Positions 1 through 64,000 of a stretch of 64,000 bases of DNA are shown one piece after another. A program made the position numbers and the translations under genes. The notes under the pieces are model-generated. The model was not told the DNA's origin. It saw only the letters and a list, made by a program, of their open reading frames with translations, and made no database searches. Origin of the DNA: Nostoc sp. CENA543 (GTDB lineage Bacteria > Cyanobacteriota > Cyanobacteriia > Cyanobacteriales > Nostocaceae). Location of the stretch: contig NZ_CP023278.1 of NCBI RefSeq assembly GCF_002896875.1, forward strand, positions 6,268,501 to 6,332,500, written 5' to 3'. Within the stretch, counting starts at the first letter, position 1. Every line of letters starts with the position of its first letter.

Positions 1-113
1 GCCCGCCCTACAATCACACTCATGGCATATTCTAGGTAAGACCGTTGCATCTCGGTGTGCAGGGCTGTTGTGATTACCTGTCCCTTAGAGAGAAGGTTTA
101 ACTGTTTTGCCAT
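1..113 (-). CDS. gyrA: DNA gyrase / topoisomerase IV subunit A, N-terminal end only
   Basis: The reverse strand from position 113 encodes a start (MAKQLNLLSKG) followed by EMQRSYLEYAMSVIVGR, the highly conserved N-terminal motif of type IIA topoisomerase A subunits. Only 37 codons lie inside the window; the rest is off the left edge. The enzyme breaks and rejoins DNA to supercoil or decatenate it. Cyanobacteria often carry two GyrA-like paralogues, so gyrA versus a parC-like paralogue cannot be decided from this fragment. Confidence 0.85.
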   Translation of the reverse strand, partial: MAKQLNLLSKGQVITTALHTEMQRSYLEYAMSVIVGR

Positions 114-483
114 GAGTTTTTTCCCTGAGATTGAACTATACAAAAATCAGTGTTACTAAATAATGCAGCAAACAAAGCATAACGGATGAAATGGGTTTCA
201 TAACATATTCTTGATGATCACGGTATAAAAAGCCGTAGGATCATCCTTGATGATGAGTGTATACATACACTATTAAAAAGGAGATAAGTCTTTTCATCAA
301 ATGCTGGCTGATGCTCACGACTATAAATTGCATACAGTGCTGTATTCAAGTTAATTGCTATGATGAGATTTCTTAATCGTAAATTTTGGTTTCTGGCTTC
401 CCATTGGCGGTATTCTGATTCAACCAATGGGATTTTAAACTTGGAATTGATGTTTCCCCCTTACCTCCATACATAAAGTTCTC
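114..483. other. Intergenic region between gyrA and a response regulator
   Basis: This 370-bp stretch holds the divergent upstream regions of gyrA (minus) and the regulator at 484 (plus). A 69-codon open frame on the minus strand (218-427) has a plausible polar N-terminal half but no recognisable domain and no good ribosome binding site. I do not call it a gene. No other structure was seen. Confidence 0.4.
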
Positions 484-885
484 ATGAAAACAGTTTTGAT
501 TGTTGAAGATGATCTCATTAATGCCCGCGTTTTTTCTAAGATTTTGACTAAACGAGGTGGTTTAGGTGTTAAACATACAGAAAATGTAGAAGAAGTGATG
601 AAAATTGCCCAAGCTGGAGAAGCAGACCTCATTTTAATGGATGTTTCTCTCTCTAGAAGTGTTTATCAAGGTAAATCTGTAGATGGGATCAAAATTACCC
701 AAATGTTAAAGTCTGATCCCCAAACCGCCAATCTACCTGTGATTTTAGTGACGGCACACGCGATGGAGGGTGATCGCGAAAATTTTCTCAAACTCAGTGG
801 TGCTGACGGCTATATTTCTAAGCCTGTTGTAGACCATCAACAGTTTGTTGACCAAATTGTGGCACTTCTCCCTAGAGACAACTAA
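484..885 (+). CDS. Single-domain response regulator (CheY-like receiver)
   Basis: A 133-residue protein made of one receiver domain with no output domain. The acidic pair is D9/D10, the phospho-acceptor D53 (LILMDVS), the switch Thr T90 (VILVTAH) and the invariant lysine K113 (YISKP), so it should be phosphorylatable. A short insertion after D53 (SRSVYQGKSV) is typical of the cyanobacterial receiver subgroup often found next to histidine kinases, but no kinase is adjacent here. The partner kinase is unknown. The gene stands alone with flanking intergenic DNA on both sides. Confidence 0.9.
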   Translation: MKTVLIVEDDLINARVFSKILTKRGGLGVKHTENVEEVMKIAQAGEADLILMDVSLSRSVYQGKSVDGIKITQMLKSDPQTANLPVILVTAHAMEGDRENFLKLSGADGYISKPVVDHQQFVDQIVALLPRDN

Positions 886-1371
886 TGAAAACTTCAGACA
901 TTTTCTGAGGAATATCCCCTCACTAATGTTTCTGATGAACAATTCCTCATTATTTAGTATATACGTACTATATTTATTTCTAATCCGCAAGTAGGAAATT
1001 AGTCACTCATACCAATTTTGGATTTTGGATTTTGGATTTTGGATTAAAAGCCTAGATTCTTAGACTATTCCAGAATCTCGAAACAATACTACCTATCCCA
1101 ATTCGGTATCAGAAGTTGTCATCCATTCAGGGACTTCCAATTAAAAAATATACTATTGCTTTAGTGAGCAGGGAAAGCCTGACAAATTTAGGTGCTGGAA
1201 AATCTTGCTGCAAGGGAGGCAAGGGAGATGCAAGTCTGTTGCGAAAAATAAAGGAGTAGAGAAAGGAGGAATTTTTAATCAGTGACTAAATTCCTCACTA
1301 CTCACTACTCCATTACAAAACGCAATCTATTTTTGCGACTGCTTTCTAATTTGTGGGAGTTGATGCGTCAA
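886..1371. other. Repeat-rich intergenic region
   Basis: The 486-bp gap between the convergent regulator and TPR gene carries a copy of a dispersed element with ATACCAATT-type ends (1008-1111) and, from 1129, AGGGACTTCCAA followed by TAAAAAATAT. That second sequence matches one end of the inverted-repeat element at 26159-26282. Around 1275-1310 there is a short CTCACTACTCACTACTC repeat. No gene was seen. Confidence 0.6.
1008..1111 (-). repeat. Dispersed MITE-like element, copy A
   Basis: Begins ATACCAATT and ends AATTCGGTAT, giving imperfect terminal inverted repeats. It contains a run of GGATTTT heptamers. Its reverse complement shares the core GTATTGTTTCGAGATTCTGG and CTAGGCTTTTAATCCAAAAT with segments at 11227-11311 and 13716-13799. 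There is no coding capacity. Terminal inverted repeats, small size and multiple copies suggest a MITE-type or hairpin repeat. Confidence 0.7.
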
Positions 1372-2235
1372 CTATTTCGGCGCATTCTCTTTTTGTTCTA
1401 AAGCAGCTTGGATGCGCGGTAATTCGAGGAATTTTTGCGTATCAGACAGTAAGCGATCGCCCCAAAGATTTTCCTTGAGAAAATCTAAATTGGCATAGCG
1501 TTGATCAATACGCAAGGCTGCTTCGCCTAGCGATAAACCCTGTTGGCGATCGCCTTTGGAGTATAGGGCTACAGCTAGAGCGAGTAATGGTTCGGCGGCT
1601 TGCTTATCAATCGCCACAGCAGTTTGCCAGCGTTTAATTGCTGCGTCAACATTACCCTGTTCATATTCAATTAAGCCAATATTATTAATCGCCGGCCAAA
1701 ATTTTTGGTCTTGTGCCACAGCTTTGTTATATTGCGCGATCGCATCGGGTAAGCGTCCCACCATGTAGTAAGCATTACCTAAATCAAATAATCCTTCTGG
1801 GTCGTTGGGTTTTAACTTCAACCCTGCTTGATAATGTTCTATAGCTGCTGGATATTTTTTTTGTTGAAAATTGGCTGAACCTAACGCAAATAAAACATCT
1901 GCATTTTTGGGATTCAGGGATTTGGCCTTATTTAAAGATGCGATCGCCGCATCATAATCTTTGGTTTGCAGCTGCAACCCACCCAAAAGAAACCAAACTT
2001 TGTCATTACCAGGAGCCAATTGACTAGCTAGTCTAGCTCTAGGTAAAGCCAACTCAAACTGTTGAAATTGTCCCAGTTGAGCCGCTTCTTGCGCTAAACC
2101 CAATCCCTGCTTTTCTAATTTAGCCGTATCTAATTGCAAAGCATGAGGTATTAATGCCTGAGCATGAGCCGTGTTTGGTACACTCCACAAACCACAGACA
2201 ACTAACAGAGAAACTAAACGAAAGTATTTAGGCAC
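1372..2235 (-). CDS. Secreted tetratricopeptide-repeat protein
   Basis: A protein of about 287 residues with an N-terminal signal peptide (hydrophobic LVSLLVVCGLWSV, cleavage near AHAQA) followed by at least five TPR motifs, recognisable by A-x-x-x-L/Y-x-x-A-L spacing such as AIEHYQAGLKLKPNDPEG and AIAQYNKAVAQDQKF. TPRs make helical scaffolds for protein binding; the location should be periplasmic or envelope. The frame is open to an ATG at 2262, but I prefer the GTG at 2235: it is preceded by an AGAGGCGG ribosome-binding-like stretch and places the signal peptide at the terminus. The partner is unknown. Confidence 0.85.
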   Translation of the reverse strand: MPKYFRLVSLLVVCGLWSVPNTAHAQALIPHALQLDTAKLEKQGLGLAQEAAQLGQFQQFELALPRARLASQLAPGNDKVWFLLGGLQLQTKDYDAAIASLNKAKSLNPKNADVLFALGSANFQQKKYPAAIEHYQAGLKLKPNDPEGLFDLGNAYYMVGRLPDAIAQYNKAVAQDQKFWPAINNIGLIEYEQGNVDAAIKRWQTAVAIDKQAAEPLLALAVALYSKGDRQQGLSLGEAALRIDQRYANLDFLKENLWGDRLLSDTQKFLELPRIQAALEQKENAPK

Positions 2236-2366
2236 ACTACCGCCTCTTAAATCACATATCACATAATCTTTCAGCTAGCTTAAACGATATCCGCTTGAGG
2301 TGGCAGGCAAATTTTACAAGTTGTTAGCACAGAAGTAGCAAATAGCAAATAGGGAATAGGGGAGAT

Positions 2367-2434
2367 AAGGTAGACAAGGTAGACAAGATAGACAAGGTAG
2401 ACAAGGTAGACAAGGTAGACAGAGTAGACAAGGT
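2367..2434 (+). repeat. 9-bp tandem repeat (AAGGTAGAC)
   Basis: About 7.5 copies of the 9-mer AAGGTAGAC with single-base variants (AAGATAGAC, AGAGTAGAC), lying between the TPR gene and the TetR gene. The same 9-mer recurs at about 22811-22830 and 31632-31640, so it is a dispersed short tandem repeat family of this genome. Confidence 0.9.
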
Positions 2435-2529
2435 ATGAGAGAAAAACTGTTCCCTGTTCCCTAATGACTATTGACTATTGACTAATAACTATTGACCAGA
2501 TAAATTAATAAGTATCCAATTACTTATTT

Positions 2530-3165
2530 ATGGCTCGTACTCCTAAAATCACTAACCAGCAAATCTTAGATGCTGCCCGTGAAGTCTTCCTACAAAAAGG
2601 CTTTAGTGGCTCTACCCTAGAAATTGCTCAACGAGCTGGAATTTCGGAAGCATCTATCTTCAAACGCTTCGCTACTAAAGAAGACCTATTTTTTGCCGCT
2701 ATGGGTATGCCTGATACAGCCCCTTGGATAAAAGAATTAGAGGTTTTTTGTGGCAAAGGTGATCTCAAGCAAAATCTAGTTGCTATATTCCTCCAGATTT
2801 TGGATTTTTATAGCGTCGTCTTTCCGCGTATGATGATGCTCCGTTCTCGTGGTATGGATTTGCCAGAGATGAGAGGTAAAAATGCAAAACCCGTTCAAGA
2901 GTTAAAAATATTAATGGATTTTCTAGAACAAGAGATGAATCAAGGGCGGCTTCGTTCTTGTGATGCTCAAGCTTTAGCTCATATGATTATGGGTGCATTG
3001 ATGAACTATGTTTTTTTGGGGCAAATATCATCTCCCATGACTTCACCTACACACTCACCTCAGATGGGAATAGAACTTCATCAATCAGTACAATCTTCAA
3101 CAGCCACAAGATTATTTGTAGAAAACTTAGTGGAGATAGTCTGGCAGGGAATTGCACCTCACTAA
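2530..3165 (+). CDS. TetR/AcrR-family transcriptional regulator
   Basis: A 211-residue regulator. Residues 8-55 form the TetR helix-turn-helix (ILDAAREVFLQKGF...TLEIAQRAGISEASIFKRF.TKEDLF). The C-terminal ligand-binding part is mostly helical and not assignable to a ligand. It lies upstream of two exporter modules (4.4-11.1 kb) on the same strand, and TetR proteins often repress neighbouring efflux genes. It is separated from them by 1.2 kb and a small protein gene, so regulation of those exporters is only an inference. Confidence 0.92.
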   Translation: MARTPKITNQQILDAAREVFLQKGFSGSTLEIAQRAGISEASIFKRFATKEDLFFAAMGMPDTAPWIKELEVFCGKGDLKQNLVAIFLQILDFYSVVFPRMMMLRSRGMDLPEMRGKNAKPVQELKILMDFLEQEMNQGRLRSCDAQALAHMIMGALMNYVFLGQISSPMTSPTHSPQMGIELHQSVQSSTATRLFVENLVEIVWQGIAPH

Positions 3166-3169
3166 ACAA

Positions 3170-3241
3170 TTGGTGTTGCATGATGAAGGGATGAATTGAG
3201 CCAAACCGGAAAATCGGATTATCTAAACCTAGCAACACCAA
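3170..3241. repeat. Inverted repeat downstream of TetR gene
   Basis: TTGGTGTTGC (3170-3179) and GCAACACCAA (3232-3241) form a perfect 10-bp inverted repeat around a 52-nt loop that starts 5 bp after the tetR-like stop. No T-run follows on the plus strand, so it may be an operator-like or hairpin element, not a classical terminator. Confidence 0.5.
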
Positions 3242-3319
3242 AAATGATCGAGTCAACTCAAAATTTTTTTGATTAATTAATAAGTTAGTGCTTACATTTT
3301 ATTGCTGAGGGTAATTTTT

Positions 3320-3481
3320 ATGTGGCTACGTCGTGCTTTCCTGTTAGGAATTATCTGCTTTTGTTTTGGTATTAACTTTTTTTTAGCTGCACCATGTCCT
3401 CAGTCACAATCATTAAGTTTACAAATGCCTGAGCAAAACTATTTGTGTAAATTTCAATTTATCGAATTATCTCATCGGTAA
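3320..3481 (+). CDS. Possible small secreted/membrane peptide (53 aa)
   Basis: A 53-codon frame starting MWLRRAFLLGIICFCFGINF has two arginines followed by a hydrophobic segment and an AAPCP junction, resembling a signal or lipoprotein leader. A GAGGG stretch lies about 9 nt upstream of the ATG. There is no recognised family. It sits in an otherwise gene-free 800-bp gap, so it could be real, but size alone leaves doubt. Confidence 0.35.
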   Translation: MWLRRAFLLGIICFCFGINFFLAAPCPQSQSLSLQMPEQNYLCKFQFIELSHR

Positions 3482-3970
3482 TTAATTATAGCCTTTCTGG
3501 TGTTGCTGAATTGAGATATGAATTTAGCTACGCTAACGCAGAACCGCTTGCGATAGGCGCAAAGGTGCGAAGTAATAAAGGAAAATAAAGGTATTTCTGG
3601 CATTTAATATTCTGATTCAACAACGTCGCTTTTCTTATCCTAATTAAAGTACAAATGACAATCATTAAACGCAGATAAACGCAGATAAACGCAGATAATT
3701 TTGTCATTCAGGAGACTAGGAGAAGCTATATTCATAGTCTTACTAATTACCAAAACTGACATGCAAATGACAAATAAGATTGCCAAATGTCATCAGTAGC
3801 TTACTAATAAAACTATGACTTTTTTCCTACATCAATTCCTTGATATTGATGACTTTTTTCACTTATGAGATAGCTAAAAGGGCGGTGATAATTACTGGCA
3901 TAGCGGGATAGATTCCCTACACTGGAACACCAGCAAATAGCAACAACAGTACAAACCAGGATATATTTTT
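3482..3970. other. Intergenic region with short repeats
   Basis: Contains three tandem copies of the 10-mer AAACGCAGAT (3667-3697) and a small palindromic repeat-like piece (GCTACGCTAACGCAGAACCG, near 3527) resembling sequences inserted in the tRNA array. No further gene was recognised. Confidence 0.5.
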
Positions 3971-4318
3971 ATGTTACAACCAAAACGTGCCATCCTCTTA
4001 CTAGGAACAGCCTTACTGTTTTCTCCTCTGGTGATGGGTACACCAGCACAGGCACAACCGAGAAATTCCCATAGAACAGTAGTTTACAGCAGAGAAGTTT
4101 ACCCCAGAGTAGTCAGACTGAGAAATGGGGACTACCGATTGTCTAATGGGCAAGTGGTTTCTTCTCGGAGAGTAGTGAGACTACGTACCGCAGGTTACTA
4201 TAGACTGCCTAATGGAGATATTATTCTTCCTAGTCAAGAGGTTGTTCCTGTGAGAAGAGTAGTGAGACAAAGCAATGGTTTGATTAGATTACCAAATGGT
4301 ATATTAATCCGACTCTAA
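3971..4318 (+). CDS. Secreted repeat protein of unknown function (RLPNG repeats)
   Basis: A 115-residue protein with a signal peptide (LLLGTALLFSPLVMG, cleavage near AQAQP). The mature part consists of about three repeats of roughly 25 residues with the pattern V-V-R-x-R-x-x-x-x-Y-R-L-x-N-G-x-x-x-x-S-x-x-V-V. It is strongly basic (many Arg) and probably periplasmic or surface exposed. It precedes the MFP gene by 93 bp on the same strand and may be cotranscribed. I do not recognise a named family. Confidence 0.75.
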   Translation: MLQPKRAILLLGTALLFSPLVMGTPAQAQPRNSHRTVVYSREVYPRVVRLRNGDYRLSNGQVVSSRRVVRLRTAGYYRLPNGDIILPSQEVVPVRRVVRQSNGLIRLPNGILIRL

Positions 4319-4411
4319 TATTGCTCATCAAGGAGCTTTGAGGTTACAGTTCTAGCCTAGCAAAACTAGCTCTGTAACCGCTTTCTGCACAAATTTAATA
4401 CAGGATTAGAA

Positions 4412-5932
4412 ATGACGATTGAAACATCAAACCCTGTAGATACACCAGCATTAGTCACACCAACCAAGAAGAAAAGTAGAAACTGGCTAGCTTGGTTGAT
4501 TGCTTTGAGTCTTTTAGGTGGAATTGGTTACACCATTTACTATCAAGTAGCGGTGAGTCCCCGCCAAGAAGCAAGACGCAGAGTTTTGACACAGGCGGTA
4601 GAGCGACAAACTTTATCGATCACAGTGACAGCTAACGGTACTGTCAAACCAGAACGCTCGATTAATTTAAGTCCGAAAAATTCTGGTATTCTCAAAAGAC
4701 TGCTAGTCAAAGAAGGGGATTTCGTCAAACAGGGTCAGATTTTAGCTTACATGGATGATTCCAACCTGCAAGGACAACTCACCCAAGCAAGGGGACAACT
4801 TGCACAAGCCGAAGCAAATCTGCAAAAAGCCCAAGCTGGGAATCGTCCTCAAGATATTGCTCAAGCTCAAGCCCAATTAGATGAAGCCCTGGCGAATTTG
4901 CAAAAAGCGGAAGCGGGAAATCGCCCCCAAGATATTGCTCAGGCTCAGGCGAGGTTAGCGAGTAGTCAAGCTAACTTGCAAAAGGCAGAAGATGATTTTC
5001 GTCGCAATCAAGAACTTTATAATGCAGGTGCGATCGCTCTCCAAGTTTTAAACCAAAAACGCGCCGATCGCGATAGCGCGCAAGCCCAAGTGAATGAAGC
5101 AAAGCAAGCCTTAGCACTACAACAAGCCGGTTCGCGCCCAGAAGATATTGCACAAGTACGGGCTGTAGTCAAACAAAGACAAGAAGCCCTAGCATTACTC
5201 AAAGCTGGTTCGAGAAGGGAAGATATTGATGTGGCGCGCGCCCAGGTGATATCTGCTCGCGGTTCACTACAAAATACTCAATCTCAAATTAACGACACTG
5301 TACTACGCGCTCCTTTTGACGGTATTATTACCCAAAAATATGCTGATCCTGGGGCATTTGTCACACCTACAACCTCTGGTAGTGCGGTATCTTCTGCTAC
5401 ATCTTCATCAATTTTGGCTTTAGCAGCGACAAATGAAGTAGTCGCGAATGTTTCCGAATCTAATATTGCCAAAATTAGCTTAGGGCAAAAAGTCACTATT
5501 AGAGCAGACGCTTACCCTGGCAAAACCTTTACAGGTGAAGTCAGCCAGATTGCAGCTCAAGCCACAGTTGAGCAGAATGTCACCAGTTTTCAAGTCAAAA
5601 TCCGACTTTCCGACCCCGAAAATTTATTGCGATCGGCGATGAACGTCGAAGCAGATTTTCAAGTTGGTGAAATAGAAAACGCCTTAGTTGTACCTACAGC
5701 CTCAGTAGTGCGTCGTGAAAATGCTACAGGTGTGTTTATTATGGGTGCAAAAGACAGACCAGTATTTACCCCCATTGAAACTGGAGTCACTGCTAATAAT
5801 TTTACAGAAGTGAAATCGGGATTGACGGGTAACGAAAAAGTTCTGCTGAGTTTCCCACCAGGAACCAGAACCCAATCAACCCCAAGAGGCGGCCTGTTAC
5901 CAGGGACAGGCGGAGGTCGTCGTTCTCGGTAG
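4412..5932 (+). CDS. Membrane fusion protein of ABC exporter (HlyD/DevB/MacA-like)
   Basis: A 506-residue periplasmic adaptor. One membrane span lies at about 27-46, a lipoyl/barrel half at 70-115 (NLSPKNSGIL..LLVKEGDFVKQGQILAYMD), a long alpha-helical hairpin at about 115-290, then the second barrel half (LRAPFDGIITQKYADPGAFV) and a beta-barrel. The hairpin carries four related modules with an AG-N/S-R-P/R-x-D-I core, apparently from internal duplication. MFPs of this class link an inner-membrane permease to a TolC-type channel. It heads a run MFP-permease-ATPase with 65- and 34-bp gaps, resembling DevBCA or MacAB modules. The substrate is unknown. Confidence 0.9.
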   Translation: MTIETSNPVDTPALVTPTKKKSRNWLAWLIALSLLGGIGYTIYYQVAVSPRQEARRRVLTQAVERQTLSITVTANGTVKPERSINLSPKNSGILKRLLVKEGDFVKQGQILAYMDDSNLQGQLTQARGQLAQAEANLQKAQAGNRPQDIAQAQAQLDEALANLQKAEAGNRPQDIAQAQARLASSQANLQKAEDDFRRNQELYNAGAIALQVLNQKRADRDSAQAQVNEAKQALALQQAGSRPEDIAQVRAVVKQRQEALALLKAGSRREDIDVARAQVISARGSLQNTQSQINDTVLRAPFDGIITQKYADPGAFVTPTTSGSAVSSATSSSILALAATNEVVANVSESNIAKISLGQKVTIRADAYPGKTFTGEVSQIAAQATVEQNVTSFQVKIRLSDPENLLRSAMNVEADFQVGEIENALVVPTASVVRRENATGVFIMGAKDRPVFTPIETGVTANNFTEVKSGLTGNEKVLLSFPPGTRTQSTPRGGLLPGTGGGRRSR

Positions 5933-5997
5933 TGCTGTGCTTGCAACGCTTAAAGGTGTAAGGGTGGTATGTATAAAAAATATTTAAATTTAAGAAT

Positions 5998-7290
5998 ATG
6001 ATTCAGGGTTTTTACAAGGCGATTCATCCTCGTGCCAAACAGGATAATTCCCGTTCTGTGCCATTTTTAGAAATTTTGTCAATGGCAACGGAAACCCTGT
6101 GGAGTAATAAATTACGCACAGGATTGACAATGCTGGGTGTGATTATTGGTATTGCTTCTGTAATTGCGATTACTTCCGTAGGACAGGGAGTACAAAAAAG
6201 CGTAGAGCAGCAAATTCAAGCCTTGGGAACAAATGTGCTGCAAATATTGGCAGGCTCTGCTAGGAGTGGCAATATTCGTCAAGGTGTGGGTTCTAGCAGT
6301 ACCTTAACGTGGGAAGATGCCAAAGCGATCGCTCAACAAGCACCCTCAGTTGAGATTGTCTCTGCTTACTTACAACGGAATGCCCAGGTAGTTTACAACG
6401 GAGAAAACACAACTACCACCATCTACGGCACAGATTTAAACTACCCAGAAGCCAGAAACACCCACCCACAAACAGGAAGATTTTTTACCCAAGAAGAACT
6501 AGACACATCTGCACAAGTGGCAATTATCGGGCCGACAGTGCAGAGAACCCTGTTTGGAAACAGTGGCCAAATTATTGGGGAAAAAATCCGAATTCAGGGA
6601 GAAGCCTATGAAGTCATTGGCATTATGGAACCTAAAGGTTCTCAAGGCCCAATGGATAGGGATGATCAAATTTTCATTCCCTTGACGAGTATGTCAAAAC
6701 GTCTGGTGGGAAACAATGCCCTGACTGGTGTTTCTGTAAGTGGCATTTTAGTCACATCAGAAAATCAGGAAAAACTAGAAGCCGCACAATTTCAAGTGAC
6801 CAATATTTTGCGCTTGCGGCACAATATTTACCCCCCAGAACCAGATGACTTTCGCCTCACTAACCAAGCAGATATTGTCAGTACATTTACGAATGTAGTA
6901 GGTTTATTTACCATCATGGTAGTAGCGATCGCAGGCATTTCCTTGGTAGTGGGTGGAATTGGGATTGCTAATATCATGCTAGTTTCCGTTGTGGAAAGAA
7001 CCAAAGAAATTGGCATTCGTAAAGCATTAGGCGCGACAAATTCCGCCATTCTCAATCAGTTTTTAGCAGAAGCGATCGTTATTTCGATTATTGGCGGCGG
7101 TATAGGGATAGTTAGCGGCGTGTTAATTGCCTTTGGTGCGTCCACTATTTTTAAATTTCCCTTTGTGATTTCAGTCGTATCAGTCATCGTTGGCTTTGGA
7201 TTATCGCTGGCTGTTGGCTTAGTAGCAGGAGTGATTCCAGCCAGGAATGCTGCCAGATTAGATCCCATTACGGCGTTGCGTAGTGATTAA
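5998..7290 (+). CDS. ABC exporter permease (MacB/FtsX type, DevC-like)
   Basis: A 430-residue permease with one transmembrane helix near residues 40-62 (GLTMLGVIIGIASVIAITSV), a large periplasmic MacB core domain, and three C-terminal helices of the FtsX domain (from about 300) with the coupling sequence VERTKEIGIRKALGA. Unlike E. coli MacB it has no fused ATPase; the ATPase is the next gene. It is preceded by its MFP and followed after 34 bp by the ATP-binding protein. Confidence 0.92.
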   Translation: MIQGFYKAIHPRAKQDNSRSVPFLEILSMATETLWSNKLRTGLTMLGVIIGIASVIAITSVGQGVQKSVEQQIQALGTNVLQILAGSARSGNIRQGVGSSSTLTWEDAKAIAQQAPSVEIVSAYLQRNAQVVYNGENTTTTIYGTDLNYPEARNTHPQTGRFFTQEELDTSAQVAIIGPTVQRTLFGNSGQIIGEKIRIQGEAYEVIGIMEPKGSQGPMDRDDQIFIPLTSMSKRLVGNNALTGVSVSGILVTSENQEKLEAAQFQVTNILRLRHNIYPPEPDDFRLTNQADIVSTFTNVVGLFTIMVVAIAGISLVVGGIGIANIMLVSVVERTKEIGIRKALGATNSAILNQFLAEAIVISIIGGGIGIVSGVLIAFGASTIFKFPFVISVVSVIVGFGLSLAVGLVAGVIPARNAARLDPITALRSD

Positions 7291-7324
7291 CAGCACTCAG
7301 CACTAAAAAAGAGGTATAAAGTCA

Positions 7325-8014
7325 ATGATTTGGTTGGAATCTATTACGAAAACCTACCAGTTAGGTGAAGTTCGAGTTCCTATCCTCAAAGGCATTCAAC
7401 TTGGAATTACCACCGGAGAATATGTTGCCATTATGGGGGCTTCTGGTTCAGGTAAATCTACATTAATGAATATTTTGGGGTGTCTGGATCGCCCCACCAG
7501 TGGACTTTATAGCTTTGAGGGCAGAAATCTCACTACCTACGATGATGATGAGTTAGCTTACATTCGCAATCACAGAATAGGCTTTGTTTTCCAACAATTT
7601 AACTTATTACCACGAGCCACGGCGTTGGAAAACGTCATGTTACCGATGGTTTACGCCAATATCCCCAAGCGAAAACGCCAGCAGAAAGCCTTAGAAGCCT
7701 TAAAAAGAGTAGGACTGGAAGCACGAATCCATAACCGTCCGAGTCAACTTTCTGGTGGACAACAACAGAGAGTCGCGATCGCCCGTGCTTTGGTGAATCG
7801 GCCAGCTTTAGTCCTAGCGGATGAGCCGACAGGTGCCTTAGATACAGAGACATCTTACGAAGTGATGAACTTGCTCACCGAACTGAATGAGCAAGGAATC
7901 ACAATTGTGATTGTCACCCACGAACCAGATATTGCCGCCCAAACTAAAAGAATTATTCGCGTCCAGGATGGTTTGATTGTCGGCGATCGCAACTCTCACC
8001 GACAAGCTAGTTAA
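7325..8014 (+). CDS. ABC transporter ATP-binding protein (LolD/MacB/DevA type)
   Basis: A 229-residue nucleotide-binding protein. Walker A is GASGSGKST (about 38-46), Q-loop [13 protein letters not shown], signature [15 protein letters not shown] (about 141), Walker [14 protein letters not shown] and the H-loop VTHE. This is the FtsE/LolD/MacB type that works with FtsX-fold permeases. It probably energises the permease immediately upstream and may also serve the second permease at 9932, which lacks an ATPase gene of its own. Confidence 0.95.
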
Positions 8015-8468
8015 CTAACTGACAACATTTGAGTAGAACAGGGTACATAATTAAAGGTTTGTAGTGAGAACTTTAGTTCTCTCTCAGAAACGCTCCGCCT
8101 ACAGAAAAGGACTAAAGTCCTAACTACGAACTTAGTATTAAACCTGTTTTGAAGGGATGCAGACATATTCGTGTTTGCATCCTTTCACTATTTTTTTGCG
8201 TCTATTCACCCATATGGATGATGTTACTTGAATATAGGGAGAATAATTTCCCATGCCCTATGCCCTATGCCCCATTCCCCATGCCCCATGTCATTCACCT
8301 TACAGGGTGAAGGCATATTTGATAAATCAAGGCTAGGATGACTGTTAAATCCGAAACATAACTAGTGAATTAACCCTAATCATTGTTAAATAAATATTTA
8401 TTTCTAAAATATTCTTAACTATTTTCATTCCTCATCGAACCACCAATACTTTTCATAGACCACTACTT
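8015..8468. other. Intergenic region between exporter modules
   Basis: Contains a copy of a palindromic element (8056-8131) and an STRR array of ATGCCCC/CCCTATG heptamers (8250-8291). A possible upstream region for the second exporter module follows. No gene was seen. Confidence 0.6.
8056..8131 (+). repeat. Palindromic dispersed element (GTAGT..AAAGTCC family), copy 1
   Basis: The left arm GTTTGTAGTGAGAACTTTAG and right arm GGACTAAAGTCCTAACTACG form an imperfect long hairpin. The left flank (AGTAGAACAGGGTACATAATTAAA) also matches the flank of the copy near 38796. A third, near-perfect copy is at 44425-44482. Noncoding, MITE-like. Confidence 0.75.
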
Positions 8469-9935
8469 ATGATTGCGTACATTGAAGTTCCCTTGATTGG
8501 CAAAATTAAGCACCCAGCTAGGTGGGTGATGGGGTTTCTGGTAGCTGGGAGTTTAATTGCTGCCACAACTACTTACAGTCTTGTGAATCGTGGCAATAGT
8601 CAACAAGATGTCACGCAACTGACTGTACCTGTAGAAGCTAAAAATGTGACTCTACGGATTACAGCCAGTGGCAAGGTTGTTCCAGTACAGAGTGTAAATA
8701 TTAGCCCCAAAAATCCTGGTGTCTTAGCTGAGTTATACGTAGAACAAGGCGATCGCGTTGAGCAAGGACAAATACTAGCACGGATGGATATAGGCGATAT
8801 CAAAGCTCAAGTTGCTCAGTATCGCGCCAATTTAGCCCAAGCCCAAGCCCAATTAGCCGAAGCCTTAGCAGGAAATCGTCCCCAAGAAATTGCTCAATCT
8901 AGAGCGCGTTTAGCCCAAGCCCAAGCCCAATTAGCCGAAGCCAAAGCTGGCAATCGTCCCCAAGAAATCGCTAAAGCCCAAGCCCAAGTAGATGCAGCCC
9001 GTGCTAGAGCAAATTACACTACAGAGCAGGTAAACCGCTATCAGTATTTATATCAACAAGGGGCAGAGAAAAAACAACTACTTGATCAGGCTATTAGTGA
9101 AGATAAAAGTGCCAAAGCTAATTTAGCTGAAGCCCAAAAACAACTCTCGCTGCTGCAAGTTGGTAGTCGTAGCGAAGTCATCGCTGCCAGAGAAGCTGCC
9201 GTCACCGAAGCCCGCGCGGCCTTGGTATTGTTGGAAGAGGGTAGCCGCAAAGAAGAAATTGCCCAACGTCAAGCTGCTGTGAAAATTGCCCAAGCGCAGT
9301 TAGCCGCCGCCGAAGTCAGATTGCAAGATACTGTAGTTACTGCGCCATTCTCCGGCATTGTTACCCAAAAATACGCCAATATAGGAGCTTTTGTGACTCC
9401 TACAACTTCCGCTTCTAGCAGTGCCTCAGCTACATCTAGTTCCATTGTGGCTGTCGCCAAAGGTTTGGAAATATTAGCGCAAATCCCAGAAGCCGACATT
9501 GGCAGAATTAAACCAGGACAACAGGTGGAAATTGTCGCGGATGCTTATCCTGAAGATGTTTTTCAAGGACGGGTGCGTTTGATTGCACCGGAAGCTGTAG
9601 TAGAACAGGGTGTGACATCCTTTCAGGTGCGGGTAGCTCTGGAAACTGGTACAGATAAATTACGTTCTGGTTTAAACGTCGATTTGACCTTTTTGGGCGA
9701 TCGCCTCAACAATGCTTTAGTTATCCCCACCGTTGCGATTCTCACCGAAAACGGCAGAACAGGTGTATTAGTTACTGATGCCAAAAATAAACCCCAATTT
9801 CGAGAAGTGAAAATTGGCGCGCAAATCCAAGATCAAACCCAAGTAGTATCAGGAATCCAAGCAGGCGATCGCGTGTTTATTGACTTACCCAAAGATTACA
9901 AAATCCAAAAGGCAAAGGAAAAACAAAACCAATGA
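8469..9935 (+). CDS. Membrane fusion protein of ABC exporter (second copy)
   Basis: A 488-residue paralogue of the MFP at 4412. It has a membrane anchor near residues 18-40, lipoyl half-motifs (ISPKNPGVLAELYVEQGDRVEQGQILARMD), a coiled-coil hairpin and a barrel. The hairpin contains four modules with a G-N/S-R-x-x-E-x-I core; the first two are almost identical in DNA (about 8825-8980), indicating recent internal duplication. It overlaps the following permease by 4 bp (ATGA), so the two are translationally coupled. Confidence 0.9.
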   Translation: MIAYIEVPLIGKIKHPARWVMGFLVAGSLIAATTTYSLVNRGNSQQDVTQLTVPVEAKNVTLRITASGKVVPVQSVNISPKNPGVLAELYVEQGDRVEQGQILARMDIGDIKAQVAQYRANLAQAQAQLAEALAGNRPQEIAQSRARLAQAQAQLAEAKAGNRPQEIAKAQAQVDAARARANYTTEQVNRYQYLYQQGAEKKQLLDQAISEDKSAKANLAEAQKQLSLLQVGSRSEVIAAREAAVTEARAALVLLEEGSRKEEIAQRQAAVKIAQAQLAAAEVRLQDTVVTAPFSGIVTQKYANIGAFVTPTTSASSSASATSSSIVAVAKGLEILAQIPEADIGRIKPGQQVEIVADAYPEDVFQGRVRLIAPEAVVEQGVTSFQVRVALETGTDKLRSGLNVDLTFLGDRLNNALVIPTVAILTENGRTGVLVTDAKNKPQFREVKIGAQIQDQTQVVSGIQAGDRVFIDLPKDYKIQKAKEKQNQ

Positions 9936-11149
9936 ACTTCCTAGAAAGTATGCAAATGGCGGGGAAGACTCTGCTAGCAAATAAACTACGTAGTGCGCTC
10001 ACCATGTTGGGTATAGTCATTGGTAACGCTTCCGTAATTGCCATGATTGGGATTGGGGAAGCGGGACAAAGCTATGTCAATAAACAATTGGAATCTTTGG
10101 GGCCGAATGTATTATTTATCATTCCAGGGAATCAGGAAACTGAACGCATTTCCAGAGATTTGCCTAAAACTCTAGTATATGAAGATGCCAAAGCGATCGC
10201 GAGTCAAGTACCCACCATTGCCAATGTCACAGCCGAATTAAATAGTCGGCAAGTAGTGACTTATAGTAATAAAAATACTGATGTCAATATTATTGGCACA
10301 ACGCCAAGTTTTTTAATAGTCAGAGATTTTGAAGTTGACCAAGGCAGATTTTTTAGCGACGTAGACATGAAGCGCAGCAATCAAGTTGCGGTTATTGGTG
10401 CAAAGTTAGCAACTAGACTGTTTGGGAATAGTAATCCAGTAGGGCAACAATTTAGAATCAAAGACACCAGCTTTCAAATTATCGGAGTCTTAGAAGGCAA
10501 AGGTTCAAACTTAGGTGTAGATTATGATGATTCAGCTTTGATTCCCGTGTTTACAATGGCTAATCGCATCGTAGGACGGACTTCTCCCTACGGTTTGGAG
10601 TTAAGTTATATTGTAGCTTCCGCCAAAAACGCTGAAAGCGTTGATGCAGCAGCATTCCAAATCACAAATTTATTACGCCAACGCCACAAACTCATCGGTG
10701 AAGACGACTTTACGATTAGAACTCAAAAAGATGCTTTGCAAGTAGTGGGACAAATCACTGGCGCATTAACCACCATGCTAGCAGCGATCGCCAGCATCTC
10801 ATTATTTGTAGGCGGTATCGGCATCATGAATATTATGCTCGTTTCCGTCACCGAACGCACCCAAGAAATCGGACTGAGAAAAGCCATTGGTGCTACTGAG
10901 CAAGATATTTTACTGCAATTTATGATTGAAGCCGTAATTGTATCAGCCATTGGTGGCTTAATCGGGACAGGAATTGGTGTCAGTGGCATTATGTTAGTAG
11001 CGGCTTTGACACCTTTAGAATCAGCCTTATCCCCCGTAGCGATCGCTGCCACTGTCTGTATTTCCGGCGGTATCGGTTTATTCTTCGGTGTAGTCCCCGC
11101 CAGACGCGCCGCCAAACTCGATCCCATTGTGGCATTAAGGAGCATATAG
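9932..11149 (+). CDS. ABC exporter permease (MacB/FtsX type), no adjacent ATPase
   Basis: A 405-residue MacB/FtsX-type permease with an N-terminal helix (SALTMLGIVIGNASVIAMIGI), a periplasmic core and three C-terminal helices. The coupling motif is VTERTQEIGLRKAIGA. It starts inside the stop of the MFP gene (ATGA overlap). No ATPase gene follows: the next 240 bp are repeat DNA and a terminator-like hairpin. It probably borrows the ATPase at 7325 or a distant one; that is inference. Confidence 0.92.
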   Translation: MNFLESMQMAGKTLLANKLRSALTMLGIVIGNASVIAMIGIGEAGQSYVNKQLESLGPNVLFIIPGNQETERISRDLPKTLVYEDAKAIASQVPTIANVTAELNSRQVVTYSNKNTDVNIIGTTPSFLIVRDFEVDQGRFFSDVDMKRSNQVAVIGAKLATRLFGNSNPVGQQFRIKDTSFQIIGVLEGKGSNLGVDYDDSALIPVFTMANRIVGRTSPYGLELSYIVASAKNAESVDAAAFQITNLLRQRHKLIGEDDFTIRTQKDALQVVGQITGALTTMLAAIASISLFVGGIGIMNIMLVSVTERTQEIGLRKAIGATEQDILLQFMIEAVIVSAIGGLIGTGIGVSGIMLVAALTPLESALSPVAIAATVCISGGIGLFFGVVPARRAAKLDPIVALRSI

Positions 11150-11170
11150 GAAAGGTAAAAGGCAAAAGGC

Positions 11171-11202
11171 AAAAGGCAAAAGAAAAACCTCTTTTGCCTT
11201 TT
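11171..11202 (+). terminator. Terminator-like hairpin built from AGGCAAA repeats
   Basis: AAAAGGCAAAAGA (11171-11183) pairs perfectly with TCTTTTGCCTTTT (11190-11202) across a 6-nt loop, 22 bp after the permease stop. The left arm belongs to a run of AAAAGGC heptamers starting at about 11153, so a repeat array appears to double as the terminator of the exporter operon. Confidence 0.65.
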
Positions 11203-11226
11203 GACTTGTTTGAAATCAGAGAATTT

Positions 11227-11311
11227 ATACCAACTAGCAATTAGGTAGCATTGTTTCGATACTCTGGAACAGGCTACGAATCTAGGCTTTTAATCCAAAA
11301 TCCGAAATCCG
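11227..11311 (+). repeat. Dispersed MITE-like element, copy C
   Basis: Shares GGTAGCATTGTTTCGATACT, then GGCTACGAATCTAGGCTTTT and AATCCAAAATCC with copies at 1008-1111 (inverted) and 13716-13799. Starts at ATACCAACT. Noncoding. Confidence 0.7.
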
Positions 11312-11387
11312 TCTTGAAAAGTTTCCTACGGTGGGAAACCCGCCTACAGAACTTTTCGCAAAATCCAAAATTGGTATTACTCCCCTA

Positions 11388-11588
11388 TTAACGGGATTCC
11401 GTTCCTTGATTGGGGCTTCCGGCCACGCTATCTTCTCCTGGTGCTTCTGGTTTAGCAGTTTCTCTCGCATCAGATTGAGAAGCGTCACCAGTTTTGCGAA
11501 TATCTTCTTGGAGAGGGGTTTGGTAGCCACCGGAAGCTGTGGGTGTAGTTTCTTGATTTTTAGATTTTTGTTTCTTTTCTTCAGACAT
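11388..11588 (-). CDS. Small hydrophilic protein of unknown function (66 aa)
   Basis: A 66-residue protein (MSEEKKQKSKNQETTP...) rich in Glu, Lys, Ser, Thr, Gln and Pro, with no hydrophobic segment and probably intrinsically disordered. A strong ribosome binding site (AAGGAG about 8 nt upstream of the ATG) and a clean intergenic setting support translation. I do not recognise a family. It is transcribed away from the GNAT gene at 11788. Confidence 0.6.
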   Translation of the reverse strand: MSEEKKQKSKNQETTPTASGGYQTPLQEDIRKTGDASQSDARETAKPEAPGEDSVAGSPNQGTESR

Positions 11589-11787
11589 AACTATACTCCT
11601 TCATTTATTTCAGGCATCATTATAAAAATTTAGGAATGGTAATTTTATCTATCTAGAATCTGGTTATGTTTAATTTTTCAGTCTATCGAAAGTATTGTTT
11701 AGTATCACTTATATAACCTGACAAAAATAAACATAATTAAATCTTTGTCGCTCAAAACATCTTTTATTACCTACTAAGAAATAATTT

Positions 11788-12273
11788 ATGAGACAGAGTG
11801 AGTTATCATTGCCACCAGGATGTGAACTACGGAGAGCGACATCTCAAGATATGCGATCGCTCAGACGATTAGTTTTTTCAGCGATGCTTGACCCCACCCA
11901 ATTACACTGGCAACAATTTTGGGTAATTGAATTTCAAGCAGAGGTCATAGCCTGCGGACAATTGCGTAACTTTTCTCAAGCTCAAGAACTCGGTAGTCTA
12001 GTTGTTAAACCAAATTGGAGAGGTCGCGGTATAGCAACTTTCCTCACACACTATCTCATCACTCAAGCCACACAGCCTTTATATTTAGAATGTCTAGGTC
12101 AGCGACTAGCACAGTTTTACAGTCACTTTGGTTTTGTGCAAGTAGACTTTGAAAATTTACCTAAATCACTCCAAAATAAATTTAAAATCTCCCAACTAGG
12201 TAAAAAAATCCTGAGAGTTCCCGTAATTTTCATGCAACATCAAGGCGAAGCAACGCGAAATCAGAACTCTTGA
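11788..12273 (+). CDS. GNAT-family N-acetyltransferase
   Basis: A 161-residue single GNAT domain. The acetyl-CoA pyrophosphate loop is visible as VVKPNWRGRGIATFL at residues 72-85 (R-x-x-G-x-G/A), preceded by the core beta strand (EVIACGQLRNF) and followed by LAQFYSHFGF, the usual C-terminal strand. The acceptor substrate cannot be inferred. Standalone gene. Confidence 0.88.
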   Translation: MRQSELSLPPGCELRRATSQDMRSLRRLVFSAMLDPTQLHWQQFWVIEFQAEVIACGQLRNFSQAQELGSLVVKPNWRGRGIATFLTHYLITQATQPLYLECLGQRLAQFYSHFGFVQVDFENLPKSLQNKFKISQLGKKILRVPVIFMQHQGEATRNQNS

Positions 12274-12296
12274 CCATCTTCACTGCAATACCACTC

Positions 12297-12399
12297 ATAC
12301 CAATTCACAATTCGCAAGTCGCAATTCGCAATTAAAAAACTTAGATGCAGCAAAGCTTTCATGGTTTCCGTCTGTATCAATATTTTCGCGAATTGGTAT
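12297..12399. repeat. MITE-like element with 10-bp terminal inverted repeats
   Basis: ATACCAATTC (12297-12306) and GAATTGGTAT (12390-12399) are perfect terminal inverted repeats enclosing about 83 bp with CGCAATT repeats. The same ends bound 55966-56052. It lies between two convergent genes, has no coding capacity, and is followed by CAGCACT/CACTCAG heptamers at 12401-12446. Confidence 0.7.
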
Positions 12400-12433
12400 C
12401 AGCACTCAGCACTCCTCACTCTTCACTCAGCAC

Positions 12434-13051
12434 TCAGCACTCCTCTCTAACAAACACCGTCAGCAAAACAGGCCCCAATAAGTAATGATGCTGTAAACAC
12501 CGCAAACCAGCAGCAGAACCAAGGATTTCTCGTTGTTGGGGACTATAGAATTTAATTCCTTGATGACCAATTGACAATGCTTGTGGTTCTTTCTCTTTTT
12601 GCGTGGTGATATCAACCAAATAAAAGCGTCCACCAGGAGTTAATACCCGCACTACTTCCTCTAACACCTGTTTTGGTTCTAAATAGTGCAGAAAACTAAT
12701 AGTGTTAAACACCGCATCAAATTGACCATCCCCAAAAGGTAGAGCCTCGGCTTTACCTTCAATAAAAATTAACCGGGGACGATGGCGGTTACTTTGTCGA
12801 GCGATTTGTAACATTTGAGTTGATAAATCTAAACCAGTTCCCCGCAATTGGGGAAATTTATCAGCCAAACGTTCTAGCAGGCGGCCAGTACCACAGCCTA
12901 AATCAAGTACATTGGCTCTTTCTGGTAAGTCCACATATTCTAACAGGCGTTTGTGGATGGCTCGATAAAACACAGAAGGTAAGAGCCAGTCATAACTAGA
13001 AGCCCATCGGTCAAAAATAAACTTTTTGTTGTTGAGAAATTCGTTAGTCAT
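12434..13051 (-). CDS. Class I SAM-dependent methyltransferase (UbiE-like)
   Basis: About 205 residues from the ATG at 13051, chosen because AAGAGG precedes it at a good distance; the frame extends upstream to 13090. Motif I is VLDLGCGTGRLLERLA (about 48-63), then GTGLDLSTQML (acidic residue binding the SAM ribose), EALPFGDGQFDAVFNTISFLHYL and a post-motif III region (VLTPGGRFYLVDIT). This is the Methyltransf_11/UbiE type, probably acting on a small molecule such as a quinone or lipid. The exact substrate is not assignable. The 3' end runs close to STRR repeats. Confidence 0.88.
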   Translation of the reverse strand: MTNEFLNNKKFIFDRWASSYDWLLPSVFYRAIHKRLLEYVDLPERANVLDLGCGTGRLLERLADKFPQLRGTGLDLSTQMLQIARQSNRHRPRLIFIEGKAEALPFGDGQFDAVFNTISFLHYLEPKQVLEEVVRVLTPGGRFYLVDITTQKEKEPQALSIGHQGIKFYSPQQREILGSAAGLRCLQHHYLLGPVLLTVFVREEC

Positions 13052-13392
13052 TTGTTTTCTTAACCTCTTGTCGCGCAATGCTTCCAGCAATTAATTAGCC
13101 TTCTCTAGCCTAGCGTTTAGGAGTAAGCCGTCGCCTATTCAACTAGCACATTTTTGCCAGTGACTAGTCAAAGCATTTTAGATTCAATCCAAAATCCAAA
13201 ATCCAGAATTCGGAGGATCAACAGTTAACTAACACCACATTCTGTAATCAGGATATTTGCAGATGTAGTTAAAAGTATCTCAAACATGACTTTTGTCAGG
13301 CGTGAGAACTGCATAAAAAAACATAGCCTAACTGTATTTATATATAGATGGTTAAATGCAAAACACCAGTAAAATGATGAAGGTAATAGATT
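13052..13392. other. Intergenic region
   Basis: A 341-bp divergent region between the methyltransferase (minus) and the Mo-nitrogenase-type small protein (plus). It includes an AATCCAAAATCC repeat stub at about 13185-13210. No gene was seen. Confidence 0.5.
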
Positions 13393-13680
13393 ATGACTAC
13401 TTTTACTCAAATTCAATCCCACAACGACCTACTTGAGCCGATTCGCAGATGGTTAGAAGGTATCGAAATTCATAACCCTAAACTAGCTCATCTGTTGTGT
13501 AAAGTTATTCCTGCTCAATGTCCATTTGAACGTGATGTCAAATTATTCGGTCGTAAACTATTTCACATTCCGCCAATGTGTAAATTAAATCCTTTCTACG
13601 AACAAGTGGTAGGTTTACGTTTTAAGGCTCTTTGCTATTTGGCTGATGAATGTGGTGAAGATATAACAGCTTATTGCTAA
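13393..13680 (+). CDS. Mo-dependent nitrogenase-associated C-terminal domain protein
   Basis: A 95-residue protein matching the cyanobacterial family annotated as Mo-dependent nitrogenase C-terminus. The diagnostic run is QCPFERDVKLFGRKLFHIPP followed by MCKLNPFYEQVVGLRFKALC and DECGEDITAYC. It has six cysteines, some of which could bind metal. The biochemical role is unknown; the name reflects domain similarity only and does not show a role in nitrogen fixation. Homologues are common, often multicopy, in filamentous cyanobacteria. Confidence 0.85.
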   Translation: MTTFTQIQSHNDLLEPIRRWLEGIEIHNPKLAHLLCKVIPAQCPFERDVKLFGRKLFHIPPMCKLNPFYEQVVGLRFKALCYLADECGEDITAYC

Positions 13681-13715
13681 ATTTTGATCATTGCTCAAGT
13701 TTAGAGCAACTCGTA

Positions 13716-13799
13716 ATACCCAATAGAGATAGGTAGTATTGTTTCGAGATTCTGGAATGAGTTACGAGCTTCAGCTTTTTATCCAAAATCCAAAATAGG
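13716..13799 (+). repeat. Dispersed MITE-like element, copy B
   Basis: Shares GGTAGTATTGTTTCGAGATT and CTGGAATGAGTTACGAGCTT with copies A (inverted, 1008-1111) and C (11227-11311), ending in ATCCAAAATCCAAAAT. It sits directly after the Mo-nitrogenase-type gene. Confidence 0.7.
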
Positions 13800-13988
13800 T
13801 TAATCGGTAATTACAGACTTCCCCTTGTGAGTTACGCAAAAGTATACTAAGCTAACGGAGAACTATTTAGATACGCATATAATCTGCCAGCACAAAATGG
13901 TATTAGTCACAGCAACTATGTGCAGGCGAAAATTTTCAATTATAGGTATCTTAATATTTTTACCTTATCTTTTTACTTTTGCTCGATC

Positions 13989-14354
13989 ATGACCCACATC
14001 TTGTTGGTTGAAGATGAAGTCAAGCTAACCCGATTTATGGAGTTAGAACTGAACTATGAAGGTTATCAAGTCAGCGTCGCCTACGATGGGTTAACTGCTC
14101 TTATGGCAGCACAGGCGTTAAAGCTAGACTTAGTTATTGTAGATGAAACTTTACCTGGTGGGTCGGGATTAGAAATTAGCCGCCGTTTGCGAAGTATTGA
14201 TCAGCAAGTGCCGATAATTTTATTAATCGCTCCAGATCAGATGAGCGATCGCACTACGCCCTTAGATCCTGCTGTGACTGATTATGTCATTAAACCCTTC
14301 AATATAGAAGAACTATTAACTACAGTCAATGCTCATCTCGCGAAAAAATTCTAG
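13989..14354 (+). CDS. Receiver-only response regulator (OmpR-type receiver, degenerate switch residue)
   Basis: A 121-residue receiver from the ATG at 13989 (MTHILLVEDEVKLTRFM); an upstream in-frame GTG at 13920 would add a non-conserved tail. The acidic patch (ED), phospho-Asp in LVIVDETLPGGSGLE and lysine in YVIKPF are present. The usual switch Thr/Ser before Ala is an isoleucine (IILLIAPDQ), so phospho-signalling may be altered. There is no DNA-binding domain. It lies 183 bp upstream of the arsenosugar-type operon; a link is not shown. Confidence 0.85.
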   Translation: MTHILLVEDEVKLTRFMELELNYEGYQVSVAYDGLTALMAAQALKLDLVIVDETLPGGSGLEISRRLRSIDQQVPIILLIAPDQMSDRTTPLDPAVTDYVIKPFNIEELLTTVNAHLAKKF

Positions 14355-14537
14355 ATTATAAGGTTTATAGGTTTAGGGGAAGATTGGGAATGCGATCGCC
14401 TCCCGATGATGTGCTTTTTACTTAAATTCGACGGGAAAGCCTGTTCCCTTTCTCGTAGAGAAATAATTTCAGTAAAAATTCATCTAACTCATAACTAGTT
14501 ATATTAGGATGCACACAGTTTAATTTCAAACAGTGTT

Positions 14538-15506
14538 ATGAGTTACCTAGAAACAGCCGCCCAATTTTACAGCGAAGTCGCCCAAACTCCAGAAGTAGGA
14601 CTTTGCTGTGTTCAAAGCACACCGATGCAACTTCCAGGGTTAAAGATACCTTGCAAGATGCAGGATATGAACTACGGTTGTGGAACTACTGTTCACCCCA
14701 CTGAACTTTCCCATCAGCCGACGGTTTTGTATGTCGGCGTTGGTGGCGGTTTAGAAGCTTTGCAATTTGCTTATTTTTCCCGTCGTCCTGGCGCAGTAAT
14801 TGCGGTTGAGCCGGTTGCAGCTATGCGGGAAGCAGCAAGAACTAATTTAGAACTTGCTGCTAAAGAAAACCCGTGGTTTGATCCCAGCTTTGTAGAAATT
14901 CGCGAAGGAGACGCTTTTGATTTACCTGTGGCTGATGAATCTGTAGATATTGTTGCCCAGAATTGCCTGTTTAATATTTTTGCACCTGAAGATTTAACTC
15001 GTGCGCTACAAGCAGCTTATCGGGTGTTAAAACTAGGTGGACGTTTGCAAATGAGTGATCCCATTGCTACCCGTCCGATTCCTCAGCATTTGCAGCAAGA
15101 TGAAAGGCTAAGGGCTATGTGTTTATCAGGCGCACTCACCTACGCAGAATATATCCAACGGATTATTGATGTTGGCTTTGGTCAAATTGAAATCCGCGCC
15201 CGTCGCCCTTATCGCTTACTAGACTCAGAAACTTATCAGTTAGAAAAGCATCTACTTTTAGAAAGCCTGGATTCAGTAGCTTTTAAAGTGGCAATTCCTG
15301 AAGATGGTGCTTGTGTTTTTACAGGAAAAACCGCTATTTATGCCGGTAATGAACCATTTTTTGATGATGCGGCTGGTCATTTATTGCAACGTGGCATTCC
15401 GGCAGCTGTTTGTGATAAAACTGCTGCTAAACTAGGAGCTTTAAAGCCATCAGAAATAATGATTACTGAATCAACCTGGCATTATAGCGGTGGTGGTTGT
15501 TGTTAA
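14538..15506 (+). CDS. arsM: Arsenite S-adenosylmethionine methyltransferase, arsenosugar-pathway type
   Basis: A 322-residue SAM methyltransferase. Motif I is VLYVGVGGGLEALQF (63-77). Cysteines expected in ArsM arsenic sites are present: C142 in QNCLFN and C194 in MCLSGAL, plus C23/C24, C39 and C48. The C-terminal half is an extra domain ending in GGGCC, typical of the long cyanobacterial ArsM that pairs with ArsS. It converts trivalent inorganic arsenic to methylated forms used for arsenosugar synthesis. It is followed after 15 bp by a PiT permease and then arsS, supporting the assignment by context. Confidence 0.88.
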   Translation: MSYLETAAQFYSEVAQTPEVGLCCVQSTPMQLPGLKIPCKMQDMNYGCGTTVHPTELSHQPTVLYVGVGGGLEALQFAYFSRRPGAVIAVEPVAAMREAARTNLELAAKENPWFDPSFVEIREGDAFDLPVADESVDIVAQNCLFNIFAPEDLTRALQAAYRVLKLGGRLQMSDPIATRPIPQHLQQDERLRAMCLSGALTYAEYIQRIIDVGFGQIEIRARRPYRLLDSETYQLEKHLLLESLDSVAFKVAIPEDGACVFTGKTAIYAGNEPFFDDAAGHLLQRGIPAAVCDKTAAKLGALKPSEIMITESTWHYSGGGCC

Positions 15507-15521
15507 TTTATTATCCTCAAA

Positions 15522-16481
15522 ATGTGGGAAGTCAGTATATTTATTGCTACGCTATTTCTAGCCTACGCTAAAGGGTCTAACGACAATTTTAAAGGTGTAG
15601 CTACGCTATTTGGTAGTCGGATAACTAGCTACCAAACAGCAATTTTATGGGCAACTTTCACTACTTTTGCAGGTGCATTGACATCCATTTTATTTGCTGA
15701 CAGTTTAGTTCAGAGATTTTCCGGTCAGGGTATCGTGAGAGACGCGATCGCTCAAGGTGATAATTTTCATATAGCAGTGGCGATCGCTACTGGCGTAACT
15801 GTCATGATTGCGACTAACTTGGGCTTACCAGTCTCTACTACCCATAGTTTAATCGGTGCTATTTTCGGTGCTTCATTAGTGGCAATTGGACTGGAAGCTA
15901 ATTCTACAATACTTTTAAATTCTTTTGTTTTACCCTTATTTATCAGCCCTCTTATCGCCATTCCTTTAAGTGCAGGCATTTACAGTTTAACTGAATATAT
16001 TCAACCAAAATTATCTATAACCGTCAACCCAAAAATAGTGGATAATATTCATTATATTAGTGCTGGGTTGATTTGCTTTATTCAAGGTTTTTATGATACT
16101 CCCAGATTAGTATCTCTGGTAATTATTATTGAATATTTTTCTAGACAAGGTGCAATAATTACTATTGCGATGGCTATGGGTTTGGGTGGTTTGATTAGTT
16201 CCCAAAGGATTGCTGAAACCATCAGTTTAAAAATCACCCCAATAAATCCAACTCAAGGATTATCAGCTAATATTATCACTAGTATACTAGTAATTATAGC
16301 TAATTTTTTTGCATTACCTATCTCCGCAACTCATGTTGCTGTTGGTTCTATTCTTGGGGCGGGAATTATTACAGAAAAAGTCAACAAGTTTGTTGTATTT
16401 AAAATACTTATAGCTTGGATTTTAACCTTGCCTACTGCCACAATTATTAGTGGTGTAATTTATAGACTTTTACAAAGATAG
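15522..16481 (+). CDS. PiT-family inorganic phosphate/anion permease in ars operon
   Basis: A 319-residue polytopic membrane protein with the duplicated PiT signatures: AKGSNDNFKGVATLFGSR near the N-terminus, TNLGLPVSTTHSLIGAIFG in the middle and FALPISATHVAVGSILGAG near the C-terminus. PiT proteins move phosphate with cations and arsenate is a common analogue. It lies 15 bp after arsM and 31 bp before arsS, so it is probably cotranscribed. Here it might move phosphate, arsenate or an arsenosugar intermediate; which one is not known. Confidence 0.88.
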   Translation: MWEVSIFIATLFLAYAKGSNDNFKGVATLFGSRITSYQTAILWATFTTFAGALTSILFADSLVQRFSGQGIVRDAIAQGDNFHIAVAIATGVTVMIATNLGLPVSTTHSLIGAIFGASLVAIGLEANSTILLNSFVLPLFISPLIAIPLSAGIYSLTEYIQPKLSITVNPKIVDNIHYISAGLICFIQGFYDTPRLVSLVIIIEYFSRQGAIITIAMAMGLGGLISSQRIAETISLKITPINPTQGLSANIITSILVIIANFFALPISATHVAVGSILGAGIITEKVNKFVVFKILIAWILTLPTATIISGVIYRLLQR

Positions 16482-16512
16482 TAATAGTAATCAAATTCAG
16501 GGATCATCACCA

Positions 16513-17520
16513 ATGATTAATCAAATTTATAATTTACCCAACAAAGTTATTAATCCCTTTTCCCAAAAAATAAATTCTCAGTTAACTAAAAAAAATATTA
16601 ATATCTTACAAATTAATTTAGGTAAACGCTGTAATCTTAGCTGTAACCACTGTCATGTAGAAGCTAGTCCGAAACGTACAGAAGAATTATCTCCACAAAT
16701 TTGTGAACAATTAATCGAGTTAATCGAAAGATTCCCTGAAATTCAAATTGTCGATTTGACTGGTGGCGCACCAGAAATGAACTATGGATTTAAATCATTA
16801 GTTGCAGCCGCCAGGAAAAATCACAAACAAGTAATAGTTCGTTCTAATTTGACAATTTATTTTGAAAATGGGTTTGGTGACTTACCAGAATACTTTGCTC
16901 AAAACCAAGTAAGAGTAGTGGCTTCTTTGCCCTGTTATTTAGCAGATAATGTTGATAAAATGCGGGGTAATGGTGTATTTACAGCCTCCATTAAAGCCTT
17001 ACAATGGCTAAATCAGCTAGGCTATGGTACAGACGCAAATTTAATTCTAGATTTAGTTTATAATCCTCAGCTTCCCAATAGTGAAAAATTTTCGTTAACC
17101 CCAGAACAAAGCAAGTTAGAACAAGACTATAAACTGTTTCTCAAAGAAAATTTCAATGTAGTATTTAATCACCTATTTACAATCACTAACTTACCCGTTG
17201 GTAGAACTCTCTTTCACTTAGAACGTAAAAAACTCTATAGTAGCTATTTACAGTTTTTAGAATCCCATTTTAACGAGAGTACAGTTGAGCATTTGATGTG
17301 TCGTGATCAGCTATCCGTAGACTATTTAGGTAATGTGTATGATTGCGACTTTAATCAAATGATGAATTTACCTGCGAAAACTGCCAATGGTGAAAATATA
17401 ACTGTCGCTAAATTACTCGCAGCCGGCAGTTTAAACTTAATTGATGAAATTCAAACGGCAGATTATTGTTATGGTTGCACTGCTGGATGTGGTTCTAGCT
17501 GTGGTGGTGCTTTACTTTAA
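16513..17520 (+). CDS. arsS: Arsenosugar biosynthesis radical SAM protein
   Basis: A 335-residue radical SAM enzyme. The 4Fe-4S motif is C40-x3-C44-x2-C47 (KRCNLSCNHCHVE), followed by the SAM-binding GGAPEMN. A C-terminal cysteine cluster (CRDQLSVDYLGNVYDCDFNQ and CYGCTAGCGSSCGG) should bind auxiliary clusters. This matches ArsS, which transfers a 5'-deoxyadenosyl group to dimethylarsenite in arsenosugar synthesis. It is third in the arsM-PiT-arsS operon, and STRR repeats follow the stop directly. Confidence 0.9.
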   Translation: MINQIYNLPNKVINPFSQKINSQLTKKNINILQINLGKRCNLSCNHCHVEASPKRTEELSPQICEQLIELIERFPEIQIVDLTGGAPEMNYGFKSLVAAARKNHKQVIVRSNLTIYFENGFGDLPEYFAQNQVRVVASLPCYLADNVDKMRGNGVFTASIKALQWLNQLGYGTDANLILDLVYNPQLPNSEKFSLTPEQSKLEQDYKLFLKENFNVVFNHLFTITNLPVGRTLFHLERKKLYSSYLQFLESHFNESTVEHLMCRDQLSVDYLGNVYDCDFNQMMNLPAKTANGENITVAKLLAAGSLNLIDEIQTADYCYGCTAGCGSSCGGALL

Positions 17521-17530
17521 GAAACATGAA

Positions 17531-17625
17531 ATGGGGCATGGGGCATTGGGCATTGGGTATTGGGTATTGGTAAGAATAAAAGTTGTAAACTTTCTCCCCT
17601 GCACCCTGCACCCTGCCCCCCTGCG
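17531..17625 (+). repeat. STRR heptamer arrays
   Basis: GGGCATT/GGGTATT heptamers (17531-17571) and CCCTGCA heptamers (about 17599-17625), between arsS and the convergent ridA gene. Confidence 0.85.
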
Positions 17626-17660
17626 AATATTAATATGCAAATCTAAGGCAAAACAGCTGA

Positions 17661-18053
17661 TTAGGGGATCACTGCGATACACTCAATTTCCACTAATACA
17701 TCCTTTGGTAAACGTGAGACTTCCACGCAAGCACGGGCGGGGGCTGTAGCTTCATCAAAATATTGTGCATAAACTGCATTCACAGCTGCAAAATCATTCA
17801 TATCAGCTAAGAAAACAGAGGTTTTCACCACATCAGCCCATGTTGCACCGCCAGCCGTTAAGATAGCTTCCAGGTTAGCCATGACTTGCTGTGTTTGTTG
17901 CTTGACATCTCCAGTACCGACAATTTCACCGGTAGAGGGATTAAGGGCGATTTGTCCAGCTACAAATAGCATTCGACCAGAAACAGCGATCGCTTGATTA
18001 TAAGGCCCTACTGGTGCGGGTGCTTGTGCAGTACGAATAATTTGTTTACTCAT
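17661..18053 (-). CDS. ridA: RidA family enamine/imine deaminase
   Basis: A 130-residue RidA/YjgF protein. R107 ([13 protein letters not shown]) and E122 ([10 protein letters not shown]) match the substrate carboxylate and catalytic residues of the active subfamily, and GPYNQA near the N-terminus is conserved. It hydrolyses reactive 2-aminoacrylate-type intermediates from PLP enzymes. It overlaps the upstream Nudix gene by 4 bp, so the two are one transcription unit. Confidence 0.93.
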
Positions 18054-18496
18054 ATTTCCTCAGTTGTGAAGCGGGGACGAATCCCATAATGTCGATAACG
18101 CCAATAATCCCGCAAAATGCGATCGTGGTCAAAACATAAATTACTCGGTACACACCAAGGCTCAAAAATACCCACATCTTTAGCATCATCCCCAGCGTGT
18201 GGTTCTCCTGTAGCGGTGGCGAGAAACACGATACTGATAGTATGCTGACGAGGATCACGCTTGGGGTCAGAATACACCAAAAATTGCTCAATTAATTCTA
18301 TCTCTAACCCGATTTCCTCTAGAGCCTCCCGCCGCGCCGCCACTTCCACAGGTTCACCATAATCCACAAACCCCCCAGGAATCGCCCAACCTAAAGGTTC
18401 ATTATGGCGTTCAATCAAAATAATCGGTCGATGAGGTCTATCTATCAATTCAATAATGATATCTACGGTAGGTGCAGGATTTTTGTACATAGTCAA
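18050..18496 (-). CDS. Nudix hydrolase
   Basis: A 148-residue Nudix protein. The box G42-x5-E48-x7-R56-E57-x2-E60-E61-x-G63 ([24 protein letters not shown]) is complete, so Mg-dependent pyrophosphohydrolase activity is expected. The nucleotide substrate is unknown; the wide N-terminal beta sheet and HRDH-rich C-terminus resemble ADP-ribose/NADH-type family members, only loosely. ATG 18496 and ATG 18490 are both possible starts. It overlaps ridA downstream by 4 bp. Its upstream region is an STRR array. Confidence 0.9.
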
Positions 18497-18657
18497 TGGT
18501 CAATAGTCATTAGTCATTAGTCATTAGTCATTAGTCATTAGTCATTAGTCAGCATTCAGCACCGGCTAAACGCCGCGCTACCGCTAACAGCACTCATTAC
18601 TCAGCACTCATTACTCATTACTCATTACTCATTACTCATTACTCATTACTCAGCACT
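18491..18657 (+). repeat. STRR arrays flanking a palindromic repeat
   Basis: TCATTAG heptamers (18491-18553, eight copies) and TACTCAT heptamers (18591-18657) flank ACCGGCTAAACGCCGCGCTA-CCGCTAACAG, which is the inverse of a sequence at about 60695-60738. These are typical STRR sequences of heterocystous cyanobacteria. They fill the region between the divergent Nudix and malQ genes and abut the Nudix start codon. Confidence 0.9.
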
Positions 18658-18746
18658 GCCGATTTCCCACCAAAGGATAGCTTTCCAAGCTGACCTCGGC
18701 GTGATAAATTCTATGGGATTGCTTGCTCCTATATTTCACAATAAAT

Positions 18747-20255
18747 ATGCCTTTTCCTAGATCCAGTGGTATTTTGCTGCATCCTACCTGCTTTCCCAGT
18801 CGATTTGGGGTTGGAGATTTGGGTTTGGAAGCTTATAAATTTATTGATTTTTTGAGGGACAGTTACCAGCAATATTGGCAAGTTTTACCTTTAGGCCCTA
18901 CTGGTTATGGTAATTCTCCTTATGCTTCTTATTCGGCAATGGCGGGGAATTATTTACTGATTAGCCCAGAAAAATTACAAGAGCAAGGTTTGTTAGCAGA
19001 GGAGGATTTCGCTAATTTACCAGAATTTGATCCCTCTCAAGTAGATTACGATCGCATCATCCCCATTAAGGTAGGGCTATTAAAAATCGCCTGCAAAAAT
19101 TTTCAAACTCAAGCTACGCCTCTACAACAAACAGAATTCGCCGGATTTTGTAGCAGCAAAGCCTATTGGTTGGATGATTATGCTCTATTTATGGCTCTCA
19201 AGGATGCTCACGACGGTACAAGTTGGCATACTTGGGAAACGGAATTGGTGAAGCGTGAGCCTACCGCCTTAGAAGATGCCCAACAAAAATTAGCGGCGGA
19301 GATTTTTTATTATAAGTTTGTGCAGTTTGAATTCTTTCGCCAGTGGTCAGAATTGAAAATTTACGCTAACATGAGCGGCATTCAAATTATTGGCGATATT
19401 CCTATCTATGTAGCTCAAGATAGTTCCGATGTGTGGGCGCATCCCGATATTTTTTGTTTAGATGAAGAAACAATGCAACCTGCTTTAATGGCGGGAGTTC
19501 CACCAGATTATTTCAGTGCTACTGGCCAATTATGGGGCAATCCGGTTTATAACTGGGAGGAATTGCAAAAGCAAAACTTTCAATGGTGGCTGGGTCGCTT
19601 TGAGGCGATGCTGGATTATATAGATGTGATTCGCATTGATCACTTTCGAGGCTTTGAAGCTTTTTGGGCTGTACCACAAGGAGAAGAAACAGCAATTAAT
19701 GGCGAGTGGGTAACAGCACCAGGAGAGGAATTGTTTGATGCAATTAAGCAAAGTTTAGGTAAGTTACCTGTATTAGCGGAAGACTTGGGGATCATTACAC
19801 CAGAAGTTGAAGCTTTGCGAGATAAATATGAGTTTCCTGGGATGAAAGTATTACATTTTGCTTTTGGTTCTGATCCTGGGAATCCGTTTTTACCTTTCAA
19901 TTATGGTCGCAATTTCGTTGTGTATACTGGCACTCACGACAATGACACGACTGTCGGCTGGTTTAATACAGCCAATGACTACGAAAAGCAGAATCTTTTA
20001 CTGTATTTGGGTTGTGTCAGTCCTGAAGGAATTCACTGGGATTTCATTAGATTGGCTTTAAGTTCCGTTGCCAATCAAGCAATTATTCCTCTACAAGATA
20101 TCTTAGGTTTGGGAACTGAAGCGCGAATGAATTATCCTAGCACTGCTGAGGGAAATTGGCAGTGGCGTTATCAATCGGGAGCTTTATTACCAGAATTAAT
20201 CGATCGCTTAAAAAATCTCACTAAACTCTACGGACGCGCTCCCCAAGGAAAATAG
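18747..20255 (+). CDS. malQ: 4-alpha-glucanotransferase (amylomaltase)
   Basis: A 502-residue GH77 enzyme starting at MPFPRSSGILLHPTCFPSRF (ATG 18747; the frame opens slightly earlier at 18723 with a weak start). Conserved blocks include the nucleophile region DVIRIDHFRGFEAFW, the acid/base region VLAEDLGIITPEV and VVYTGTHDNDTTVGWF. It transfers alpha-1,4-glucan segments between maltooligosaccharides and takes part in glycogen metabolism in the cytoplasm. Length is normal for MalQ. Confidence 0.96.
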   Translation: MPFPRSSGILLHPTCFPSRFGVGDLGLEAYKFIDFLRDSYQQYWQVLPLGPTGYGNSPYASYSAMAGNYLLISPEKLQEQGLLAEEDFANLPEFDPSQVDYDRIIPIKVGLLKIACKNFQTQATPLQQTEFAGFCSSKAYWLDDYALFMALKDAHDGTSWHTWETELVKREPTALEDAQQKLAAEIFYYKFVQFEFFRQWSELKIYANMSGIQIIGDIPIYVAQDSSDVWAHPDIFCLDEETMQPALMAGVPPDYFSATGQLWGNPVYNWEELQKQNFQWWLGRFEAMLDYIDVIRIDHFRGFEAFWAVPQGEETAINGEWVTAPGEELFDAIKQSLGKLPVLAEDLGIITPEVEALRDKYEFPGMKVLHFAFGSDPGNPFLPFNYGRNFVVYTGTHDNDTTVGWFNTANDYEKQNLLLYLGCVSPEGIHWDFIRLALSSVANQAIIPLQDILGLGTEARMNYPSTAEGNWQWRYQSGALLPELIDRLKNLTKLYGRAPQGK

Positions 20256-20290
20256 GGGAAACGAGGAACTAGGGGGATATTTCCCCTGCT
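20254..20290. terminator. Bidirectional terminator-like hairpin
   Basis: AGGGGAAA (20254-20261) pairs with TTTCCCCT (20280-20287), followed by GCTTTTCCT, between the convergent malQ and RodZ-like genes. The left arm overlaps the malQ stop codon. Confidence 0.55.
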
Positions 20291-20304
20291 TTTCCTCTAT
20301 ATTT

Positions 20305-21120
20305 CTATGATTCTGGTTTAACGGCAGCAATTTTAATTTCTTCCTCTTTACCAAATTCCCCCATTTGCTTGGGTGCTTGCTGATTAACACTCATCAGCAC
20401 ACCACCAGCGTTAGTAGTCTTGACAGTTAACTGTTCTTGTGCCTTCCAAACCCGATGCGCCCCTTCAGGTAATACTCCTTCAAACTCGGTTTTTCCATCG
20501 GCTACTACCCGAATCCAAGAGGATGCTTTTAAAGTGACACCAATTTGGACTGGTTGATCATTTGTGTTAGTAGCGAGGCGGTTGCTAACTGGAACAGTTG
20601 AGGAATTAGCAGATTGATTGGTTTGATTATTGACGACAGTTTCTTGATTGTTTTGTTTTGGCTCACTATTACTAGCTCTGAAGGCAGCATTATTCAATAC
20701 GTGAGATAAACTGCTGACTGAGCAGATAATCAAGAATACATAAAGTAAATAAAGATGTATGGGACGCAGTAAACCCATTGAGATGGGTGAAGTAGGAGTT
20801 GCAGAGGAAGTATTAACTACCGGAAAACCCACGGGAAATTGACTGGCGAATTCTACACCGTTAAAACCTAGGGCATCTGCAAATTGTCTGATCAAGCCTT
20901 GAATATAGATTGGTTCAGGTAAATCATTTAAATTACCTTCTTCAATTGCTTGTAACAGACGGCGAGGAATCTTGGTCAATGTCACCATTTCCTCTAAAGA
21001 TAAACCCTTCTCTTGACGTGAAGCCCACAACTGCGCGCCTAGTTCTGCTAATTTTTCGGCTCTTTGTTCATCTAAAGACAGTTGTGGCTGTTCATTATTT
21101 TTTCTCTTGAACCATTTCAT
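20305..21120 (-). CDS. RodZ-like membrane-anchored helix-turn-helix protein
   Basis: A 271-residue protein with an N-terminal HTH of the RodZ type (about 27-95: LGAQLWASRQEKGLSLEEM..LTKIPRRLLQAIEEGNL..LPEPIYIQGLIRQFADALG), a transmembrane segment near 119-138, a Ser/Asn/Gln-rich linker, and a C-terminal DUF4115-like beta domain (IGVTLKASSWIRVVADGKTEFEG). RodZ proteins bind MreB and help set cell shape. It overlaps the upstream pseudouridine synthase gene by 26 bp, implying coupling. Confidence 0.85.
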   Translation of the reverse strand: MKWFKRKNNEQPQLSLDEQRAEKLAELGAQLWASRQEKGLSLEEMVTLTKIPRRLLQAIEEGNLNDLPEPIYIQGLIRQFADALGFNGVEFASQFPVGFPVVNTSSATPTSPISMGLLRPIHLYLLYVFLIICSVSSLSHVLNNAAFRASNSEPKQNNQETVVNNQTNQSANSSTVPVSNRLATNTNDQPVQIGVTLKASSWIRVVADGKTEFEGVLPEGAHRVWKAQEQLTVKTTNAGGVLMSVNQQAPKQMGEFGKEEEIKIAAVKPES

Positions 21121-21910
21121 GATTTTGTTTACTCCTTACCTCAGCAGAATCATTAGTAGGTATGTGTTTTGTTTGGTTTTGCAAACAGCGAACTTCATCA
21201 TCTTGGAGAAAACGATATTGACCCTCTTTTAAGAGGGGCGTTTTTGATGTTTTGAGTTGAATAGAGCCGATCGCACTCCGATGTAACTTCACAACTGGAT
21301 ACCCCAACTGTTCAGCTACACGACGAATTTGGCGGTTTCTACCCTCCTGGAGAACTATTTCTAAACGACTGCTATTAGTTAGCCTTTCTAAGTAACTTAC
21401 CTGGGCTGGACGGGTTTTTCTCCCGTCTAACAGCACACCCCTACGCCACTTTTCCAGCACTACTTCCGAGGGATGGCCTTGAACGACGACTTGATAGGTC
21501 TTGGGAATACTATGACGCGGATGGGTGAGCTTAAAAGTCAAATCTCCATCATTGGTGAGGATCAAAGCACCAGAAGAATTGACATCTAAACGACCAACAG
21601 GATGAATACCAATATCTTGACGTAATTTTGGTGGTAATAAATCTAGAACTGTTGTTCTCCCCTGGGGATCGTGACAAGTTGAGACTACTCCCAAAGGTTT
21701 GTTCAATAAAACGTACACTAGGGGTGGACGACGTTTGGCCAATATTGGCTGTCCGTCAACTGTGATCGTATCCTTTTCGGGGTCAACTTTTTGTCCTAAT
21801 TGGGCTAATACACCATTGATCTGCACACGCGATCGCCGAATCATCTCCTCAGCTTCTCGACGTGAGGCTATACCTAATTCCGATAATACTTTTTGTAACC
21901 TAGCCTCCAT
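21095..21910 (-). CDS. rRNA pseudouridine synthase (RsuA/RluB/E/F family)
   Basis: A 271-residue enzyme with an N-terminal S4 RNA-binding domain (2-50: ARLQKVLSELGIASRREAEEMI) and the RsuA-family catalytic domain with GRLDVNSSGALILTNDG (D109 catalytic) and IPKTYQV. The C-terminal LQEGRNRQIRRVAEQLGYPV is typical of RluB-like enzymes. It isomerises a uridine in ribosomal RNA; large-subunit (RluB-like) is more likely than RsuA, not proven. Its C-terminal tail overlaps the next gene. Confidence 0.93.
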   Translation of the reverse strand: MEARLQKVLSELGIASRREAEEMIRRSRVQINGVLAQLGQKVDPEKDTITVDGQPILAKRRPPLVYVLLNKPLGVVSTCHDPQGRTTVLDLLPPKLRQDIGIHPVGRLDVNSSGALILTNDGDLTFKLTHPRHSIPKTYQVVVQGHPSEVVLEKWRRGVLLDGRKTRPAQVSYLERLTNSSRLEIVLQEGRNRQIRRVAEQLGYPVVKLHRSAIGSIQLKTSKTPLLKEGQYRFLQDDEVRCLQNQTKHIPTNDSAEVRSKQNHEMVQEKK

Positions 21911-22053
21911 GTGGAAATTACGGTCATTGATCTAATGGTTTATATAATATTCATCATATTGGCATTTTGATGGAAGTAGCTATAAATGTTACATTTAGAG
22001 CTTGTCGCCGCTCAGTTGTCACTGGGCAACTACCCATCAATTAAAATATTTCA

Positions 22054-22767
22054 ATGCCACAGCAGAATTCCCTTCCCCAAGGCGTTAACAAAATCCGCAT
22101 AATTACGAGCGTCCTTAAAACAGCATTGAAGCTATGGTTAAGGGCGCAAGTCAGCCAAGTATCTCAGCTAGAAGTGGATCTCAAAGCTAGCGATCGCCAG
22201 CTGCTTTCCGGTTGCGTTCCTTGGGTTGCCATCTTTGCCGATCATGCTGTCTATCAAGGTCTCCATATTACCCAAATTAAACTAGCAGCAGAAAATATTC
22301 AAATCAATATAGGGCAAGTCCTTAAAGGGCAGCCCTTGCAACTGTTACACATAGTACCAGTAGTAGGAGATTTGACCATAGAAGAGGAGCAACTAAACGC
22401 TTCTCTCTCCTCGGAATTATTAACGGCTGCTTTGAGTGATTTACTGGTTAAACTTTTACCAGAATATTGTCCAAAATCCAAGCCTGTGATTTGGCAAAAG
22501 ATTAGTTTAGACAATCAACTCATCAAGCTGAATGCTATCGTAGCATCTACGGGTGAACAAATACCTTTAGAAATTAATTTCTCCTTAAAATTGCTGAGTG
22601 GACAAGAGTTGCAACTATCGCAGATAAAAGTCACAGAAAATGCGATCGCCATCTTAGAAAGTAGCGATAGTTACAATTTTCATCTAGGCTCAGACGTTGA
22701 CCTCCAAGAACTCACCGTGATCCCCAATAAATTAGTTTGTCGCGGACGAGTGAATGTGAATCCTTGA
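22054..22767 (+). CDS. DUF2993 (LmeA-like) protein
   Basis: A 237-residue protein of the type annotated DUF2993 in cyanobacteria, with alternating beta segments and the pattern LEVDLKASDRQLLSGCVPWV and YQGLHITQIKLAAENIQIN. No signal peptide or transmembrane segment is clear. LmeA-type proteins are linked to lipid/lipoglycan metabolism in actinobacteria; the cyanobacterial role is unknown. Its neighbour is CdsA on the opposite strand. Confidence 0.75.
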   Translation: MPQQNSLPQGVNKIRIITSVLKTALKLWLRAQVSQVSQLEVDLKASDRQLLSGCVPWVAIFADHAVYQGLHITQIKLAAENIQINIGQVLKGQPLQLLHIVPVVGDLTIEEEQLNASLSSELLTAALSDLLVKLLPEYCPKSKPVIWQKISLDNQLIKLNAIVASTGEQIPLEINFSLKLLSGQELQLSQIKVTENAIAILESSDSYNFHLGSDVDLQELTVIPNKLVCRGRVNVNP

Positions 22768-22810
22768 GGGGTTTAGGGGTTTGGGGGTGTAGGGGGGTAA
22801 GGTTGTAGGG

Positions 22811-22903
22811 GACAAGGTAGACAAGGTAGATAATGGAAGAAAAACTAATGACTAATGACTAATGACTAATGACTAATGACTAATGACTAATGACTATTGA
22901 CTC
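22811..22903 (+). repeat. AAGGTAGAC and CTAATGA repeat arrays entering cdsA
   Basis: Two AAGGTAGAC 9-mers (about 22811-22830) are followed by about eight CTAATGA heptamers (22844-22903). The array supplies the stop codon of cdsA (TAG at 22896-22894 on the minus strand) and its last residues (SQ). Confidence 0.88.
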
Positions 22904-23781
22904 ATCAACGGCAAAATCAGGGTGACAAAATAATAGACTATTGGAGCTGTAAAGATATAGCTGTCGGTACGATCTAAAATTCCACCGTGTCCAGGGATCA
23001 ATTGACCAGAATCTTTCACGCCTGCATCCCGCTTGAGCATTGATTCTGTAAGATCACCCAACAAACTAGCAAGACCAATCAGTAACCCCAGGGTCGTACC
23101 TGTGATCAGAAATTGGGGCAACTTTAAATAGTAAGCACCCACCAGCGCGACTACCAAACTGGCACTGATCCCAAAGACAGCACCTTCAACGGTTTTCTTG
23201 GGACTAATATCAGACAGACGGGTTTTCCCAAAAAATTTCCCGATAGTATAAGCACCAATATCAGCAGCCCAAATACATAAAAAAGTGAGTACCGTAATTG
23301 TTAACCCTTGGGGTAAAGCCGCAAAGTGATTTTCTGTAAAAAAATCTTGCCAGGCGGCTGGCCAATAACCACCTAAAGGTAAATTGCTGATAGCTGTACT
23401 ACCGATAGTGCGTAACCGCACCCAGTAACTGGGCAAATACCCTACATAAAATAGCCCCATAATTGAAGCTGAAACATCGGCGATGGTAGCCATTTTCGGC
23501 TGAAACAGTAAATAAAAACAAATAAATGTTCCCGCCATCGGCATCACTGCATCCGCTAAAGCGTTGTCAATTTGAGAAACAGCTAGTAAAACTAAACTCA
23601 AGCAAAGCGTAGTTTTAGCGGCTGGGACAATACCTCTAGTTCGTACCAAATCAAAATATTCCTGTTGTCCCAAAAAAACGACAACACCAAGCATGATAGT
23701 AAAATACCAACCCCCCAATAGGACAGCACCCAAAGCAAGAGCGATCGCAATAATTCCACTAATAATTCGAGACCAAGGCAT
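22894..23781 (-). CDS. cdsA: Phosphatidate cytidylyltransferase
   Basis: A 295-residue multi-pass membrane protein (start at MPWSRIISG, 23781; an upstream in-frame extension to 23817 is repeat-derived). The CDS family signature is complete at the C-terminus: LLGDLTESMLKRDAGVKDSG followed by LIPGHGGILDRTDS. It makes CDP-diacylglycerol from phosphatidate and CTP for phosphatidylglycerol synthesis. The extreme C-terminus and stop codon lie in an STRR array. Confidence 0.95.
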   Translation of the reverse strand: MPWSRIISGIIAIALALGAVLLGGWYFTIMLGVVVFLGQQEYFDLVRTRGIVPAAKTTLCLSLVLLAVSQIDNALADAVMPMAGTFICFYLLFQPKMATIADVSASIMGLFYVGYLPSYWVRLRTIGSTAISNLPLGGYWPAAWQDFFTENHFAALPQGLTITVLTFLCIWAADIGAYTIGKFFGKTRLSDISPKKTVEGAVFGISASLVVALVGAYYLKLPQFLITGTTLGLLIGLASLLGDLTESMLKRDAGVKDSGQLIPGHGGILDRTDSYIFTAPIVYYFVTLILPLMSQ

Positions 23782-23811
23782 AGAAGTAATTAATATGGGG
23801 ATTGGGGATAA

Positions 23812-24007
23812 AGGCAAAAGGCAAAAGGTAAAAGTAAAAAGAAAGGAAAAGATTCTTTTGCCTGTTTACTTTTTACTTTTTCTGGGATTGGGGACTGGGA
23901 ATTGGGGACTGGGTAAGTGATTTATTTAATCAATATACTGAATTTCCTGGTCTCTAGTTACTAGTTTCCCATACCCAATGCCCCATACCCTATGCCCTAC
24001 TCCCCAT
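23812..24007. repeat. AAAAGGC and STRR repeats between cdsA and cbiT
   Basis: AAAAGGC heptamers (23812-23845), then GGAACTG/GGGGACTGGGAATT (23883-23914) and CCCCATACCCAATGCCCC-type heptamers (23967-24007). The 228-bp gap between two minus-strand genes is almost all repeat. The AAAGTAAAAAG/CTTTTTACTTT pair around 23840-23880 could form a hairpin. Confidence 0.8.
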
Positions 24008-24009
24008 AC

Positions 24010-24624
24010 CTAGTCTAGTTTCTCACCACTCAGGATAAAAATGGGATCAACGGCGGCAAAGGTTTGAGAGAAGCCGCGTCTTTCTAGTCGGTTAACCGCA
24101 GACTGCACAACTTCAATATTTCTCGCTTGCAACTGGGAAAAGCTTTGAGAAATCATGTACAAACTTTCTAGATTAGTGGCTGTCGCTACTACTCTTCCTG
24201 ACGACGGTAAATAATTCCACACCGTTTGCAGAATATCTTGAATTGGTCGCCCTCCCTCAATACAGACACGCTGAGGGCTAACTTTAATATCATGTAAACA
24301 CTCTGGCGCGCTACCTTCAATCACTTCTACATTTTTGACACCAAAGTGATCGCAGTTACGTTTAATTAAATTAGCTACTTCTTCATCCCGTTCAACAGCC
24401 ACAATTCGTCCTTTTGGACACAATAACCCTACTTCTACAGGGATTGTACCTGTACCTGCACCGATATCCCATAAAACCGAATCAGGTTCTAAACGCAGTT
24501 GAGAAATCAATAACAACCGAATTTCTCGTTGACTTAGAGGAATTCCTGGCAAATGCTCGAAAAACTCATCGGGAATACCAGGTGTAACATAAGGCCAAAG
24601 TTGGGAAGGCATAGGAATACGCAA
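24010..24624 (-). CDS. cbiT: Precorrin-6Y C5,15-methyltransferase, CbiT subunit/domain
   Basis: A 204-residue SAM methyltransferase of the CbiT type: IPLSQREIRLLLISQLRLEP, then motif I VLWDIGAGTGTIPVEVGLL, VAVERDEEVANLIKRNC and IEGGRP. It catalyses a methylation/decarboxylation step of corrin ring (cobalamin) synthesis. No other cob/cbi gene is adjacent, as is usual in cyanobacteria. The start could be M1 or M5. The stop codon abuts CCCATAC/CCCTATG heptamers at 23967-24007. Confidence 0.9.
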   Translation of the reverse strand: MRIPMPSQLWPYVTPGIPDEFFEHLPGIPLSQREIRLLLISQLRLEPDSVLWDIGAGTGTIPVEVGLLCPKGRIVAVERDEEVANLIKRNCDHFGVKNVEVIEGSAPECLHDIKVSPQRVCIEGGRPIQDILQTVWNYLPSSGRVVATATNLESLYMISQSFSQLQARNIEVVQSAVNRLERRGFSQTFAAVDPIFILSGEKLD

Positions 24625-24708
24625 TTATACTAGTACAAGGGGCAGGAGGTGTGGGCAGGGAGCAAGGGGGAAAACTAATGACTCAAAACTCATAACTCAG
24701 CACTCATT

Positions 24709-26106
24709 ATGATTGGGGAAACATTCAATAATCGCTATGAGATTCAACAACAGTTGGGTAAAAAAGCAGGGCGAAGGACTCTACTTGCTCAGGATCTAGT
24801 TACTAGTGAATTGGTAGTTGTTAAATTGTTAGCTTTTAGTAGTGATTTTGAATGGGATGATCTCAAATTATTTGAGCGCGAGGCAGAAACTCTCAAATCT
24901 TTGTCACACCCGTTAATTCCCAAATATATCGACTATTTTGAGTTAAATTTACCCAAGATTAAAGGATTTGCCTTAGTACAGAGTTATATCCCAGCCCAAA
25001 CTTTAGAGCAATACCTACAATCTGGCAGAACTTTTACCGAAACTGAAGTTAAACAAGTAGCTAAAGCAGTTTTAGAAATCCTTATATATCTACACGGACT
25101 GTACCCCCCAGTCATTCACCGTGATATTAAGCCTAGCAATATTTTATTGGGGGAGCGTTCTGGTAACAGTGTTGGCCAAGTCTATTTAGTAGATTTCGGT
25201 TCAGTCCAAACTGTTTTGGCGACAGAAGGCGGAACTAGAACTGTAGTGGGAACTTACGGCTATATGCCACCAGAACAGTTTGGCGGACGCACTGTTACTG
25301 CTTCTGACCTTTATAGCTTGGGTGCAACATTAATTTACTTAATCACGGGGACTCATCCTGCTGATTTGCCCCAAAAAGATTTTCGGATACAGTTTGAGTC
25401 TGTAGTAAATCTCAGTTCAGGTTTGACACGCTGGCTCAAGTTCATAATTGAACCGAATTTAGAACGCAGATTCAGTTCTGCAAGTGCTGCACTACAAGCT
25501 TTAGAAGAGTCGCCAGCACCAATAGATATTGGTAGCAGTTTGGTGATCACTCAACCAGCAGGTAGCAAAATCCAACTCACGAAAAATTGGGATGTGCTGG
25601 AAATTGTCATTCCTCCCAAGGGTTTTCGTTGGTCGATGCTGTTTACAGGGGCATTTGCGATCGCCTGGAATTCTTTTGTTCTACCTTGGACAGTTATGGC
25701 ACTGCTAGCCCCTTTTCCTCTCAATCTCGGCTTGCTCTTATTTTCACTACCTTTTTTGGTTGTGGGTGGCACTCTGTTATTTGACTTAATCTTCAAGTTA
25801 TTGGTGCGGACGCATTTACGTCTCGATCACCAAGAAATTATTTTTTATTACGAACTGTTTGGTTTTCAATACCACCGTCCCAGTCCTTCACGCAAAACCA
25901 GCATTAACAAACTAGTTTACATCCAAAAATATTGGACTAGAGACGGTGAAGGTCATCGCACTGAAGTTCCGGCTAAATTAGAAATTTGGGCAGGTGCCAG
26001 AAAATATGAACTTGGTGTTAATAGCATCATTGAATGGGAAGCAGAATTAAAATGGTTAGCCCAGGAAATCAGTGATTGGTTGAATATGCCAATTCAAAGG
26101 GGATAA
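24709..26106 (+). CDS. Membrane-anchored Ser/Thr protein kinase
   Basis: A 465-residue Hanks-type kinase. The kinase domain covers about 9-270 with K39 (VVVKLL), HRDIKPSN at 137-144, DFG 162-164 (VDFGSVQ) and the activation/APE region GTYGYMPPEQF. The glycine loop is atypical (LGKKAGRRTLLA, few glycines). Two hydrophobic segments near 305-365 anchor it, followed by a small C-terminal basic domain. Substrates are unknown. The start ATG follows STRR-like ACTCATA repeats. Confidence 0.93.
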   Translation: MIGETFNNRYEIQQQLGKKAGRRTLLAQDLVTSELVVVKLLAFSSDFEWDDLKLFEREAETLKSLSHPLIPKYIDYFELNLPKIKGFALVQSYIPAQTLEQYLQSGRTFTETEVKQVAKAVLEILIYLHGLYPPVIHRDIKPSNILLGERSGNSVGQVYLVDFGSVQTVLATEGGTRTVVGTYGYMPPEQFGGRTVTASDLYSLGATLIYLITGTHPADLPQKDFRIQFESVVNLSSGLTRWLKFIIEPNLERRFSSASAALQALEESPAPIDIGSSLVITQPAGSKIQLTKNWDVLEIVIPPKGFRWSMLFTGAFAIAWNSFVLPWTVMALLAPFPLNLGLLLFSLPFLVVGGTLLFDLIFKLLVRTHLRLDHQEIIFYYELFGFQYHRPSPSRKTSINKLVYIQKYWTRDGEGHRTEVPAKLEIWAGARKYELGVNSIIEWEAELKWLAQEISDWLNMPIQRG

Positions 26107-26158
26107 AGAGAAACTAATTTTTGTGGCGAGAGGTTCCCTATTTTCGTTTAGATTAATC

Positions 26159-26282
26159 TTAGGGACTTCCAGAAAATAAATTATCTTATCAAATTTCCGA
26201 TATCAGACATCGTTCTTTTTCCCCCTGCCCCCTGCCCCCTTGCCCACGCAATGATAATATTTTTTAAGTTGGAAGTCCCTTA
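26159..26282. repeat. Inverted-repeat element with AGGGACTTCCA ends
   Basis: AGGGACTTCCA (26161-26171) and TGGAAGTCCCT (26270-26280) are 11-bp terminal inverted repeats enclosing about 98 bp that include CCCCCTG heptamers (26221-26245). A related end (AGGGACTTCCAA + TAAAAAATAT) occurs at 1129-1151. It lies in the tatA upstream region. Confidence 0.65.
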
Positions 26283-26358
26283 TTTGTATGGCTAAATTAT
26301 CTCGCGCTGACGCACCCTACCGGACTGATACAACTAAAAAATTCAGGAGAAACTTTAT

Positions 26359-26532
26359 ATGTTTGGACTAGGATGGCCAGAAGTAGCGATTATTGCTGTT
26401 GTCGCTATTGTCATTTTCGGCCCGAAAAAAATTCCCGAACTGGGAAGCGCACTAGGTAAAACCCTACGAGGTTTTAAGGAGGAGCTAAAAACGCCTAGTG
26501 AGGATACCACCTCGGAACAAGAAGAAAAATAA
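26359..26532 (+). CDS. tatA: Sec-independent translocase protein TatA/TatE
   Basis: A 57-residue protein: MFGLGWPEVAIIAVVAIVIFGPKKIPELG, a short N-terminal membrane helix, the FGPKKIPELG hinge, then the amphipathic helix (LGKTLRGFKEELK) and an acidic tail. This is the standard TatA/Hcf106 layout. TatA oligomers form the pore for folded proteins in thylakoid and plasma membranes. TatC is not in this window. AGGAGA lies 9-14 nt upstream of the ATG. Confidence 0.93.
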   Translation: MFGLGWPEVAIIAVVAIVIFGPKKIPELGSALGKTLRGFKEELKTPSEDTTSEQEEK

Positions 26533-26563
26533 ATTTTTTAAACTGTTAACTGAGCAACGGTTA

Positions 26564-26597
26564 ATAGTAGAGATGCGACTTTTCCCATCTCTACTAT
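26564..26597. terminator. Terminator-like hairpin between tatA and cphA
   Basis: ATAGTAGAGATG (26564-26575) pairs perfectly with CATCTCTACTAT (26586-26597) over a 10-nt loop, between the convergent tatA and cphA genes. It probably ends transcription from both sides, though T-tracts are short. Confidence 0.6.
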
Positions 26598-26600
26598 CAA

Positions 26601-29306
26601 CTACAGCAAAGTATTAATTACAGAATTAGATGCTATGCCATTTTGGTTATCAACAACGGGGGAATGAATATTTTGTGGCTGAATATCTTCCGCTACTACA
26701 CCGCGTAGCTTAATCAATCTAATGGCGCGGCTGACACTCTCTGGTAGAATTACTACCAAACCTTTGTCGGGAGCCATATCCAAACCTCGATTAATGGCTT
26801 GGGTTTCATCCAAAATCGATTCATAACGGGCATCGGGTTTAACTTGTGTGATGCCTTTGGTAATTAAATCCGACGCTGATCCCCTTGGTCTACCCCTGGT
26901 GTCATCGTCTTCTTTGACAATGATGTAGTCAAAAATTTCTGCGGCTAGTTTACCTAGCATGACAAAATCTTCGTCGCGGCGATCGCCAGGGCCACCCACT
27001 ACACCAATTCTTTGTCCGGTTGTCCAGTTACGCACGAAAGCGCCCAAGGCTTCATAACTGGCGGGGTTATGGGCATAGTCTACTAGGGCATGGTAGCTAC
27101 CCAAGTTAAACAGGTTCATCCGTCCTGGGGTTTGACTCACTGAAGCTCGGAAAGTTTTCAAGCCGGCGCGAATTTGCTCTATGGTGACATTCTGGACAAA
27201 GGCTGCCAAACTTGCTGCTAAGGCGTTAGCAATCATAAATGGCGCACGGCCGCCCATCGTTAGGGGAATATTTTCTGCCCTTTCAATGCGGTGTGTCCAA
27301 TCACCTTTAACAATTGACAGATAGCCGTTTTCATAAACTGCGGCGACTCCTCCCTTTTGGATGTGCTGCTGCACTAGTTCCGAACTGGGATTCATCGTAA
27401 AGTAGGCAATGTTGGCTTTGGTTTTTTCTGCCATTGCGGCGACACGGCGATCGTCAGCGTTGAGTACAGCATAACCATTGGGAAATACGGCTTCGGCTAC
27501 GACACTCTTGAGGTTGGCTAACTGATCAATGGTATCAATGTCGCCTATCCCTAAGTGATCTGCTGCCACATTTAATACTACACCTACATTAGCAGATTCA
27601 AAACCCAAACCAGAACGCAAAATGCCTCCACGGGCTGTTTCTAAGACTGCAACCTCTACAGTTGGGTCTTGTAAAATCAAATGCGCGCTTTGTGGGCCTG
27701 TGTTATCACCAGATTCTACTAAGAAATCTCCGATATATGTGCCGTCTGTGGTTGTATATCCTACTACTTTACCTGTTTGCTTATAAATATGGGCGAGTAG
27801 GCGTGTAGTTGTGGTTTTACCGTTCGTCCCTGTAACGCTGAGGATGGGAATGCGACTCGATTGTTCAGGGGGGAAGAGCATATCCATAACTGCGCCAGCT
27901 ACGTTGCGGGGAATGCCTTGACTGGGGGCAACGTGCATTCTAAACCCTGGTGCAGCATTGACTTCCACAATTACGCCATCTAACTCTCTCAAGGGACGGC
28001 TAATATCTGTAGTGACGATATCTAGCCCCGCAATATCCAAACCAATGATTTTCACTACCCTTTGGGCTAACCAAATATTTTCCGGGTGGATTTCATCTGT
28101 CCGGTCTACGGCGATACCACCTGTACTGAGGTTGGCTGTTGCCCTCAAATAACAAATCGTGCCTTTAGATAGCACGCTGTTGAGAGTGTAACCTTGCCGT
28201 TCGAGGAGTTGGTAGCTGGTGCGGTCTAGTTCGATTTTGGTGAGGACTTTGTCATGTCCTTCGCCACGGTTAGGATCTTTGTTGGTTTCTTCGATGAGTT
28301 CAGCGATGGTGGATCTGCCATCACCTACAACATGAGCTGGTACACGTTCAGCAACTGCTACCACCTTCCCATCTACCACTAGTACCCTATGGTCGCGCCC
28401 AACGTAATACCTTTCAACAATAATGGAACGGGAAACTTGTCTAGCGGCTTCGTAGGCGGCTTCGGCTTCTTCCCAATTTCTGATATCGATGGTGATACCC
28501 CGTCCGTGGTTGCCATCTAGGGGTTTAATGACAATCGGATAACCACCGACGTATTCAATAGCTTCTTCTAAATCATCCAGGAAATTAATTACTGTACCTC
28601 TCGGTACGGGTACACCTGATGCAGCGAGGATGCGTTTGGTGGCTTCTTTATCACAGGCTAATTCTACGCCCAGGATGCCGGTTTTTTGGGTCATGGTGGC
28701 TTGCATCCGTTTTTGATTCACGCCATAACCAAGTTGAATCAAAAAACGTGCGCCTAGTTGCATCCAAGGAATGCCACGCCTTTCAGCTTCTTTGACAATA
28801 GATTCTGTAGAAGGGCCAAGGGAAGCATCACGGCAGAGATCTTTGAGGTCTTGAATATCCTGCTCTAGTTCTGCCTTGGGATATCGTCCACGGTCTACAA
28901 TACTTTGGCACAGTCTGACGGCGGCTCGGCCTGCGTAACGTCCTGCTTCTTCGTTGATATACTCAATCACTACCTGGTAAATTCCAGGTGTAGCCGTTTC
29001 ACGGGTGCGGCCAAAGCCAACGTGCATTCCGGCTAATTCTTGGAGTTCTAGGGCTACGTGTTCGACAATGTGACCCATCATCGTGCCTTCTCGCACTCTC
29101 ATTAGAAAGCCGCCACGACAGCCAGGTGAGCAGTAGTGACCTTCTAGACTTGGCAGTGCCTCTACCAATCCTTCATAAAAACCAGGTATTTCATTTGAGG
29201 GTTTCTCGGCAAGGTTCTCTAAGTCGAGGCGCATGACGATCAGCTTGTGGCGTCGAATGCTCCAGTAGTTTGGGCCGCGTAAGGTCTGGATCTTGAGGAT
29301 TCTCAT
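26601..29306 (-). CDS. cphA: Cyanophycin synthetase
   Basis: A 901-residue enzyme starting at MRILKIQTLRGPNYWSIRRH (29306; the frame runs on to 29336 without a better start). The N-terminal half has the cyanophycin N-domain and ATP-grasp (IVIKPLDGNHGRGITIDI..EYVGGYP). The C-terminal half is a Mur-ligase-like domain with P-loop SVTGTNGKTTTTRLLA near residue 490 and the VDYAHNPASYEALG motif. It polymerises Asp and Arg into cyanophycin, the nitrogen reserve of cells and heterocyst poles. It follows cphB on the same strand with a 171-bp gap, as in the cph1 locus of Anabaena. Confidence 0.97.
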   Translation of the reverse strand: MRILKIQTLRGPNYWSIRRHKLIVMRLDLENLAEKPSNEIPGFYEGLVEALPSLEGHYCSPGCRGGFLMRVREGTMMGHIVEHVALELQELAGMHVGFGRTRETATPGIYQVVIEYINEEAGRYAGRAAVRLCQSIVDRGRYPKAELEQDIQDLKDLCRDASLGPSTESIVKEAERRGIPWMQLGARFLIQLGYGVNQKRMQATMTQKTGILGVELACDKEATKRILAASGVPVPRGTVINFLDDLEEAIEYVGGYPIVIKPLDGNHGRGITIDIRNWEEAEAAYEAARQVSRSIIVERYYVGRDHRVLVVDGKVVAVAERVPAHVVGDGRSTIAELIEETNKDPNRGEGHDKVLTKIELDRTSYQLLERQGYTLNSVLSKGTICYLRATANLSTGGIAVDRTDEIHPENIWLAQRVVKIIGLDIAGLDIVTTDISRPLRELDGVIVEVNAAPGFRMHVAPSQGIPRNVAGAVMDMLFPPEQSSRIPILSVTGTNGKTTTTRLLAHIYKQTGKVVGYTTTDGTYIGDFLVESGDNTGPQSAHLILQDPTVEVAVLETARGGILRSGLGFESANVGVVLNVAADHLGIGDIDTIDQLANLKSVVAEAVFPNGYAVLNADDRRVAAMAEKTKANIAYFTMNPSSELVQQHIQKGGVAAVYENGYLSIVKGDWTHRIERAENIPLTMGGRAPFMIANALAASLAAFVQNVTIEQIRAGLKTFRASVSQTPGRMNLFNLGSYHALVDYAHNPASYEALGAFVRNWTTGQRIGVVGGPGDRRDEDFVMLGKLAAEIFDYIIVKEDDDTRGRPRGSASDLITKGITQVKPDARYESILDETQAINRGLDMAPDKGLVVILPESVSRAIRLIKLRGVVAEDIQPQNIHSPVVDNQNGIASNSVINTLL

Positions 29307-29477
29307 GGGAATAGGTAGATGGAGATTCGGAACCAAAATTCTAGTTTCTTACTGGAATTGACCGCTAAACTGTTTAAAATGAACAGTTTTTTTGATTATT
29401 TTATGTATTGCTTGGGTTTTTCTACAGCAGCGAATAATAGGCGATCAATTCAGTCTAACCTCAGGTACTCTATTCCG

Positions 29478-30341
29478 TCAGCTGGAGATGCGGTGTACAG
29501 CAGGCAATACGGTGCGCTGGTACAGGTGGAAGCGATCGCCATAGCTGAGGATATGCAGACGTAAGTTATGCACGGTCAAAGGTTCGTTTGCGCCAACGTG
29601 GGGTTCGTTGGTGTGGGTTAATTCGGTGGGATCGACAATGGTGACACTGCCTTTACCCATGACCTGTAACCACCCATCGCGCTCAAATACGGCACAAGTG
29701 TCTTCATCAATGCCAATTCCTAGTCTATCGGGATGGGCAGCAACTGCACTAATGAGACGACCCATGCGATTGCGATTATGGAAGTGTTGGTCAACAATGA
29801 CTTCGGGGATTAATCCCAAGCCAGTCGCCATATCGACTAGGGAGCGATTTGGCGTTTCACCACTACCACCGCCAGCAATCATGTGATGTCCCATTACTGC
29901 TGCACCTGCACTTGTGCCTGCTAAGGTCAGATGTCCTGCGCGCACCCGCTTACGAATAATTTCCATTGCTGGTGTATCAGACAATACACCACAGAGACGC
30001 AGTTGGTCTCCCCCTGTTAAAAATACCCCGCTACAGGCTTCTAGGGCTTCTTTGACATAGGGTGATTCGCACTGTTCTCGCTCACGGATGTCTAAAATCT
30101 CGACCTTTTCAGCACCCATTTCTTCAAAAATCCGGATGTACCGACCACCAATAATCGCGGGTTCGCGAGAGGCAGATGGAATAATTGTAATATAAGCCTT
30201 ACTTGCACCAGAACGTCCAAAAAAAGTTCTCAGGATTTCGCGTCCATGAACTTTATCTTCTGCGCCTCCGATTACCAGAACGGCGGTTTTTGTTGCTTGG
30301 GGTGTCCTCATTTCCAGCGATTTAGCTTTTAATTCCGGCAT
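29478..30341 (-). CDS. cphB: Cyanophycinase
   Basis: A 287-residue peptidase S51 enzyme. The start at 30341 (MPELKAKSLEMR) has CAGGAG upstream; the longer frame to 30425 lacks this. The catalytic serine is S144 in GTSAGAAVMGHH, with VIGGAEDKVHGREI near the N-terminus and IDEDTCAVFE later. It cleaves cyanophycin to beta-Asp-Arg dipeptides. It is first in the cphB-cphA unit; degradation and synthesis enzymes are therefore coexpressed. Confidence 0.96.
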   Translation of the reverse strand: MPELKAKSLEMRTPQATKTAVLVIGGAEDKVHGREILRTFFGRSGASKAYITIIPSASREPAIIGGRYIRIFEEMGAEKVEILDIREREQCESPYVKEALEACSGVFLTGGDQLRLCGVLSDTPAMEIIRKRVRAGHLTLAGTSAGAAVMGHHMIAGGGSGETPNRSLVDMATGLGLIPEVIVDQHFHNRNRMGRLISAVAAHPDRLGIGIDEDTCAVFERDGWLQVMGKGSVTIVDPTELTHTNEPHVGANEPLTVHNLRLHILSYGDRFHLYQRTVLPAVHRISS

Positions 30342-30908
30342 TGTGTTTCTCCTGTCAACAACTTCAGGAGCCATCGCTTTGGACGGGTTTCCCGGCTTAT
30401 GGCGAATGGCGTGTGAATTTAACAAGGTTGATTAGCCTGATAGTTTTTGGACTTTGCTTTTAAGAGAGGACACTGCATTCGAGTCACAAGAAGCCTCATT
30501 TATTCTGGTGTTCTTTGCTGTTCCTCAAAGCCAGTGCCTTGTTTTTCACCTGTCCACTTTCTCCAGACTGATTTAAATTTGCTTAGGGGCTGTGTTCGCC
30601 TCTAGCATTGGGGATTAGGTTTCCCTTCTGGGTTTGGAGTGAGCAGGTCTTTACACACATTTTCTGAGGCTGGCCTGATACATCCTGGAAGTTGTTAACC
30701 TGGTTCAGATTATTTATTTAAATCTAGTTGTGACAATATTTAAACATAAATTAAGTAACTAGAAAAACTTTTGAGCTTAACCAAAACCAAGAGTTGCAAG
30801 ACTTTTAGATACTATTGATAAAGCCTATATGTAGTTTTAACCTACATTGGCCGTTTGTGTTTGATAGACATTCATTATTTAGATTAGTGTTCTTGAATAC
30901 GAATTACT
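30342..30908. other. Divergent regulatory region between cphB and trmD
   Basis: A 567-bp gap with no gene recognised. A 5-bp inverted repeat TGTAG-N7-CTACA at 30830-30846 resembles an NtcA site (consensus GTA-N8-TAC) but the spacing is one base too long, so I do not call it. Promoters of both genes should lie here. Confidence 0.5.
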
Positions 30909-31607
30909 GTGCGTTTTGATATAGTTACACTTTTTCCTGACTGTTTTACCTCGGTTCTGAATTCTGGTTTGCTGGGCAAAGCCCTGGCTAAACAAATTGC
31001 CCAGGTAAACCTAGCTAATCCTAGAGACTTTACTACCGACAAGCACCGCAAGGTAGATGACGAGCCTTATGGTGGTGGTGTAGGGATGCTGATGAAGCCT
31101 GAACCGATTTTTAGTGCGGTGGAGTCTCTCCCAGTTTTACCCCGACGGGAAATTATTTTAATGAGTCCCCAAGGACAGACCATCAATCAGCCCCTATTAC
31201 GAGAATTAGCCAGCAATTACGACCAATTAGTGGTAATTTGTGGGCATTACGAGGGGGTAGATGAGAGGGTACTGCATCTTGTGACCCGTGAGGTATCTTT
31301 GGGGGACTTCATCCTCACAGGGGGAGAAATTCCGGCGATGGCGTTGATTAATGGTGTAGTGCGTCTCCTTCCTGGAACTGTGGCCAAAACCGAGTCCTTA
31401 ACGGCCGAAAGTTTTGAGGAAGGACTATTAGACTATCCACAATACACCCGTCCCGCCAATTTTCGTGGTTGGAAAGTCCCAGATGTTTTACTATCTGGAA
31501 ATCATGCTGCTATTGCCAAATGGCGTTATGAACAACAGATAGACAAAACACGCGATCGCCGTCCTGATTTGCTCTCTAAATGGCTAGAGGAGAGGCAGGG
31601 GGAGTAG
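30909..31607 (+). CDS. trmD: tRNA (guanine37-N1)-methyltransferase
   Basis: A 232-residue SPOUT methyltransferase: MRFDIVTLFPDCFTS, PYGGGVGMLMKPEPI, VVICGHYEGVDERV and SLGDFILTGGEIPAMALI (the knotted SAM site). It methylates G37 of tRNAs next to the anticodon, preventing frameshifts. The start codon is GTG. Unlike many bacteria it is not in an operon with rimM/rplS here. Confidence 0.97.
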   Translation: MRFDIVTLFPDCFTSVLNSGLLGKALAKQIAQVNLANPRDFTTDKHRKVDDEPYGGGVGMLMKPEPIFSAVESLPVLPRREIILMSPQGQTINQPLLRELASNYDQLVVICGHYEGVDERVLHLVTREVSLGDFILTGGEIPAMALINGVVRLLPGTVAKTESLTAESFEEGLLDYPQYTRPANFRGWKVPDVLLSGNHAAIAKWRYEQQIDKTRDRRPDLLSKWLEERQGE

Positions 31608-31680
31608 GAGGCAGGGGGTTAGGGGGCAGGGGGAGACAAGGTAGCAGAGGGGCAATAACTCATGATTTTTGACTTTTTTC

Positions 31681-31730
31681 TGCCCAATGCCCAATGCCCA
31701 ATGACTATTGACTATTGACTATTGACTAAG
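31681..31730 (+). repeat. STRR array upstream of ispF
   Basis: TGCCCAA heptamers followed by TGACTAT heptamers end 4 bp before the ispF ATG, so the usual ribosome-binding region is made of repeat sequence with no clear Shine-Dalgarno. A copy of AAGGTAG lies just upstream. Confidence 0.88.
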
Positions 31731-31734
31731 ACTC

Positions 31735-32217
31735 ATGAACATCCGAATTGGTAACGGCTACGATATTCATCGACTGGTGAGCGATCGCGCTTTAATTTTG
31801 GGGGGAGTCCCAATCCCTCATGAATTGGGCTTATTAGGACATAGTGATGCAGATGTACTGACTCACGCCATCATGGACGCAATGTTGGGTGCATTATCTC
31901 TAGGCGATATCGGTCACTATTTCCCACCTACTGACCCCCAATGGGCTGGGGCAGATAGTTTAGTTTTGTTAAGCCAAGTAGATCAGTTAATTCGTGACCA
32001 AGGCTGGCAAATCGGCAATATCGACTCAGTTGTAGTTGCAGAACGTCCCAAGTTGAAGCCACACATTAAAACTATGCGTGACAAAATAGCAGATGTTTTA
32101 AAATTACAACCTAATCAGGTGGGTGTTAAAGCTACAACCAATGAGAAACTAGGCCCGGAGGGGCGAGAAGAAGGCATTTCTGCTTATGCTGTAGTCTTGC
32201 TGGTATCTTCTAATTAA
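31735..32217 (+). CDS. ispF: 2-C-methyl-D-erythritol 2,4-cyclodiphosphate synthase
   Basis: A 160-residue IspF. Metal ligands D10, H12 (GYDIHRL) and H44 ([10 protein letters not shown]) and the loop LGHSDAD are present, as is KATTNEKLG near the C-terminus. It forms the cyclic diphosphate intermediate of the MEP isoprenoid pathway. The same strand as trmD; the 127-bp gap is repeat DNA. Confidence 0.97.
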
Positions 32218-32319
32218 GTTGGGTTTCATCAGAGATTTTGCATAGTTAGTATATGTGTACCTGAGAATTAATTGCGCCAAATGATTCAACTTTACTAGTT
32301 GCCTGGGAGAATTAAAACA

Positions 32320-32841
32320 ATGGAAGCTACCGCATTTCCAACGGGTAATTATATTGCTGATATTGTTGTATTAGATAAGCACGAGAGAATTGTTTTGTTG
32401 GTTGAAGTAAAGGCTAAAAAGTTAGCGGCGAATGCTGACAAACAACAAGCGTTTTTTTTAATTAAACATTATTTAAACAATGTTGATAAATGTAAGCAAT
32501 TATCCTTTGGAAATAAGCCTTTCATTATGCTAGTAGACCTAGTAAGCATCATAATTTTTCAAGATACTAGTGAGAGTTATTCAGAACCTTTACTGTCTAT
32601 GCAAACTAGCGATATTCTGAATAGTTATGACGATACTTTCAGCGAATTGAGTAGTAAAAATCATATCTCTGGATTTTATCTAGAAACACTTGTGGAAGCT
32701 TGGTTAAGGGATTTAGCTTATCACTGGAAATCACCAGAACCACCTGCATCAGACAGGTTAAAAAACATCGGTTTATTGCAACTCATCGAAGGAGGAACTA
32801 CTCTTTCTCAGGTAAATCTAGATGAAGATACTGTACGTTGA
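32320..32841 (+). CDS. Restriction-endonuclease-like (PD-(D/E)XK type) hypothetical protein
   Basis: A 173-residue protein from the ATG at 32320, preceded by GGGAGA (a TTG at 32299 is possible). Residues 13-32 (GNYIADIVVLDKHERIVLLV then EVKAKK) give the D-x(n)-E-x-K pattern of the restriction-endonuclease fold. The rest is unassigned. It overlaps the next gene by 20 bp. The pair is absent from what I expect between ispF and the solute-binding gene, suggesting an insertion. Function is unknown; nuclease activity is an inference from one motif. Confidence 0.7.
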   Translation: MEATAFPTGNYIADIVVLDKHERIVLLVEVKAKKLAANADKQQAFFLIKHYLNNVDKCKQLSFGNKPFIMLVDLVSIIIFQDTSESYSEPLLSMQTSDILNSYDDTFSELSSKNHISGFYLETLVEAWLRDLAYHWKSPEPPASDRLKNIGLLQLIEGGTTLSQVNLDEDTVR

Positions 32842-33448
32842 AACTAACTTCATTATGGGTATTGCTCAGGGACAAGATTTAGCAGCTAGTGAACTGCTTA
32901 ACAAAACGCCTAATTCACTGCGTATCCTCATACCTAATATATGCTTTTTAGAAGCATTAAATACACTGGAAAAAGAAAAAAAGGATCGTTATGAATTCAA
33001 GCAAGAGTTAAATAAACAAATTAATAAAGCCAAGCGTAACATAGCTTCTGTGAATGCTCAGAATGCCGTTTTCCATTTAGAACAGACACTGATTCTCAAT
33101 CAAGCTACACTTAATGAAATTAATTATCGTCTTTATGATGCCATAGATAAACTAATTGACAAAGCAGAAATAATAAACTTAAATGGCTACGTACTCAGAA
33201 ACATCATAGAGCAGAATTTTATAGAGCCTGAAACACTACCTATTAAAAATGACATTTTAGATAACCTAATTCTTAATTGTATTCTTAATCATGCAGATTT
33301 AAATAATCAATTTGAAAAGATATTTATGAGTAGCAATACCAATGATTTTGGTAAGCAAGAAGTACAAGAATTGTTGCCAAGAAGTGGTATTAGATACTTT
33401 TCTCGCACTCAAGATTTTCTCGGTTGGTGGCAATCTCAAGATAATTAA
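32822..33448 (+). CDS. PIN-domain-like protein, coupled to nuclease-like gene
   Basis: A 208-residue protein with PIN-like features: N-terminal ILYVETNFIMGIA (PIN proteins usually have an Asp where this has Glu), a central helical/charged insertion (about 40-110) and C-terminal NDILDNLILNCILNH plus MSSNTNDF, matching the later PIN acidic/Asn positions. It starts inside the upstream gene (20-bp overlap), so it is translated together with a nuclease-like partner. PIN proteins are usually RNases. Low GC and many Asn/Lys/Ile codons suggest transfer. Confidence 0.65.
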   Translation: MKILYVETNFIMGIAQGQDLAASELLNKTPNSLRILIPNICFLEALNTLEKEKKDRYEFKQELNKQINKAKRNIASVNAQNAVFHLEQTLILNQATLNEINYRLYDAIDKLIDKAEIINLNGYVLRNIIEQNFIEPETLPIKNDILDNLILNCILNHADLNNQFEKIFMSSNTNDFGKQEVQELLPRSGIRYFSRTQDFLGWWQSQDN

Positions 33449-33465
33449 GTGCAAAATGTAAGATT

Positions 33466-35256
33466 ATGTCAATAGAAAACAATTTTGTTAATATCATTAA
33501 ACGTTTCTGGATACTAATAGTTCTGGCTGTATTTACCGCCGCTACAGTTGCAGCTTGTAACCCAAATAGGCTGAAAATGAATGCTGATGCTGCACAAGTA
33601 CCGCAATTAGTTACCAGTATTCTCAGTGATCCAAAAACTTTTAATTTAGCTCTCAGCCAAGAATCTCCTAATATTTTTGGTTTGACCTATGAGGGGTTAA
33701 TTAACCAAAATGTCCTAACGGGTAAAGTTGAACCAGCCCTAGCAGAATCCTGGGAAATATCTGAGGACAAGTTAAGGTTTACATTCACCATACGAGATGG
33801 TTTGAAATGGTCTGATGGACAGCCATTAACGGCTGATGATGTAGTCTTTACTTACAACGATATCTATTTTAATTCAGCGATTCCATCAGATGTAAAAGAT
33901 AGTTTTAGAATAGGCGTAAATCGTCAGTTACCTACAGTTAAAAAAATCGATAATCGCCGTGTAGAATTTACTTTACCAGAACCCTTTAGACCGTTTCTTC
34001 TCAATGCAGGTACTCCTATCTTACCAGCCCATGCTTTAAAAGCGTTTGTCCAACAAAAAGACCAAGAAGGTAAGCCTGTATTTTTAAGTAAATGGGGCGT
34101 TGATACACCTCCAGGAGAAATTATTGTCAATGGGGCTTATAAACTAGAACGTTATGATACTAGTGAACGGGTAATTTTTCGCCGCAATCCTTACTACTGG
34201 CGCAAAAATGCTCAAGGTCAACCACAACCTTACATTGAACGTATAGTTTGGCAAATAGTCGAAAATACAGACAATTCTCTACTACAATTTCGTTCCGGTG
34301 GACTAGATTCTGTGGGAGTTACAGCCGAATACTTTTCTTTATTGAAGGTGCAAGAAAAGCAGGGTAACTTCAAAATTTACGGCAAAGAACCAGGAACAGG
34401 CACAAACTTTATTTTATTCAATTTAAATAAAGGTAGAAGAGACGGCAAACCACTAGTAGATCCAATAAAATCGCGTTGGTTTAACACAGTGGAATTTCGA
34501 CAAGCAGTAGCCTACGCTATTGACCGTCAAACCATGATTAATAATACCTTTCGCGGTTTAGGTGAACCACAAAATTCACCAATTACAGTCCAAAGTCCCT
34601 ATTACATTTCCCCAAAAGAAAATCTCAGAACTTACGATTACAACCCAGAAAAAGCCAAGGAATTGCTGAAAAAAGCTGGCTTTAAATATAACGGGCAAAA
34701 TCAACTACTAGATGCTGACGGTAATCGTGTCCGCTTTACCTTACTAACTAATTCTGGTAATAAAATCAGGGAAGCCATCGGTTCACAAATTAAGCAAGAC
34801 TTGGCTGTGATTGGTATGCAAGTTGATTTTACTCCCTTGGCATGGAATACCTATACAGATAAACTTGCTAATACTCTCGATTGGGAAGCTTCTTTATTAG
34901 GTTTAACCGGTGGTTTAGAACCAAATGATGGGGCTAACGTGTGGTCGCCTGATGGTGGGTTACATATGTTTAATCAAAAACCCCAAGAGGGACAAAAACC
35001 AATTGAAGGTAGAGAGGTAGCACCTTGGGAAGCAGAAATTGGTAAGCTATATATCCAAGCTGCCCAGGAGTTTGATGAAGCCAAGGTCAAAGAACTTTAT
35101 GCCCAAACGCAAAGAATTACTCAAGAATATTTACCATTTATCTATTTGGTAAATCCATTAGCCATGACAGCAGTACGCGATCGCTTTGAAGGGATTCAAT
35201 ACTCAGCTTTAGGTGGTGCGTTCTGGAACATACATGAAATCAAAATTGTTAAATAG
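33466..35256 (+). CDS. ABC transporter solute-binding lipoprotein, family 5 (peptide/nickel type)
   Basis: A 596-residue substrate-binding lipoprotein: N-terminal hydrophobic segment and lipobox TVAAC with lipidated C31, then the SBP_bac_5 fold (PKTFNLALSQESPNIFGLTYEGL, LRFTFTIRDGLKWSDGQPLTADDVVFTYND, and AVAYAIDRQTMI). Family 5 binds oligopeptides, nickel or other cations/complexes. No permease or ATPase gene is nearby. larB follows 94 bp downstream. Confidence 0.93.
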   Translation: MSIENNFVNIIKRFWILIVLAVFTAATVAACNPNRLKMNADAAQVPQLVTSILSDPKTFNLALSQESPNIFGLTYEGLINQNVLTGKVEPALAESWEISEDKLRFTFTIRDGLKWSDGQPLTADDVVFTYNDIYFNSAIPSDVKDSFRIGVNRQLPTVKKIDNRRVEFTLPEPFRPFLLNAGTPILPAHALKAFVQQKDQEGKPVFLSKWGVDTPPGEIIVNGAYKLERYDTSERVIFRRNPYYWRKNAQGQPQPYIERIVWQIVENTDNSLLQFRSGGLDSVGVTAEYFSLLKVQEKQGNFKIYGKEPGTGTNFILFNLNKGRRDGKPLVDPIKSRWFNTVEFRQAVAYAIDRQTMINNTFRGLGEPQNSPITVQSPYYISPKENLRTYDYNPEKAKELLKKAGFKYNGQNQLLDADGNRVRFTLLTNSGNKIREAIGSQIKQDLAVIGMQVDFTPLAWNTYTDKLANTLDWEASLLGLTGGLEPNDGANVWSPDGGLHMFNQKPQEGQKPIEGREVAPWEAEIGKLYIQAAQEFDEAKVKELYAQTQRITQEYLPFIYLVNPLAMTAVRDRFEGIQYSALGGAFWNIHEIKIVK

Positions 35257-35261
35257 CGAAT

Positions 35262-35338
35262 TGGGCATAGGGCATTGAAATACAGTCTACCTTGTCTCTA
35301 TTCCCCATTCCCCATGCCCAATTCCCCAGTCCCCAATT
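35262..35338 (+). repeat. STRR-like heptamers between SBP gene and larB
   Basis: GGGCATA/GGGCATT and TCCCCATT/CCCCATGCCCAATT heptamer variants fill most of the gap before the larB GTG start. Confidence 0.75.
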
Positions 35339-35350
35339 GCTAAATCTACC

Positions 35351-36139
35351 GTGACTCAACCTGAAACTTTGCGATCGCTCTTAGAAGCGGTTGCCAATGG
35401 TAAAGTTACCCCAGATATGGCTTTAAATTCTCTCAAGGATTTAGCCTATGAACCTGTGGGGGAGTTTGCCAAAATTGACCATCATCGTCATCTGAGAACT
35501 GGTTTCCCTGAAGTTATTTGGGGGCCAGGAAAAACACCAGCGCAAATTGCCCAAATTATGGAAGTTATGCGTCAGCGTAACCCTGTGGTGATGGCTACTC
35601 GCATTGAACCGGAAGTCTATAATGTATTGCAACCAAAAATTCGGGGTTTACGCTACTACGAACTAGCAAAAATTTGCGCCATTACCCCATCTCACATCGA
35701 ACCGCAGTTTGAGGGGGTAATCGGGATTCTCTCTGCGGGTACGGCTGATTTACCTGTGGCGGAGGAAGCTGCTGTCACGGCTGAACTTTCAGGGTTTCGT
35801 GTGCTGCGACTTTGGGATGTGGGTGTGGCAGGCATTCATCGATTATTAAGTAACCGCCATTTGATTCAATCAGCGTCAGTATTAATTGTAGTTGCAGGGA
35901 TGGAAGGGGCTTTACCCAGTGTAGTGGCGGGTTTGGCAGATTGTCCGGTAATTGCTGTCCCTACAAGTGTTGGTTATGGTGCTAGCTTTGGCGGTTTAGC
36001 ACCATTATTAACTATGTTGAATTCCTGTGCGGCTGGGGTAGGAGTCGTCAATATTGATAACGGTTTTGGCGCAGCTGTCCTAGCTGGGCAGATTTTGCGA
36101 ACAGCCGAGAAATTACGGATGGCATCCGCTACATCTTGA
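35351..36139 (+). CDS. larB: Nickel-pincer cofactor biosynthesis protein LarB
   Basis: A 262-residue protein with a GTG start. The N-terminal EVIWGPGKTPAQI and C-terminal AIR-carboxylase-like region (GILSAGTADLPVAEEAA, VVAGMEGALPSVVAGL, and GASFGGLAPLLTML...NIDNGFGA) are LarB hallmarks. LarB carboxylates nicotinic acid adenine dinucleotide in synthesis of the nickel-pincer cofactor of lactate racemase-like enzymes. larC and larE are not in the window. Confidence 0.93.
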   Translation: MTQPETLRSLLEAVANGKVTPDMALNSLKDLAYEPVGEFAKIDHHRHLRTGFPEVIWGPGKTPAQIAQIMEVMRQRNPVVMATRIEPEVYNVLQPKIRGLRYYELAKICAITPSHIEPQFEGVIGILSAGTADLPVAEEAAVTAELSGFRVLRLWDVGVAGIHRLLSNRHLIQSASVLIVVAGMEGALPSVVAGLADCPVIAVPTSVGYGASFGGLAPLLTMLNSCAAGVGVVNIDNGFGAAVLAGQILRTAEKLRMASATS

Positions 36140-36279
36140 GTTATTACATCGGGGGGACTAGGGATTGGGTAAAACAATACACCAATTGGTGGTAAGTGTG
36201 TTTTGGTGGGTGACTCATCCCCCAAACACGCCTGATAACTGTTCACTGTTCACTGATTTAACTTAATTAATGGCTCAAG

Positions 36280-36486
36280 ATGGAATATTTAGGTGATTTA
36301 ATATCTCAGAATTTTTGGCATCTGCCGGTAAATTTAACTGTGTTAGCACAGAATGTGACTGATCCGAACGTAGTAGGACAAATGCAGAAAATTTGGACTT
36401 ATTTTGTGAAAAGTGGTCAAATTTGGGCGTTGTTGATTGGTGTATGCGTTGGTTATGTCTTTAGGAACCTGACTAAGTACGGTTGA
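36280..36486 (+). CDS. Small conserved-looking membrane protein (68 aa)
   Basis: A 68-residue protein with one likely membrane helix at about 47-63 (GQIWALLIGVCVGYVF) and an N-terminal part with NLTVLAQNVTDPNVV. I do not recognise a family; the context between larB and argH and coding-like composition support it. There is no clear Shine-Dalgarno. Confidence 0.55.
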   Translation: MEYLGDLISQNFWHLPVNLTVLAQNVTDPNVVGQMQKIWTYFVKSGQIWALLIGVCVGYVFRNLTKYG

Positions 36487-36596
36487 CACAGGTAGGAGGT
36501 AGGAAGTAGGGAATAAAGATTAGTAACTAGCGGTTGGGAACTAGAAAGGGCTGAGGATCAGATGCCAAAAGATGAGAGGATTAATTTTTTACTCTC

Positions 36597-36630
36597 CCCA
36601 ATCCCTAATTCCCAATCCCCAATCCCCAAT
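36597..36630 (+). repeat. CCCCAAT STRR array abutting argH
   Basis: About five CCCCAAT/TCCCAAT heptamers end 6 bp before the argH start codon, replacing the usual ribosome-binding region. Confidence 0.85.
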
Positions 36631-36636
36631 ATTTCT

Positions 36637-38022
36637 ATGACCGAAAAACAAACGTGGAGTCAGAGGTTTGAATCAGCGTTGCATCCAGCGATCGCCAGTT
36701 TTAATGCCAGTATTAGTTTTGATATAGAGTTAATCGAATACGACCTCACAGGCTCTCAAGCCCATGCCCAGATGTTGGCGCATACGGGAATTATTTCCCC
36801 GGACGAAGGGGAACAATTAGTGGCTGGTTTGGAAAAAATTCGTCAAGAATACCGCCAAGGGCAATTTCAACCTGGTATTGATGCTGAAGACGTTCACTTT
36901 GCTGTAGAACGACGCTTGACGGAAATTGTCGGTGATGTGGGGAAAAAACTACATACGGCGCGATCGCGTAATGATCAAGTAGGTACAGATACTAGGCTTT
37001 ACTTGCGTGACCAAATTCAACACATCAAACAGCTAATACGAGAATTTCAGGGTGTATTACTAGATATTGCTGAACAAAATGTAGAAACTCTCATTCCTGG
37101 TTACACCCACCTGCAACGCGCCCAGCCTCTAAGTTTAGCTCATCACTTGTTGGCTTACTTCCAAATGGCACAACGCGACTGGGAACGTCTAGGTGATGTT
37201 CATCGCCGGGTAAATATTTCGCCTTTGGGTTGCGGTGCTTTAGCTGGGACGACATTCCCCATAGATAGACATTACACCGCTAAACTATTGCATTTTGATG
37301 ATATTTATGCTAACAGCTTGGATGGAGTGAGCGATCGCGATTTTGCTGTCGAATTTTTGTGTGCTGCTAGCTTGATTATGGTTCATCTGAGTCGGCTATC
37401 TGAAGAAATTATTTTGTGGTCATCAGAAGAATTTCGCTTTGTCACCCTCAAAGATAGCTGTGCTACTGGCTCTAGTATCATGCCACAAAAGAAAAATCCT
37501 GATGTGCCTGAATTGGTACGCGGTAAAACAGGCCGAGTCTTTGGTCATCTCCAGGCAATGCTAGTGATTATGAAGGGACTGCCTTTAGCCTATAACAAAG
37601 ATTTGCAAGAAGACAAAGAAGGTTTATTTGATAGCGTCAAAACTGTCAAAGCCTGTCTGGAAGCTATGACTATTTTGCTTGGAGAGGGTTTAGAATTCCG
37701 CACTCACCGCCTGAATGAAGCTGTCACAGAAGATTTTTCTAACGCCACCGATGTTGCAGATTATCTAGCAGCTAGGGGAGTTCCTTTCCGAGAAGCTTAT
37801 AATCTTGTAGGTAAGGTAGTAAAAACTAGTATTGCCGCAGGTAAACTCTTAAAAGATTTAACCTTAGATGAATGGCAGCAACTACACCCAGCTTTTCAAG
37901 CAGATATCTATACAGCTATATCCCCAAAAACAGTTGTAGCCGCACGTAACAGTTACGGCGGCACAGGTTTTGAGCAGGTAAATAAAGCTATTTTGGCTGC
38001 CCGTAGTCAAATATCAGAGTAG
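36637..38022 (+). CDS. argH: Argininosuccinate lyase
   Basis: A 461-residue enzyme starting at [12 protein letters not shown] (36637); the frame extends to 36562 through STRR sequence and is not used. Family landmarks: [42 protein letters not shown], and the signature [12 protein letters not shown]. It releases arginine and fumarate, the last step of arginine synthesis, providing substrate for cyanophycin made by the nearby cphA. Confidence 0.97.
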
Positions 38023-38119
38023 GGAATGGGGAATGGGGAATGGGGAAAAACTATTAATTATTTTGATGCCCAATACCCGCCCCTAATTCACACCAAAAAG
38101 CGAAGCTTGATCAAGCGGC

Positions 38120-38284
38120 TTATTCAGCATCAATTGCTGCTGCGCCTTCATCTTCCTCATTCTTGGGTGATCTTTGTTGGAATCTTCTCTGCATCTTTCC
38201 GGTTGTAGTCCGTTTACGAAACTTTCGGGCATAGGCCTGGTTTCGTAGCGCCTTTTCTTTTTTCGGGTTACGGCGCTTTGCCAT
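38120..38284 (-). CDS. Small highly basic conserved protein (54 aa)
   Basis: A 54-residue protein from MAKRRNPKKEKALRNQAYAR (ATG 38284, with GAGGTG upstream) with a Lys/Arg-rich first half and an acidic C-terminus (NEEDEGAAAIDAE). It resembles short cyanobacterial basic proteins annotated as hypothetical; RNA or ribosome association is plausible because of charge, but not shown. It is convergent with argH. Confidence 0.7.
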   Translation of the reverse strand: MAKRRNPKKEKALRNQAYARKFRKRTTTGKMQRRFQQRSPKNEEDEGAAAIDAE

Positions 38285-39206
38285 ATTCACCTCATAAATA
38301 AACAACAAAATAAGTGTCTAGGCATTTAGTAGACAATATCAGCTACTAGTGTTGTTGATAAAGTTTTAGCCTAGATTATGATTGGAGATAGTTTGAACAG
38401 CATACCATCATACCGTATTTAACCAAATAATGTCAATATTTCCTGAGATGGGAAATATTTGACCAAAGGCAAAAATGATACAAGCCCCTATCTTAGAGTG
38501 GAGGAAACCTCCGCTCTGACTTCGCGCTAAATTTATTTATGGAGAAGAAAAAAATAACACAACATTAATTCAAGCCCCCGAATTTATCCTGGGAGCATTT
38601 AATTTTGAATTTCGTAGCAAGATCCCGTAAGGGTATTTTGAATTTGGAGCGTATTACTTTGTGGAAGCAAGCGACGTGAATATTATCTTATTGATGATAT
38701 TTATAGATAAAAATGAATCCTCAGTAGCATTTGATGTTTAGTAGCAAAATACCTATAGTTTAGAATATATATAAGTAGACCAGAGTAAATAATTAAAAGT
38801 TTGTAGTGTATCCCTGCAAAGAAGCAAGCTAGGCGCAACATCTCGTTCCCAGTAGGTACCTCATAGATGAGAGAAAACTAGAGTTATCAAAACAGAATTA
38901 AAGTCCTGATTACAAACTCTATCCTAGTATTTTTACATTACTCAACATCGGTTGTTTTTTTAAGTTGTTATAATTACAAATCAAACTTTACTAGACAAAT
39001 GTACTGATGATATAAATTTTAAAATCTATCTTAATCTAAAATTAAATTAGAAGATAAAATCAGCCTTAATGGGCTAATTGAGCCAAAATCTGGAAAATTT
39101 CAATAAACATTGATAATATGTCTAGATATAACTATTTTTTTTGTTAAAATGTAGTCTCAAAACCATGAGCTAATTTATTTAAAGTAAAAATCGGCTTTTT
39201 CAATAG
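38285..39206. other. Long intergenic region with dispersed elements
   Basis: This 0.9-kb gap holds TTTTGAATTT repeats bracketing CCCGTAAGGG (38598-38645), related to sequence inserted in coaX, and a diverged copy of the GTAGT palindromic element (about 38780-38935). The rest is AT-rich. No gene was recognised. Confidence 0.6.
38780..38935 (+). repeat. Palindromic dispersed element, copy 2 (diverged)
   Basis: Shares the flank AGTAGACCAGAGTAAATAATT and arm AAAAGTTTGTAGTG with copy 1 (8056-8131) and ends with AATTAAAGTCCTGATTACAA, the partner arm. The central part differs and contains GTTCCCAGTAGGTACC. Confidence 0.6.
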
Positions 39207-39755
39207 TTGATTTCATGCTCATGTCATTTGATTAAATTACACATTATAAACATTTTCAGATTGAAAGTTCTTACTTTTTTTACGACACCCGTCCAATCTG
39301 CACGTAGTCTGTGGCGTATTGGACAAGCTGTATTAGGAGTTATTTTTCGTCACCCGATTACAGGAACAAGTATCATCCCGATATTACCTGACGGGCGAAT
39401 TGTATTGATTAAGCGGCGTGATGATGGCCTGTGGGCTTTGCCTGGGGGTATGGTGGACTGGGGAGAAGATATTCCCAGTACCATCCATCGGGAGTTAATG
39501 GAAGAGACTGGACTAGAAGTATCGCGTATTAACCGTTTAGTGGGTGTTTATTCTTCTCCCGAACGCGATCCCAGAATTCATTCAATTTGTGTGGTGGTGG
39601 AAGCGGAAGTCAAAGGGAATATGGCTATTCAGGATGAATTAGAAGTGATGGAAATCCAAGCTTTTAGTCGTGATTCCCTACCTCATGAACCAATGTCTCA
39701 TGATCACGCCCGTCAATTACGTGATTATTTAAATGGTTTGACAACATTAGCCTAG
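39207..39755 (+). CDS. Nudix hydrolase
   Basis: Up to 182 residues; the domain starts near residue 50. The Nudix box is GGMVDWGEDIPSTIHRELMEETGLEV (complete G-x5-E-x7-RE-x2-EE-x-GL). The preceding KRRDDGLWALPGG and later HDHARQLRDYL fit the family. The start is unclear: TTG 39207 gives the longest frame, TTG 39261 (LKVLTFF) is an alternative, and neither has a strong ribosome binding site. Substrate unknown. Confidence 0.85.
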   Translation: MISCSCHLIKLHIINIFRLKVLTFFTTPVQSARSLWRIGQAVLGVIFRHPITGTSIIPILPDGRIVLIKRRDDGLWALPGGMVDWGEDIPSTIHRELMEETGLEVSRINRLVGVYSSPERDPRIHSICVVVEAEVKGNMAIQDELEVMEIQAFSRDSLPHEPMSHDHARQLRDYLNGLTTLA

Positions 39756-39899
39756 AGGCTCAAGGATGGAGGTTTAAGAGTCTCAAGAAAATACTTTTGC
39801 TTGCAGAGTGAAATTTTGAGGTAAAATTAGCAACTTAGATTGAGACTAAAGATGCTAATTTCATACTGAGAAATTCACTGTATAGGTTGCTAAATCAAG

Positions 39900-40718
39900 A
39901 TGGATATGTTCTTACGTAACGCCCGGAGGAAACTTTCTCAAGGGCTATTATTCTGGCGTGAGGCTGGTGAAGGGATTCCTGTGGTGCTTTTACATGGAAG
40001 TTGGTGTGAAAGTAGCCAGTGGGTGGGGGTGATGGAGACGTTAGCGAAGGATTTTAACTGCTTTGCGCCAGATTTACTGGGGTTTGGAGAGTCGGAAAAT
40101 CCTAACGTTCATTACTCAATTGATTTGCAAGTGGAATGTATCGCTGAATTTTTGCAGGCTTTGAAATTAGAAAGAGTCTATTTAGTCGGACATTCCCTTG
40201 GGGGTTGGCTTGCTGCTAGTTACGCGCTGAAATATCCCGAACAGGTTGCTAGGTTAGTTTTATTAGCACCAGAAGGTGTAAAAATTTCGGGACAGGAAGC
40301 CGAGTGGCGCAGAATGCAGAAGTTACTCAAGCGATCGCCTGTATATTTTAAGATACTGCGATCGCTACGTTTTATCACCAAAATTTTTGGTCTAGACAAA
40401 AAATTTGACCAGGATTGGCAAACATACCAAACAATCAAGCCATTTCCCACAGCTTGTCAATTGTTATTTCAACGACAACAGCCAGAAATCACCGCCGAAT
40501 TATTACAAGACCGACTCCCTGAAATCGAAATTCCAGTTTTAATTCTACAAGGTGGTAAAGATTCTACTGATGCTTTAACTCGCAGTGAGGTTTACAGTAA
40601 ACTGATTTCTCAAGCTGAATTAAGAATGATTGCCCACGCTGGAAATGATTTACCACAATCTTGTGTTGGTGTTGTAGCTGGAGATATTCGGGATTTTATT
40701 TTAGGCAATAGGGGATAG
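39900..40718 (+). CDS. Alpha/beta hydrolase
   Basis: A 272-residue alpha/beta-fold protein. The oxyanion HGSW (about 32-35), nucleophile S99 in VGHSLGGW, acid in LQGGKDSTD and a C-terminal His (IAHAGNDLPQ) form a likely triad. Best matches should be small-molecule esterase/lipase or haloperoxidase-like members; the substrate is unknown. ATG 39900 or ATG 39906 could start it. Confidence 0.9.
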   Translation: MDMFLRNARRKLSQGLLFWREAGEGIPVVLLHGSWCESSQWVGVMETLAKDFNCFAPDLLGFGESENPNVHYSIDLQVECIAEFLQALKLERVYLVGHSLGGWLAASYALKYPEQVARLVLLAPEGVKISGQEAEWRRMQKLLKRSPVYFKILRSLRFITKIFGLDKKFDQDWQTYQTIKPFPTACQLLFQRQQPEITAELLQDRLPEIEIPVLILQGGKDSTDALTRSEVYSKLISQAELRMIAHAGNDLPQSCVGVVAGDIRDFILGNRG

Positions 40719-40777
40719 AGTATTTGTTATCTGTGCATTTATATCAAAAATATTAGAGAGTCAATTTTTAGACTAAC

Positions 40778-41242
40778 TTAAGATAAATTAGTCAAAGACT
40801 CTTGCCAATCTTGTACAGATATACCTTCACTTTCAAATCTAGATATATGTTTGTAATTAGTAGTTACAACTAAAACTTCGTCGAAAGCCTTTAATTGTAA
40901 AATTGCTTGAGCAGCAAGAATTACATCGCCATCAAGACTGTCATTACTAGCCGTAGGTTGTCCTTGGTTTCTTACCCAAGCCCATAGTTCGGCTGCTTTT
41001 TGCATTGTTGCTGGAGTCAAGGGAATGAGACAGATTTGGCTTAGTTGGTTGAGGCGTTCTATACTTTTTGTCTTTCCTTGTCTCAACAGTTCCCGACGAA
41101 GTTCATAATCTGCAATTTCTGGTACCCGAACTGCTGTTTCAGTTTTATTTAATGATTGTAACCACTGTTTGATAGTCGGATTAATTTTTGGGTGTGTTAC
41201 TTGACTCAATGGATGAGTATCTAACAGGATAACTTTACTCAT
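40778..41242 (-). CDS. PIN-domain toxin (VapC-like)
   Basis: A 154-residue PIN protein: D8 in ILLDTHPLSQ, E42 in VPEIADYELRRELL, D104 and D114-type acidic positions (SLDGDVILAAQA) and VVTTNYKHISRF at the end. It follows an upstream small gene by 8 bp, the order antitoxin-toxin. PIN toxins cleave RNA. This is a probable VapBC-like type II toxin-antitoxin module. Confidence 0.85.
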   Translation of the reverse strand: MSKVILLDTHPLSQVTHPKINPTIKQWLQSLNKTETAVRVPEIADYELRRELLRQGKTKSIERLNQLSQICLIPLTPATMQKAAELWAWVRNQGQPTASNDSLDGDVILAAQAILQLKAFDEVLVVTTNYKHISRFESEGISVQDWQESLTNLS

Positions 41243-41250
41243 CTCAAATT

Positions 41251-41649
41251 TTAGAACGCTAACTGCTGATTTTGCTTTAACCCTTCCTCAATTTGGTGAT
41301 AAGCGATCGCATCATATTCTGATTCATCAGCAAGCCATTCATCAGTCATCTCTATGACTTTTTCTAAGGAACTATCTGGAGTGACTGTTGGCTTTACTGA
41401 TTGTCCCTGATTACTGTGTAAATAAACCTGTTGGATTTCTTCTGCAATCATAGCAGTAAGGAGTGCATCACATGGAATATCTAGTAAATCCATTACAGGC
41501 AATGATATATTAGTCACACCCGATTGCTGAATTGCAGATAGTTTCCTTTCCACTAGTCTATTAATATTCTGTTTCACTTCTAGTAATTCTTTTAATGAAA
41601 GATTATTTAATTCCTGTGTTATTGAAGTGATTTTTGATATTTTTGACAT
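41251..41649 (-). CDS. Putative antitoxin partner of PIN toxin
   Basis: A 132-residue acidic protein immediately upstream of the PIN gene (8-bp gap). The N-terminal helix (LSLKELLEVKQNINRLVERKL) looks like a dimerisation region and the C-terminal part (EMTDEWLADESEYDAIAYHQ) is acidic, as expected for a toxin-neutralising tail. No known DNA-binding fold (AbrB, RHH) is obvious. The antitoxin call is by context. Confidence 0.7.
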   Translation of the reverse strand: MSKISKITSITQELNNLSLKELLEVKQNINRLVERKLSAIQQSGVTNISLPVMDLLDIPCDALLTAMIAEEIQQVYLHSNQGQSVKPTVTPDSSLEKVIEMTDEWLADESEYDAIAYHQIEEGLKQNQQLAF

Positions 41650-41716
41650 AATGATTAGCCTAATCTGTATTTATATAACAATTATACTGCGTCATTCAAC
41701 GATAAATGACTAATTG

Positions 41717-42583
41717 TTAGTATTGCATAAGTATTTTTTGCATTCCCCAAAATATCAAATTTGGTTCTAGTATCAAACGTTGAGCAATTTCAGGATATAA
41801 GACTTGCAGATAGTTAAATAGTAAAGTGCGATCGCCTCCTTTCATCGCCACTTTCCCATCAGGAAATAATCGCCACCAATCATCAAGAAAATCTTTAATT
41901 CCAGATAATAAAGTGTAAATTACACCGCTTTCAATTGCTTGTGGTGTATTGAGTGCAAAACGTGGCGGTAAAGATTGCAGAGTATCTATATTTAAGTGCG
42001 GTAATTGTTCCGTTTTTTGACCTAAACTCGCCAACTGTAAACCCAACCCTGGTAAAATCGCCCCACCAACTAAACACTGATTTGCATCCGCACAGGTAAA
42101 AGTCAGTGCTGTCCCTGCGTCAATGACTAACATCGGGAAACCCCAAGTCATCCCCGCACCCCACAAAGCCAAAACGCGATCAATTCCCAATGTGGGATAT
42201 GTCTGTTTGAGGGGTACTTGGTCTAAAGTCAGAACACGCACATGAGGATATGTTTCCCAAATGGCGGTTTGCTTGGGTACGACAGAGGCGATAACTACAG
42301 GTAGGGGAGTGCTGAGTGCTGTTAGCCGGTGCTGAGTGAGGAGTGAAATAATTTCTTTTCCCCAGTCCCCAGTCCCCAGTCCCCAGTCCCCAGTCCCCAA
42401 TCCTTCTTCATTTTGAATTTTGAATTTTGTAGGCTTGCCTTCCCGTAGGGTATTTTGAATGGATTCCTCCCCAGTCCCCACCAAAGTTTCCCCGATGAAT
42501 AAACCCCAATGTTGGCGGGAGTTACCGATTTCTACGGCTAGCCAAGCTTTCTCAGTGTATGTTGGATGTTGGTACAGTTTCAC
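41717..42583 (-). CDS. coaX: Type III pantothenate kinase with STRR-encoded insertion
   Basis: A 288-residue CoaX. The N-terminal phosphate motif [21 protein letters not shown] (14-34), [42 protein letters not shown] and [11 protein letters not shown] are conserved. It catalyses the first step of CoA synthesis. Residues about 35-95 are not conserved and are encoded by repeat DNA (42298-42481): GGGGACT heptamers read as GLGTGDW twice, ATTTTGA repeats and CTGAGTG-type heptamers. The insertion is in frame between beta strands of the first domain, so the enzyme may still be active. Confidence 0.9.
42298..42481 (-). repeat. Composite STRR insertion inside coaX
   Basis: Contains, in order on the plus strand, GTGCTGAGTGCTGTTAGCCG, about six CCCCAGT heptamers (42358-42402), TTTTGAA heptamers and GTAGGCTTGCCTTCCCGTAG-GGTATTTTGA. 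All four pieces occur elsewhere as intergenic repeats (60700, 23883, 60782, 38598), so a block of repeat DNA has entered a gene without breaking its frame. Confidence 0.88.
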
Positions 42584-42692
42584 ACTTTTGATTTTTTTAA
42601 CTTATCAATAGATTTTTTAATAAAAGTTAACAATAAACTCGTGCCAAAATAAGACTAGAGGAATAAATACTCATTGTGTTAAGGAGATAGTT

Positions 42693-44417
42693 ATGGTAGC
42701 AGTCACCGATAAAACTGAAAAACGGCTCACCATACAGACTGGAGAAATTGCGGCAGATACTACCACCATCCGTTCTCTAGATTGGGATCGCGATCGCTTT
42801 GATATTGAGTTCGGTTTACAAAACGGTACTACCTATAACTCATTTCTGATACGCGGTGAGCAAATAGCCTTAGTAGACACCTCCCATGAAAAGTTCCGTC
42901 AACTCTATTTTGATACTCTCACGGGCTTAATTAATCCCACCGATATAGATTATTTGATTGTGAGCCACACCGAACCAGACCATAGTGGCTTAATTAAAGA
43001 TTTGTTGCAGATGTCACCAGAAATTACAGTTGTGGCTTCTAAGGTAGCAATCCAATTTCTGGAAGACTTAGTACATCAACCATTTAAACGTAAGATTGTC
43101 AAAAATGGCGATCGCTTGGATTTAGGTAACGGTCACGAAATTGAATTTGTCATCGCCCCGAATTTACACTGGCCTGACACCATCTTTAGTTTTGACCACA
43201 AAACCCAAATTCTTTACACCTGCGATGCGTTTGGAATGCACTATTGTTCCGACAGCACCTTTGACGACGATTTGAAGACCATTGAAGCGGATTTTCATTA
43301 CTACTATGAATGCTTAATGGGGCCAAATGCGCGGTCGGTATTATCTGCACTCAAGCGGATGGGAGAATTACCCGCAGTGAAAATGGTCGCCACTGGTCAC
43401 GGGCCTTTACTATTCCATAACGTCGAAGAATTAATTGGACGTTACCGGAAATGGAGTCAAACCCAAAACAAAGCCGAAAACACTATTGGGATATTTTACG
43501 TTTCTGAGTACGGTTATAGCGATCGCCTAGCCCAAAGCATTGTCAATGGTATCAACAAGACAGGCGTAGCTGTGGAAGTCGTAGATTTAGGTTCAGGGAT
43601 AGACTTACAAGAACTGCGCGAGTTAGTGGGACGCTGTACCGGAATAGTGATTGGGATGCCACCGGTTTCTGGTAGTGGTAGTATTCAAGCTGCTCTAAGT
43701 ACAGTTTTAGGTTCTGCTAAAGAAAAACAAGCCATCGGTATCTTTGAAACAGGCGGTGGTGATGATGAACCGATAGATCCTTTACTGACTAAATTCCGCA
43801 ACTTAGGTTTAGTCACAGTTTTTCCAGAAATTCGGATTAAACAAACACCCACGGAAACCACTTACAAGCAGTGTGAAGAAGCCGGGACAGACTTAGGTCA
43901 GTGGGTAACACGCGATCGCAGTATTAAAGCGATGAAATCCCTTGGCGCAGATTTAGATAAAGCCTTGGGGAGACTAAGCGGCGGACTATACATTATTACA
44001 GCCCAAAAAGGCGAAGTTTCCAGCGCGATGTTAGCGTCTTGGGTTAGCCAAGCCAGCTTTAAACCCATAGGATTATCCATTGCCGTAGCTAAGGATAGAG
44101 CAATTGAATCTCTAATGCAAGTAGGCGATCGCTTCGTCCTCAACGTTTTAGAAGAAGGTAATTATCAAACCCTGATGCGCCACTTCTTAAAACGATTCGC
44201 CCCTGGTGCAGACCGATTTGAAGGAATCAGAACCCAAAAAGCCGAAAATGGCGCGCCCATCCTCGCTGATGCTTTAGCTTATATGGAATGTGAAGTACAA
44301 AGCCGTATGGACTGCGGCGACCACTGGGCAGTATACAGCACAGTCTACGCAGGACGCGTATCTAAACTCGAAAGCCTGACAGCCGTTCACCACCGCAAAG
44401 TCGGAAACCACTACTAA
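42693..44417 (+). CDS. flv3: Flavodiiron protein, Flv3 type
   Basis: A 574-residue class C flavodiiron protein with a beta-lactamase-like domain (about 40-245), flavodoxin domain (about 263-405) and C-terminal flavin reductase domain (about 425-574). Canonical iron ligands are present: H92-x-E94-x-D96-H97 (SHTEPDHSG), then YTCDAFG and ATGHGP. Flv1/Flv3 reduce O2 to water in a light-dependent alternative electron flow. The intact ligand set and pairing with the 50685 gene favour Flv3 (vegetative-cell A set by locus; inference). Confidence 0.93.
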   Translation: MVAVTDKTEKRLTIQTGEIAADTTTIRSLDWDRDRFDIEFGLQNGTTYNSFLIRGEQIALVDTSHEKFRQLYFDTLTGLINPTDIDYLIVSHTEPDHSGLIKDLLQMSPEITVVASKVAIQFLEDLVHQPFKRKIVKNGDRLDLGNGHEIEFVIAPNLHWPDTIFSFDHKTQILYTCDAFGMHYCSDSTFDDDLKTIEADFHYYYECLMGPNARSVLSALKRMGELPAVKMVATGHGPLLFHNVEELIGRYRKWSQTQNKAENTIGIFYVSEYGYSDRLAQSIVNGINKTGVAVEVVDLGSGIDLQELRELVGRCTGIVIGMPPVSGSGSIQAALSTVLGSAKEKQAIGIFETGGGDDEPIDPLLTKFRNLGLVTVFPEIRIKQTPTETTYKQCEEAGTDLGQWVTRDRSIKAMKSLGADLDKALGRLSGGLYIITAQKGEVSSAMLASWVSQASFKPIGLSIAVAKDRAIESLMQVGDRFVLNVLEEGNYQTLMRHFLKRFAPGADRFEGIRTQKAENGAPILADALAYMECEVQSRMDCGDHWAVYSTVYAGRVSKLESLTAVHHRKVGNHY

Positions 44418-44424
44418 AACACAA

Positions 44425-44482
44425 GTTCGTAGTAAGGACTTCAGTCCTTAGAAAAATCAGGACTAAAGTCCTTACTACGAAC
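44425..44482. repeat. Palindromic element, copy 3 (near-perfect 24-bp arms)
   Basis: GTTCGTAGTAAGGACTTCAG-TCCT (44425-44448) and AGGACTAAAGTCCTTACTAC-GAAC (44459-44482) are inverted repeats with a single mismatch and a 10-nt loop. It begins 7 bp after the flv3 stop and could act as a transcript-end hairpin, though no T-run follows. Same family as 8056-8131 and about 38780-38935. Confidence 0.85.
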
Positions 44483-44488
44483 CCTAAA

Positions 44489-44749
44489 TTACTGCATCAA
44501 AATTTGTCGAGTCAAAATACTCATCACTTCACCTGGATTTTCCGTTGGTAGCAATGGACTCCAATCACCGACATTAGCATAGCCCAGCATATGCAAGTAG
44601 TGAATCGTACTGTTGACGGCTTTGGGCGAACCAATTAGCAAATGTTTAATCGGTTCTCTTTGGGGAAATAGCTGTTGTGGTAATTGCTGGCTGCTTGAAA
44701 AACTGACATCTTTGTGGAATTGGGCAAATTTTGTTAAATATGCGAACAT
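44489..44749 (-). CDS. Hypothetical protein (86 aa)
   Basis: About 86 residues from MFAYLTKFAQFHKDVSFSSS; the frame continues to 44812 but that part lies in a HIP1-containing hairpin. The C-terminal half (EPIKHLLIGSPKAVNSTIHYLHMLGYANVGDWSPLLPT) looks folded and resembles short cyanobacterial proteins of unknown function. I do not assign a role. Confidence 0.6.
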   Translation of the reverse strand: MFAYLTKFAQFHKDVSFSSSQQLPQQLFPQREPIKHLLIGSPKAVNSTIHYLHMLGYANVGDWSPLLPTENPGEVMSILTRQILMQ

Positions 44750-44777
44750 AGCAGTTAAACTCCAGTTTGGGTTTTGA

Positions 44778-44890
44778 TAAAAGCGATCGCTGTCTTCTTG
44801 CCGGAATTGCACGATCGCTTTTATTCTGTTTGGGTTTTAAATAAAGGCGATCGCTGTTTTCTGAATGGAATTTGGCGATCACCTTTATTT
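44778..44890. repeat. Two tandem HIP1-containing hairpins
   Basis: TAAAAGCGATCG / CGATCGCTTTTA (44778-44789, 44812-44823) is a perfect 12-bp inverted repeat. Directly after it, AAATAAAGGCGATCGC (44839-44854) pairs with GGCGATCACCTTTATTT (44874-44890) with one mismatch. The two units of about 61 bp are diverged tandem copies (both start GGGTTTT-A-ATAAA). Confidence 0.8.
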
Positions 44891-45104
44891 ATGTCTTAAT
44901 GTTAAAGTATAATTTTATACTTGTCAATACATAAAACAAGATTTTTTTGAGAAAATTTCAAGTTTTGATAGAGAAGAATAGGATTATTTCTTAATACAAT
45001 AAATCTGTGGAAATTTATTTAGCAAATCATGAACATTTCTTGTTAATACATAGGCAAAACCTGATATAATTAATCACAAATAATCAAGATATTGTTATAT
45101 TTTC

Positions 45105-45914
45105 GTGAAACGTGATTCTATTTATTACCAAATTTTCAAACGATTTCCAGCATTAATATTTGAACTCGTTGATAATCGCCCTGCACAGGCGCAAAACTAT
45201 CGATTTGAATCAGTCGAAGTCAAAGAAACAGCCTTTCGCATAGATGGTGTTTTCTTACCACCAGAAGACGCAACACCGAAAGTTATCTTTTTTGCTGAAG
45301 TGCAATTTCAGAAAGACGAAAGTCTTTATCATCGCTTTTTTACCGAATCGCTCACCTATTTGTACCGCAATCAATCTCAATACGATGATTGGTACTGTGT
45401 AGTAATATTTCCATCACGGAGTTTAGAGCCAAGCGATAAAAGAACTCATCGCATATTTTTAAATAGCGACCAAGTGCAACGCATTTATTTAGATGAGTTA
45501 GGTAATTCTGATAGTCTGCCAATCAGCATCAACTTAATGCAGTTGACAACCGCATCTTCTGAAACAATGGCAGAGCAAGCCAAGCAACTAATTCAACGGG
45601 TAAAATTAGAAGAAACAGGCACACTGCCGAAAACCGAAATCATCGAAATCATTACGACAATTGCTGTATACAAGTTTTCGTCTTTGAGTAGAGAGGAAGT
45701 AGAAGCTATGCTAGGACTGAATATAGAGCAGACAAGAGTATATCAAGAAGCCAAAGCTGAAGGTCGAGAAGAAGGTCGAGAACAAGGTCGAGAAGAACGG
45801 GAAGCTGAACTTTTGCCAGTTATCGTTCCAGTGTTACTTAAAACTGGGATGAGTATAGAACAGATTGCTCAACAACTCAATGTTACTGTGGAATCTGTGG
45901 AGAAATATAGGTAG
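45105..45914 (+). CDS. Rpn/DUF2887-type PD-(D/E)XK nuclease
   Basis: A 269-residue protein (GTG start) of the Rpn/YhgA-like, DUF2887 cyanobacterial family. The nuclease core shows D47 (FRIDGVF), E65 and Q67 (FFAEVQFQKDE), then YHRFFTESLTYLYRN. The C-terminus has a repeated EGREEGREQGREE charged helix and a small HTH-like segment (MSIEQIAQQLNVTVESVEKY). Such proteins promote recombination or act in conflict systems; activity here is unknown. It lies between flv3 and flv1 with other accessory genes, and its 3' end is duplicated at 45955-46203. Confidence 0.88.
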   Translation: MKRDSIYYQIFKRFPALIFELVDNRPAQAQNYRFESVEVKETAFRIDGVFLPPEDATPKVIFFAEVQFQKDESLYHRFFTESLTYLYRNQSQYDDWYCVVIFPSRSLEPSDKRTHRIFLNSDQVQRIYLDELGNSDSLPISINLMQLTTASSETMAEQAKQLIQRVKLEETGTLPKTEIIEIITTIAVYKFSSLSREEVEAMLGLNIEQTRVYQEAKAEGREEGREQGREEREAELLPVIVPVLLKTGMSIEQIAQQLNVTVESVEKYR

Positions 45915-45954
45915 AACACTCTACCACCAACGCGAAAGTTTTGCTCACTATGAC

Positions 45955-46203
45955 AAAATGCTTGCTGTGTACAAGTTTTAGTCTTTGAGTAAAGAGGAAG
46001 TGGAAGCTATGCTAGGAATAACTTTAGAACAAACAAGAGTATATCAGGAAGCCAAAGCTGAAGGTCGAAAAAAAGGTCTAGAACAAGGCAGAGAAGAAAT
46101 TTTGAGAGTTGCTGTCCCACTGTTGCTAAAAAGTGGGATGAGTGCAGAACAGATTGCTCAACACTTTAATATTGCTGTGGAATCTATGGAGAAATACAGA
46201 TAA
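45955..46203 (+). pseudogene. Duplicated 3' fragment of the Rpn/DUF2887 gene
   Basis: Closely repeats the end of the preceding gene (YKF, SLSKEEVEAMLGITLEQTRV-YQEAKAEG, then MSAEQIAQHFNIAVESMEKYR) after a short spacer. A stop codon (TTTTAGTC where the parent has TTTTCGTC) interrupts the join, leaving a 72-codon open remainder from ATG-free sequence at 45985. It is a partial duplication and unlikely to be functional. Confidence 0.8.
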
Positions 46204-46222
46204 GATAAACGTTTGATGAGTT

Positions 46223-46738
46223 ATGGCGATCGCACTTCATCTTAAAATTTAGGGGTAAAGATTCGTTCTCTACAATTGACTAGACAGCAGCTAGGAGCGA
46301 TCGCCATCACATTTGGCGTACAAGCAATTTCACTAGTGTAATATATAAGACTTATGCAACTGGCGTATTTTTTATGTAGGGTGTGTGACGCTGCGACAGT
46401 ATTTGAACGTAGTCATGAAACTTATAGCGTCACGCACCAACTATCAATGGCGATCGCACCCCATCTTAAAATTTAGGGGTAAAGATTCGTTCTCTACAAT
46501 TGACTAGACAGCAGTTAGGAGCGATCGCCATCATATTTTGGCGTACCAGCAATTTCACTAGTGTAATATATAAGACTCATGCAACTGGCATATTTTTCAT
46601 GTAGGGTGTGTGACGCTGCGACAGTATTTGAACGTAGTAATGAAGCTTATAGCGTCACGCACCAACTATCAATGGCGATCGCACTTCATCTTACCTAAAT
46701 TTAGGGGTAAAGATTCGTTCTCTACAATTGACTAGACA
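46223..46738 (+). repeat. About 225-bp tandem direct repeat, 2.3 copies
   Basis: Units start at ATGGCGATCGCAC at 46223, 46447 and 46672 (period 224-225 bp); the third is cut after about 66 bp at GACTAGAC. Each full unit holds two hairpins: ATGGCGATCGC / GCGATCGCCAT, about 85 bp apart, and GTGTGTGACGCT / AGCGTCACGCAC. Copies are about 95 percent alike. No conserved open frame was seen; it may be a noncoding RNA or mobile repeat. Confidence 0.9.
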
Positions 46739-46760
46739 AAAATTTCATCCTGATCCCCCT

Positions 46761-46788
46761 AAATCCCCCTTAAAAAAGGGGGATTTTT
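46761..46788. terminator. Rho-independent-type hairpin (AAATCCCCCTT/AAGGGGGATTT)
   Basis: A perfect 11-bp stem (46761-46771 with 46776-46786), 4-nt A loop and T-run (TTTTT on the plus strand). It lies 22 bp beyond the stop of the minus-strand small gene at 46811 and after the tandem repeat, so it could terminate either side. Confidence 0.75.
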
Positions 46789-46810
46789 GATTCTTGCTCC
46801 CCTTCCCTTT

Positions 46811-47062
46811 TTACTTTTTACCCTTTCCTTCCTCATCCTCCAAACTTTTAGCCCGTTGCAGCACAGGGAAGCATTGGTTAATCAACCAAATCATCACCTC
46901 AATAGCTGAGTCGCCCTGTTGAATGCGGCTTTTAGCTTGGACACTTAAAAGTAGAGTTTGCAGAACTAACAACAAAGCAATCACTTTTCTTATTTTGTTT
47001 TTCATCGAAAGAAATTTTCTAATGGATGGAATAGACAGTTTTTTAGATGGCTGCGTGGACAT
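46811..47062 (-). CDS. Small protein with one membrane/signal segment (83 aa)
   Basis: An 83-residue protein. AGGGAG about 8 nt upstream supports the ATG at 47062. Residues about 27-41 (VIALLLVLQTLLLSV followed by QAKS) form a membrane or signal segment; the rest is charged with an EDEEGKGKK tail. No family was recognised. Confidence 0.5.
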   Translation of the reverse strand: MSTQPSKKLSIPSIRKFLSMKNKIRKVIALLLVLQTLLLSVQAKSRIQQGDSAIEVMIWLINQCFPVLQRAKSLEDEEGKGKK

Positions 47063-47301
47063 CGTTAAATCTCCCTGCGTGTCGATGATTCAAAAAATAT
47101 CCATTCCACCCCATCACTAACTAGACGCTAGTCAATGCAGATAAATGCGAGTATGAATTTGCACCCTAAAATTTTTCTACAACTGGCTGAGAAATTGCCG
47201 TTATATCAACAAAGTCTGTCGTTGCGGACTGAATATTGTCTGTGTAACCGTAAATTCCATTCACTCGGTGTAGAATATGGCTACGCAACACAACCGCACT
47301 G

Positions 47302-50055
47302 ATGAATCAACCACGTAGACCTAAAGGTTTTCTTGCTAGTAAGGAAGGTTTAGAAAAACTCCAAGCAAAAAAGCGTGAGAAACGTTTTACTTATGAAGAC
47401 ATCAGAAAAGAAGCAAACGTAACTATTGATCAAGTTAAACGGCTATTTAACCCAAAATGGGGATACAAAATTGGCTCAGAACCTATTGAGTTAATTGCTG
47501 CTGTTCTTGACTTGAAGCCAGAGGAAATTGTTGGTGTTGATGTGTGGAATGCGCCAAGTAATGATACTGGGTTAGAAGCTACACAAATTAACTGGCGTGA
47601 AGTTTGCATCACCATGCTGAACACTCAGCAAGAAGCAGCAAGACTCAGACGCAAAGCGACAGAACAAGGTTTTGAAGTTAACGTCTATGTTCCCTTGGGG
47701 TTAGTGGAACGCAAACAGCAGCAACGCCGACAACTAGATGAACAGCGAGACAGAGCAAATGTTTATGAATTGACGCAAGAAGTGATAGTCAAAACCTATG
47801 AACATGGCGCATTTCTCCGCGAAGTAATTGAACAACAGCCAGCCGAAAAAAATAAAAATATTGCTATTATCGGTGAACCAGGAGCAGGTAAGACCACTTT
47901 ATTAAGTACTATTGCTTCCTTTATTCAAAACAACACTCAAGATTTACCTATCTGTATTTCTCTCGCCAACTTACAAGGAAGAACTATTAAGGAATATTTG
48001 CTCAAGCAATGGCTGACTGAAGCAATGAGATTAGTTAAATCTGATGTTGTCGTCACGCCAGAAATTGAACGTCAATTACTTGAGTGTTTTGCTAAACAGA
48101 AAGTTTGGCTACTGTTAGATGGTGTAGATGAAATGGGTGAAAATTCACCCGTGCAAGCATTAACCAAAATTAATCGAGAACTGACAGCATCTTTAAGACA
48201 GGCGCGGGTGGTTTTAACTTGTCGGTTAAATGTTTGGGATGCCCAGGTTAATAATGCACTCACAGGATTTGATACTTATAAAACTCAAGAGTTTAAACCA
48301 GAACAAATTGATGATTTTATTCAACAGTGGTTTGAGCGTGCTGGTAATTTAGCGAAAGGGAAGACACTACAGGATAAGTTAAAAGCAACTCAACATGAAA
48401 ATATTTGTAAATTGGTGACGAATCCTCTACGGTTGTCGCTGCTGTGTCAGACATTCTATTTGGATAAGCAGGGAGAATTACCAGAAACGAAAGCAGCACT
48501 TTATCAGAGATTTACCCGCTATTTTTATGAATGGAAATCGGATTTATCTACTGAGTTGTGTAACTCTGATGATTTAAAAGATGAATTACACCAAGCTTTA
48601 AGCAAATTAGCTTTTGCAGGTATTAACAGTCCTGCACGGTTCCGCTTTCCAAGTAGTTTAGCACGTCAAGAAATGGGCGAGAGATTATTTAAATTAGCTT
48701 GTGAGGCTGGTTGGTTAAATTTAGTAGACAGAGTAGCTGAAACTGAGGAGGAAGTTTATGCTTTCTTTCATCCCAACTTTCAAGAATATTTTGCTGCGTT
48801 AAAAGTTAAAGATTGGCGGAAAGATTTTTTGAATCATGTTCCTGATAATACAAAAAAAAGAATTTACCGCATTTTTGAACCACAATGGAGAGAGGTAATT
48901 TTGCTGTGGTTGGGAAGAGAGGATGTGGATGTGAGTAAAGAGGATAAGGAAGCATTTATCCAAAAAATTTGCGAATTTTTACAGCCTAAAAATAAAGTTG
49001 AAGGAGCATACGCTAGTAAAGCCTATATTTTAGTGAAGAATGGAATCAAAGAATTTTTAGGTTGTAGTCTTAATCAGATAATACAATTTGATGAAGATTA
49101 TTATGAACTAAAATTTAATTTTTTATATCCACATTTTTATCATAATTTTTATTATAATCATTTATTCCTTTCTCCTCCATATTTGAGAGTTCCTGAAGAA
49201 ATGTATGAATATTTACAATTTCCTCTGCAATCTAAAAAAGAGATGTGGGGTATGCAATTTTCATATTTTGGCGACATTTCAGGTTTAGATATATTAAATG
49301 CACTACGGAAAAAAGTTAAAATTTCTTTTGATACGGTTCAATCAGTTCATGATCTTCTGGAAATTTTTCAAACACAATTTAATCATCATGAATTAATATG
49401 TGAAGCAGCATTGGAGAGCCTAAAATCTATTTTAGAGGAAGTAAACTACTCTGTAAGTTTATCTAGCCTAGTAGTTAAAAGTTTAAAAAATCATGTAGAT
49501 AAACATCAGACAGATCCTTATGGTATCTGTCACGATATTCTTTTTTACTGCGCCGAAAATATGTCCTACCCAGATTTTTACGATGCGTGGTATCAAGAAA
49601 ATCGTGAAGAAGTCATTTGTACTTATGTTGACTTACCCCAAGGCTTGCAAGCTGCAATTAACAAAGACTCTCAACTTAGCCAAAACATTCACCTAATCTA
49701 TATCGACACCAGTCAATTCATCGAACCAGATAACCCAGCAGCCGAAATTTATGCCGAAATGGTTAGCCAAGGTTGCCCAGAACGTACTTCTGGCGAACCA
49801 AACAATATGTCAGCTTTAAAAGTTTATTTCAAACTACTAAAAACTGACAAACGAGTAGTTTTAGTATTTTACCCAGGTGCAACTAATCCTACAGGTGAGG
49901 CGACATACAGCCAAGCGTTTCTCAACGCCATCAGCAAATTTGAAGGTGCAATTTGTTTGATTAGTGACCCCATACCAAACTACAACACCCTCAAAATCTT
50001 TACACCCCACCAATCAGTTGATGAAATTTTAGAATGGTTGCGGCGTAGTTGTTGA
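47302..50055 (+). CDS. NACHT-domain NTPase with N-terminal helix-turn-helix
   Basis: A 917-residue STAND ATPase. Residues about 8-85 form an HTH-like N-terminal domain (GFLASKEGLEKLQAKKREKRF.YEDIRKEANVTIDQVKRLF), followed by a linker, then NACHT: Walker A GEPGAGKTT (191-199), Walker B KVWLLLDGVDEMGE (267-280) and the ARVVLTCRLNVWD sensor strand. A helical winged region follows and the last 150 residues form a separate domain (CTYVDLPQGLQAAI...VVLVFYPGATNPTGE...FEGAICLISDPIPN). NACHT proteins are known anti-phage sensors in bacteria; that role is likely but not shown here. Confidence 0.9.
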   Translation: MNQPRRPKGFLASKEGLEKLQAKKREKRFTYEDIRKEANVTIDQVKRLFNPKWGYKIGSEPIELIAAVLDLKPEEIVGVDVWNAPSNDTGLEATQINWREVCITMLNTQQEAARLRRKATEQGFEVNVYVPLGLVERKQQQRRQLDEQRDRANVYELTQEVIVKTYEHGAFLREVIEQQPAEKNKNIAIIGEPGAGKTTLLSTIASFIQNNTQDLPICISLANLQGRTIKEYLLKQWLTEAMRLVKSDVVVTPEIERQLLECFAKQKVWLLLDGVDEMGENSPVQALTKINRELTASLRQARVVLTCRLNVWDAQVNNALTGFDTYKTQEFKPEQIDDFIQQWFERAGNLAKGKTLQDKLKATQHENICKLVTNPLRLSLLCQTFYLDKQGELPETKAALYQRFTRYFYEWKSDLSTELCNSDDLKDELHQALSKLAFAGINSPARFRFPSSLARQEMGERLFKLACEAGWLNLVDRVAETEEEVYAFFHPNFQEYFAALKVKDWRKDFLNHVPDNTKKRIYRIFEPQWREVILLWLGREDVDVSKEDKEAFIQKICEFLQPKNKVEGAYASKAYILVKNGIKEFLGCSLNQIIQFDEDYYELKFNFLYPHFYHNFYYNHLFLSPPYLRVPEEMYEYLQFPLQSKKEMWGMQFSYFGDISGLDILNALRKKVKISFDTVQSVHDLLEIFQTQFNHHELICEAALESLKSILEEVNYSVSLSSLVVKSLKNHVDKHQTDPYGICHDILFYCAENMSYPDFYDAWYQENREEVICTYVDLPQGLQAAINKDSQLSQNIHLIYIDTSQFIEPDNPAAEIYAEMVSQGCPERTSGEPNNMSALKVYFKLLKTDKRVVLVFYPGATNPTGEATYSQAFLNAISKFEGAICLISDPIPNYNTLKIFTPHQSVDEILEWLRRSC

Positions 50056-50064
50056 TTATGTAGT

Positions 50065-50169
50065 CGATACATTGGCAATGTCAGGCGATACAATCTTGAT
50101 GTTAGTCGGTACAATCACAATGTTACGCAATACATTGGCAATGTCAGGCGATACGTTCACAATATTGAT
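50065..50169. repeat. 21-bp tandem repeat, five copies
   Basis: Five units of 21 bp, consensus CGATACATTGGCAATGTCAGG with variants such as CGATACAATCTTGATGTTAGT. A period of exactly seven codons keeps an open minus-strand frame (VSPDIANVLRNIVIVPTNIK), but the adjacent DUF433 gene enters it in another frame and stops within the last unit. Confidence 0.88.
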
Positions 50170-50357
50170 GCAACATAAGCAAGTGCCTCATAAATATCAG
50201 CTTCTTCCAGATACGGATAAGCTTTGAAGGTATCACTATTACTGTGTCCAGATGCCATTAAGCCGACGATAGTACCAACAGTAACGCGCATTCCCCGAAT
50301 GCAGGGTTTACCACCCATCACCTCTGGATTACGGGTAATTCTAGTGAGATTTTGCAT
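50157..50357 (-). CDS. DUF433 domain protein (antitoxin-like)
   Basis: A 66-residue DUF433 protein: ITRNPEVMGGKPCIRGMRVT followed by VGTIVGLMASGHS and AYPYLEEADIYEALAYVA, the winged-helix pattern of VapB-type antitoxins that pair with PIN or DUF5615 toxins. No toxin gene follows; the 3' end merges with a 21-bp tandem repeat, so the partner may be lost or replaced. Confidence 0.88.
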   Translation of the reverse strand: MQNLTRITRNPEVMGGKPCIRGMRVTVGTIVGLMASGHSNSDTFKAYPYLEEADIYEALAYVASIL

Positions 50358-50684
50358 ATTTGCTACCTAAAATCCTCATATTGTATCTAGAACAATATTT
50401 AACTCCCGCAATTTTAATGAGTGTGGCATCGAGTATGGCTTTATTGTAATAGCGTTATTTGAGGCATCGCTCTGTTCATGGATGATGTAGGGTGTCTCAG
50501 AGATATTTAGAATTACTAAACATTTATCTTATTCATAATAAACGCTGAAAATCGAATCCGACACATTAAGCTTTAATGATAAATAGCTACCGATTTACTA
50601 CAATTGTCTACCCTGCCTATACTATAGCAACGCTTTAAACCCAGCAATAAACTTATCAGAAAATACTACTAAAACAAGTGACAT
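50358..50684. other. Intergenic region upstream of flv1
   Basis: A 327-bp divergent region between the DUF433 gene and flv1. No gene, tRNA or strong repeat was seen. Confidence 0.5.
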
Positions 50685-52400
50685 ATGATACAAGTAAATA
50701 AACCCCGTGACATTCAAGTCATGCCCATCGGTACAGACACAACAATTGTGCGATCGCGCAGTTGGTCTAGGTTAAGATTTGAAATTGAATACGCTCTGGC
50801 TAAGGGTACGACTGCTAATTCTTATTTAATTCAAGGTGATAAAGTCGCGTTAATTGACCCGCCTGGGGAAACTTTCACGCAAATTTACTTAGAGGCTTTG
50901 CAGCAAAGATTTGATGTGAAAGCTATTGATTATGTGATTCTCGGTCACGTTAACCCCAACCGCGCCGCTACTTTAAAAGCTTTACTGGAAATTGCACCCC
51001 AAATTACTTTTGTCTGTTCCAACCCAGGGGCGATTAATTTGCGGGGGGCGTTAGAAAATCAAGACTTGCCAATTCTCGTGATGCGGGGGGATGAAACCCT
51101 AGATTTGGGCAAAGGTCATCATCTACAATTCATCCCCACACCCAACCCCCGTTATGCAGATGCTCTCTGCACCTACGACCCCCAAACGGAAATTCTCTAC
51201 TCTGATAAACTATTTGCAGCGCATATTTGCGGCGACCAAGTATTTGATGAAGGTTGGCAATCAATTAATGAAGACCGCCGCTATTATTTTGATTGTGTAA
51301 TAGCACCCCACGCCAAACAAGTTGACACAGCCCTCGATAAACTCGCTGATTTACCCGTGCGGATGTACGCTACCGGACACGGGCCGATAGTGCGTTATGG
51401 CTTAATTGAACTAACTCACGCCTACCGAGAATGGATTCAACAACAAGCTTCGGCTGACTTGACAGTAGCGTTAATTTATGCTTCGGCTTATGGAAATACA
51501 GCGACTTTGGCACAGGCGATCGCGCGTGGTATTACTAAAGCTGGGGTTGCTGTGGAGTCAATTAACTGCGAATTCACTGAACCGGAGGAAATTCGGGCGG
51601 CGGTGGAAAAATCGGCTGGCTTTGTCATTGGTTCACCTACCCTTGGTGGTCATGCACCTACACCCGTACAAACAGCGTTAGGAATTGTGTTATCTACCGC
51701 CACTAACAATAAACTAGCTGGTGTATTTGGTTCGTTTGGCTGGAGTGGGGAAGCCGTCGATTTAATTGAAAGCCGACTCAAAGACGCAGGTTATCGTTTT
51801 GGTTTTGATACCATCCGCGTCAAGTTCAAACCCAATGAAGCAACTTTGCAATTATGTGAAGAAGCGGGAACTGACTTTGCCCAAGCTTTGAAGAAAGCCA
51901 AGAAAGTCCGTACCACCAGCCAACCCGCCACCAACGTCGAACAAGCAGTGGGACGCATTGTGGGTTCGTTGTGTGTTGTCACCGCCAAGCAAGGGGAAGT
52001 ATCTAGTGCAATGTTAGCCTCTTGGGTAGCGCAAGCCAGCTTTAATCCTCCAGGTTTAACTATTGCTGTGGCTAAAGATAGAGCAGTAGAAAGCTTGACA
52101 CACTCAGGGAATCAATTCGTTCTCAACGTTTTGAAAGAAGGGAATCATTTAGGCTTGATGAAACATTTCCTCAAACCCTTTGGCCCTGCACAAGACAGAT
52201 TTGCTGATGTAGCGACGGAAGAAGCTGTTAACGGTAGTCCCATCCTCAAAGATGCACTAGCGTATTTAGAATGCTCAGTGCAGAACCGGATGGAATCAGG
52301 CGATCATTGGTTAGTGTATGCGACTGTGGATAATGGCCGGGTGTTAAATCAGGATGGTGTGACAGCCGTGCATCATCGTAAGTCAGGTAATCATTATTAA
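50685..52400 (+). CDS. flv1: Flavodiiron protein, Flv1 type (non-canonical iron ligands)
   Basis: A 571-residue class C flavodiiron protein with the same three domains as the 42693 gene. The iron-site motif is H88-x-N90-x-N92-R93 (GHVNPNRAA), so most acidic/His ligands are replaced, as in Flv1/Flv4-type subunits that act with Flv3/Flv2. The pair likely forms a heteromer reducing O2. It is separated from its partner by about 6 kb of accessory genes. Confidence 0.92.
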   Translation: MIQVNKPRDIQVMPIGTDTTIVRSRSWSRLRFEIEYALAKGTTANSYLIQGDKVALIDPPGETFTQIYLEALQQRFDVKAIDYVILGHVNPNRAATLKALLEIAPQITFVCSNPGAINLRGALENQDLPILVMRGDETLDLGKGHHLQFIPTPNPRYADALCTYDPQTEILYSDKLFAAHICGDQVFDEGWQSINEDRRYYFDCVIAPHAKQVDTALDKLADLPVRMYATGHGPIVRYGLIELTHAYREWIQQQASADLTVALIYASAYGNTATLAQAIARGITKAGVAVESINCEFTEPEEIRAAVEKSAGFVIGSPTLGGHAPTPVQTALGIVLSTATNNKLAGVFGSFGWSGEAVDLIESRLKDAGYRFGFDTIRVKFKPNEATLQLCEEAGTDFAQALKKAKKVRTTSQPATNVEQAVGRIVGSLCVVTAKQGEVSSAMLASWVAQASFNPPGLTIAVAKDRAVESLTHSGNQFVLNVLKEGNHLGLMKHFLKPFGPAQDRFADVATEEAVNGSPILKDALAYLECSVQNRMESGDHWLVYATVDNGRVLNQDGVTAVHHRKSGNHY

Positions 52401-52562
52401 ATGGGCATGGGGTTATATTGGCACAACTTTCAATGGCAACCAGACCCGTTACCAGAAGATAGACAGCGCGGATATTACACAATTAAGTTTCGGGGTAAGG
52501 GTGGCAAGTACCAAGAAATTGGCTTAGACCACCAGACATCTTCGTTGCTCAAAAAATACTGA
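52401..52562 (+). CDS. Possible small protein immediately after flv1 (53 aa)
   Basis: An ATG directly abuts the flv1 stop (TAAATG) and opens a 53-codon frame (MGMGLYWHNFQWQPDPLPED then RQRGYYTIKFRGKGGKYQEI). The composition is protein-like (aromatic and charged), but no family was recognised; it could be a remnant of a larger gene. Confidence 0.35.
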   Translation: MGMGLYWHNFQWQPDPLPEDRQRGYYTIKFRGKGGKYQEIGLDHQTSSLLKKY

Positions 52563-52689
52563 CGGATGGCTAGTGATAAGATGCCAGTATTCCCCAATAT
52601 GTCACCCAACCAAAAAAAACGGGGGTTGCCGTTGAGCTTTTAGACTCGCTACCGCTACGCGATCGCTCTAATAACGCTATATATAAGTT

Positions 52690-53103
52690 ATGCTGCAAAT
52701 CTCTAATAAAATCACTATCCCCGATAGCGAACTCGAAATGAGCGCGATTCGTTCTCAAGGAGCAGGGGGTCAAAACGTCAACAAGGTTTCTACTGCCATT
52801 CACTTACGTTTTAACATTGAGGCTTCATCATTACCCACTTTCTACAAAGAACAGCTTTTGAAACTGAATGACCGACGCATTACCCAAGAAGGGGTTATTG
52901 TCATCAAATCTCAAGAACATCGCAGCCAAGAGCAAAACCGTGAGGAAGCTTTAGAACGACTCAAAGAACTGATTAAAAGCGCAGTTGTAATCAAGAGAAA
53001 ACGCAAACCCACCAAACCAACTCGCAGTTCTCACTCCAAACGTCTTGACAGTAAAACTAAGCGAGGACAAATTAAGTCCATGAGAAGGCAGATCATTGAT
53101 TAA
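52690..53103 (+). CDS. arfB: Alternative ribosome-rescue factor B (peptidyl-tRNA hydrolase)
   Basis: A 137-residue YaeJ/ArfB protein: RSQGAGGQNVNKVSTAIHLR with GGQ at 26-28 and a basic C-terminal tail (KRKRKPTKPTRSSHSKRLDS) that enters the empty mRNA channel. It frees stalled ribosomes by hydrolysing peptidyl-tRNA. Length is normal. Confidence 0.95.
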   Translation: MLQISNKITIPDSELEMSAIRSQGAGGQNVNKVSTAIHLRFNIEASSLPTFYKEQLLKLNDRRITQEGVIVIKSQEHRSQEQNREEALERLKELIKSAVVIKRKRKPTKPTRSSHSKRLDSKTKRGQIKSMRRQIID

Positions 53104-53122
53104 AGTATGATCCTCTTCAACC

Positions 53123-53152
53123 AAAAACCCAGCCGGAATGACTGGGCTTTTG
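53123..53152 (+). terminator. Terminator after arfB
   Basis: AAAAACCCAG and CTGGGCTTTT pair around CCGGAATGA, then GTTGGGG. The hairpin starts about 20 bp after the arfB stop. The adjacent AGCC..GGCT context lengthens the stem. Confidence 0.7.
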
Positions 53153-53452
53153 TTGGGGTTATCTTCCCCAGGGTAATTTATAGAAGTTATTGATAAGTCG
53201 CTTTACTAATAATGACTACCACGCTTAAATAGCAAATTCCAGAAAATTAGAGACTTCCAAAGAAGAAATTATTTTAATTTTGGCACGATGAACCCAAAAG
53301 GGGCTTTGACTTGTGTTGAAAGTAGGGAATAGGGAAAAACCTGTCTGATTTAGGATTTTTTGAGAACTTTTTAACTCAACAATACATCCTCTGCTAGATT
53401 TGGGAAGCTCACTGATTTGAGACTATGTATATATACATACATAAATTCAAAG
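53153..53452. other. Intergenic region after arfB
   Basis: About 300 bp of AT-rich DNA with a GAGACTTCCAAAG piece near 53250 that weakly resembles the end of the 26159 element, and a TATATATACATACATA run just before the next gene. No gene was seen. Confidence 0.5.
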
Positions 53453-54472
53453 ATGAGAGTTAGCATCCAGAAGACAATAGATATTCTTGAGAAAATTAAT
53501 CAATCAGAGTCAGGAGTTGGACTCAGGAACGAAGCTTGTCGTTCCAAATTCTTTATTTATCCCCACACTACATCCAAAGTTTGTCTCTTCCTGCATGGCT
53601 TTACGGCAGGCCCATATCAATTTGAGCCACTTGGCAAAGCTTTATTTAGTCAAGGATACAATGTCTTAGTTCCCTTACAACCAGGTCACGGACTAGCAGG
53701 AGATTGGAATCGTCAAAACCCTCCCCCACTCCCAACAGATATTAAGACTTATCAAGAGTTTGTACTGGAGTGGTTGCAGATTGCCAAAACCCTTGGTGAA
53801 CAAGTCGTAGTCGGTGGATTATCCACGGGAGGAACTTTAGCGGCTTGGCTAGGATTGGAATATCCCCAACAAGTTGAACGGGCTTTATTGTTTACGCCTT
53901 ATTTAGCTAATCGAAATTTTTTATTTACTATATTAATTAAAATTTTGCCAATTTACTTTGAGTGGTTCAACAAAGACGCATCTGGTAATTTTGGTTATAA
54001 AGGTTTTCGGATTCCAGCACTACGCATATTTTTAGAATTGGGAGAACGGCTTTTCCAACAGGCTCAAACTCATACTTCTGCACCTATTTTAATGGTGTGT
54101 AGTGAGAGCGATCGCGCTGTTAGTCTCTCTAAACAGCAGGATTATTTCACAATGATACTCAAGCAGCAGCCGAAATCCTGGTATTACTGCTTTGATGAAT
54201 CCCTAGAAATTGAACATCGAATGATGACCAAAATGGAAGATAATGATTATGAGGAACTAGTAATTACCTTAGCCAAAGTATTTGTAGAGAGTGATTTAAC
54301 TTGGCAACAGTTTCAGGAAATGGCAATGAGGATAATACAGGGAAAATCCTATTACCCAATTCAGCAAAAATTGAAACTTGATCCTCAAGCTTTCCAACAG
54401 CTATCTGCAATGATGACTCGACGTTTTGGTTGTGATGATCTCAAATGTATCAATCCGAATCTTAAAGTTTAG
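53453..54472 (+). CDS. Alpha/beta hydrolase (carboxylesterase/lipase-like)
   Basis: A 339-residue hydrolase from the ATG at 53453 (a TTG at 53417 is an unlikely extension). The lipase pattern LFLHGFTAGPYQFEPLGKAL, PGHG, the nucleophile in GGLSTGGTLAAWL, the acid in CSESDRAVS and a histidine in EIEHRMM are present. It resembles monoacylglycerol-lipase/carboxylesterase types. The C-terminal 70 residues (QQLSAMMTRRFGCDDLKCIN) are extra and unassigned. Standalone. Confidence 0.88.
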   Translation: MRVSIQKTIDILEKINQSESGVGLRNEACRSKFFIYPHTTSKVCLFLHGFTAGPYQFEPLGKALFSQGYNVLVPLQPGHGLAGDWNRQNPPPLPTDIKTYQEFVLEWLQIAKTLGEQVVVGGLSTGGTLAAWLGLEYPQQVERALLFTPYLANRNFLFTILIKILPIYFEWFNKDASGNFGYKGFRIPALRIFLELGERLFQQAQTHTSAPILMVCSESDRAVSLSKQQDYFTMILKQQPKSWYYCFDESLEIEHRMMTKMEDNDYEELVITLAKVFVESDLTWQQFQEMAMRIIQGKSYYPIQQKLKLDPQAFQQLSAMMTRRFGCDDLKCINPNLKV

Positions 54473-54785
54473 ATACACAATATTTTTTGCAATTAACCCT
54501 AATCCCTATTAGGGATTGAAACTTGTGCAGATTAAGCGATCACGATCACCGAAGGCGGGTCTTTGACGTTTAAGTATTACTCATGGGGATAAGGGCTGAT
54601 TTAAAGCTGTGATAAAGATTACTTGAAATACTAGTGTTCATATAAGGAATGTGTGATGATAACCTCGTTCAAGATTAGACTTGGCAAACTTTGCCCAGAA
54701 TACCCAGAAAACTATGATTTTTAGGGGGCTGGCAAGCAAAGAGACTTACTAATGCTGAGTTGGCAATATAACGAGGTATAAAGCC
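54473..54785. other. Intergenic region with solitary CRISPR-type repeat
   Basis: A 313-bp gap that holds one CRISPR-like repeat at 54486-54522 and otherwise no gene. No second repeat or spacer array follows within 250 bp. Confidence 0.6.
54486..54522 (+). repeat. Solitary CRISPR-type repeat
   Basis: TTTGCAATTAACCCTAATCC-CTATTAGGGATTGAAAC has the length (37 nt), the perfect inner palindrome AATCCCTATTAGGGATT and the ATTGAAAC end of cyanobacterial CRISPR repeats. It occurs once and no cas gene is in the window, so it is an orphan unit (relict, or an anchor from a lost array). Confidence 0.65.
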
Positions 54786-55862
54786 ATGAATTTTCTCTCC
54801 TCAAAGAAGCAATCATCAATGGCTATAGTTGGGGCATTGATGATAACTCTAGGAGTAGAGCGAAGTGCTGCGGCCGCTACATTCAACCCTGCTCCTATTT
54901 TCGATAGCGCAGCTAACTACGTTACCACGATTCCTAGAAGTGATGGTGGTGTAGATGCTGCTTATATCTATTACCCAGTTGTTTCCAATACCGATAAGAG
55001 TTCACTGCCCATTGCTTTGTTCTTGCAAGGTGCGCTGGTTGACAAGTCCGACTACTCAACGTTCGCTAGCACCGTGGCTCGTTATGGGTTTGTAGTAGTC
55101 GTACCTAATCACATCAGAACTGCAATCAGTCCAATGGGTGCAGTTACAGGATTGCTCGCTGAACAGCAGCAGGTAAATGATGTTCTGACTTATATGCAGA
55201 GTGAGAAATCTCAGGGAACATCACCTGTTGCTAATCTACTTGACCCCAGTACCCTAGTCTTGCTTGGTCACTCATTTGGAGGAGCAGTAGGAATTGCTGC
55301 AATTCAGGGTGACTGTTTTTTTGTTTTATGTACGAAAGATTTTAATCGACCTGATGAATTGAAGGCTGGGGTGTTTTATGGTACTAACTTCCGGATCGGC
55401 CAAAGTAGTGGAGGGCTGCCGATTATTGACAACGATGACATACCTATTGCTCTAGTGCAGGGTAATCTAGATAGTGTGGCAACTCCCGCTAATGCTCAAG
55501 AAACATACGCAGGCATTCAAGACCCTCCCAAGGCGTTTATCACCATTCCTGGTGCTAACCACTATGGCATTACCAATGAAGATAATCTCCTACGTGAACC
55601 TATTAGACCAACGCTAGGGCAAGATGTGGCAATTGAAACCATTGCCCGTTGGAGTGCGCTTTTTTTACGCGGAACTGTACTCAACGACAAAGGAGCATTT
55701 GATTATGTATTCAACTCAGGTGATGCGTTAGATCCAAATGTCAATGTGGAGAGCGTTACAAAACCTATACCTGAATACACTTCTGTAGTTAGCTTGCTGG
55801 GATTAGGGGTAATAGGTGCAAGTTCACTGCTAACACGTAAGCAGAAATCAGTAATAAAATAA
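54786..55862 (+). CDS. Secreted alpha/beta hydrolase with PEP-CTERM-like anchor
   Basis: A 358-residue secreted hydrolase. A signal segment covers about 12-32. The catalytic serine is S163 in LLGHSFGGAVG, the acid in VQGNLDSVATP and the histidine in PGANHYG, a chlorophyllase/dienelactone-hydrolase-like triad. The C-terminus (PIPEYTSVVSLLGLGVIGAS-SLLTRKQK) looks like a PEP-CTERM sorting signal with a shifted PEP (IPE). It is followed by a strong terminator. Substrate unknown. Confidence 0.88.
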   Translation: MNFLSSKKQSSMAIVGALMITLGVERSAAAATFNPAPIFDSAANYVTTIPRSDGGVDAAYIYYPVVSNTDKSSLPIALFLQGALVDKSDYSTFASTVARYGFVVVVPNHIRTAISPMGAVTGLLAEQQQVNDVLTYMQSEKSQGTSPVANLLDPSTLVLLGHSFGGAVGIAAIQGDCFFVLCTKDFNRPDELKAGVFYGTNFRIGQSSGGLPIIDNDDIPIALVQGNLDSVATPANAQETYAGIQDPPKAFITIPGANHYGITNEDNLLREPIRPTLGQDVAIETIARWSALFLRGTVLNDKGAFDYVFNSGDALDPNVNVESVTKPIPEYTSVVSLLGLGVIGASSLLTRKQKSVIK

Positions 55863-55886
55863 ACACAGTGATAAATTTGTTATCCA

Positions 55887-55914
55887 CCCTCAGCTACCCA
55901 GTGAGGGTTTTTCG
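55887..55914 (+). terminator. Rho-independent terminator
   Basis: ACCCTCA (55887-55893) pairs with TGAGGGT (55903-55909), followed by TTTT, 25 bp after the hydrolase stop. Confidence 0.8.
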
Positions 55915-55965
55915 TTTGAACTGATGAAATACTGGCCTTAGCAACTGGCGAGCCGGTGGGCGGTT

Positions 55966-56052
55966 ATACCAATTCACAAAAAATGTGATTCAAATGCAAA
56001 CGCCAAAAGCTATGCTGAGTCCCATTTTCTTAATTTTGAATTTTGAATTGGT
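55966..56052. repeat. MITE-like element with ACCAATTC ends
   Basis: ACCAATTC and GAATTGGT bound about 87 bp that end in TTTTGAATTTTGAATT. Ends match the element at 12297-12399 (ATACCAATTC). Noncoding. Confidence 0.65.
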
Positions 56053-56391
56053 CTTACGCGATCGCTATCCAATAAGAAACTGTGTGCTGGACAAACACAT
56101 ACTACAACTGTATTATTTAAAATAGTCTTGATTACAAATACTACAAACCTTCAATGACCAGCAGACTCTCCTCAACCATTAGCGCGGTGCATTGCCAACC
56201 CAGCAAGGGTTTAGGCAGAGCGGCTGCGCTATTTGCGTTTGAGCAAATGTATCTGTTCATTGGCGATAAATCTATAGACATTGGCTTTTTTGGAGCGTTA
56301 GCCTGTTGGCTGAATCCAGAGCAACTGAAGGAAAGCGGGAAGTGTAAATGTCTCATAGCACCCACATAGAGCAAAAAGTATCAACTACCTC
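56053..56391. other. Region before the tRNA array, uncertain ORF
   Basis: A 71-codon open frame (56154-56369, plus) begins with MTSRLSSTISAVHCQPSKGL and is followed by a strong terminator, but it has no recognised family and an equally long frame exists on the other strand (56141-56374). I do not call either as a gene. No other structure was seen. Confidence 0.35.
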
Positions 56392-56431
56392 ACCCCCGCT
56401 TCTTTTCACCAGAGGCGGGGGTTATTTTTTT
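56392..56431 (+). terminator. Rho-independent terminator before tRNA array
   Basis: ACCCCCGC (56392-56399) pairs with GCGGGGGT (56415-56422), followed by TATTTTTTT. It ends some transcript entering from the left and isolates the tRNA array promoter. Confidence 0.85.
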
Positions 56432-56509
56432 AAGAGTGATGTCTGACGACAAGCCGCGAACGCGTCTACACGTGCCTTCTACTTCTGAAAAAAATTTTGT
56501 AGTACACCC

Positions 56510-56538
56510 TTGACACTTTTGTAATACTTATGTAGCAT
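56510..56538 (+). promoter_or_regulatory. Sigma-70-type promoter for tRNA array
   Basis: TTGACA (56510-56515), 17-bp spacer, TAGCAT (56533-56538). The first tRNA starts 88 bp beyond the -10 box. This is the only consensus-like promoter seen before the array, and it lies just after a terminator. Confidence 0.6.
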
Positions 56539-56625
56539 AAATGTAGTAAAGCAATCAAGCCTCTCAAAAAGGCAGAGAGCAAACACTATCAGAACCATGA
56601 AAACTAAATAATTGCCACCCAACGT

Positions 56626-56723
56626 GGGGGTGTAGCTTAGTCCGGTTTAAAGCAGTCGCCTGTCGAGCGAAAGAACGTGTGTACCTTTCGGGAAGGCTTT
56701 GCCAACAAATCCCATCATCCCCA
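56626..56723 (+). tRNA. tRNA-Asp (GTC), with 23-nt T-loop insertion
   Basis: The acceptor arms GGGGGTG/CATCCCC pair. The D arm is GCTT/AAGC. The anticodon loop CTGTCGA gives GTC. Positions 56683-56705 are an extra block (ACCTTTCGGGAAGGCTTTGC-CAA) after T54; the loop resumes with CAAAT. The T stem GTGTG/CCCAT has a mismatch. Without the insertion it is a tRNA of ordinary length, first of the array. Confidence 0.75.
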
Positions 56724-56726
56724 TGT

Positions 56727-56804
56727 AGCCTTGTGGACAAAAAGATTAAGTCGCTTTGATTCTCAGTCAGAGAGAAGCGGGTGCAACTCCCGTCGAGGCT
56801 TCCA
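56727..56804 (+). tRNA. tRNA-Glu-like (CTC), unusual body
   Basis: The acceptor AGCCTTG pairs with CGAGGCT; T plus CCA is encoded after it. The anticodon arm has an extra pair, TTTGA-TTCTCAG-TCAGA, giving CTC. The D loop lacks GG and the T loop is TGCAACT in place of TTC. Its general shape resembles the tRNA-Glu (TTC) at 56993 but function is doubtful. It starts 3 bp after the previous tRNA. Confidence 0.6.
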
Positions 56805-56809
56805 AACAT

Positions 56810-56906
56810 TGCAGTGTAGCTTAATGGCAAAGCCCCAAGCTCATAACTTGGTAAATGTGGGTACCCTTCGGGATGCCTACGGCTACAACTCCCACCACTG
56901 CAACCA
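56810..56906 (+). tRNA. tRNA-Met (CAT), with 23-nt T-loop insertion, CCA encoded
   Basis: TGCAGTG/CACTGCA acceptor and CCAAG-CTCATAA-CTTGG anticodon arm give CAT. The T stem GTGGG/CCCAC is perfect, but after T54 there is an extra 23-nt block (56863-56885, ACCCTTCGGGATGCCTACGG-CTA) before CAACT. A + CCA is encoded. Elongator Met or Ile2 (lysidine) cannot be decided. Confidence 0.78.
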
Positions 56907-56909
56907 AAT

Positions 56910-56981
56910 GCAGGGATGGTGTAATTGGCAACACCAGAGTCTCCAAAACTGTTGTTCTGGGTTCAAGTTCTAATCCTTGCG
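56910..56981 (+). tRNA. tRNA-Trp (CCA)
   Basis: Acceptor GCAGGGA/TCCTTGC, anticodon loop CTCCAAA (CCA), anticodon stem AGAGT/ACTGT with one mismatch, T loop TTCAAGT with a weak T stem (CTGGG/TCTAA). No insertion and no encoded CCA. It begins 3 bp after the previous tRNA's CCA. Confidence 0.7.
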
Positions 56982-56992
56982 TTCTACTCTCT

Positions 56993-57065
56993 GCCCCTGT
57001 GGACAAATGGTTAAGTCGCTGCTCTTTCAAAGCGGAAATTGCGGGTTCAAATCCCGCCAGGGGAA
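56993..57065 (+). tRNA. tRNA-Glu (TTC)
   Basis: Anticodon arm CTGCT-CTTTCAA-AGCGG gives TTC. The T arm GCGGG-TTCAAAT-CCCGC is perfect. Acceptor GCCCCTG/CAGGGGA pairs except the first position. D loop AAATGGTTAA contains GG. No insertion. Confidence 0.8.
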
Positions 57066-57078
57066 TTATTCACCTTAT

Positions 57079-57152
57079 CCCCTGGTAGCTCAGTTGGTAG
57101 TAGCGTCTGTTTGAAAAACAGAAGGTCGTCAGTTCGATTCTGACCTGGGGGA
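57079..57152 (+). tRNA. tRNA-Phe (GAA)
   Basis: Acceptor CCCCTGG/CTGGGGG with two G-T pairs, anticodon arm TCTGT-TTGAAAA-ACAGA (GAA), T arm GTCAG-TTCGATT-CTGAC. No insertion. This is the most normal member of the array. Confidence 0.88.
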
Positions 57153-57161
57153 CTGGCACAT

Positions 57162-57259
57162 TGCCCCATAGCTTAATGGCAGAGCAAGTGGCTGTTAACC
57201 GCGAGGCTGTAGGTACCCTTCAGGAACGCTTACGCGAACGAGTCCTACTGGGGCAGCCA
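57162..57259 (+). tRNA. tRNA-Asn (GTT), with 24-nt T-loop insertion, CCA encoded
   Basis: Perfect acceptor TGCCCCA/TGGGGCA with G + CCA. Anticodon loop CTGTTAA gives GTT. The T stem GTAGG/CCTAC is intact. After T54 there is an insert of 24 nt (57215-57238, ACCCTTCAGGAACGCTTACG-CGAA), then CGAGT. Confidence 0.8.
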
Positions 57260-57262
57260 TTA

Positions 57263-57403
57263 ATTGCCGAGTGGATGAATTGGTAGAGTCACCTGTCTCT
57301 GAAACAGGAATTTGTAGGTACCCTACCCTTCTCTACGAGAGACTGCGCCAACGGGAACGCTCTGCGAACGGGAAGCAAGCTACAACTCCTGTCGGGAGTA
57401 CCA
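57263..57403 (+). tRNA. tRNA-Gln-like (CTG), with 63-nt T-loop insertion
   Basis: Anticodon arm CCTGT-CTCTGAA-ACAGG gives CTG. The 5' half (GTGGATGAATTGGTAGA) resembles tRNA-Leu sequences, so this may be a chimera or a decayed Leu. The T loop carries a 63-nt block (57320-57382) of short hairpins starting ACCCTACCCTTC and ending GCTA, then CAACT-CCTGT; CGGGAGT A CCA ends it. The acceptor has one mismatch. Confidence 0.6.
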
Positions 57404-57406
57404 ATT

Positions 57407-57445
57407 GGGTCGTTGGCAGAGCGGATAAATAACGCCCTTGTGTAT
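57407..57445 (+). pseudogene. Truncated tRNA (5' half)
   Basis: GGGTCGTTGGCAGAGCGGAT-AAATAACGCCCTTGTG looks like the acceptor/D-arm half of a tRNA and stops about 5 bp before the next tRNA. There is no anticodon or 3' half. Confidence 0.5.
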
Positions 57446-57521
57446 GGGGTATTGGCATAGCGGCAAGTGCATCGGACTTTTAATCCGACTTAGACAGGTT
57501 CGACTCCTGTATACCCCACCA
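57446..57521 (+). tRNA. tRNA-Lys (TTT), CCA encoded
   Basis: Perfect acceptor GGGGTAT/ATACCCC, A + CCA encoded. Anticodon arm CGGA-CTTTTAA-TCCG gives TTT. T arm ACAGG-TTCGACT-CCTGT. No insertion. Confidence 0.88.
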
Positions 57522-57527
57522 AATTTT

Positions 57528-57601
57528 ACCCCTGTGATGCAATTGGCAGACATGACCTGCTTAAAACGGGTTTTCTACAGGTTCAAATCCTGTCAGGGGT
57601 A
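57528..57601 (+). tRNA. tRNA with Leu anticodon (TAA) on a short-variable-arm body
   Basis: Perfect acceptor ACCCCTG/CAGGGGT, anticodon arm ACCTG-CTTAAAA-CGGGT giving TAA, T arm ACAGG-TTCAAAT-CCTGT. The variable region is only 5 nt (TTTCT), whereas tRNA-Leu is normally class II with a long arm, so identity as a Leu acceptor is doubtful. Confidence 0.72.
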
Positions 57602-57610
57602 TCAACTTAT

Positions 57611-57710
57611 GGGAGTGTCGCCTAATGGATGGGCATCGTTCGCGTTAGCGTCTCCGAAGGAGAATCTTCTAAATCGACCGATGTAGGTTCAAGTCCTACC
57701 ACTTCTGCCA
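57611..57710 (+). tRNA. tRNA-Arg (TCT), with 25-nt insertion in the anticodon stem, CCA encoded
   Basis: Acceptor GGGAGTG/CACTTCT, G + CCA. T arm GTAGG-TTCAAGT-CCTAC. The anticodon loop CTTCTAA (TCT) is followed by ATCGA, whose partner TCGAT is split: TCG, then 25 nt (57639-57663, TTCGCGTTAGCGTCTCCGAA-GGAGA), then AT. Removing the block restores a perfect 5-bp stem; with it the stem cannot form normally. Confidence 0.78.
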
Positions 57711-57715
57711 AATAT

Positions 57716-57788
57716 GGGTCTGTAGCTTAATTGGGAAAGCGTCTGCCTTGCAAGCAGAAAGATGTCGGTTCAAATCCGACCAGTATCC
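57716..57788 (+). tRNA. tRNA-Ala (TGC) with altered acceptor stem
   Basis: Anticodon arm TCTGC-CTTGCAA-GCAGA gives TGC and T arm GTCGG-TTCAAAT-CCGAC is perfect. The acceptor GGGTCTG/CAGTATC has mismatches at positions 3 and 4, so the G3-U70 pair that marks tRNA-Ala is missing. It may be non-functional or misacylated. Confidence 0.75.
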
Positions 57789-57794
57789 ACTTAT

Positions 57795-57894
57795 GGTGTC
57801 TGTTGGCGTAGCTGCTCCTATGGAGCTAGCCAAAGCAGTCGCGGCACTGGTTTGTGAAACCAGTCATTAGGGAGTTCAAGCCTCCTCAGACACC
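57795..57894 (+). tRNA. tRNA-His (GTG), with 24-nt insertion after the acceptor stem
   Basis: Extended acceptor GGTGTCTG/CAGACACC including G-1 and C73, the His identity pair. Anticodon arm CTGGT-TTGTGAA-ACCAG gives GTG. Between acceptor position 7 and the TA/D arm there is a 24-nt insert (57803-57826, TTGGCGTAGCTGCTCCTATG-GAGC). The D stem GCC/GGC and T arm GGGAG-TTCAAGC-CTCCT are otherwise recognisable. Confidence 0.78.
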
Positions 57895-57920
57895 TTTGAA
57901 TTGATAATGGAGGTGATGAT

Positions 57921-58138
57921 GTGATCGCTAACTGGCTAGTCTTGGGGATGTACCAACCCGATGCGATAGCTTCCTATCAAGTCAATGGTAAACCTTTGCT
58001 AGTTGTATCTAATGAAGTTAGCGAACTACCTTATTTGCGATTGAAGATAATTCTCAATCTGTACCTGAACCTGGGGTAATTTTGGGTTTATTATCAGTCG
58101 TCACAACGGGTATGTGGAAATTCCAGCATCAACGATAA
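57921..58138 (+). pseudogene. Remnant of a choice-of-anchor I / PEP-CTERM protein
   Basis: One frame encodes WLVLGMYQPDAIASYQVNGK followed by LLVVSNEVSE, the hallmark C-terminal strand of choice-of-anchor I family proteins. It ends, and another frame gives SVPEPGVILGLLSVVTTGMW-KFQHQR, a PEP-CTERM sorting signal. The middle is deleted and the frames differ, so it is a decayed 3' end of a secreted protein gene. It begins 26 bp after the last tRNA. Confidence 0.72.
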
Positions 58139-58166
58139 AGCAGATTTCTCAGAATTAAGATACATC

Positions 58167-58201
58167 AAAAACCCCGATTTTTCAGAAAAATCGGGGTTTT
58201 T
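58167..58201. terminator. Strong terminator hairpin
   Basis: AAAAACCCCGATTTTT (58167-58182) pairs perfectly with AAAAATCGGGGTTTTT (58186-58201) over a 3-nt loop. It lies between the pseudogene and the convergent lyase gene and functions in both directions. Confidence 0.9.
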
Positions 58202-58220
58202 AATACCAAGAAATGACAAA

Positions 58221-58760
58221 CTAGGGTAATCTTTTTTCTAGATATTGACCAATCATTACCTGTTCACCCGCACGAGAAATAATAGTTTGTCGGGTGCGAT
58301 ATTTGTTACCAACTAACTTTAACTCTTCCTCAAAGACTGAACCGTTATACTCTGTCCGCAGACATAGAGTTTTGCTGTTAGGGAAAGAATACTTCGCAGT
58401 AATTGGTTCTGAGGTGGCAAAACCGCGATCGCGATACAATATATTTCCTAACGCACCAAATAATGTAGAACCTTCAGATTCATTCCTATTAGTTAAGCTA
58501 TTTTTACTACGCCAATTAACTTCTACACCACCAACCAGCATCACTGCGTCGGTTAAATTGTGCATTTGAGCCAACTTTTGTAATTCCTCGCATCCTGACT
58601 CTAAAAATCGGATGGCGAGCATACTCTCGATTTCTTTGGTATTACCGTTGGGAAGAGTATAGTAACGTCTTTCCGAAAGCCACTGACCAACTGATGCTTG
58701 AAAAAACTCGATGATTTGGGACTCATCAGCAGTGTGTGCAATTGTTAGCGGTGATCTCAC
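58221..58760 (-). CDS. CpcS/CpeS-family phycobiliprotein chromophore lyase (CpcU-like)
   Basis: A 179-residue protein of the CpcS/CpeS/CpeU lyase family: IIEFFQASVGQWLSERRYYTL near the N-terminus and FEEELKLVGNKYRTRQTIIS-RAGEQVMIGQYLEKRL at the C-terminus, which fits the CpcU/CpeU subgroup more than CpcS. These lyases attach phycocyanobilin to cysteines of phycobiliproteins. No phycobilisome gene is adjacent. Subgroup assignment is by eye. Confidence 0.82.
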   Translation of the reverse strand: MRSPLTIAHTADESQIIEFFQASVGQWLSERRYYTLPNGNTKEIESMLAIRFLESGCEELQKLAQMHNLTDAVMLVGGVEVNWRSKNSLTNRNESEGSTLFGALGNILYRDRGFATSEPITAKYSFPNSKTLCLRTEYNGSVFEEELKLVGNKYRTRQTIISRAGEQVMIGQYLEKRLP

Positions 58761-59294
58761 GCGTAATTGTCCTCACCTAAAAGGAATAAAAATTGGGCTT
58801 ATTGTATATAATACATTGCTCTAAAATGCAATTCTAGTTTAAAATTTTTAATACGTTGCCGAAATACCGAGAAATACCAGTGATTACAGAGGTATTTTTG
58901 CTACGATAGAGTTTGTATTTAGTAAAACTAAATATTCCCTTACCAAACAATGCCGACATTAGTGTCTAGCAGATCAATTGTTATGTGATATCTATTGACG
59001 ATGGATGCTAAGTTTTAGAGGTGTGCCAAATCTTTTTGGCTAATTTATACTAGGAATTTTCTGTCTGTAATACTAGCAATATAACAGTAAAAAAAATTTG
59101 ACATGACTTTGTCATCATTTTGTGATCATAGTAATATTTAGTACCAAAAGTTTCCTAAACAACTTTATGAACTTCTACATTTACCAGCCAAAAACATAAT
59201 AGATGGATTTGTTTAGTAATAAAAAGCTGTGAATCAAAAACTTGTTTAAACAAGCTAAATCGATCATTCAGACCCAAAATTACAGCAAAAAACG
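58761..59294. other. Divergent intergenic region upstream of RND efflux genes
   Basis: A 534-bp AT-rich gap containing the upstream regions of the lyase (minus) and the MFP (plus). No gene or clear repeat was recognised. Confidence 0.5.
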
Positions 59295-60659
59295 ATGCAG
59301 CAGCAAACTTACACTCCCACTTGGCAATTAAATCAGACAAATTTTGATGAGAAACAGAAAAATCATCGCCAAAAAAGTAGGATTTTCCATTACTTATTGA
59401 TGTTTTGTTTGTTGAGTACAGGGATATTCACAGCTAGTTGTGGTTCTCTACCAAAAGAATCAGCAAAAGCACAATCTCAACAACGGACAAGCAGAGAAGG
59501 AAACCAAGCAGTACCGGTAGATGTAGCTATTGCGCGCATAGAAAGATTGCAACCACAAACAGAGTATACAGGTACAACCACACCATACCGGACAGTATCA
59601 CTGCGATCGCAAGTAGAAGGTAGGTTATTATCTTTAAACTCAGATGTCGGCGACTCAGTAACAAAAGGACAAACCATCGGTCAATTAGATGACACTATCC
59701 TCTCTACAGACTTCCGACAAGCAGAAGCCGAATTAGCCGCCCTACAATCAGAAGTAGCTAGAGCCTCTACCCAAATCAGTAACGCCAATGCAGAGGTAGA
59801 AAGATTGCGGCTAGAGTTAGTCCAAGCCGAAGCTGATGCTAACCGCCAACAGCAATTATTTAAAGAAGGGGCAATTTCCGAACAACAAGCCCAACAAGCC
59901 AACACCAAAGCCAAAACCGCCGCCCAAGCACTGCGTGCCGCCCAAGAACGGGTGCGGACAGAACAACAAGCCGAAGCTGCTGCCAGAGGACGAGTCTTCG
60001 CCCAAAAAGCAGTATTAGCCCAAACCAAAGAACGTCGTTCCTACTCCCGGCTCATCTCACCCATCACTGGTGTAGTCACCGAAAAAGTCACAGAACCAGG
60101 AAATCTCCTGCAAGCTGGGGGTGAGGCTTTAAAAATTGCCGACTTTAGCCGCATCAAAGTAGTCGTGCAAGTGTCTGAATTAGAATTAAATCGCATTCAA
60201 ATAGGACAGTCTGTAGAAGTTCGTTTAGATGCCTTTCCCCAGGAAAAATTAATCGGTAGAGTCACCCGCATTTCTCCCACCGCCGACGCAACCGCCAGAT
60301 TAATTCCGGTGGAAGTAGTTATACCCAACAGTAACAACAATATCAGTAGCGGGTTACTAGCTAGAGTCAGTTTTGCGACTCAAGTACCCCAGCGAGTAGT
60401 CATATCCCAAACAGCTTTACAAAAATCAAATAGAGACACAGCAGCAGAAAGCAACGGCACAATTTACGTATTAGCAGATACCGCAGATAAACCTAAAGTC
60501 ATGTCTCGTGCTGTCACACTAGGGGAAAAAGCCGATGGCAAAGTCGAAATTTTATCAGGTTTACAACCAGGCGATCGCTATGTTGTCAGAAGTGGTAGAC
60601 CTTTAAAAGATGGCGATGCTGTGCGTCTTTCTATACTTTCTGAAAAATCAGGGAGTTAG
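59295..60659 (+). CDS. RND efflux membrane fusion lipoprotein
   Basis: A 454-residue HlyD/AcrA-type adaptor. The N-terminus has a hydrophobic segment ending in the lipobox TASC (C49). Barrel/lipoyl halves (RTVSLRSQVEGRLLSLNSDVGDSVTKGQTIGQLDD and YSRLISPITGVVTEKVTEPGNLL) flank a coiled-coil hairpin (about 135-245). The C-terminal domain ends with GLQPGDRYVVRSGRPLKDGDAV. It precedes an RND permease by 185 bp and should couple it to an outer-membrane channel. The N-terminal 30 residues before the hydrophobic part are long for a lipoprotein; a later start is possible. Confidence 0.92.
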   Translation: MQQQTYTPTWQLNQTNFDEKQKNHRQKSRIFHYLLMFCLLSTGIFTASCGSLPKESAKAQSQQRTSREGNQAVPVDVAIARIERLQPQTEYTGTTTPYRTVSLRSQVEGRLLSLNSDVGDSVTKGQTIGQLDDTILSTDFRQAEAELAALQSEVARASTQISNANAEVERLRLELVQAEADANRQQQLFKEGAISEQQAQQANTKAKTAAQALRAAQERVRTEQQAEAAARGRVFAQKAVLAQTKERRSYSRLISPITGVVTEKVTEPGNLLQAGGEALKIADFSRIKVVVQVSELELNRIQIGQSVEVRLDAFPQEKLIGRVTRISPTADATARLIPVEVVIPNSNNNISSGLLARVSFATQVPQRVVISQTALQKSNRDTAAESNGTIYVLADTADKPKVMSRAVTLGEKADGKVEILSGLQPGDRYVVRSGRPLKDGDAVRLSILSEKSGS

Positions 60660-60844
60660 TGGGGAGTGGTGAGTGGTGTTAGCGGAAGCGGGGCGTTTAG
60701 CCCGTGCTGTTAGCGGTAGCGCAGCGTTTAGCCGGTGCTGAGTAGTGACTAATGACTGTTGAGTTGGGTAAGAATCAGTTCTTTGAATTTTGAATTTTGA
60801 ATTTTGAATTTTGAATTGTTAACTCCCCAAAGAGGGCGATAAAA
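60660..60844 (+). repeat. Palindromic and heptamer repeats between RND genes
   Basis: Holds GTGCTGTTAGCGGTAGCGCA-GCGTTTAGCCGGTGCTGAG (the inverse of 18556-18590) and six TTTTGAA heptamers (60782-60824) between two genes of one apparent operon. Confidence 0.85.
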
Positions 60845-63800
60845 ATGCAGGAAGTGAATAAAAGCGGTGGATTTAGTCTCAGTTCCATCTCTATCCGCCA
60901 ACATATCGGCACTCTGATGCTTACTTTGGCGGTGATTGTTTTAGGTGTGTTCTTTATTATCAAGCTGCCAGTAGATTTACTGCCTTCCATTACCTATCCT
61001 CGTATTGGTGTGCGGATACAAGCACCAGGTATTTCGCCAGAGGTAGCCATTGATGAAGTCACTAAACCTTTAGAAGAAGCTTTTTCTGCTACGGAGGGTG
61101 TGATTCAGGTTTTTTCTCAAACTCGTGAAGGGCAAGTCAGCATAGATTTATACTTTCAGCCAGGCGGTAATATTGACCAAGCTTTAAATGATGCCACAGC
61201 AGCCTTTAATAGAGCCAGAAGCACTTTACCAGATACGATTGAATCACCTCGTCTATTCAAAGTTGACCCTTCCCAATTACCGGTCTACGAAATGGCTTTA
61301 ACTTCCCCTTCTTTAACAGGGGTTGATTTACGGGTATTTGCAGAAGAAGAATTAGCACGGGAATTAGGCGTTGTTCCTGGGGTAGCTGGGGTAGATGTAT
61401 CAGGGGGTTTACAAGAAGAAGTCAGAGTTAACCTCGATTTAGACCGTTTACAAGCATTAGGTGTAGGTTTAACTGATGTCTTAGATGAGTTGAGAAATCG
61501 CAACCAAGATATTTCCGGTGGTCGGATTTTGGGTGTGAATTCTGAACCACTCACCAGAACTGTAGGACGATTTAAAACTGCCGATGAAATTAGAAACTTA
61601 TCTTTTGAAGTCTCTTCCCCAGTCACTAATACCCAGTCCTCAGTCCCCAGTCGTCGCGTTTATCTGCGAGACTTCGCCGAAGTTATCGACGGTTCAGAAC
61701 AACAGAGGGTATATGTCTCCTTAAACGGTGAACCTGCTGTAAAAGTCAGTATTCAAAAGCAACCAGATGCCAACACTATCAATGTAGTTGATGCTGTAAA
61801 AACCCGTTTAGAACAGTTGCGGACGGGAGGTGTCATCCCTGAAGGTACGATCATTACACCTACCTTAGACGAATCTAAATTTATCCGTAATTCTATTTCT
61901 AATGTTACGAGTTCTGGGTTAATTGGTACAGCCCTCGCCGCGATCGCAGTTTTATTATTTCTGGGTTCTCTGCGTCAAACCTTTATCATCGTCGTTGCTA
62001 TCCCCCTAGCCACCCTAGCCGCAATCATTCTCATGGGTGTCTTTGGCTTATCCATCAACGTATTTAGCTTGGGTGGTTTAGCTTTGGGTGTGGGTATTGT
62101 TGTAGACAACTCCATCGTCATGCTAGAAAGCATTGCTGAAGGGGTGGGGATGACACCAGGGAAGGATACTAAAAGCCGTTTGCGTCCACAACAATTAATT
62201 GCTCAAGCCGAAAAAAGTAGCCAAGCAGTAGAATCAGCCTTAATTGCCTCTACAAGTACCAACTTAGTGGCAGTCTTACCATTTTTGCTGATTGGTGGCT
62301 TTATTGCTTTATTATTCAACGAATTAATTCTCACTATTAGTTTTTCCGTTGCAGCTTCCATCTTGATAGCCGCTACCGTTGTTCCTATGATGACCTCGCG
62401 GATGTTAGGCTGGCGATTTTCGAGTAATTTGAGTAACTTTTGGCTATTAAAGCAATTTAATCGCCGTTTTGAAGCCTCAGCCAGAATGTATGCAGGTTGC
62501 TTAAAAAATATATTACGTTGGCGATTAGTAACAGTAGCGATCGCTATACTCATCTTCGGTGGTGGTAGTCTATGGATGGCCCCCCAAATTCCCCAACAAA
62601 TTCTCCCCCGCATCAACACCGGACAAGCTAACCTCTTCGCCCAGTTTCCCCCAGGTACACCCCTAGAAACTAACCGCAAAGTCATGACTGCGGTAGAAGA
62701 AATCATCCGCCAACAACCAGAAACAGAATATGTTTTTTCCACCGCCGGGGGTGCATTATTTGGAACTACTACCAATGCCAATCCCCTGCGCGGTACTAGC
62801 AACATTACCCTCAAAACAGGTACTAACGTAGATGCTTACGTTGAAAGACTAACAGCAGCTGTTAACAAGTTGAATCTAGCTGGTATTCGTTTGCGGATCT
62901 CACCAGGCCAAGTCCGAGGTTTAATTGTCAATAATTCACCTGTGCGTAACGCTGATGTTGACGTAATTCTCCAAGGTAATGACTCACAAAGTTTAGAAGC
63001 GGCTAGTCGTCAAGTATTAGCCGCCTTAGAAGAACGCGTCACCCAAGCTAGATTCCGTCCTGATGCTGATGATAGACAACCAGAAATTCAAATCCGTCCC
63101 GACTGGGAAAGAGTCTCAGCTTTAGGATTAAACACCCAAGATATCGGAAATACAATTCAAACAGCCTTAGAAGGTAGCGTTCCCACCCAACTACAACGGG
63201 GTAATCGTCTAGTTGATGTGAGAGTGCAATTAAATCAAAGCACAGTCCAAACACCTTCTCAACTACAAAGATTACCTTTATTTGTCGATGGTAATCGTCA
63301 AGTCCGCTTAAGTGATGTAGCTCAAATCGTCGAAGGTCAAGCCCCAGGCGAGATTCAGCGTATCAACCAACGTCAAGTCATCATTTTTGCAGGTAACTTA
63401 ACCGAAGGTGCTAGCCTGAGTGAAGCGATCGCCCAAGTACAAGATGTCATAAATAGTCTAGAATTACCAGAAGGTGTGAGTGTTTTACCCAGTGCGGCCG
63501 CCACATCCAACCAAGAATTACAAAGTTCATTACAGATTTTAGGCGGATTAGCTACCTTTTTAGTATTCGTAGTCATGGCGGTGCAGTACAATTCCCTAAT
63601 TGACCCACTAGCCATCATGTTCACTATCCCTCTAGCTTTAGCTGGCGGTATTTTTGGACTTTACATCACCAAAACAGCCATAGGTGCAACTGTTATTGTC
63701 GGTGCAGTTTTACTTGTGGGGATTGTAGTCAACAATGCAATCATTATGGTGGAATTAGCTAATCAAATCCGCGAACGAGAACAAATAGACCGCAGAACAG

Positions 63801-64000
63801 CCATCTTACAAGCTGCACCCCAAAGGTTACGTCCCGTTTTAATGACCACTATCACCACAGTCTTAGGTATGTTCCCCTTAGCATTGGGCATTGGAGAAGG
63901 TTCGGAATTTCTGCAACCCCTGGGTGTAGTTGTATTTTCTGGTTTATCTTTAGCAACCCTACTAACTTTATTTATCATCCCCTGTTTCTACACCCTACTC
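60845..64000 (+). CDS. RND-family efflux permease, C-terminus beyond window
   Basis: 1052 codons are open from MQEVNKSGGFSLSSISIRQH to the window end without a stop. RND features: the first membrane helix, porter domain VRIQAPGISPEVAIDEVTKPLEEA, a transmembrane block (GTALAAIAVLLFLGSLRQTF..LGGLALGVGIVVDNSIVMLE with the buried acid) and the second-half repeat (VLLVGIVVNNAIIMVELAN). It transports small molecules in exchange for protons with the preceding MFP. Positions 61617-61651 encode SPVTNTQSSVPS from five STRR heptamers inside the gene; the frame is kept. Confidence 0.93.
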   Translation, partial: MQEVNKSGGFSLSSISIRQHIGTLMLTLAVIVLGVFFIIKLPVDLLPSITYPRIGVRIQAPGISPEVAIDEVTKPLEEAFSATEGVIQVFSQTREGQVSIDLYFQPGGNIDQALNDATAAFNRARSTLPDTIESPRLFKVDPSQLPVYEMALTSPSLTGVDLRVFAEEELARELGVVPGVAGVDVSGGLQEEVRVNLDLDRLQALGVGLTDVLDELRNRNQDISGGRILGVNSEPLTRTVGRFKTADEIRNLSFEVSSPVTNTQSSVPSRRVYLRDFAEVIDGSEQQRVYVSLNGEPAVKVSIQKQPDANTINVVDAVKTRLEQLRTGGVIPEGTIITPTLDESKFIRNSISNVTSSGLIGTALAAIAVLLFLGSLRQTFIIVVAIPLATLAAIILMGVFGLSINVFSLGGLALGVGIVVDNSIVMLESIAEGVGMTPGKDTKSRLRPQQLIAQAEKSSQAVESALIASTSTNLVAVLPFLLIGGFIALLFNELILTISFSVAASILIAATVVPMMTSRMLGWRFSSNLSNFWLLKQFNRRFEASARMYAGCLKNILRWRLVTVAIAILIFGGGSLWMAPQIPQQILPRINTGQANLFAQFPPGTPLETNRKVMTAVEEIIRQQPETEYVFSTAGGALFGTTTNANPLRGTSNITLKTGTNVDAYVERLTAAVNKLNLAGIRLRISPGQVRGLIVNNSPVRNADVDVILQGNDSQSLEAASRQVLAALEERVTQARFRPDADDRQPEIQIRPDWERVSALGLNTQDIGNTIQTALEGSVPTQLQRGNRLVDVRVQLNQSTVQTPSQLQRLPLFVDGNRQVRLSDVAQIVEGQAPGEIQRINQRQVIIFAGNLTEGASLSEAIAQVQDVINSLELPEGVSVLPSAAATSNQELQSSLQILGGLATFLVFVVMAVQYNSLIDPLAIMFTIPLALAGGIFGLYITKTAIGATVIVGAVLLVGIVVNNAIIMVELANQIREREQIDRRTAILQAAPQRLRPVLMTTITTVLGMFPLALGIGEGSEFLQPLGVVVFSGLSLATLLTLFIIPCFYTLL
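61617..61651 (+). repeat. STRR heptamers inside the RND permease gene
   Basis: CCCCAGT CACTAAT ACCCAGT CCTCAGT CCCCAGT, exactly five 7-mers, lie in frame between LSFEV and RRVYLRDFAEVIDG of a porter subdomain. The same heptamer is found in coaX (42358-42402). Confidence 0.85.

What the first reader, a model, noticed from the sequence alone, without database searches (positions are those of the whole stretch)
56683..57382. Four tRNA genes share an insertion at the same T-loop site
tRNA-Asp, -Met, -Asn and the Gln-like tRNA each have extra sequence (23, 23, 24 and 63 nt) starting right after T54; the loop then resumes at C56 (CAAAT, CAACT, CGAGT, CAACT), so T55 is missing or replaced. All four inserts start ACC and three go on CTTC(G/A)GG, make small hairpins, and end in A. 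T stems on either side mostly remain complementary. One shared insertion point in four different tRNAs is unlikely by chance. Possible explanations: a miniature element that targets the conserved TTC loop, a novel intron-like sequence removed from the transcript, or T-loop-extended tRNAs that work as they are. Seen: position, sequence, pairing. Inferred: mechanism.
Basis: partly seen in the sequence, partly recalled or inferred. Interest (0 to 1): 0.88.

Follow-up and report, generated by a model that had tools for sequence, protein, structure and literature searches.

The report
Tiny mobile repeats in tRNA T-loops
Very small (mostly 20-27 base) repeat elements have inserted at one fixed point, the T-loop, of spare tRNA genes in this cyanobacterium and in many relatives; the host tRNA genes are still largely intact, so whether they work is an open, testable question.

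Summary
The window holds a partly decayed chromosomal relative of the plasmid-borne trn operon of Nostocales. Asp, Met, Asn and a Gln/Leu chimera carry inserts exactly between T54 and C56, with T55 lost. A fifth case, Gly(TCC), lies in the genome's other array. A covariance model found such tRNAs in 48 of 192 family genomes. I catalogued 119 insert-bearing and 833 plain tRNAs in 60 arrays, most chosen for having inserts. The inserts are two-hairpin repeats, mostly 20-27 nt, A-hp1-hp2-A. They follow one main rule, TTC becomes T-[A...A]-C, also inside their own loops and at most dispersed sites. The known cyanobacterial small dispersed repeats (SDR) behave like this. Housekeeping tRNAs of this genome are untouched (43 of 43). 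Twenty-one identical tRNA bodies occur with and without an insert, and bodies evolve no faster when species are matched, though T stems are slightly worse. One subtype was found only in T-loops (12 of 12 exact copies in 48 genomes). Best reading: site-specific ultrasmall mobile repeats, tolerated in redundant arrays. An intron is unlikely. Working T-loop-extended tRNAs remain possible.

The parts
56510..56538 (+). Promoter-like site TTGACA-17-TAGCAT of the array, overlapped by a TrcR-like motif (56521-56538, 14 of 18 letters)
   Evidence: motif taken from passages of PMC10272220
56626..56723 (+). tRNA-Asp gene with T-loop insert
   Evidence: uninserted relative in the C2 array
56683..56705 (+). 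T-loop insert 1, 23 nt, two-hairpin element
56727..56804 (+). tRNA-Glu(CTC), T-loop has G55 instead of T55, no insert
56810..56902 (+). tRNA-Met gene with T-loop insert
56863..56885 (+). T-loop insert 2, 23 nt, two triloop hairpins; the same insert is present in the Met gene of L076, the closest of nine related arrays compared
56909..56982 (+). tRNA-Trp, no insert
56992..57066 (+). tRNA-Glu(TTC)-like gene, no insert
57079..57153 (+). tRNA-Phe, no insert
57162..57255 (+). tRNA-Asn gene with T-loop insert
57215..57238 (+). T-loop insert 3, 24 nt, one mismatch from the B24 pattern (whose exact copies were found only in T-loops)
57265..57399 (+). Chimeric tRNA: 5' half Gln(CTG), 3' half Leu, joined within the insert
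57320..57382 (+). T-loop insert 4, 63 nt, read as nested copies of the element
57407..57442 (+). Truncated 5' half of a tRNA-Lys(TTT)-like gene
   Evidence: reading against the gene order in L076/L095
57611..57707 (+). tRNA-Arg(TCT) broken in the anticodon stem by a reverse-oriented copy at 57639-57663
57795..57893 (+). tRNA-His broken after the 5' acceptor strand by a reverse-oriented copy at 57803-57827 (TTC rule on the - strand)
   Evidence: reading against the intact gene

Best explanation
The inserts are copies of ultrasmall, non-coding mobile repeats, mostly 20-27 nt, each built of two short hairpins (A-hp1-hp2-A), of the kind known as small dispersed repeats (SDR) in cyanobacteria. They insert at TTC followed by a purine and turn T-T-C into T-[A...A]-C. 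Nearly every tRNA gene carries such a site, the GTTCRA of the T-loop, which explains the shared insertion point. They are found in the long accessory tRNA array (trn operon) and its decaying chromosomal relatives because those tRNAs are redundant and, by the Anabaena precedent, silent in normal growth; the same insertion in a housekeeping tRNA would be removed by selection. Shown: position, rule, nesting, element architecture, spread, the confinement of the catalogued cases to arrays, turnover faster than the tRNA bodies change. Inferred: that the carrier tRNAs are impaired, that selection clears housekeeping genes, and the mobility mechanism (no transposase or RNA intermediate was looked for or identified).
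For: T and C flank 158 of 162 copies in array loci and most dispersed copies (repeats not collapsed: A20 5'-T 36 of 38 and 3'-C 37 of 38; C27 5'-T 22 of 24 and 3'-C 17 of 24). Four of six dispersed copies found in 400 kb of this genome sit in AATTCAA heptamer arrays where the empty site is TTC. Nested copies use the element's own TTC loops. The reverse copy in His hits TTC of the other strand. Architecture: 34 of 63 distinct inserts parse strictly as two hairpins against 104 of 3150 shuffles, with 9 different hp1 stems. Of 126 distinct scanner rows, 123 have at least two tRNA neighbours within 1.5 kb and the other 3 are spurious; 0 of 43 housekeeping tRNAs of this genome have an insert. Twenty-one identical bodies occur with and without an insert, and 4 with different inserts. 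Distant arrays do not share inserted positions beyond chance. Glu(CTC), with G55 in 44 of 45 and so no TTC, has 0 of 45 inserted against 119 of 952 overall.
Against: The rule alone does not explain the density. In this genome about 52,000 RTTCR sites hold 16 exact A20 copies outside the arrays, whereas 38 exact A20 copies lie in T-loops of fetched arrays that have about 879 T-loop TTCR sites; the arrays were mostly chosen for inserts, which inflates this. B24 has no exact copy outside T-loops (12 of 12). Species-matched bodies evolve no faster with an insert, which is not what long-dead genes would show. A hairpin-loop target preference was tested and not supported. The SDR paper itself could not be read, so membership of a named SDR family is untested. 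C27 3'-flanks are T in 6 of 24, and two reverse copies in tRNA-Arg genes (window; L014) do not start with A. Pair-preserving changes within the insert are few on the 17-row alignment (one of three hp1 pairs, one of two hp2 pairs).
Confidence: 0.72

Rival explanations
1. T-loop-extended tRNAs that work as they are: the two small hairpins protrude from position 55, the T stem and U54, C56, R57, A58 stay in place, and the array tRNAs remain usable under translational stress.
For: T stem 5 of 5 pairs in 120 of 143 and 4 of 5 in the other 23, found without selecting on the stem. Among scanner-found genes, acceptor, anticodon, D and T stems are as intact as in plain array tRNAs. Mean body identity between arrays is 0.887 for both-inserted and 0.887 for both-plain pairs (134 array pairs). 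T-loops are used more than other TTCR sites of the same tRNAs.
Against: No housekeeping tRNA of this genome carries one (0 of 43). Residue 55 is lost. The 120 of 143 perfect T stems are fewer than 969 of 1038 in ARAGORN-found plain tRNAs of the same loci (Fisher p 0.0003; ARAGORN itself favours good stems). U8 is kept less often (95 of 125 against 703 of 830, p 0.019). In predicted folds the insert's ACCC pairs with the T-stem GGGU in Met, and Asp and the chimera lose the T arm; Asn keeps it (no plain tRNA was folded as control). Largely intact bodies are also what young insertions would give.
Confidence: 0.15
2. A new intron-like sequence removed from the pre-tRNA by an endonuclease and rejoined, for instance by RtcB, which is in the same TrcR regulon as the trn operon in Anabaena.
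For: Conserved site, two-hairpin architecture kept across different sequences. TrcR-like promoter on the window array. rtcB is repressed by TrcR (passages of PMC10272220).
Against: Removal of A...A leaves U54-C56 with no residue 55. Copies exist outside tRNAs, reverse-oriented in tRNAs, and one in an anticodon loop (L080). Absent from housekeeping tRNAs of this genome. No bacterial splicing endonuclease of this kind is known to me (recalled).
Confidence: 0.05
3. Plain decay of a pseudo-array: unrelated insertions in dead genes, noticed because tRNAs are easy to read.
For: The window array is partly dead: chimera, truncated Lys, broken Arg and His.
Against: 152 of 162 copies at one exact site, in arrays whose tRNAs are otherwise largely intact.
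Confidence: 0.03
4. Selection keeps the inserts: a T-loop extension gives array tRNAs a useful property, such as resistance to a tRNA-cleaving toxin or altered EF-Tu or modification.
For: Excess of T-loop copies over neutral sites; exact B24 copies only in T-loops.
Against: Inserts are gained or lost faster than bodies change and differ between near relatives, and distant arrays do not share them beyond chance.
Confidence: 0.04

Closest known systems
Small dispersed repeats (SDR) of Nostoc and relatives (Elhai et al. 2008, Genome Res 18:1484; abstract recalled, paper not held)
   Same: Size range, shared secondary structure with compensatory changes, nesting in copies of themselves, occurrence in heptamer arrays and minitransposons (all recalled), exact insertion points (SDR5 in HIP1, passage of PMC4390886)
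   Different: The target here is the tRNA T-loop TTC in accessory tRNA arrays; one subtype was found only there. Whether the sequences equal a named SDR family, or that paper mentions tRNAs, could not be checked.
'Group I introns' of 22-49 nt reported in cyanobacterial tRNAs (PMC5733544, passages and section 12 read)
   Same: [quoted passage not shown] PCC 7524 fits in strain, isoacceptor and size a 21-nt reverse-oriented copy of this kind of element (L014 3838-3858); that it is the same gene is my inference
   Different: Far too short for a group I intron; that paper states no introns outside the anticodon loop, so T-loop cases are not reported there
trn operon of Anabaena sp. PCC 7120 (26 tRNA genes on the delta plasmid, repressed by TrcR; PMC10272220, passages)
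   Same: Tandem accessory tRNA genes, similar promoter with a TrcR-like site
   Different: The window copy is chromosomal and partly decayed; the paper's text has no occurrence of 'insertion' or 'T-loop' (term search)
REPIN/REP miniature elements mobilised by RAYT transposases (PMC3116915, passages)
   Same: Short hairpin doublets, non-autonomous
   Different: No TTC-to-T[A...A]C rule or tRNA T-loop target in the passages seen

Membership tests
Small dispersed repeats (SDR) | 20-27-nt non-coding repeats dispersed in Nostocales genomes (recalled) | tested here: met
   A20 and C27 subtypes dispersed; distinct inserts 20-32 nt. B24 was not found dispersed.
Small dispersed repeats (SDR) | Common secondary structure with compensatory changes (recalled) | tested here: met
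   34 of 63 strict parses, 9 hp1 stems; weaker on the 17-row alignment: hp1 94.1% and hp2 70.6% of cells paired, one pair each with changes on both sides
Small dispersed repeats (SDR) | Nested in copies of themselves and in heptamer arrays (recalled) | tested here: met
   nested; AATTCAA arrays
Small dispersed repeats (SDR) | Sequence identity with a named SDR family | not testable with these tools
   paper not held; the literature searches gave no family sequences
Group I intron | Catalytic core of about 200 nt or more (size recalled) | tested here: not met
   window inserts 23-63 nt; the Rfam scan of the window lists no intron at gathering score
Archaeal/eukaryotic-type tRNA intron (BHB) | Removal restores an intact mature tRNA | tested here: not met
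   Removing T54-to-C56 inserts leaves no residue 55 in the four window genes and in the catalogued rows, which were kept only if the insert starts and ends with A
IS200/IS605-type or REPIN element | Transposase in cis or trans | not tested
   no transposase search was made

The most novel reading that the evidence does not exclude
A lineage of ultrasmall mobile elements specialised for tRNA genes: the B24 and GATGCC subtypes copy themselves from T-loop to T-loop, perhaps through the tRNA transcript (reverse insertion into the UUC of a T-loop followed by reverse transcription), with the two-hairpin RNA as the mobile form. T55G in Glu(CTC) and other array tRNAs would be an escape mutation. The carrier tRNAs may still function with an extended T-loop.
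Probability: 0.22. Interest if true: 0.88.

Novelty: new variant of a known kind. Interest (0 to 1): 0.66.

Why it matters
If right, tRNA arrays of many Nostocales are hit at one base position by some of the smallest known mobile elements (119 of 952 catalogued array tRNAs, in arrays mostly chosen for having them), giving dozens of recent, exactly alignable insertions with empty-site controls. That makes the open question of how SDR elements move testable at a defined target. It also asks whether a tRNA tolerates 20-60 extra bases in place of residue 55, and suggests that at least one published cyanobacterial tRNA 'intron' may have been misread.

Tried and rejected
Hairpin-loop targeting of dispersed copies: after collapsing repeats, the empty site was at a predicted hairpin loop in 4 of 15 (A20) and 8 of 14 (C27) contexts against 0.50 of background sites, so not supported; A20 sites had lower folding energy (p 0.019), C27 sites did not (p 0.46).

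Decay of insert-bearing tRNAs: mixed result. Species-matched body identity shows none: both-inserted minus both-plain +0.003 (17 species, p 0.55), mixed minus plain -0.004 (25 species, p 0.60). Without species matching, mixed pairs were 0.010 lower (868 array pairs, p 0.0009). U8 was kept less often (p 0.019); six other features did not differ. Element-first T stems were perfect in 120 of 143 against 969 of 1038 in ARAGORN-found tRNAs with a recognised T-loop, 95 more having none recognised (Fisher p 0.0003).

Shared ancient insertion: not supported for distant arrays; observed co-insertions were below the independent expectation in the four lower identity bins and 23 against 18.6 in the closest. 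Excision footprint: only 2 of 833 plain tRNAs have A55, and one is a Glu(CTC) whose kin have G55, so no claim. RNA folds kept the T arm in one (Asn) of four window genes. My first own-genome pattern was off by one base and found nothing.

Rows dropped: of 176 raw scanner rows those whose insert did not start and end with A were left out, as were named spurious rows and tRNA-Ser long-variable-arm artefacts; at least one real but truncated copy (L077, a Leu gene) went with them. Six plasmid loci (L012, L014, L017, L019, L020, L021) were left out of the array comparisons as the same records as G-handle loci. The scanner requires T54, C56, A58, T60 and stem minima, so decayed carriers are missed, among them the window's own Asp and chimera. 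One search used a provisional hand-typed count (153 of 160); one search gives 152 of 162. On re-checking, the odds of working extended tRNAs were lowered from 0.16 to 0.15 for the T-stem result.

Full report
What is there. The window carries a tandem tRNA array at about 56626-57893. Upstream lies a promoter-like site TTGACA-17-TAGCAT at 56510-56538 (3 such sites in the stretch, 2.0 expected by shuffling, so weak alone). It is overlapped by an 18-mer matching 14 of 18 letters of the TrcR-binding motif given for Anabaena (motif from passages of PMC10272220); only 8 of 127,966 18-mers of the window reach 13 of 18. The genome has a second, better-kept array on a 41-kb contig, C2. Plasmids of Nostoc, Calothrix, Tolypothrix and Kovacikia carry related arrays; 13 were fetched, and in 8 of these an annotated HNH endonuclease gene lies just upstream. 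By the Anabaena precedent such arrays are accessory and repressed in normal growth.

The inserts. Asp, Met and Asn each carry 23-24 nt between T54 and C56 with T55 missing. The C2 array gives uninserted versions of the same isoacceptors. The fourth, 'Gln-like', gene is a chimera of a Gln(CTG) 5' half and a Leu 3' half joined within a 63-nt nest of copies, best explained by recombination between inserts in two T-loops (inference). The Arg and His genes of the array carry reverse-oriented copies elsewhere in the tRNA; the His copy turns TTC of the minus strand into T-[A...A]-C (reading). C2 has one more T-loop case, Gly(TCC).

Generality. A covariance model built from 17 insert-bearing tRNAs found matches at E up to 1e-9 in 48 of 192 genomes of the family, and in 11 of 386 genomes drawn across the phylum, three of them outside the family. 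The best match of plain length scored 56.0 bits, below the roughly 66 bits of this cut-off. In fetched loci I catalogued 119 insert-bearing and 833 plain tRNAs in 60 arrays; 7 arrays have none by the scanner and the highest number is 7. Most of these arrays were fetched because the model hit them. Of 126 distinct scanner rows 123 have at least two tRNA neighbours within 1.5 kb; the other three are spurious. An element-first scan found 162 copies in array loci: 158 are flanked by T and C and 152 are in T-loops.

The element. Distinct inserts parse as A-hairpin-hairpin-A with three-base loops in hairpin 1. Thirty-four of 63 parse strictly, against 104 of 3150 shuffles, with 9 different hairpin-1 stems; 20 of the 29 others are the 27-nt class, which has one C-T mismatch in hairpin 2 (my reading). 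In another family the sequence differs (L227, genome G364) but the architecture and site are the same. Subtypes A20 and C27 are also dispersed: 176 and 291 exact copies in 48 genomes (per-genome counts, summed), while 38 and 42 exact copies were seen in T-loops of the fetched array loci. Dispersed copies sit in heptamer arrays, palindromic repeats and other sites, mostly T...C. Exact copies of subtype B24 were found only in T-loops: 12 of 12 in those 48 genomes, which were chosen for having inserts. With one mismatch allowed, 4 of 4 in 30 family genomes drawn evenly lie in arrays (one is the window's Asn). Of the GATGCC subtype, 5 of 6 copies are in array T-loops (one search read).

Target. 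In the 60 arrays T-loop TTCR sites number 879 and other TTCR sites of the same tRNAs 668, so T-loops, with 152 of 162 copies, are over-used; the expected share would be 0.57, or 0.84 if RTTCR is required. Glu(CTC), G55 in 44 of 45, has 0 of 45 inserted against 119 of 952 overall; with independent draws the chance is about 0.0025, but the genes are related, so this is only indicative. Of plain array tRNAs 71 of 833 have G55 (44 Glu CTC, 23 CAT, 2 TCA, 2 GTA by the scanner's anticodons); of housekeeping tRNAs in this genome 0 of 43.

Function of the carriers. Housekeeping tRNAs of this genome are free of inserts (43 of 43). Insert-bearing bodies are about as well kept as plain ones when species are matched, but T stems (120 of 143 perfect against 969 of 1038) and U8 are slightly worse. 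Twenty-one identical bodies exist with and without an insert and four with different inserts. Distant arrays do not share insertions beyond chance. The simplest account is recent, recurrent insertion into redundant genes. Working extended tRNAs would give a similar pattern and are not excluded. RNA folds of the window copies argue mildly against function.

Literature. The SDR paper of Elhai et al. 2008 is not held, so likeness to SDRs rests on recall of its abstract plus one passage in PMC4390886. PMC5733544 (passages and section 12) reports a 22-nt 'group I intron' in a tRNA-Arg(ACG) of Nostoc PCC 7524; the plasmid Arg(ACG) gene of that strain holds a 21-nt reverse-oriented element copy, most likely the same thing. 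In the listings of the searches made I saw no paper that describes T-loop inserts in cyanobacterial tRNAs; most subscription papers are not covered.

Verdict. A real, widespread and precise phenomenon, best explained by SDR-like elements using the T-loop TTC. The tRNA-restricted subtype and the largely intact carriers are the surprising parts.

Noticed in passing
window 56727-56804 and 71 of 833 plain array tRNAs: T-loops with G55 (GTGC) in Glu(CTC), Met(CAT) and a few other array tRNAs; none of 43 housekeeping tRNAs of this genome has it. Possibly an escape from insertion or a functional change (no pseudouridine 55).
   Followed up: partly
window 57265-57399: Chimeric Gln/Leu tRNA joined within T-loop inserts, so the inserts may act as recombination sites within the array.
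   Followed up: yes
L012, L013, L014, L015, L016, L018, L021, L023; L001 3965-4501 minus strand: An annotated HNH endonuclease gene lies just upstream of the tRNA array in 8 of 13 plasmid loci; L001 has a 178-aa ORF there that looks HNH-like by eye (not scanned). Its link with the array or the inserts is unknown.
   Followed up: partly
L134, L142-L157, L160, L161 (genome G024), L187, L191, L193, L198, L306: Palindromic repeats of different sequence with a similar core (ATTCATGAAT in most) carry the same kind of element (20, 27 or 23 nt) at the same TTC.
   Followed up: no
window 54486-54522: A single match to a CRISPR direct-repeat family (RF01318).
   Followed up: no
L080 about 862-885: An element copy in the anticodon loop (TTC anticodon) of a tRNA-Glu-like gene, the classical intron position, interrupting the anticodon.
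   Followed up: no
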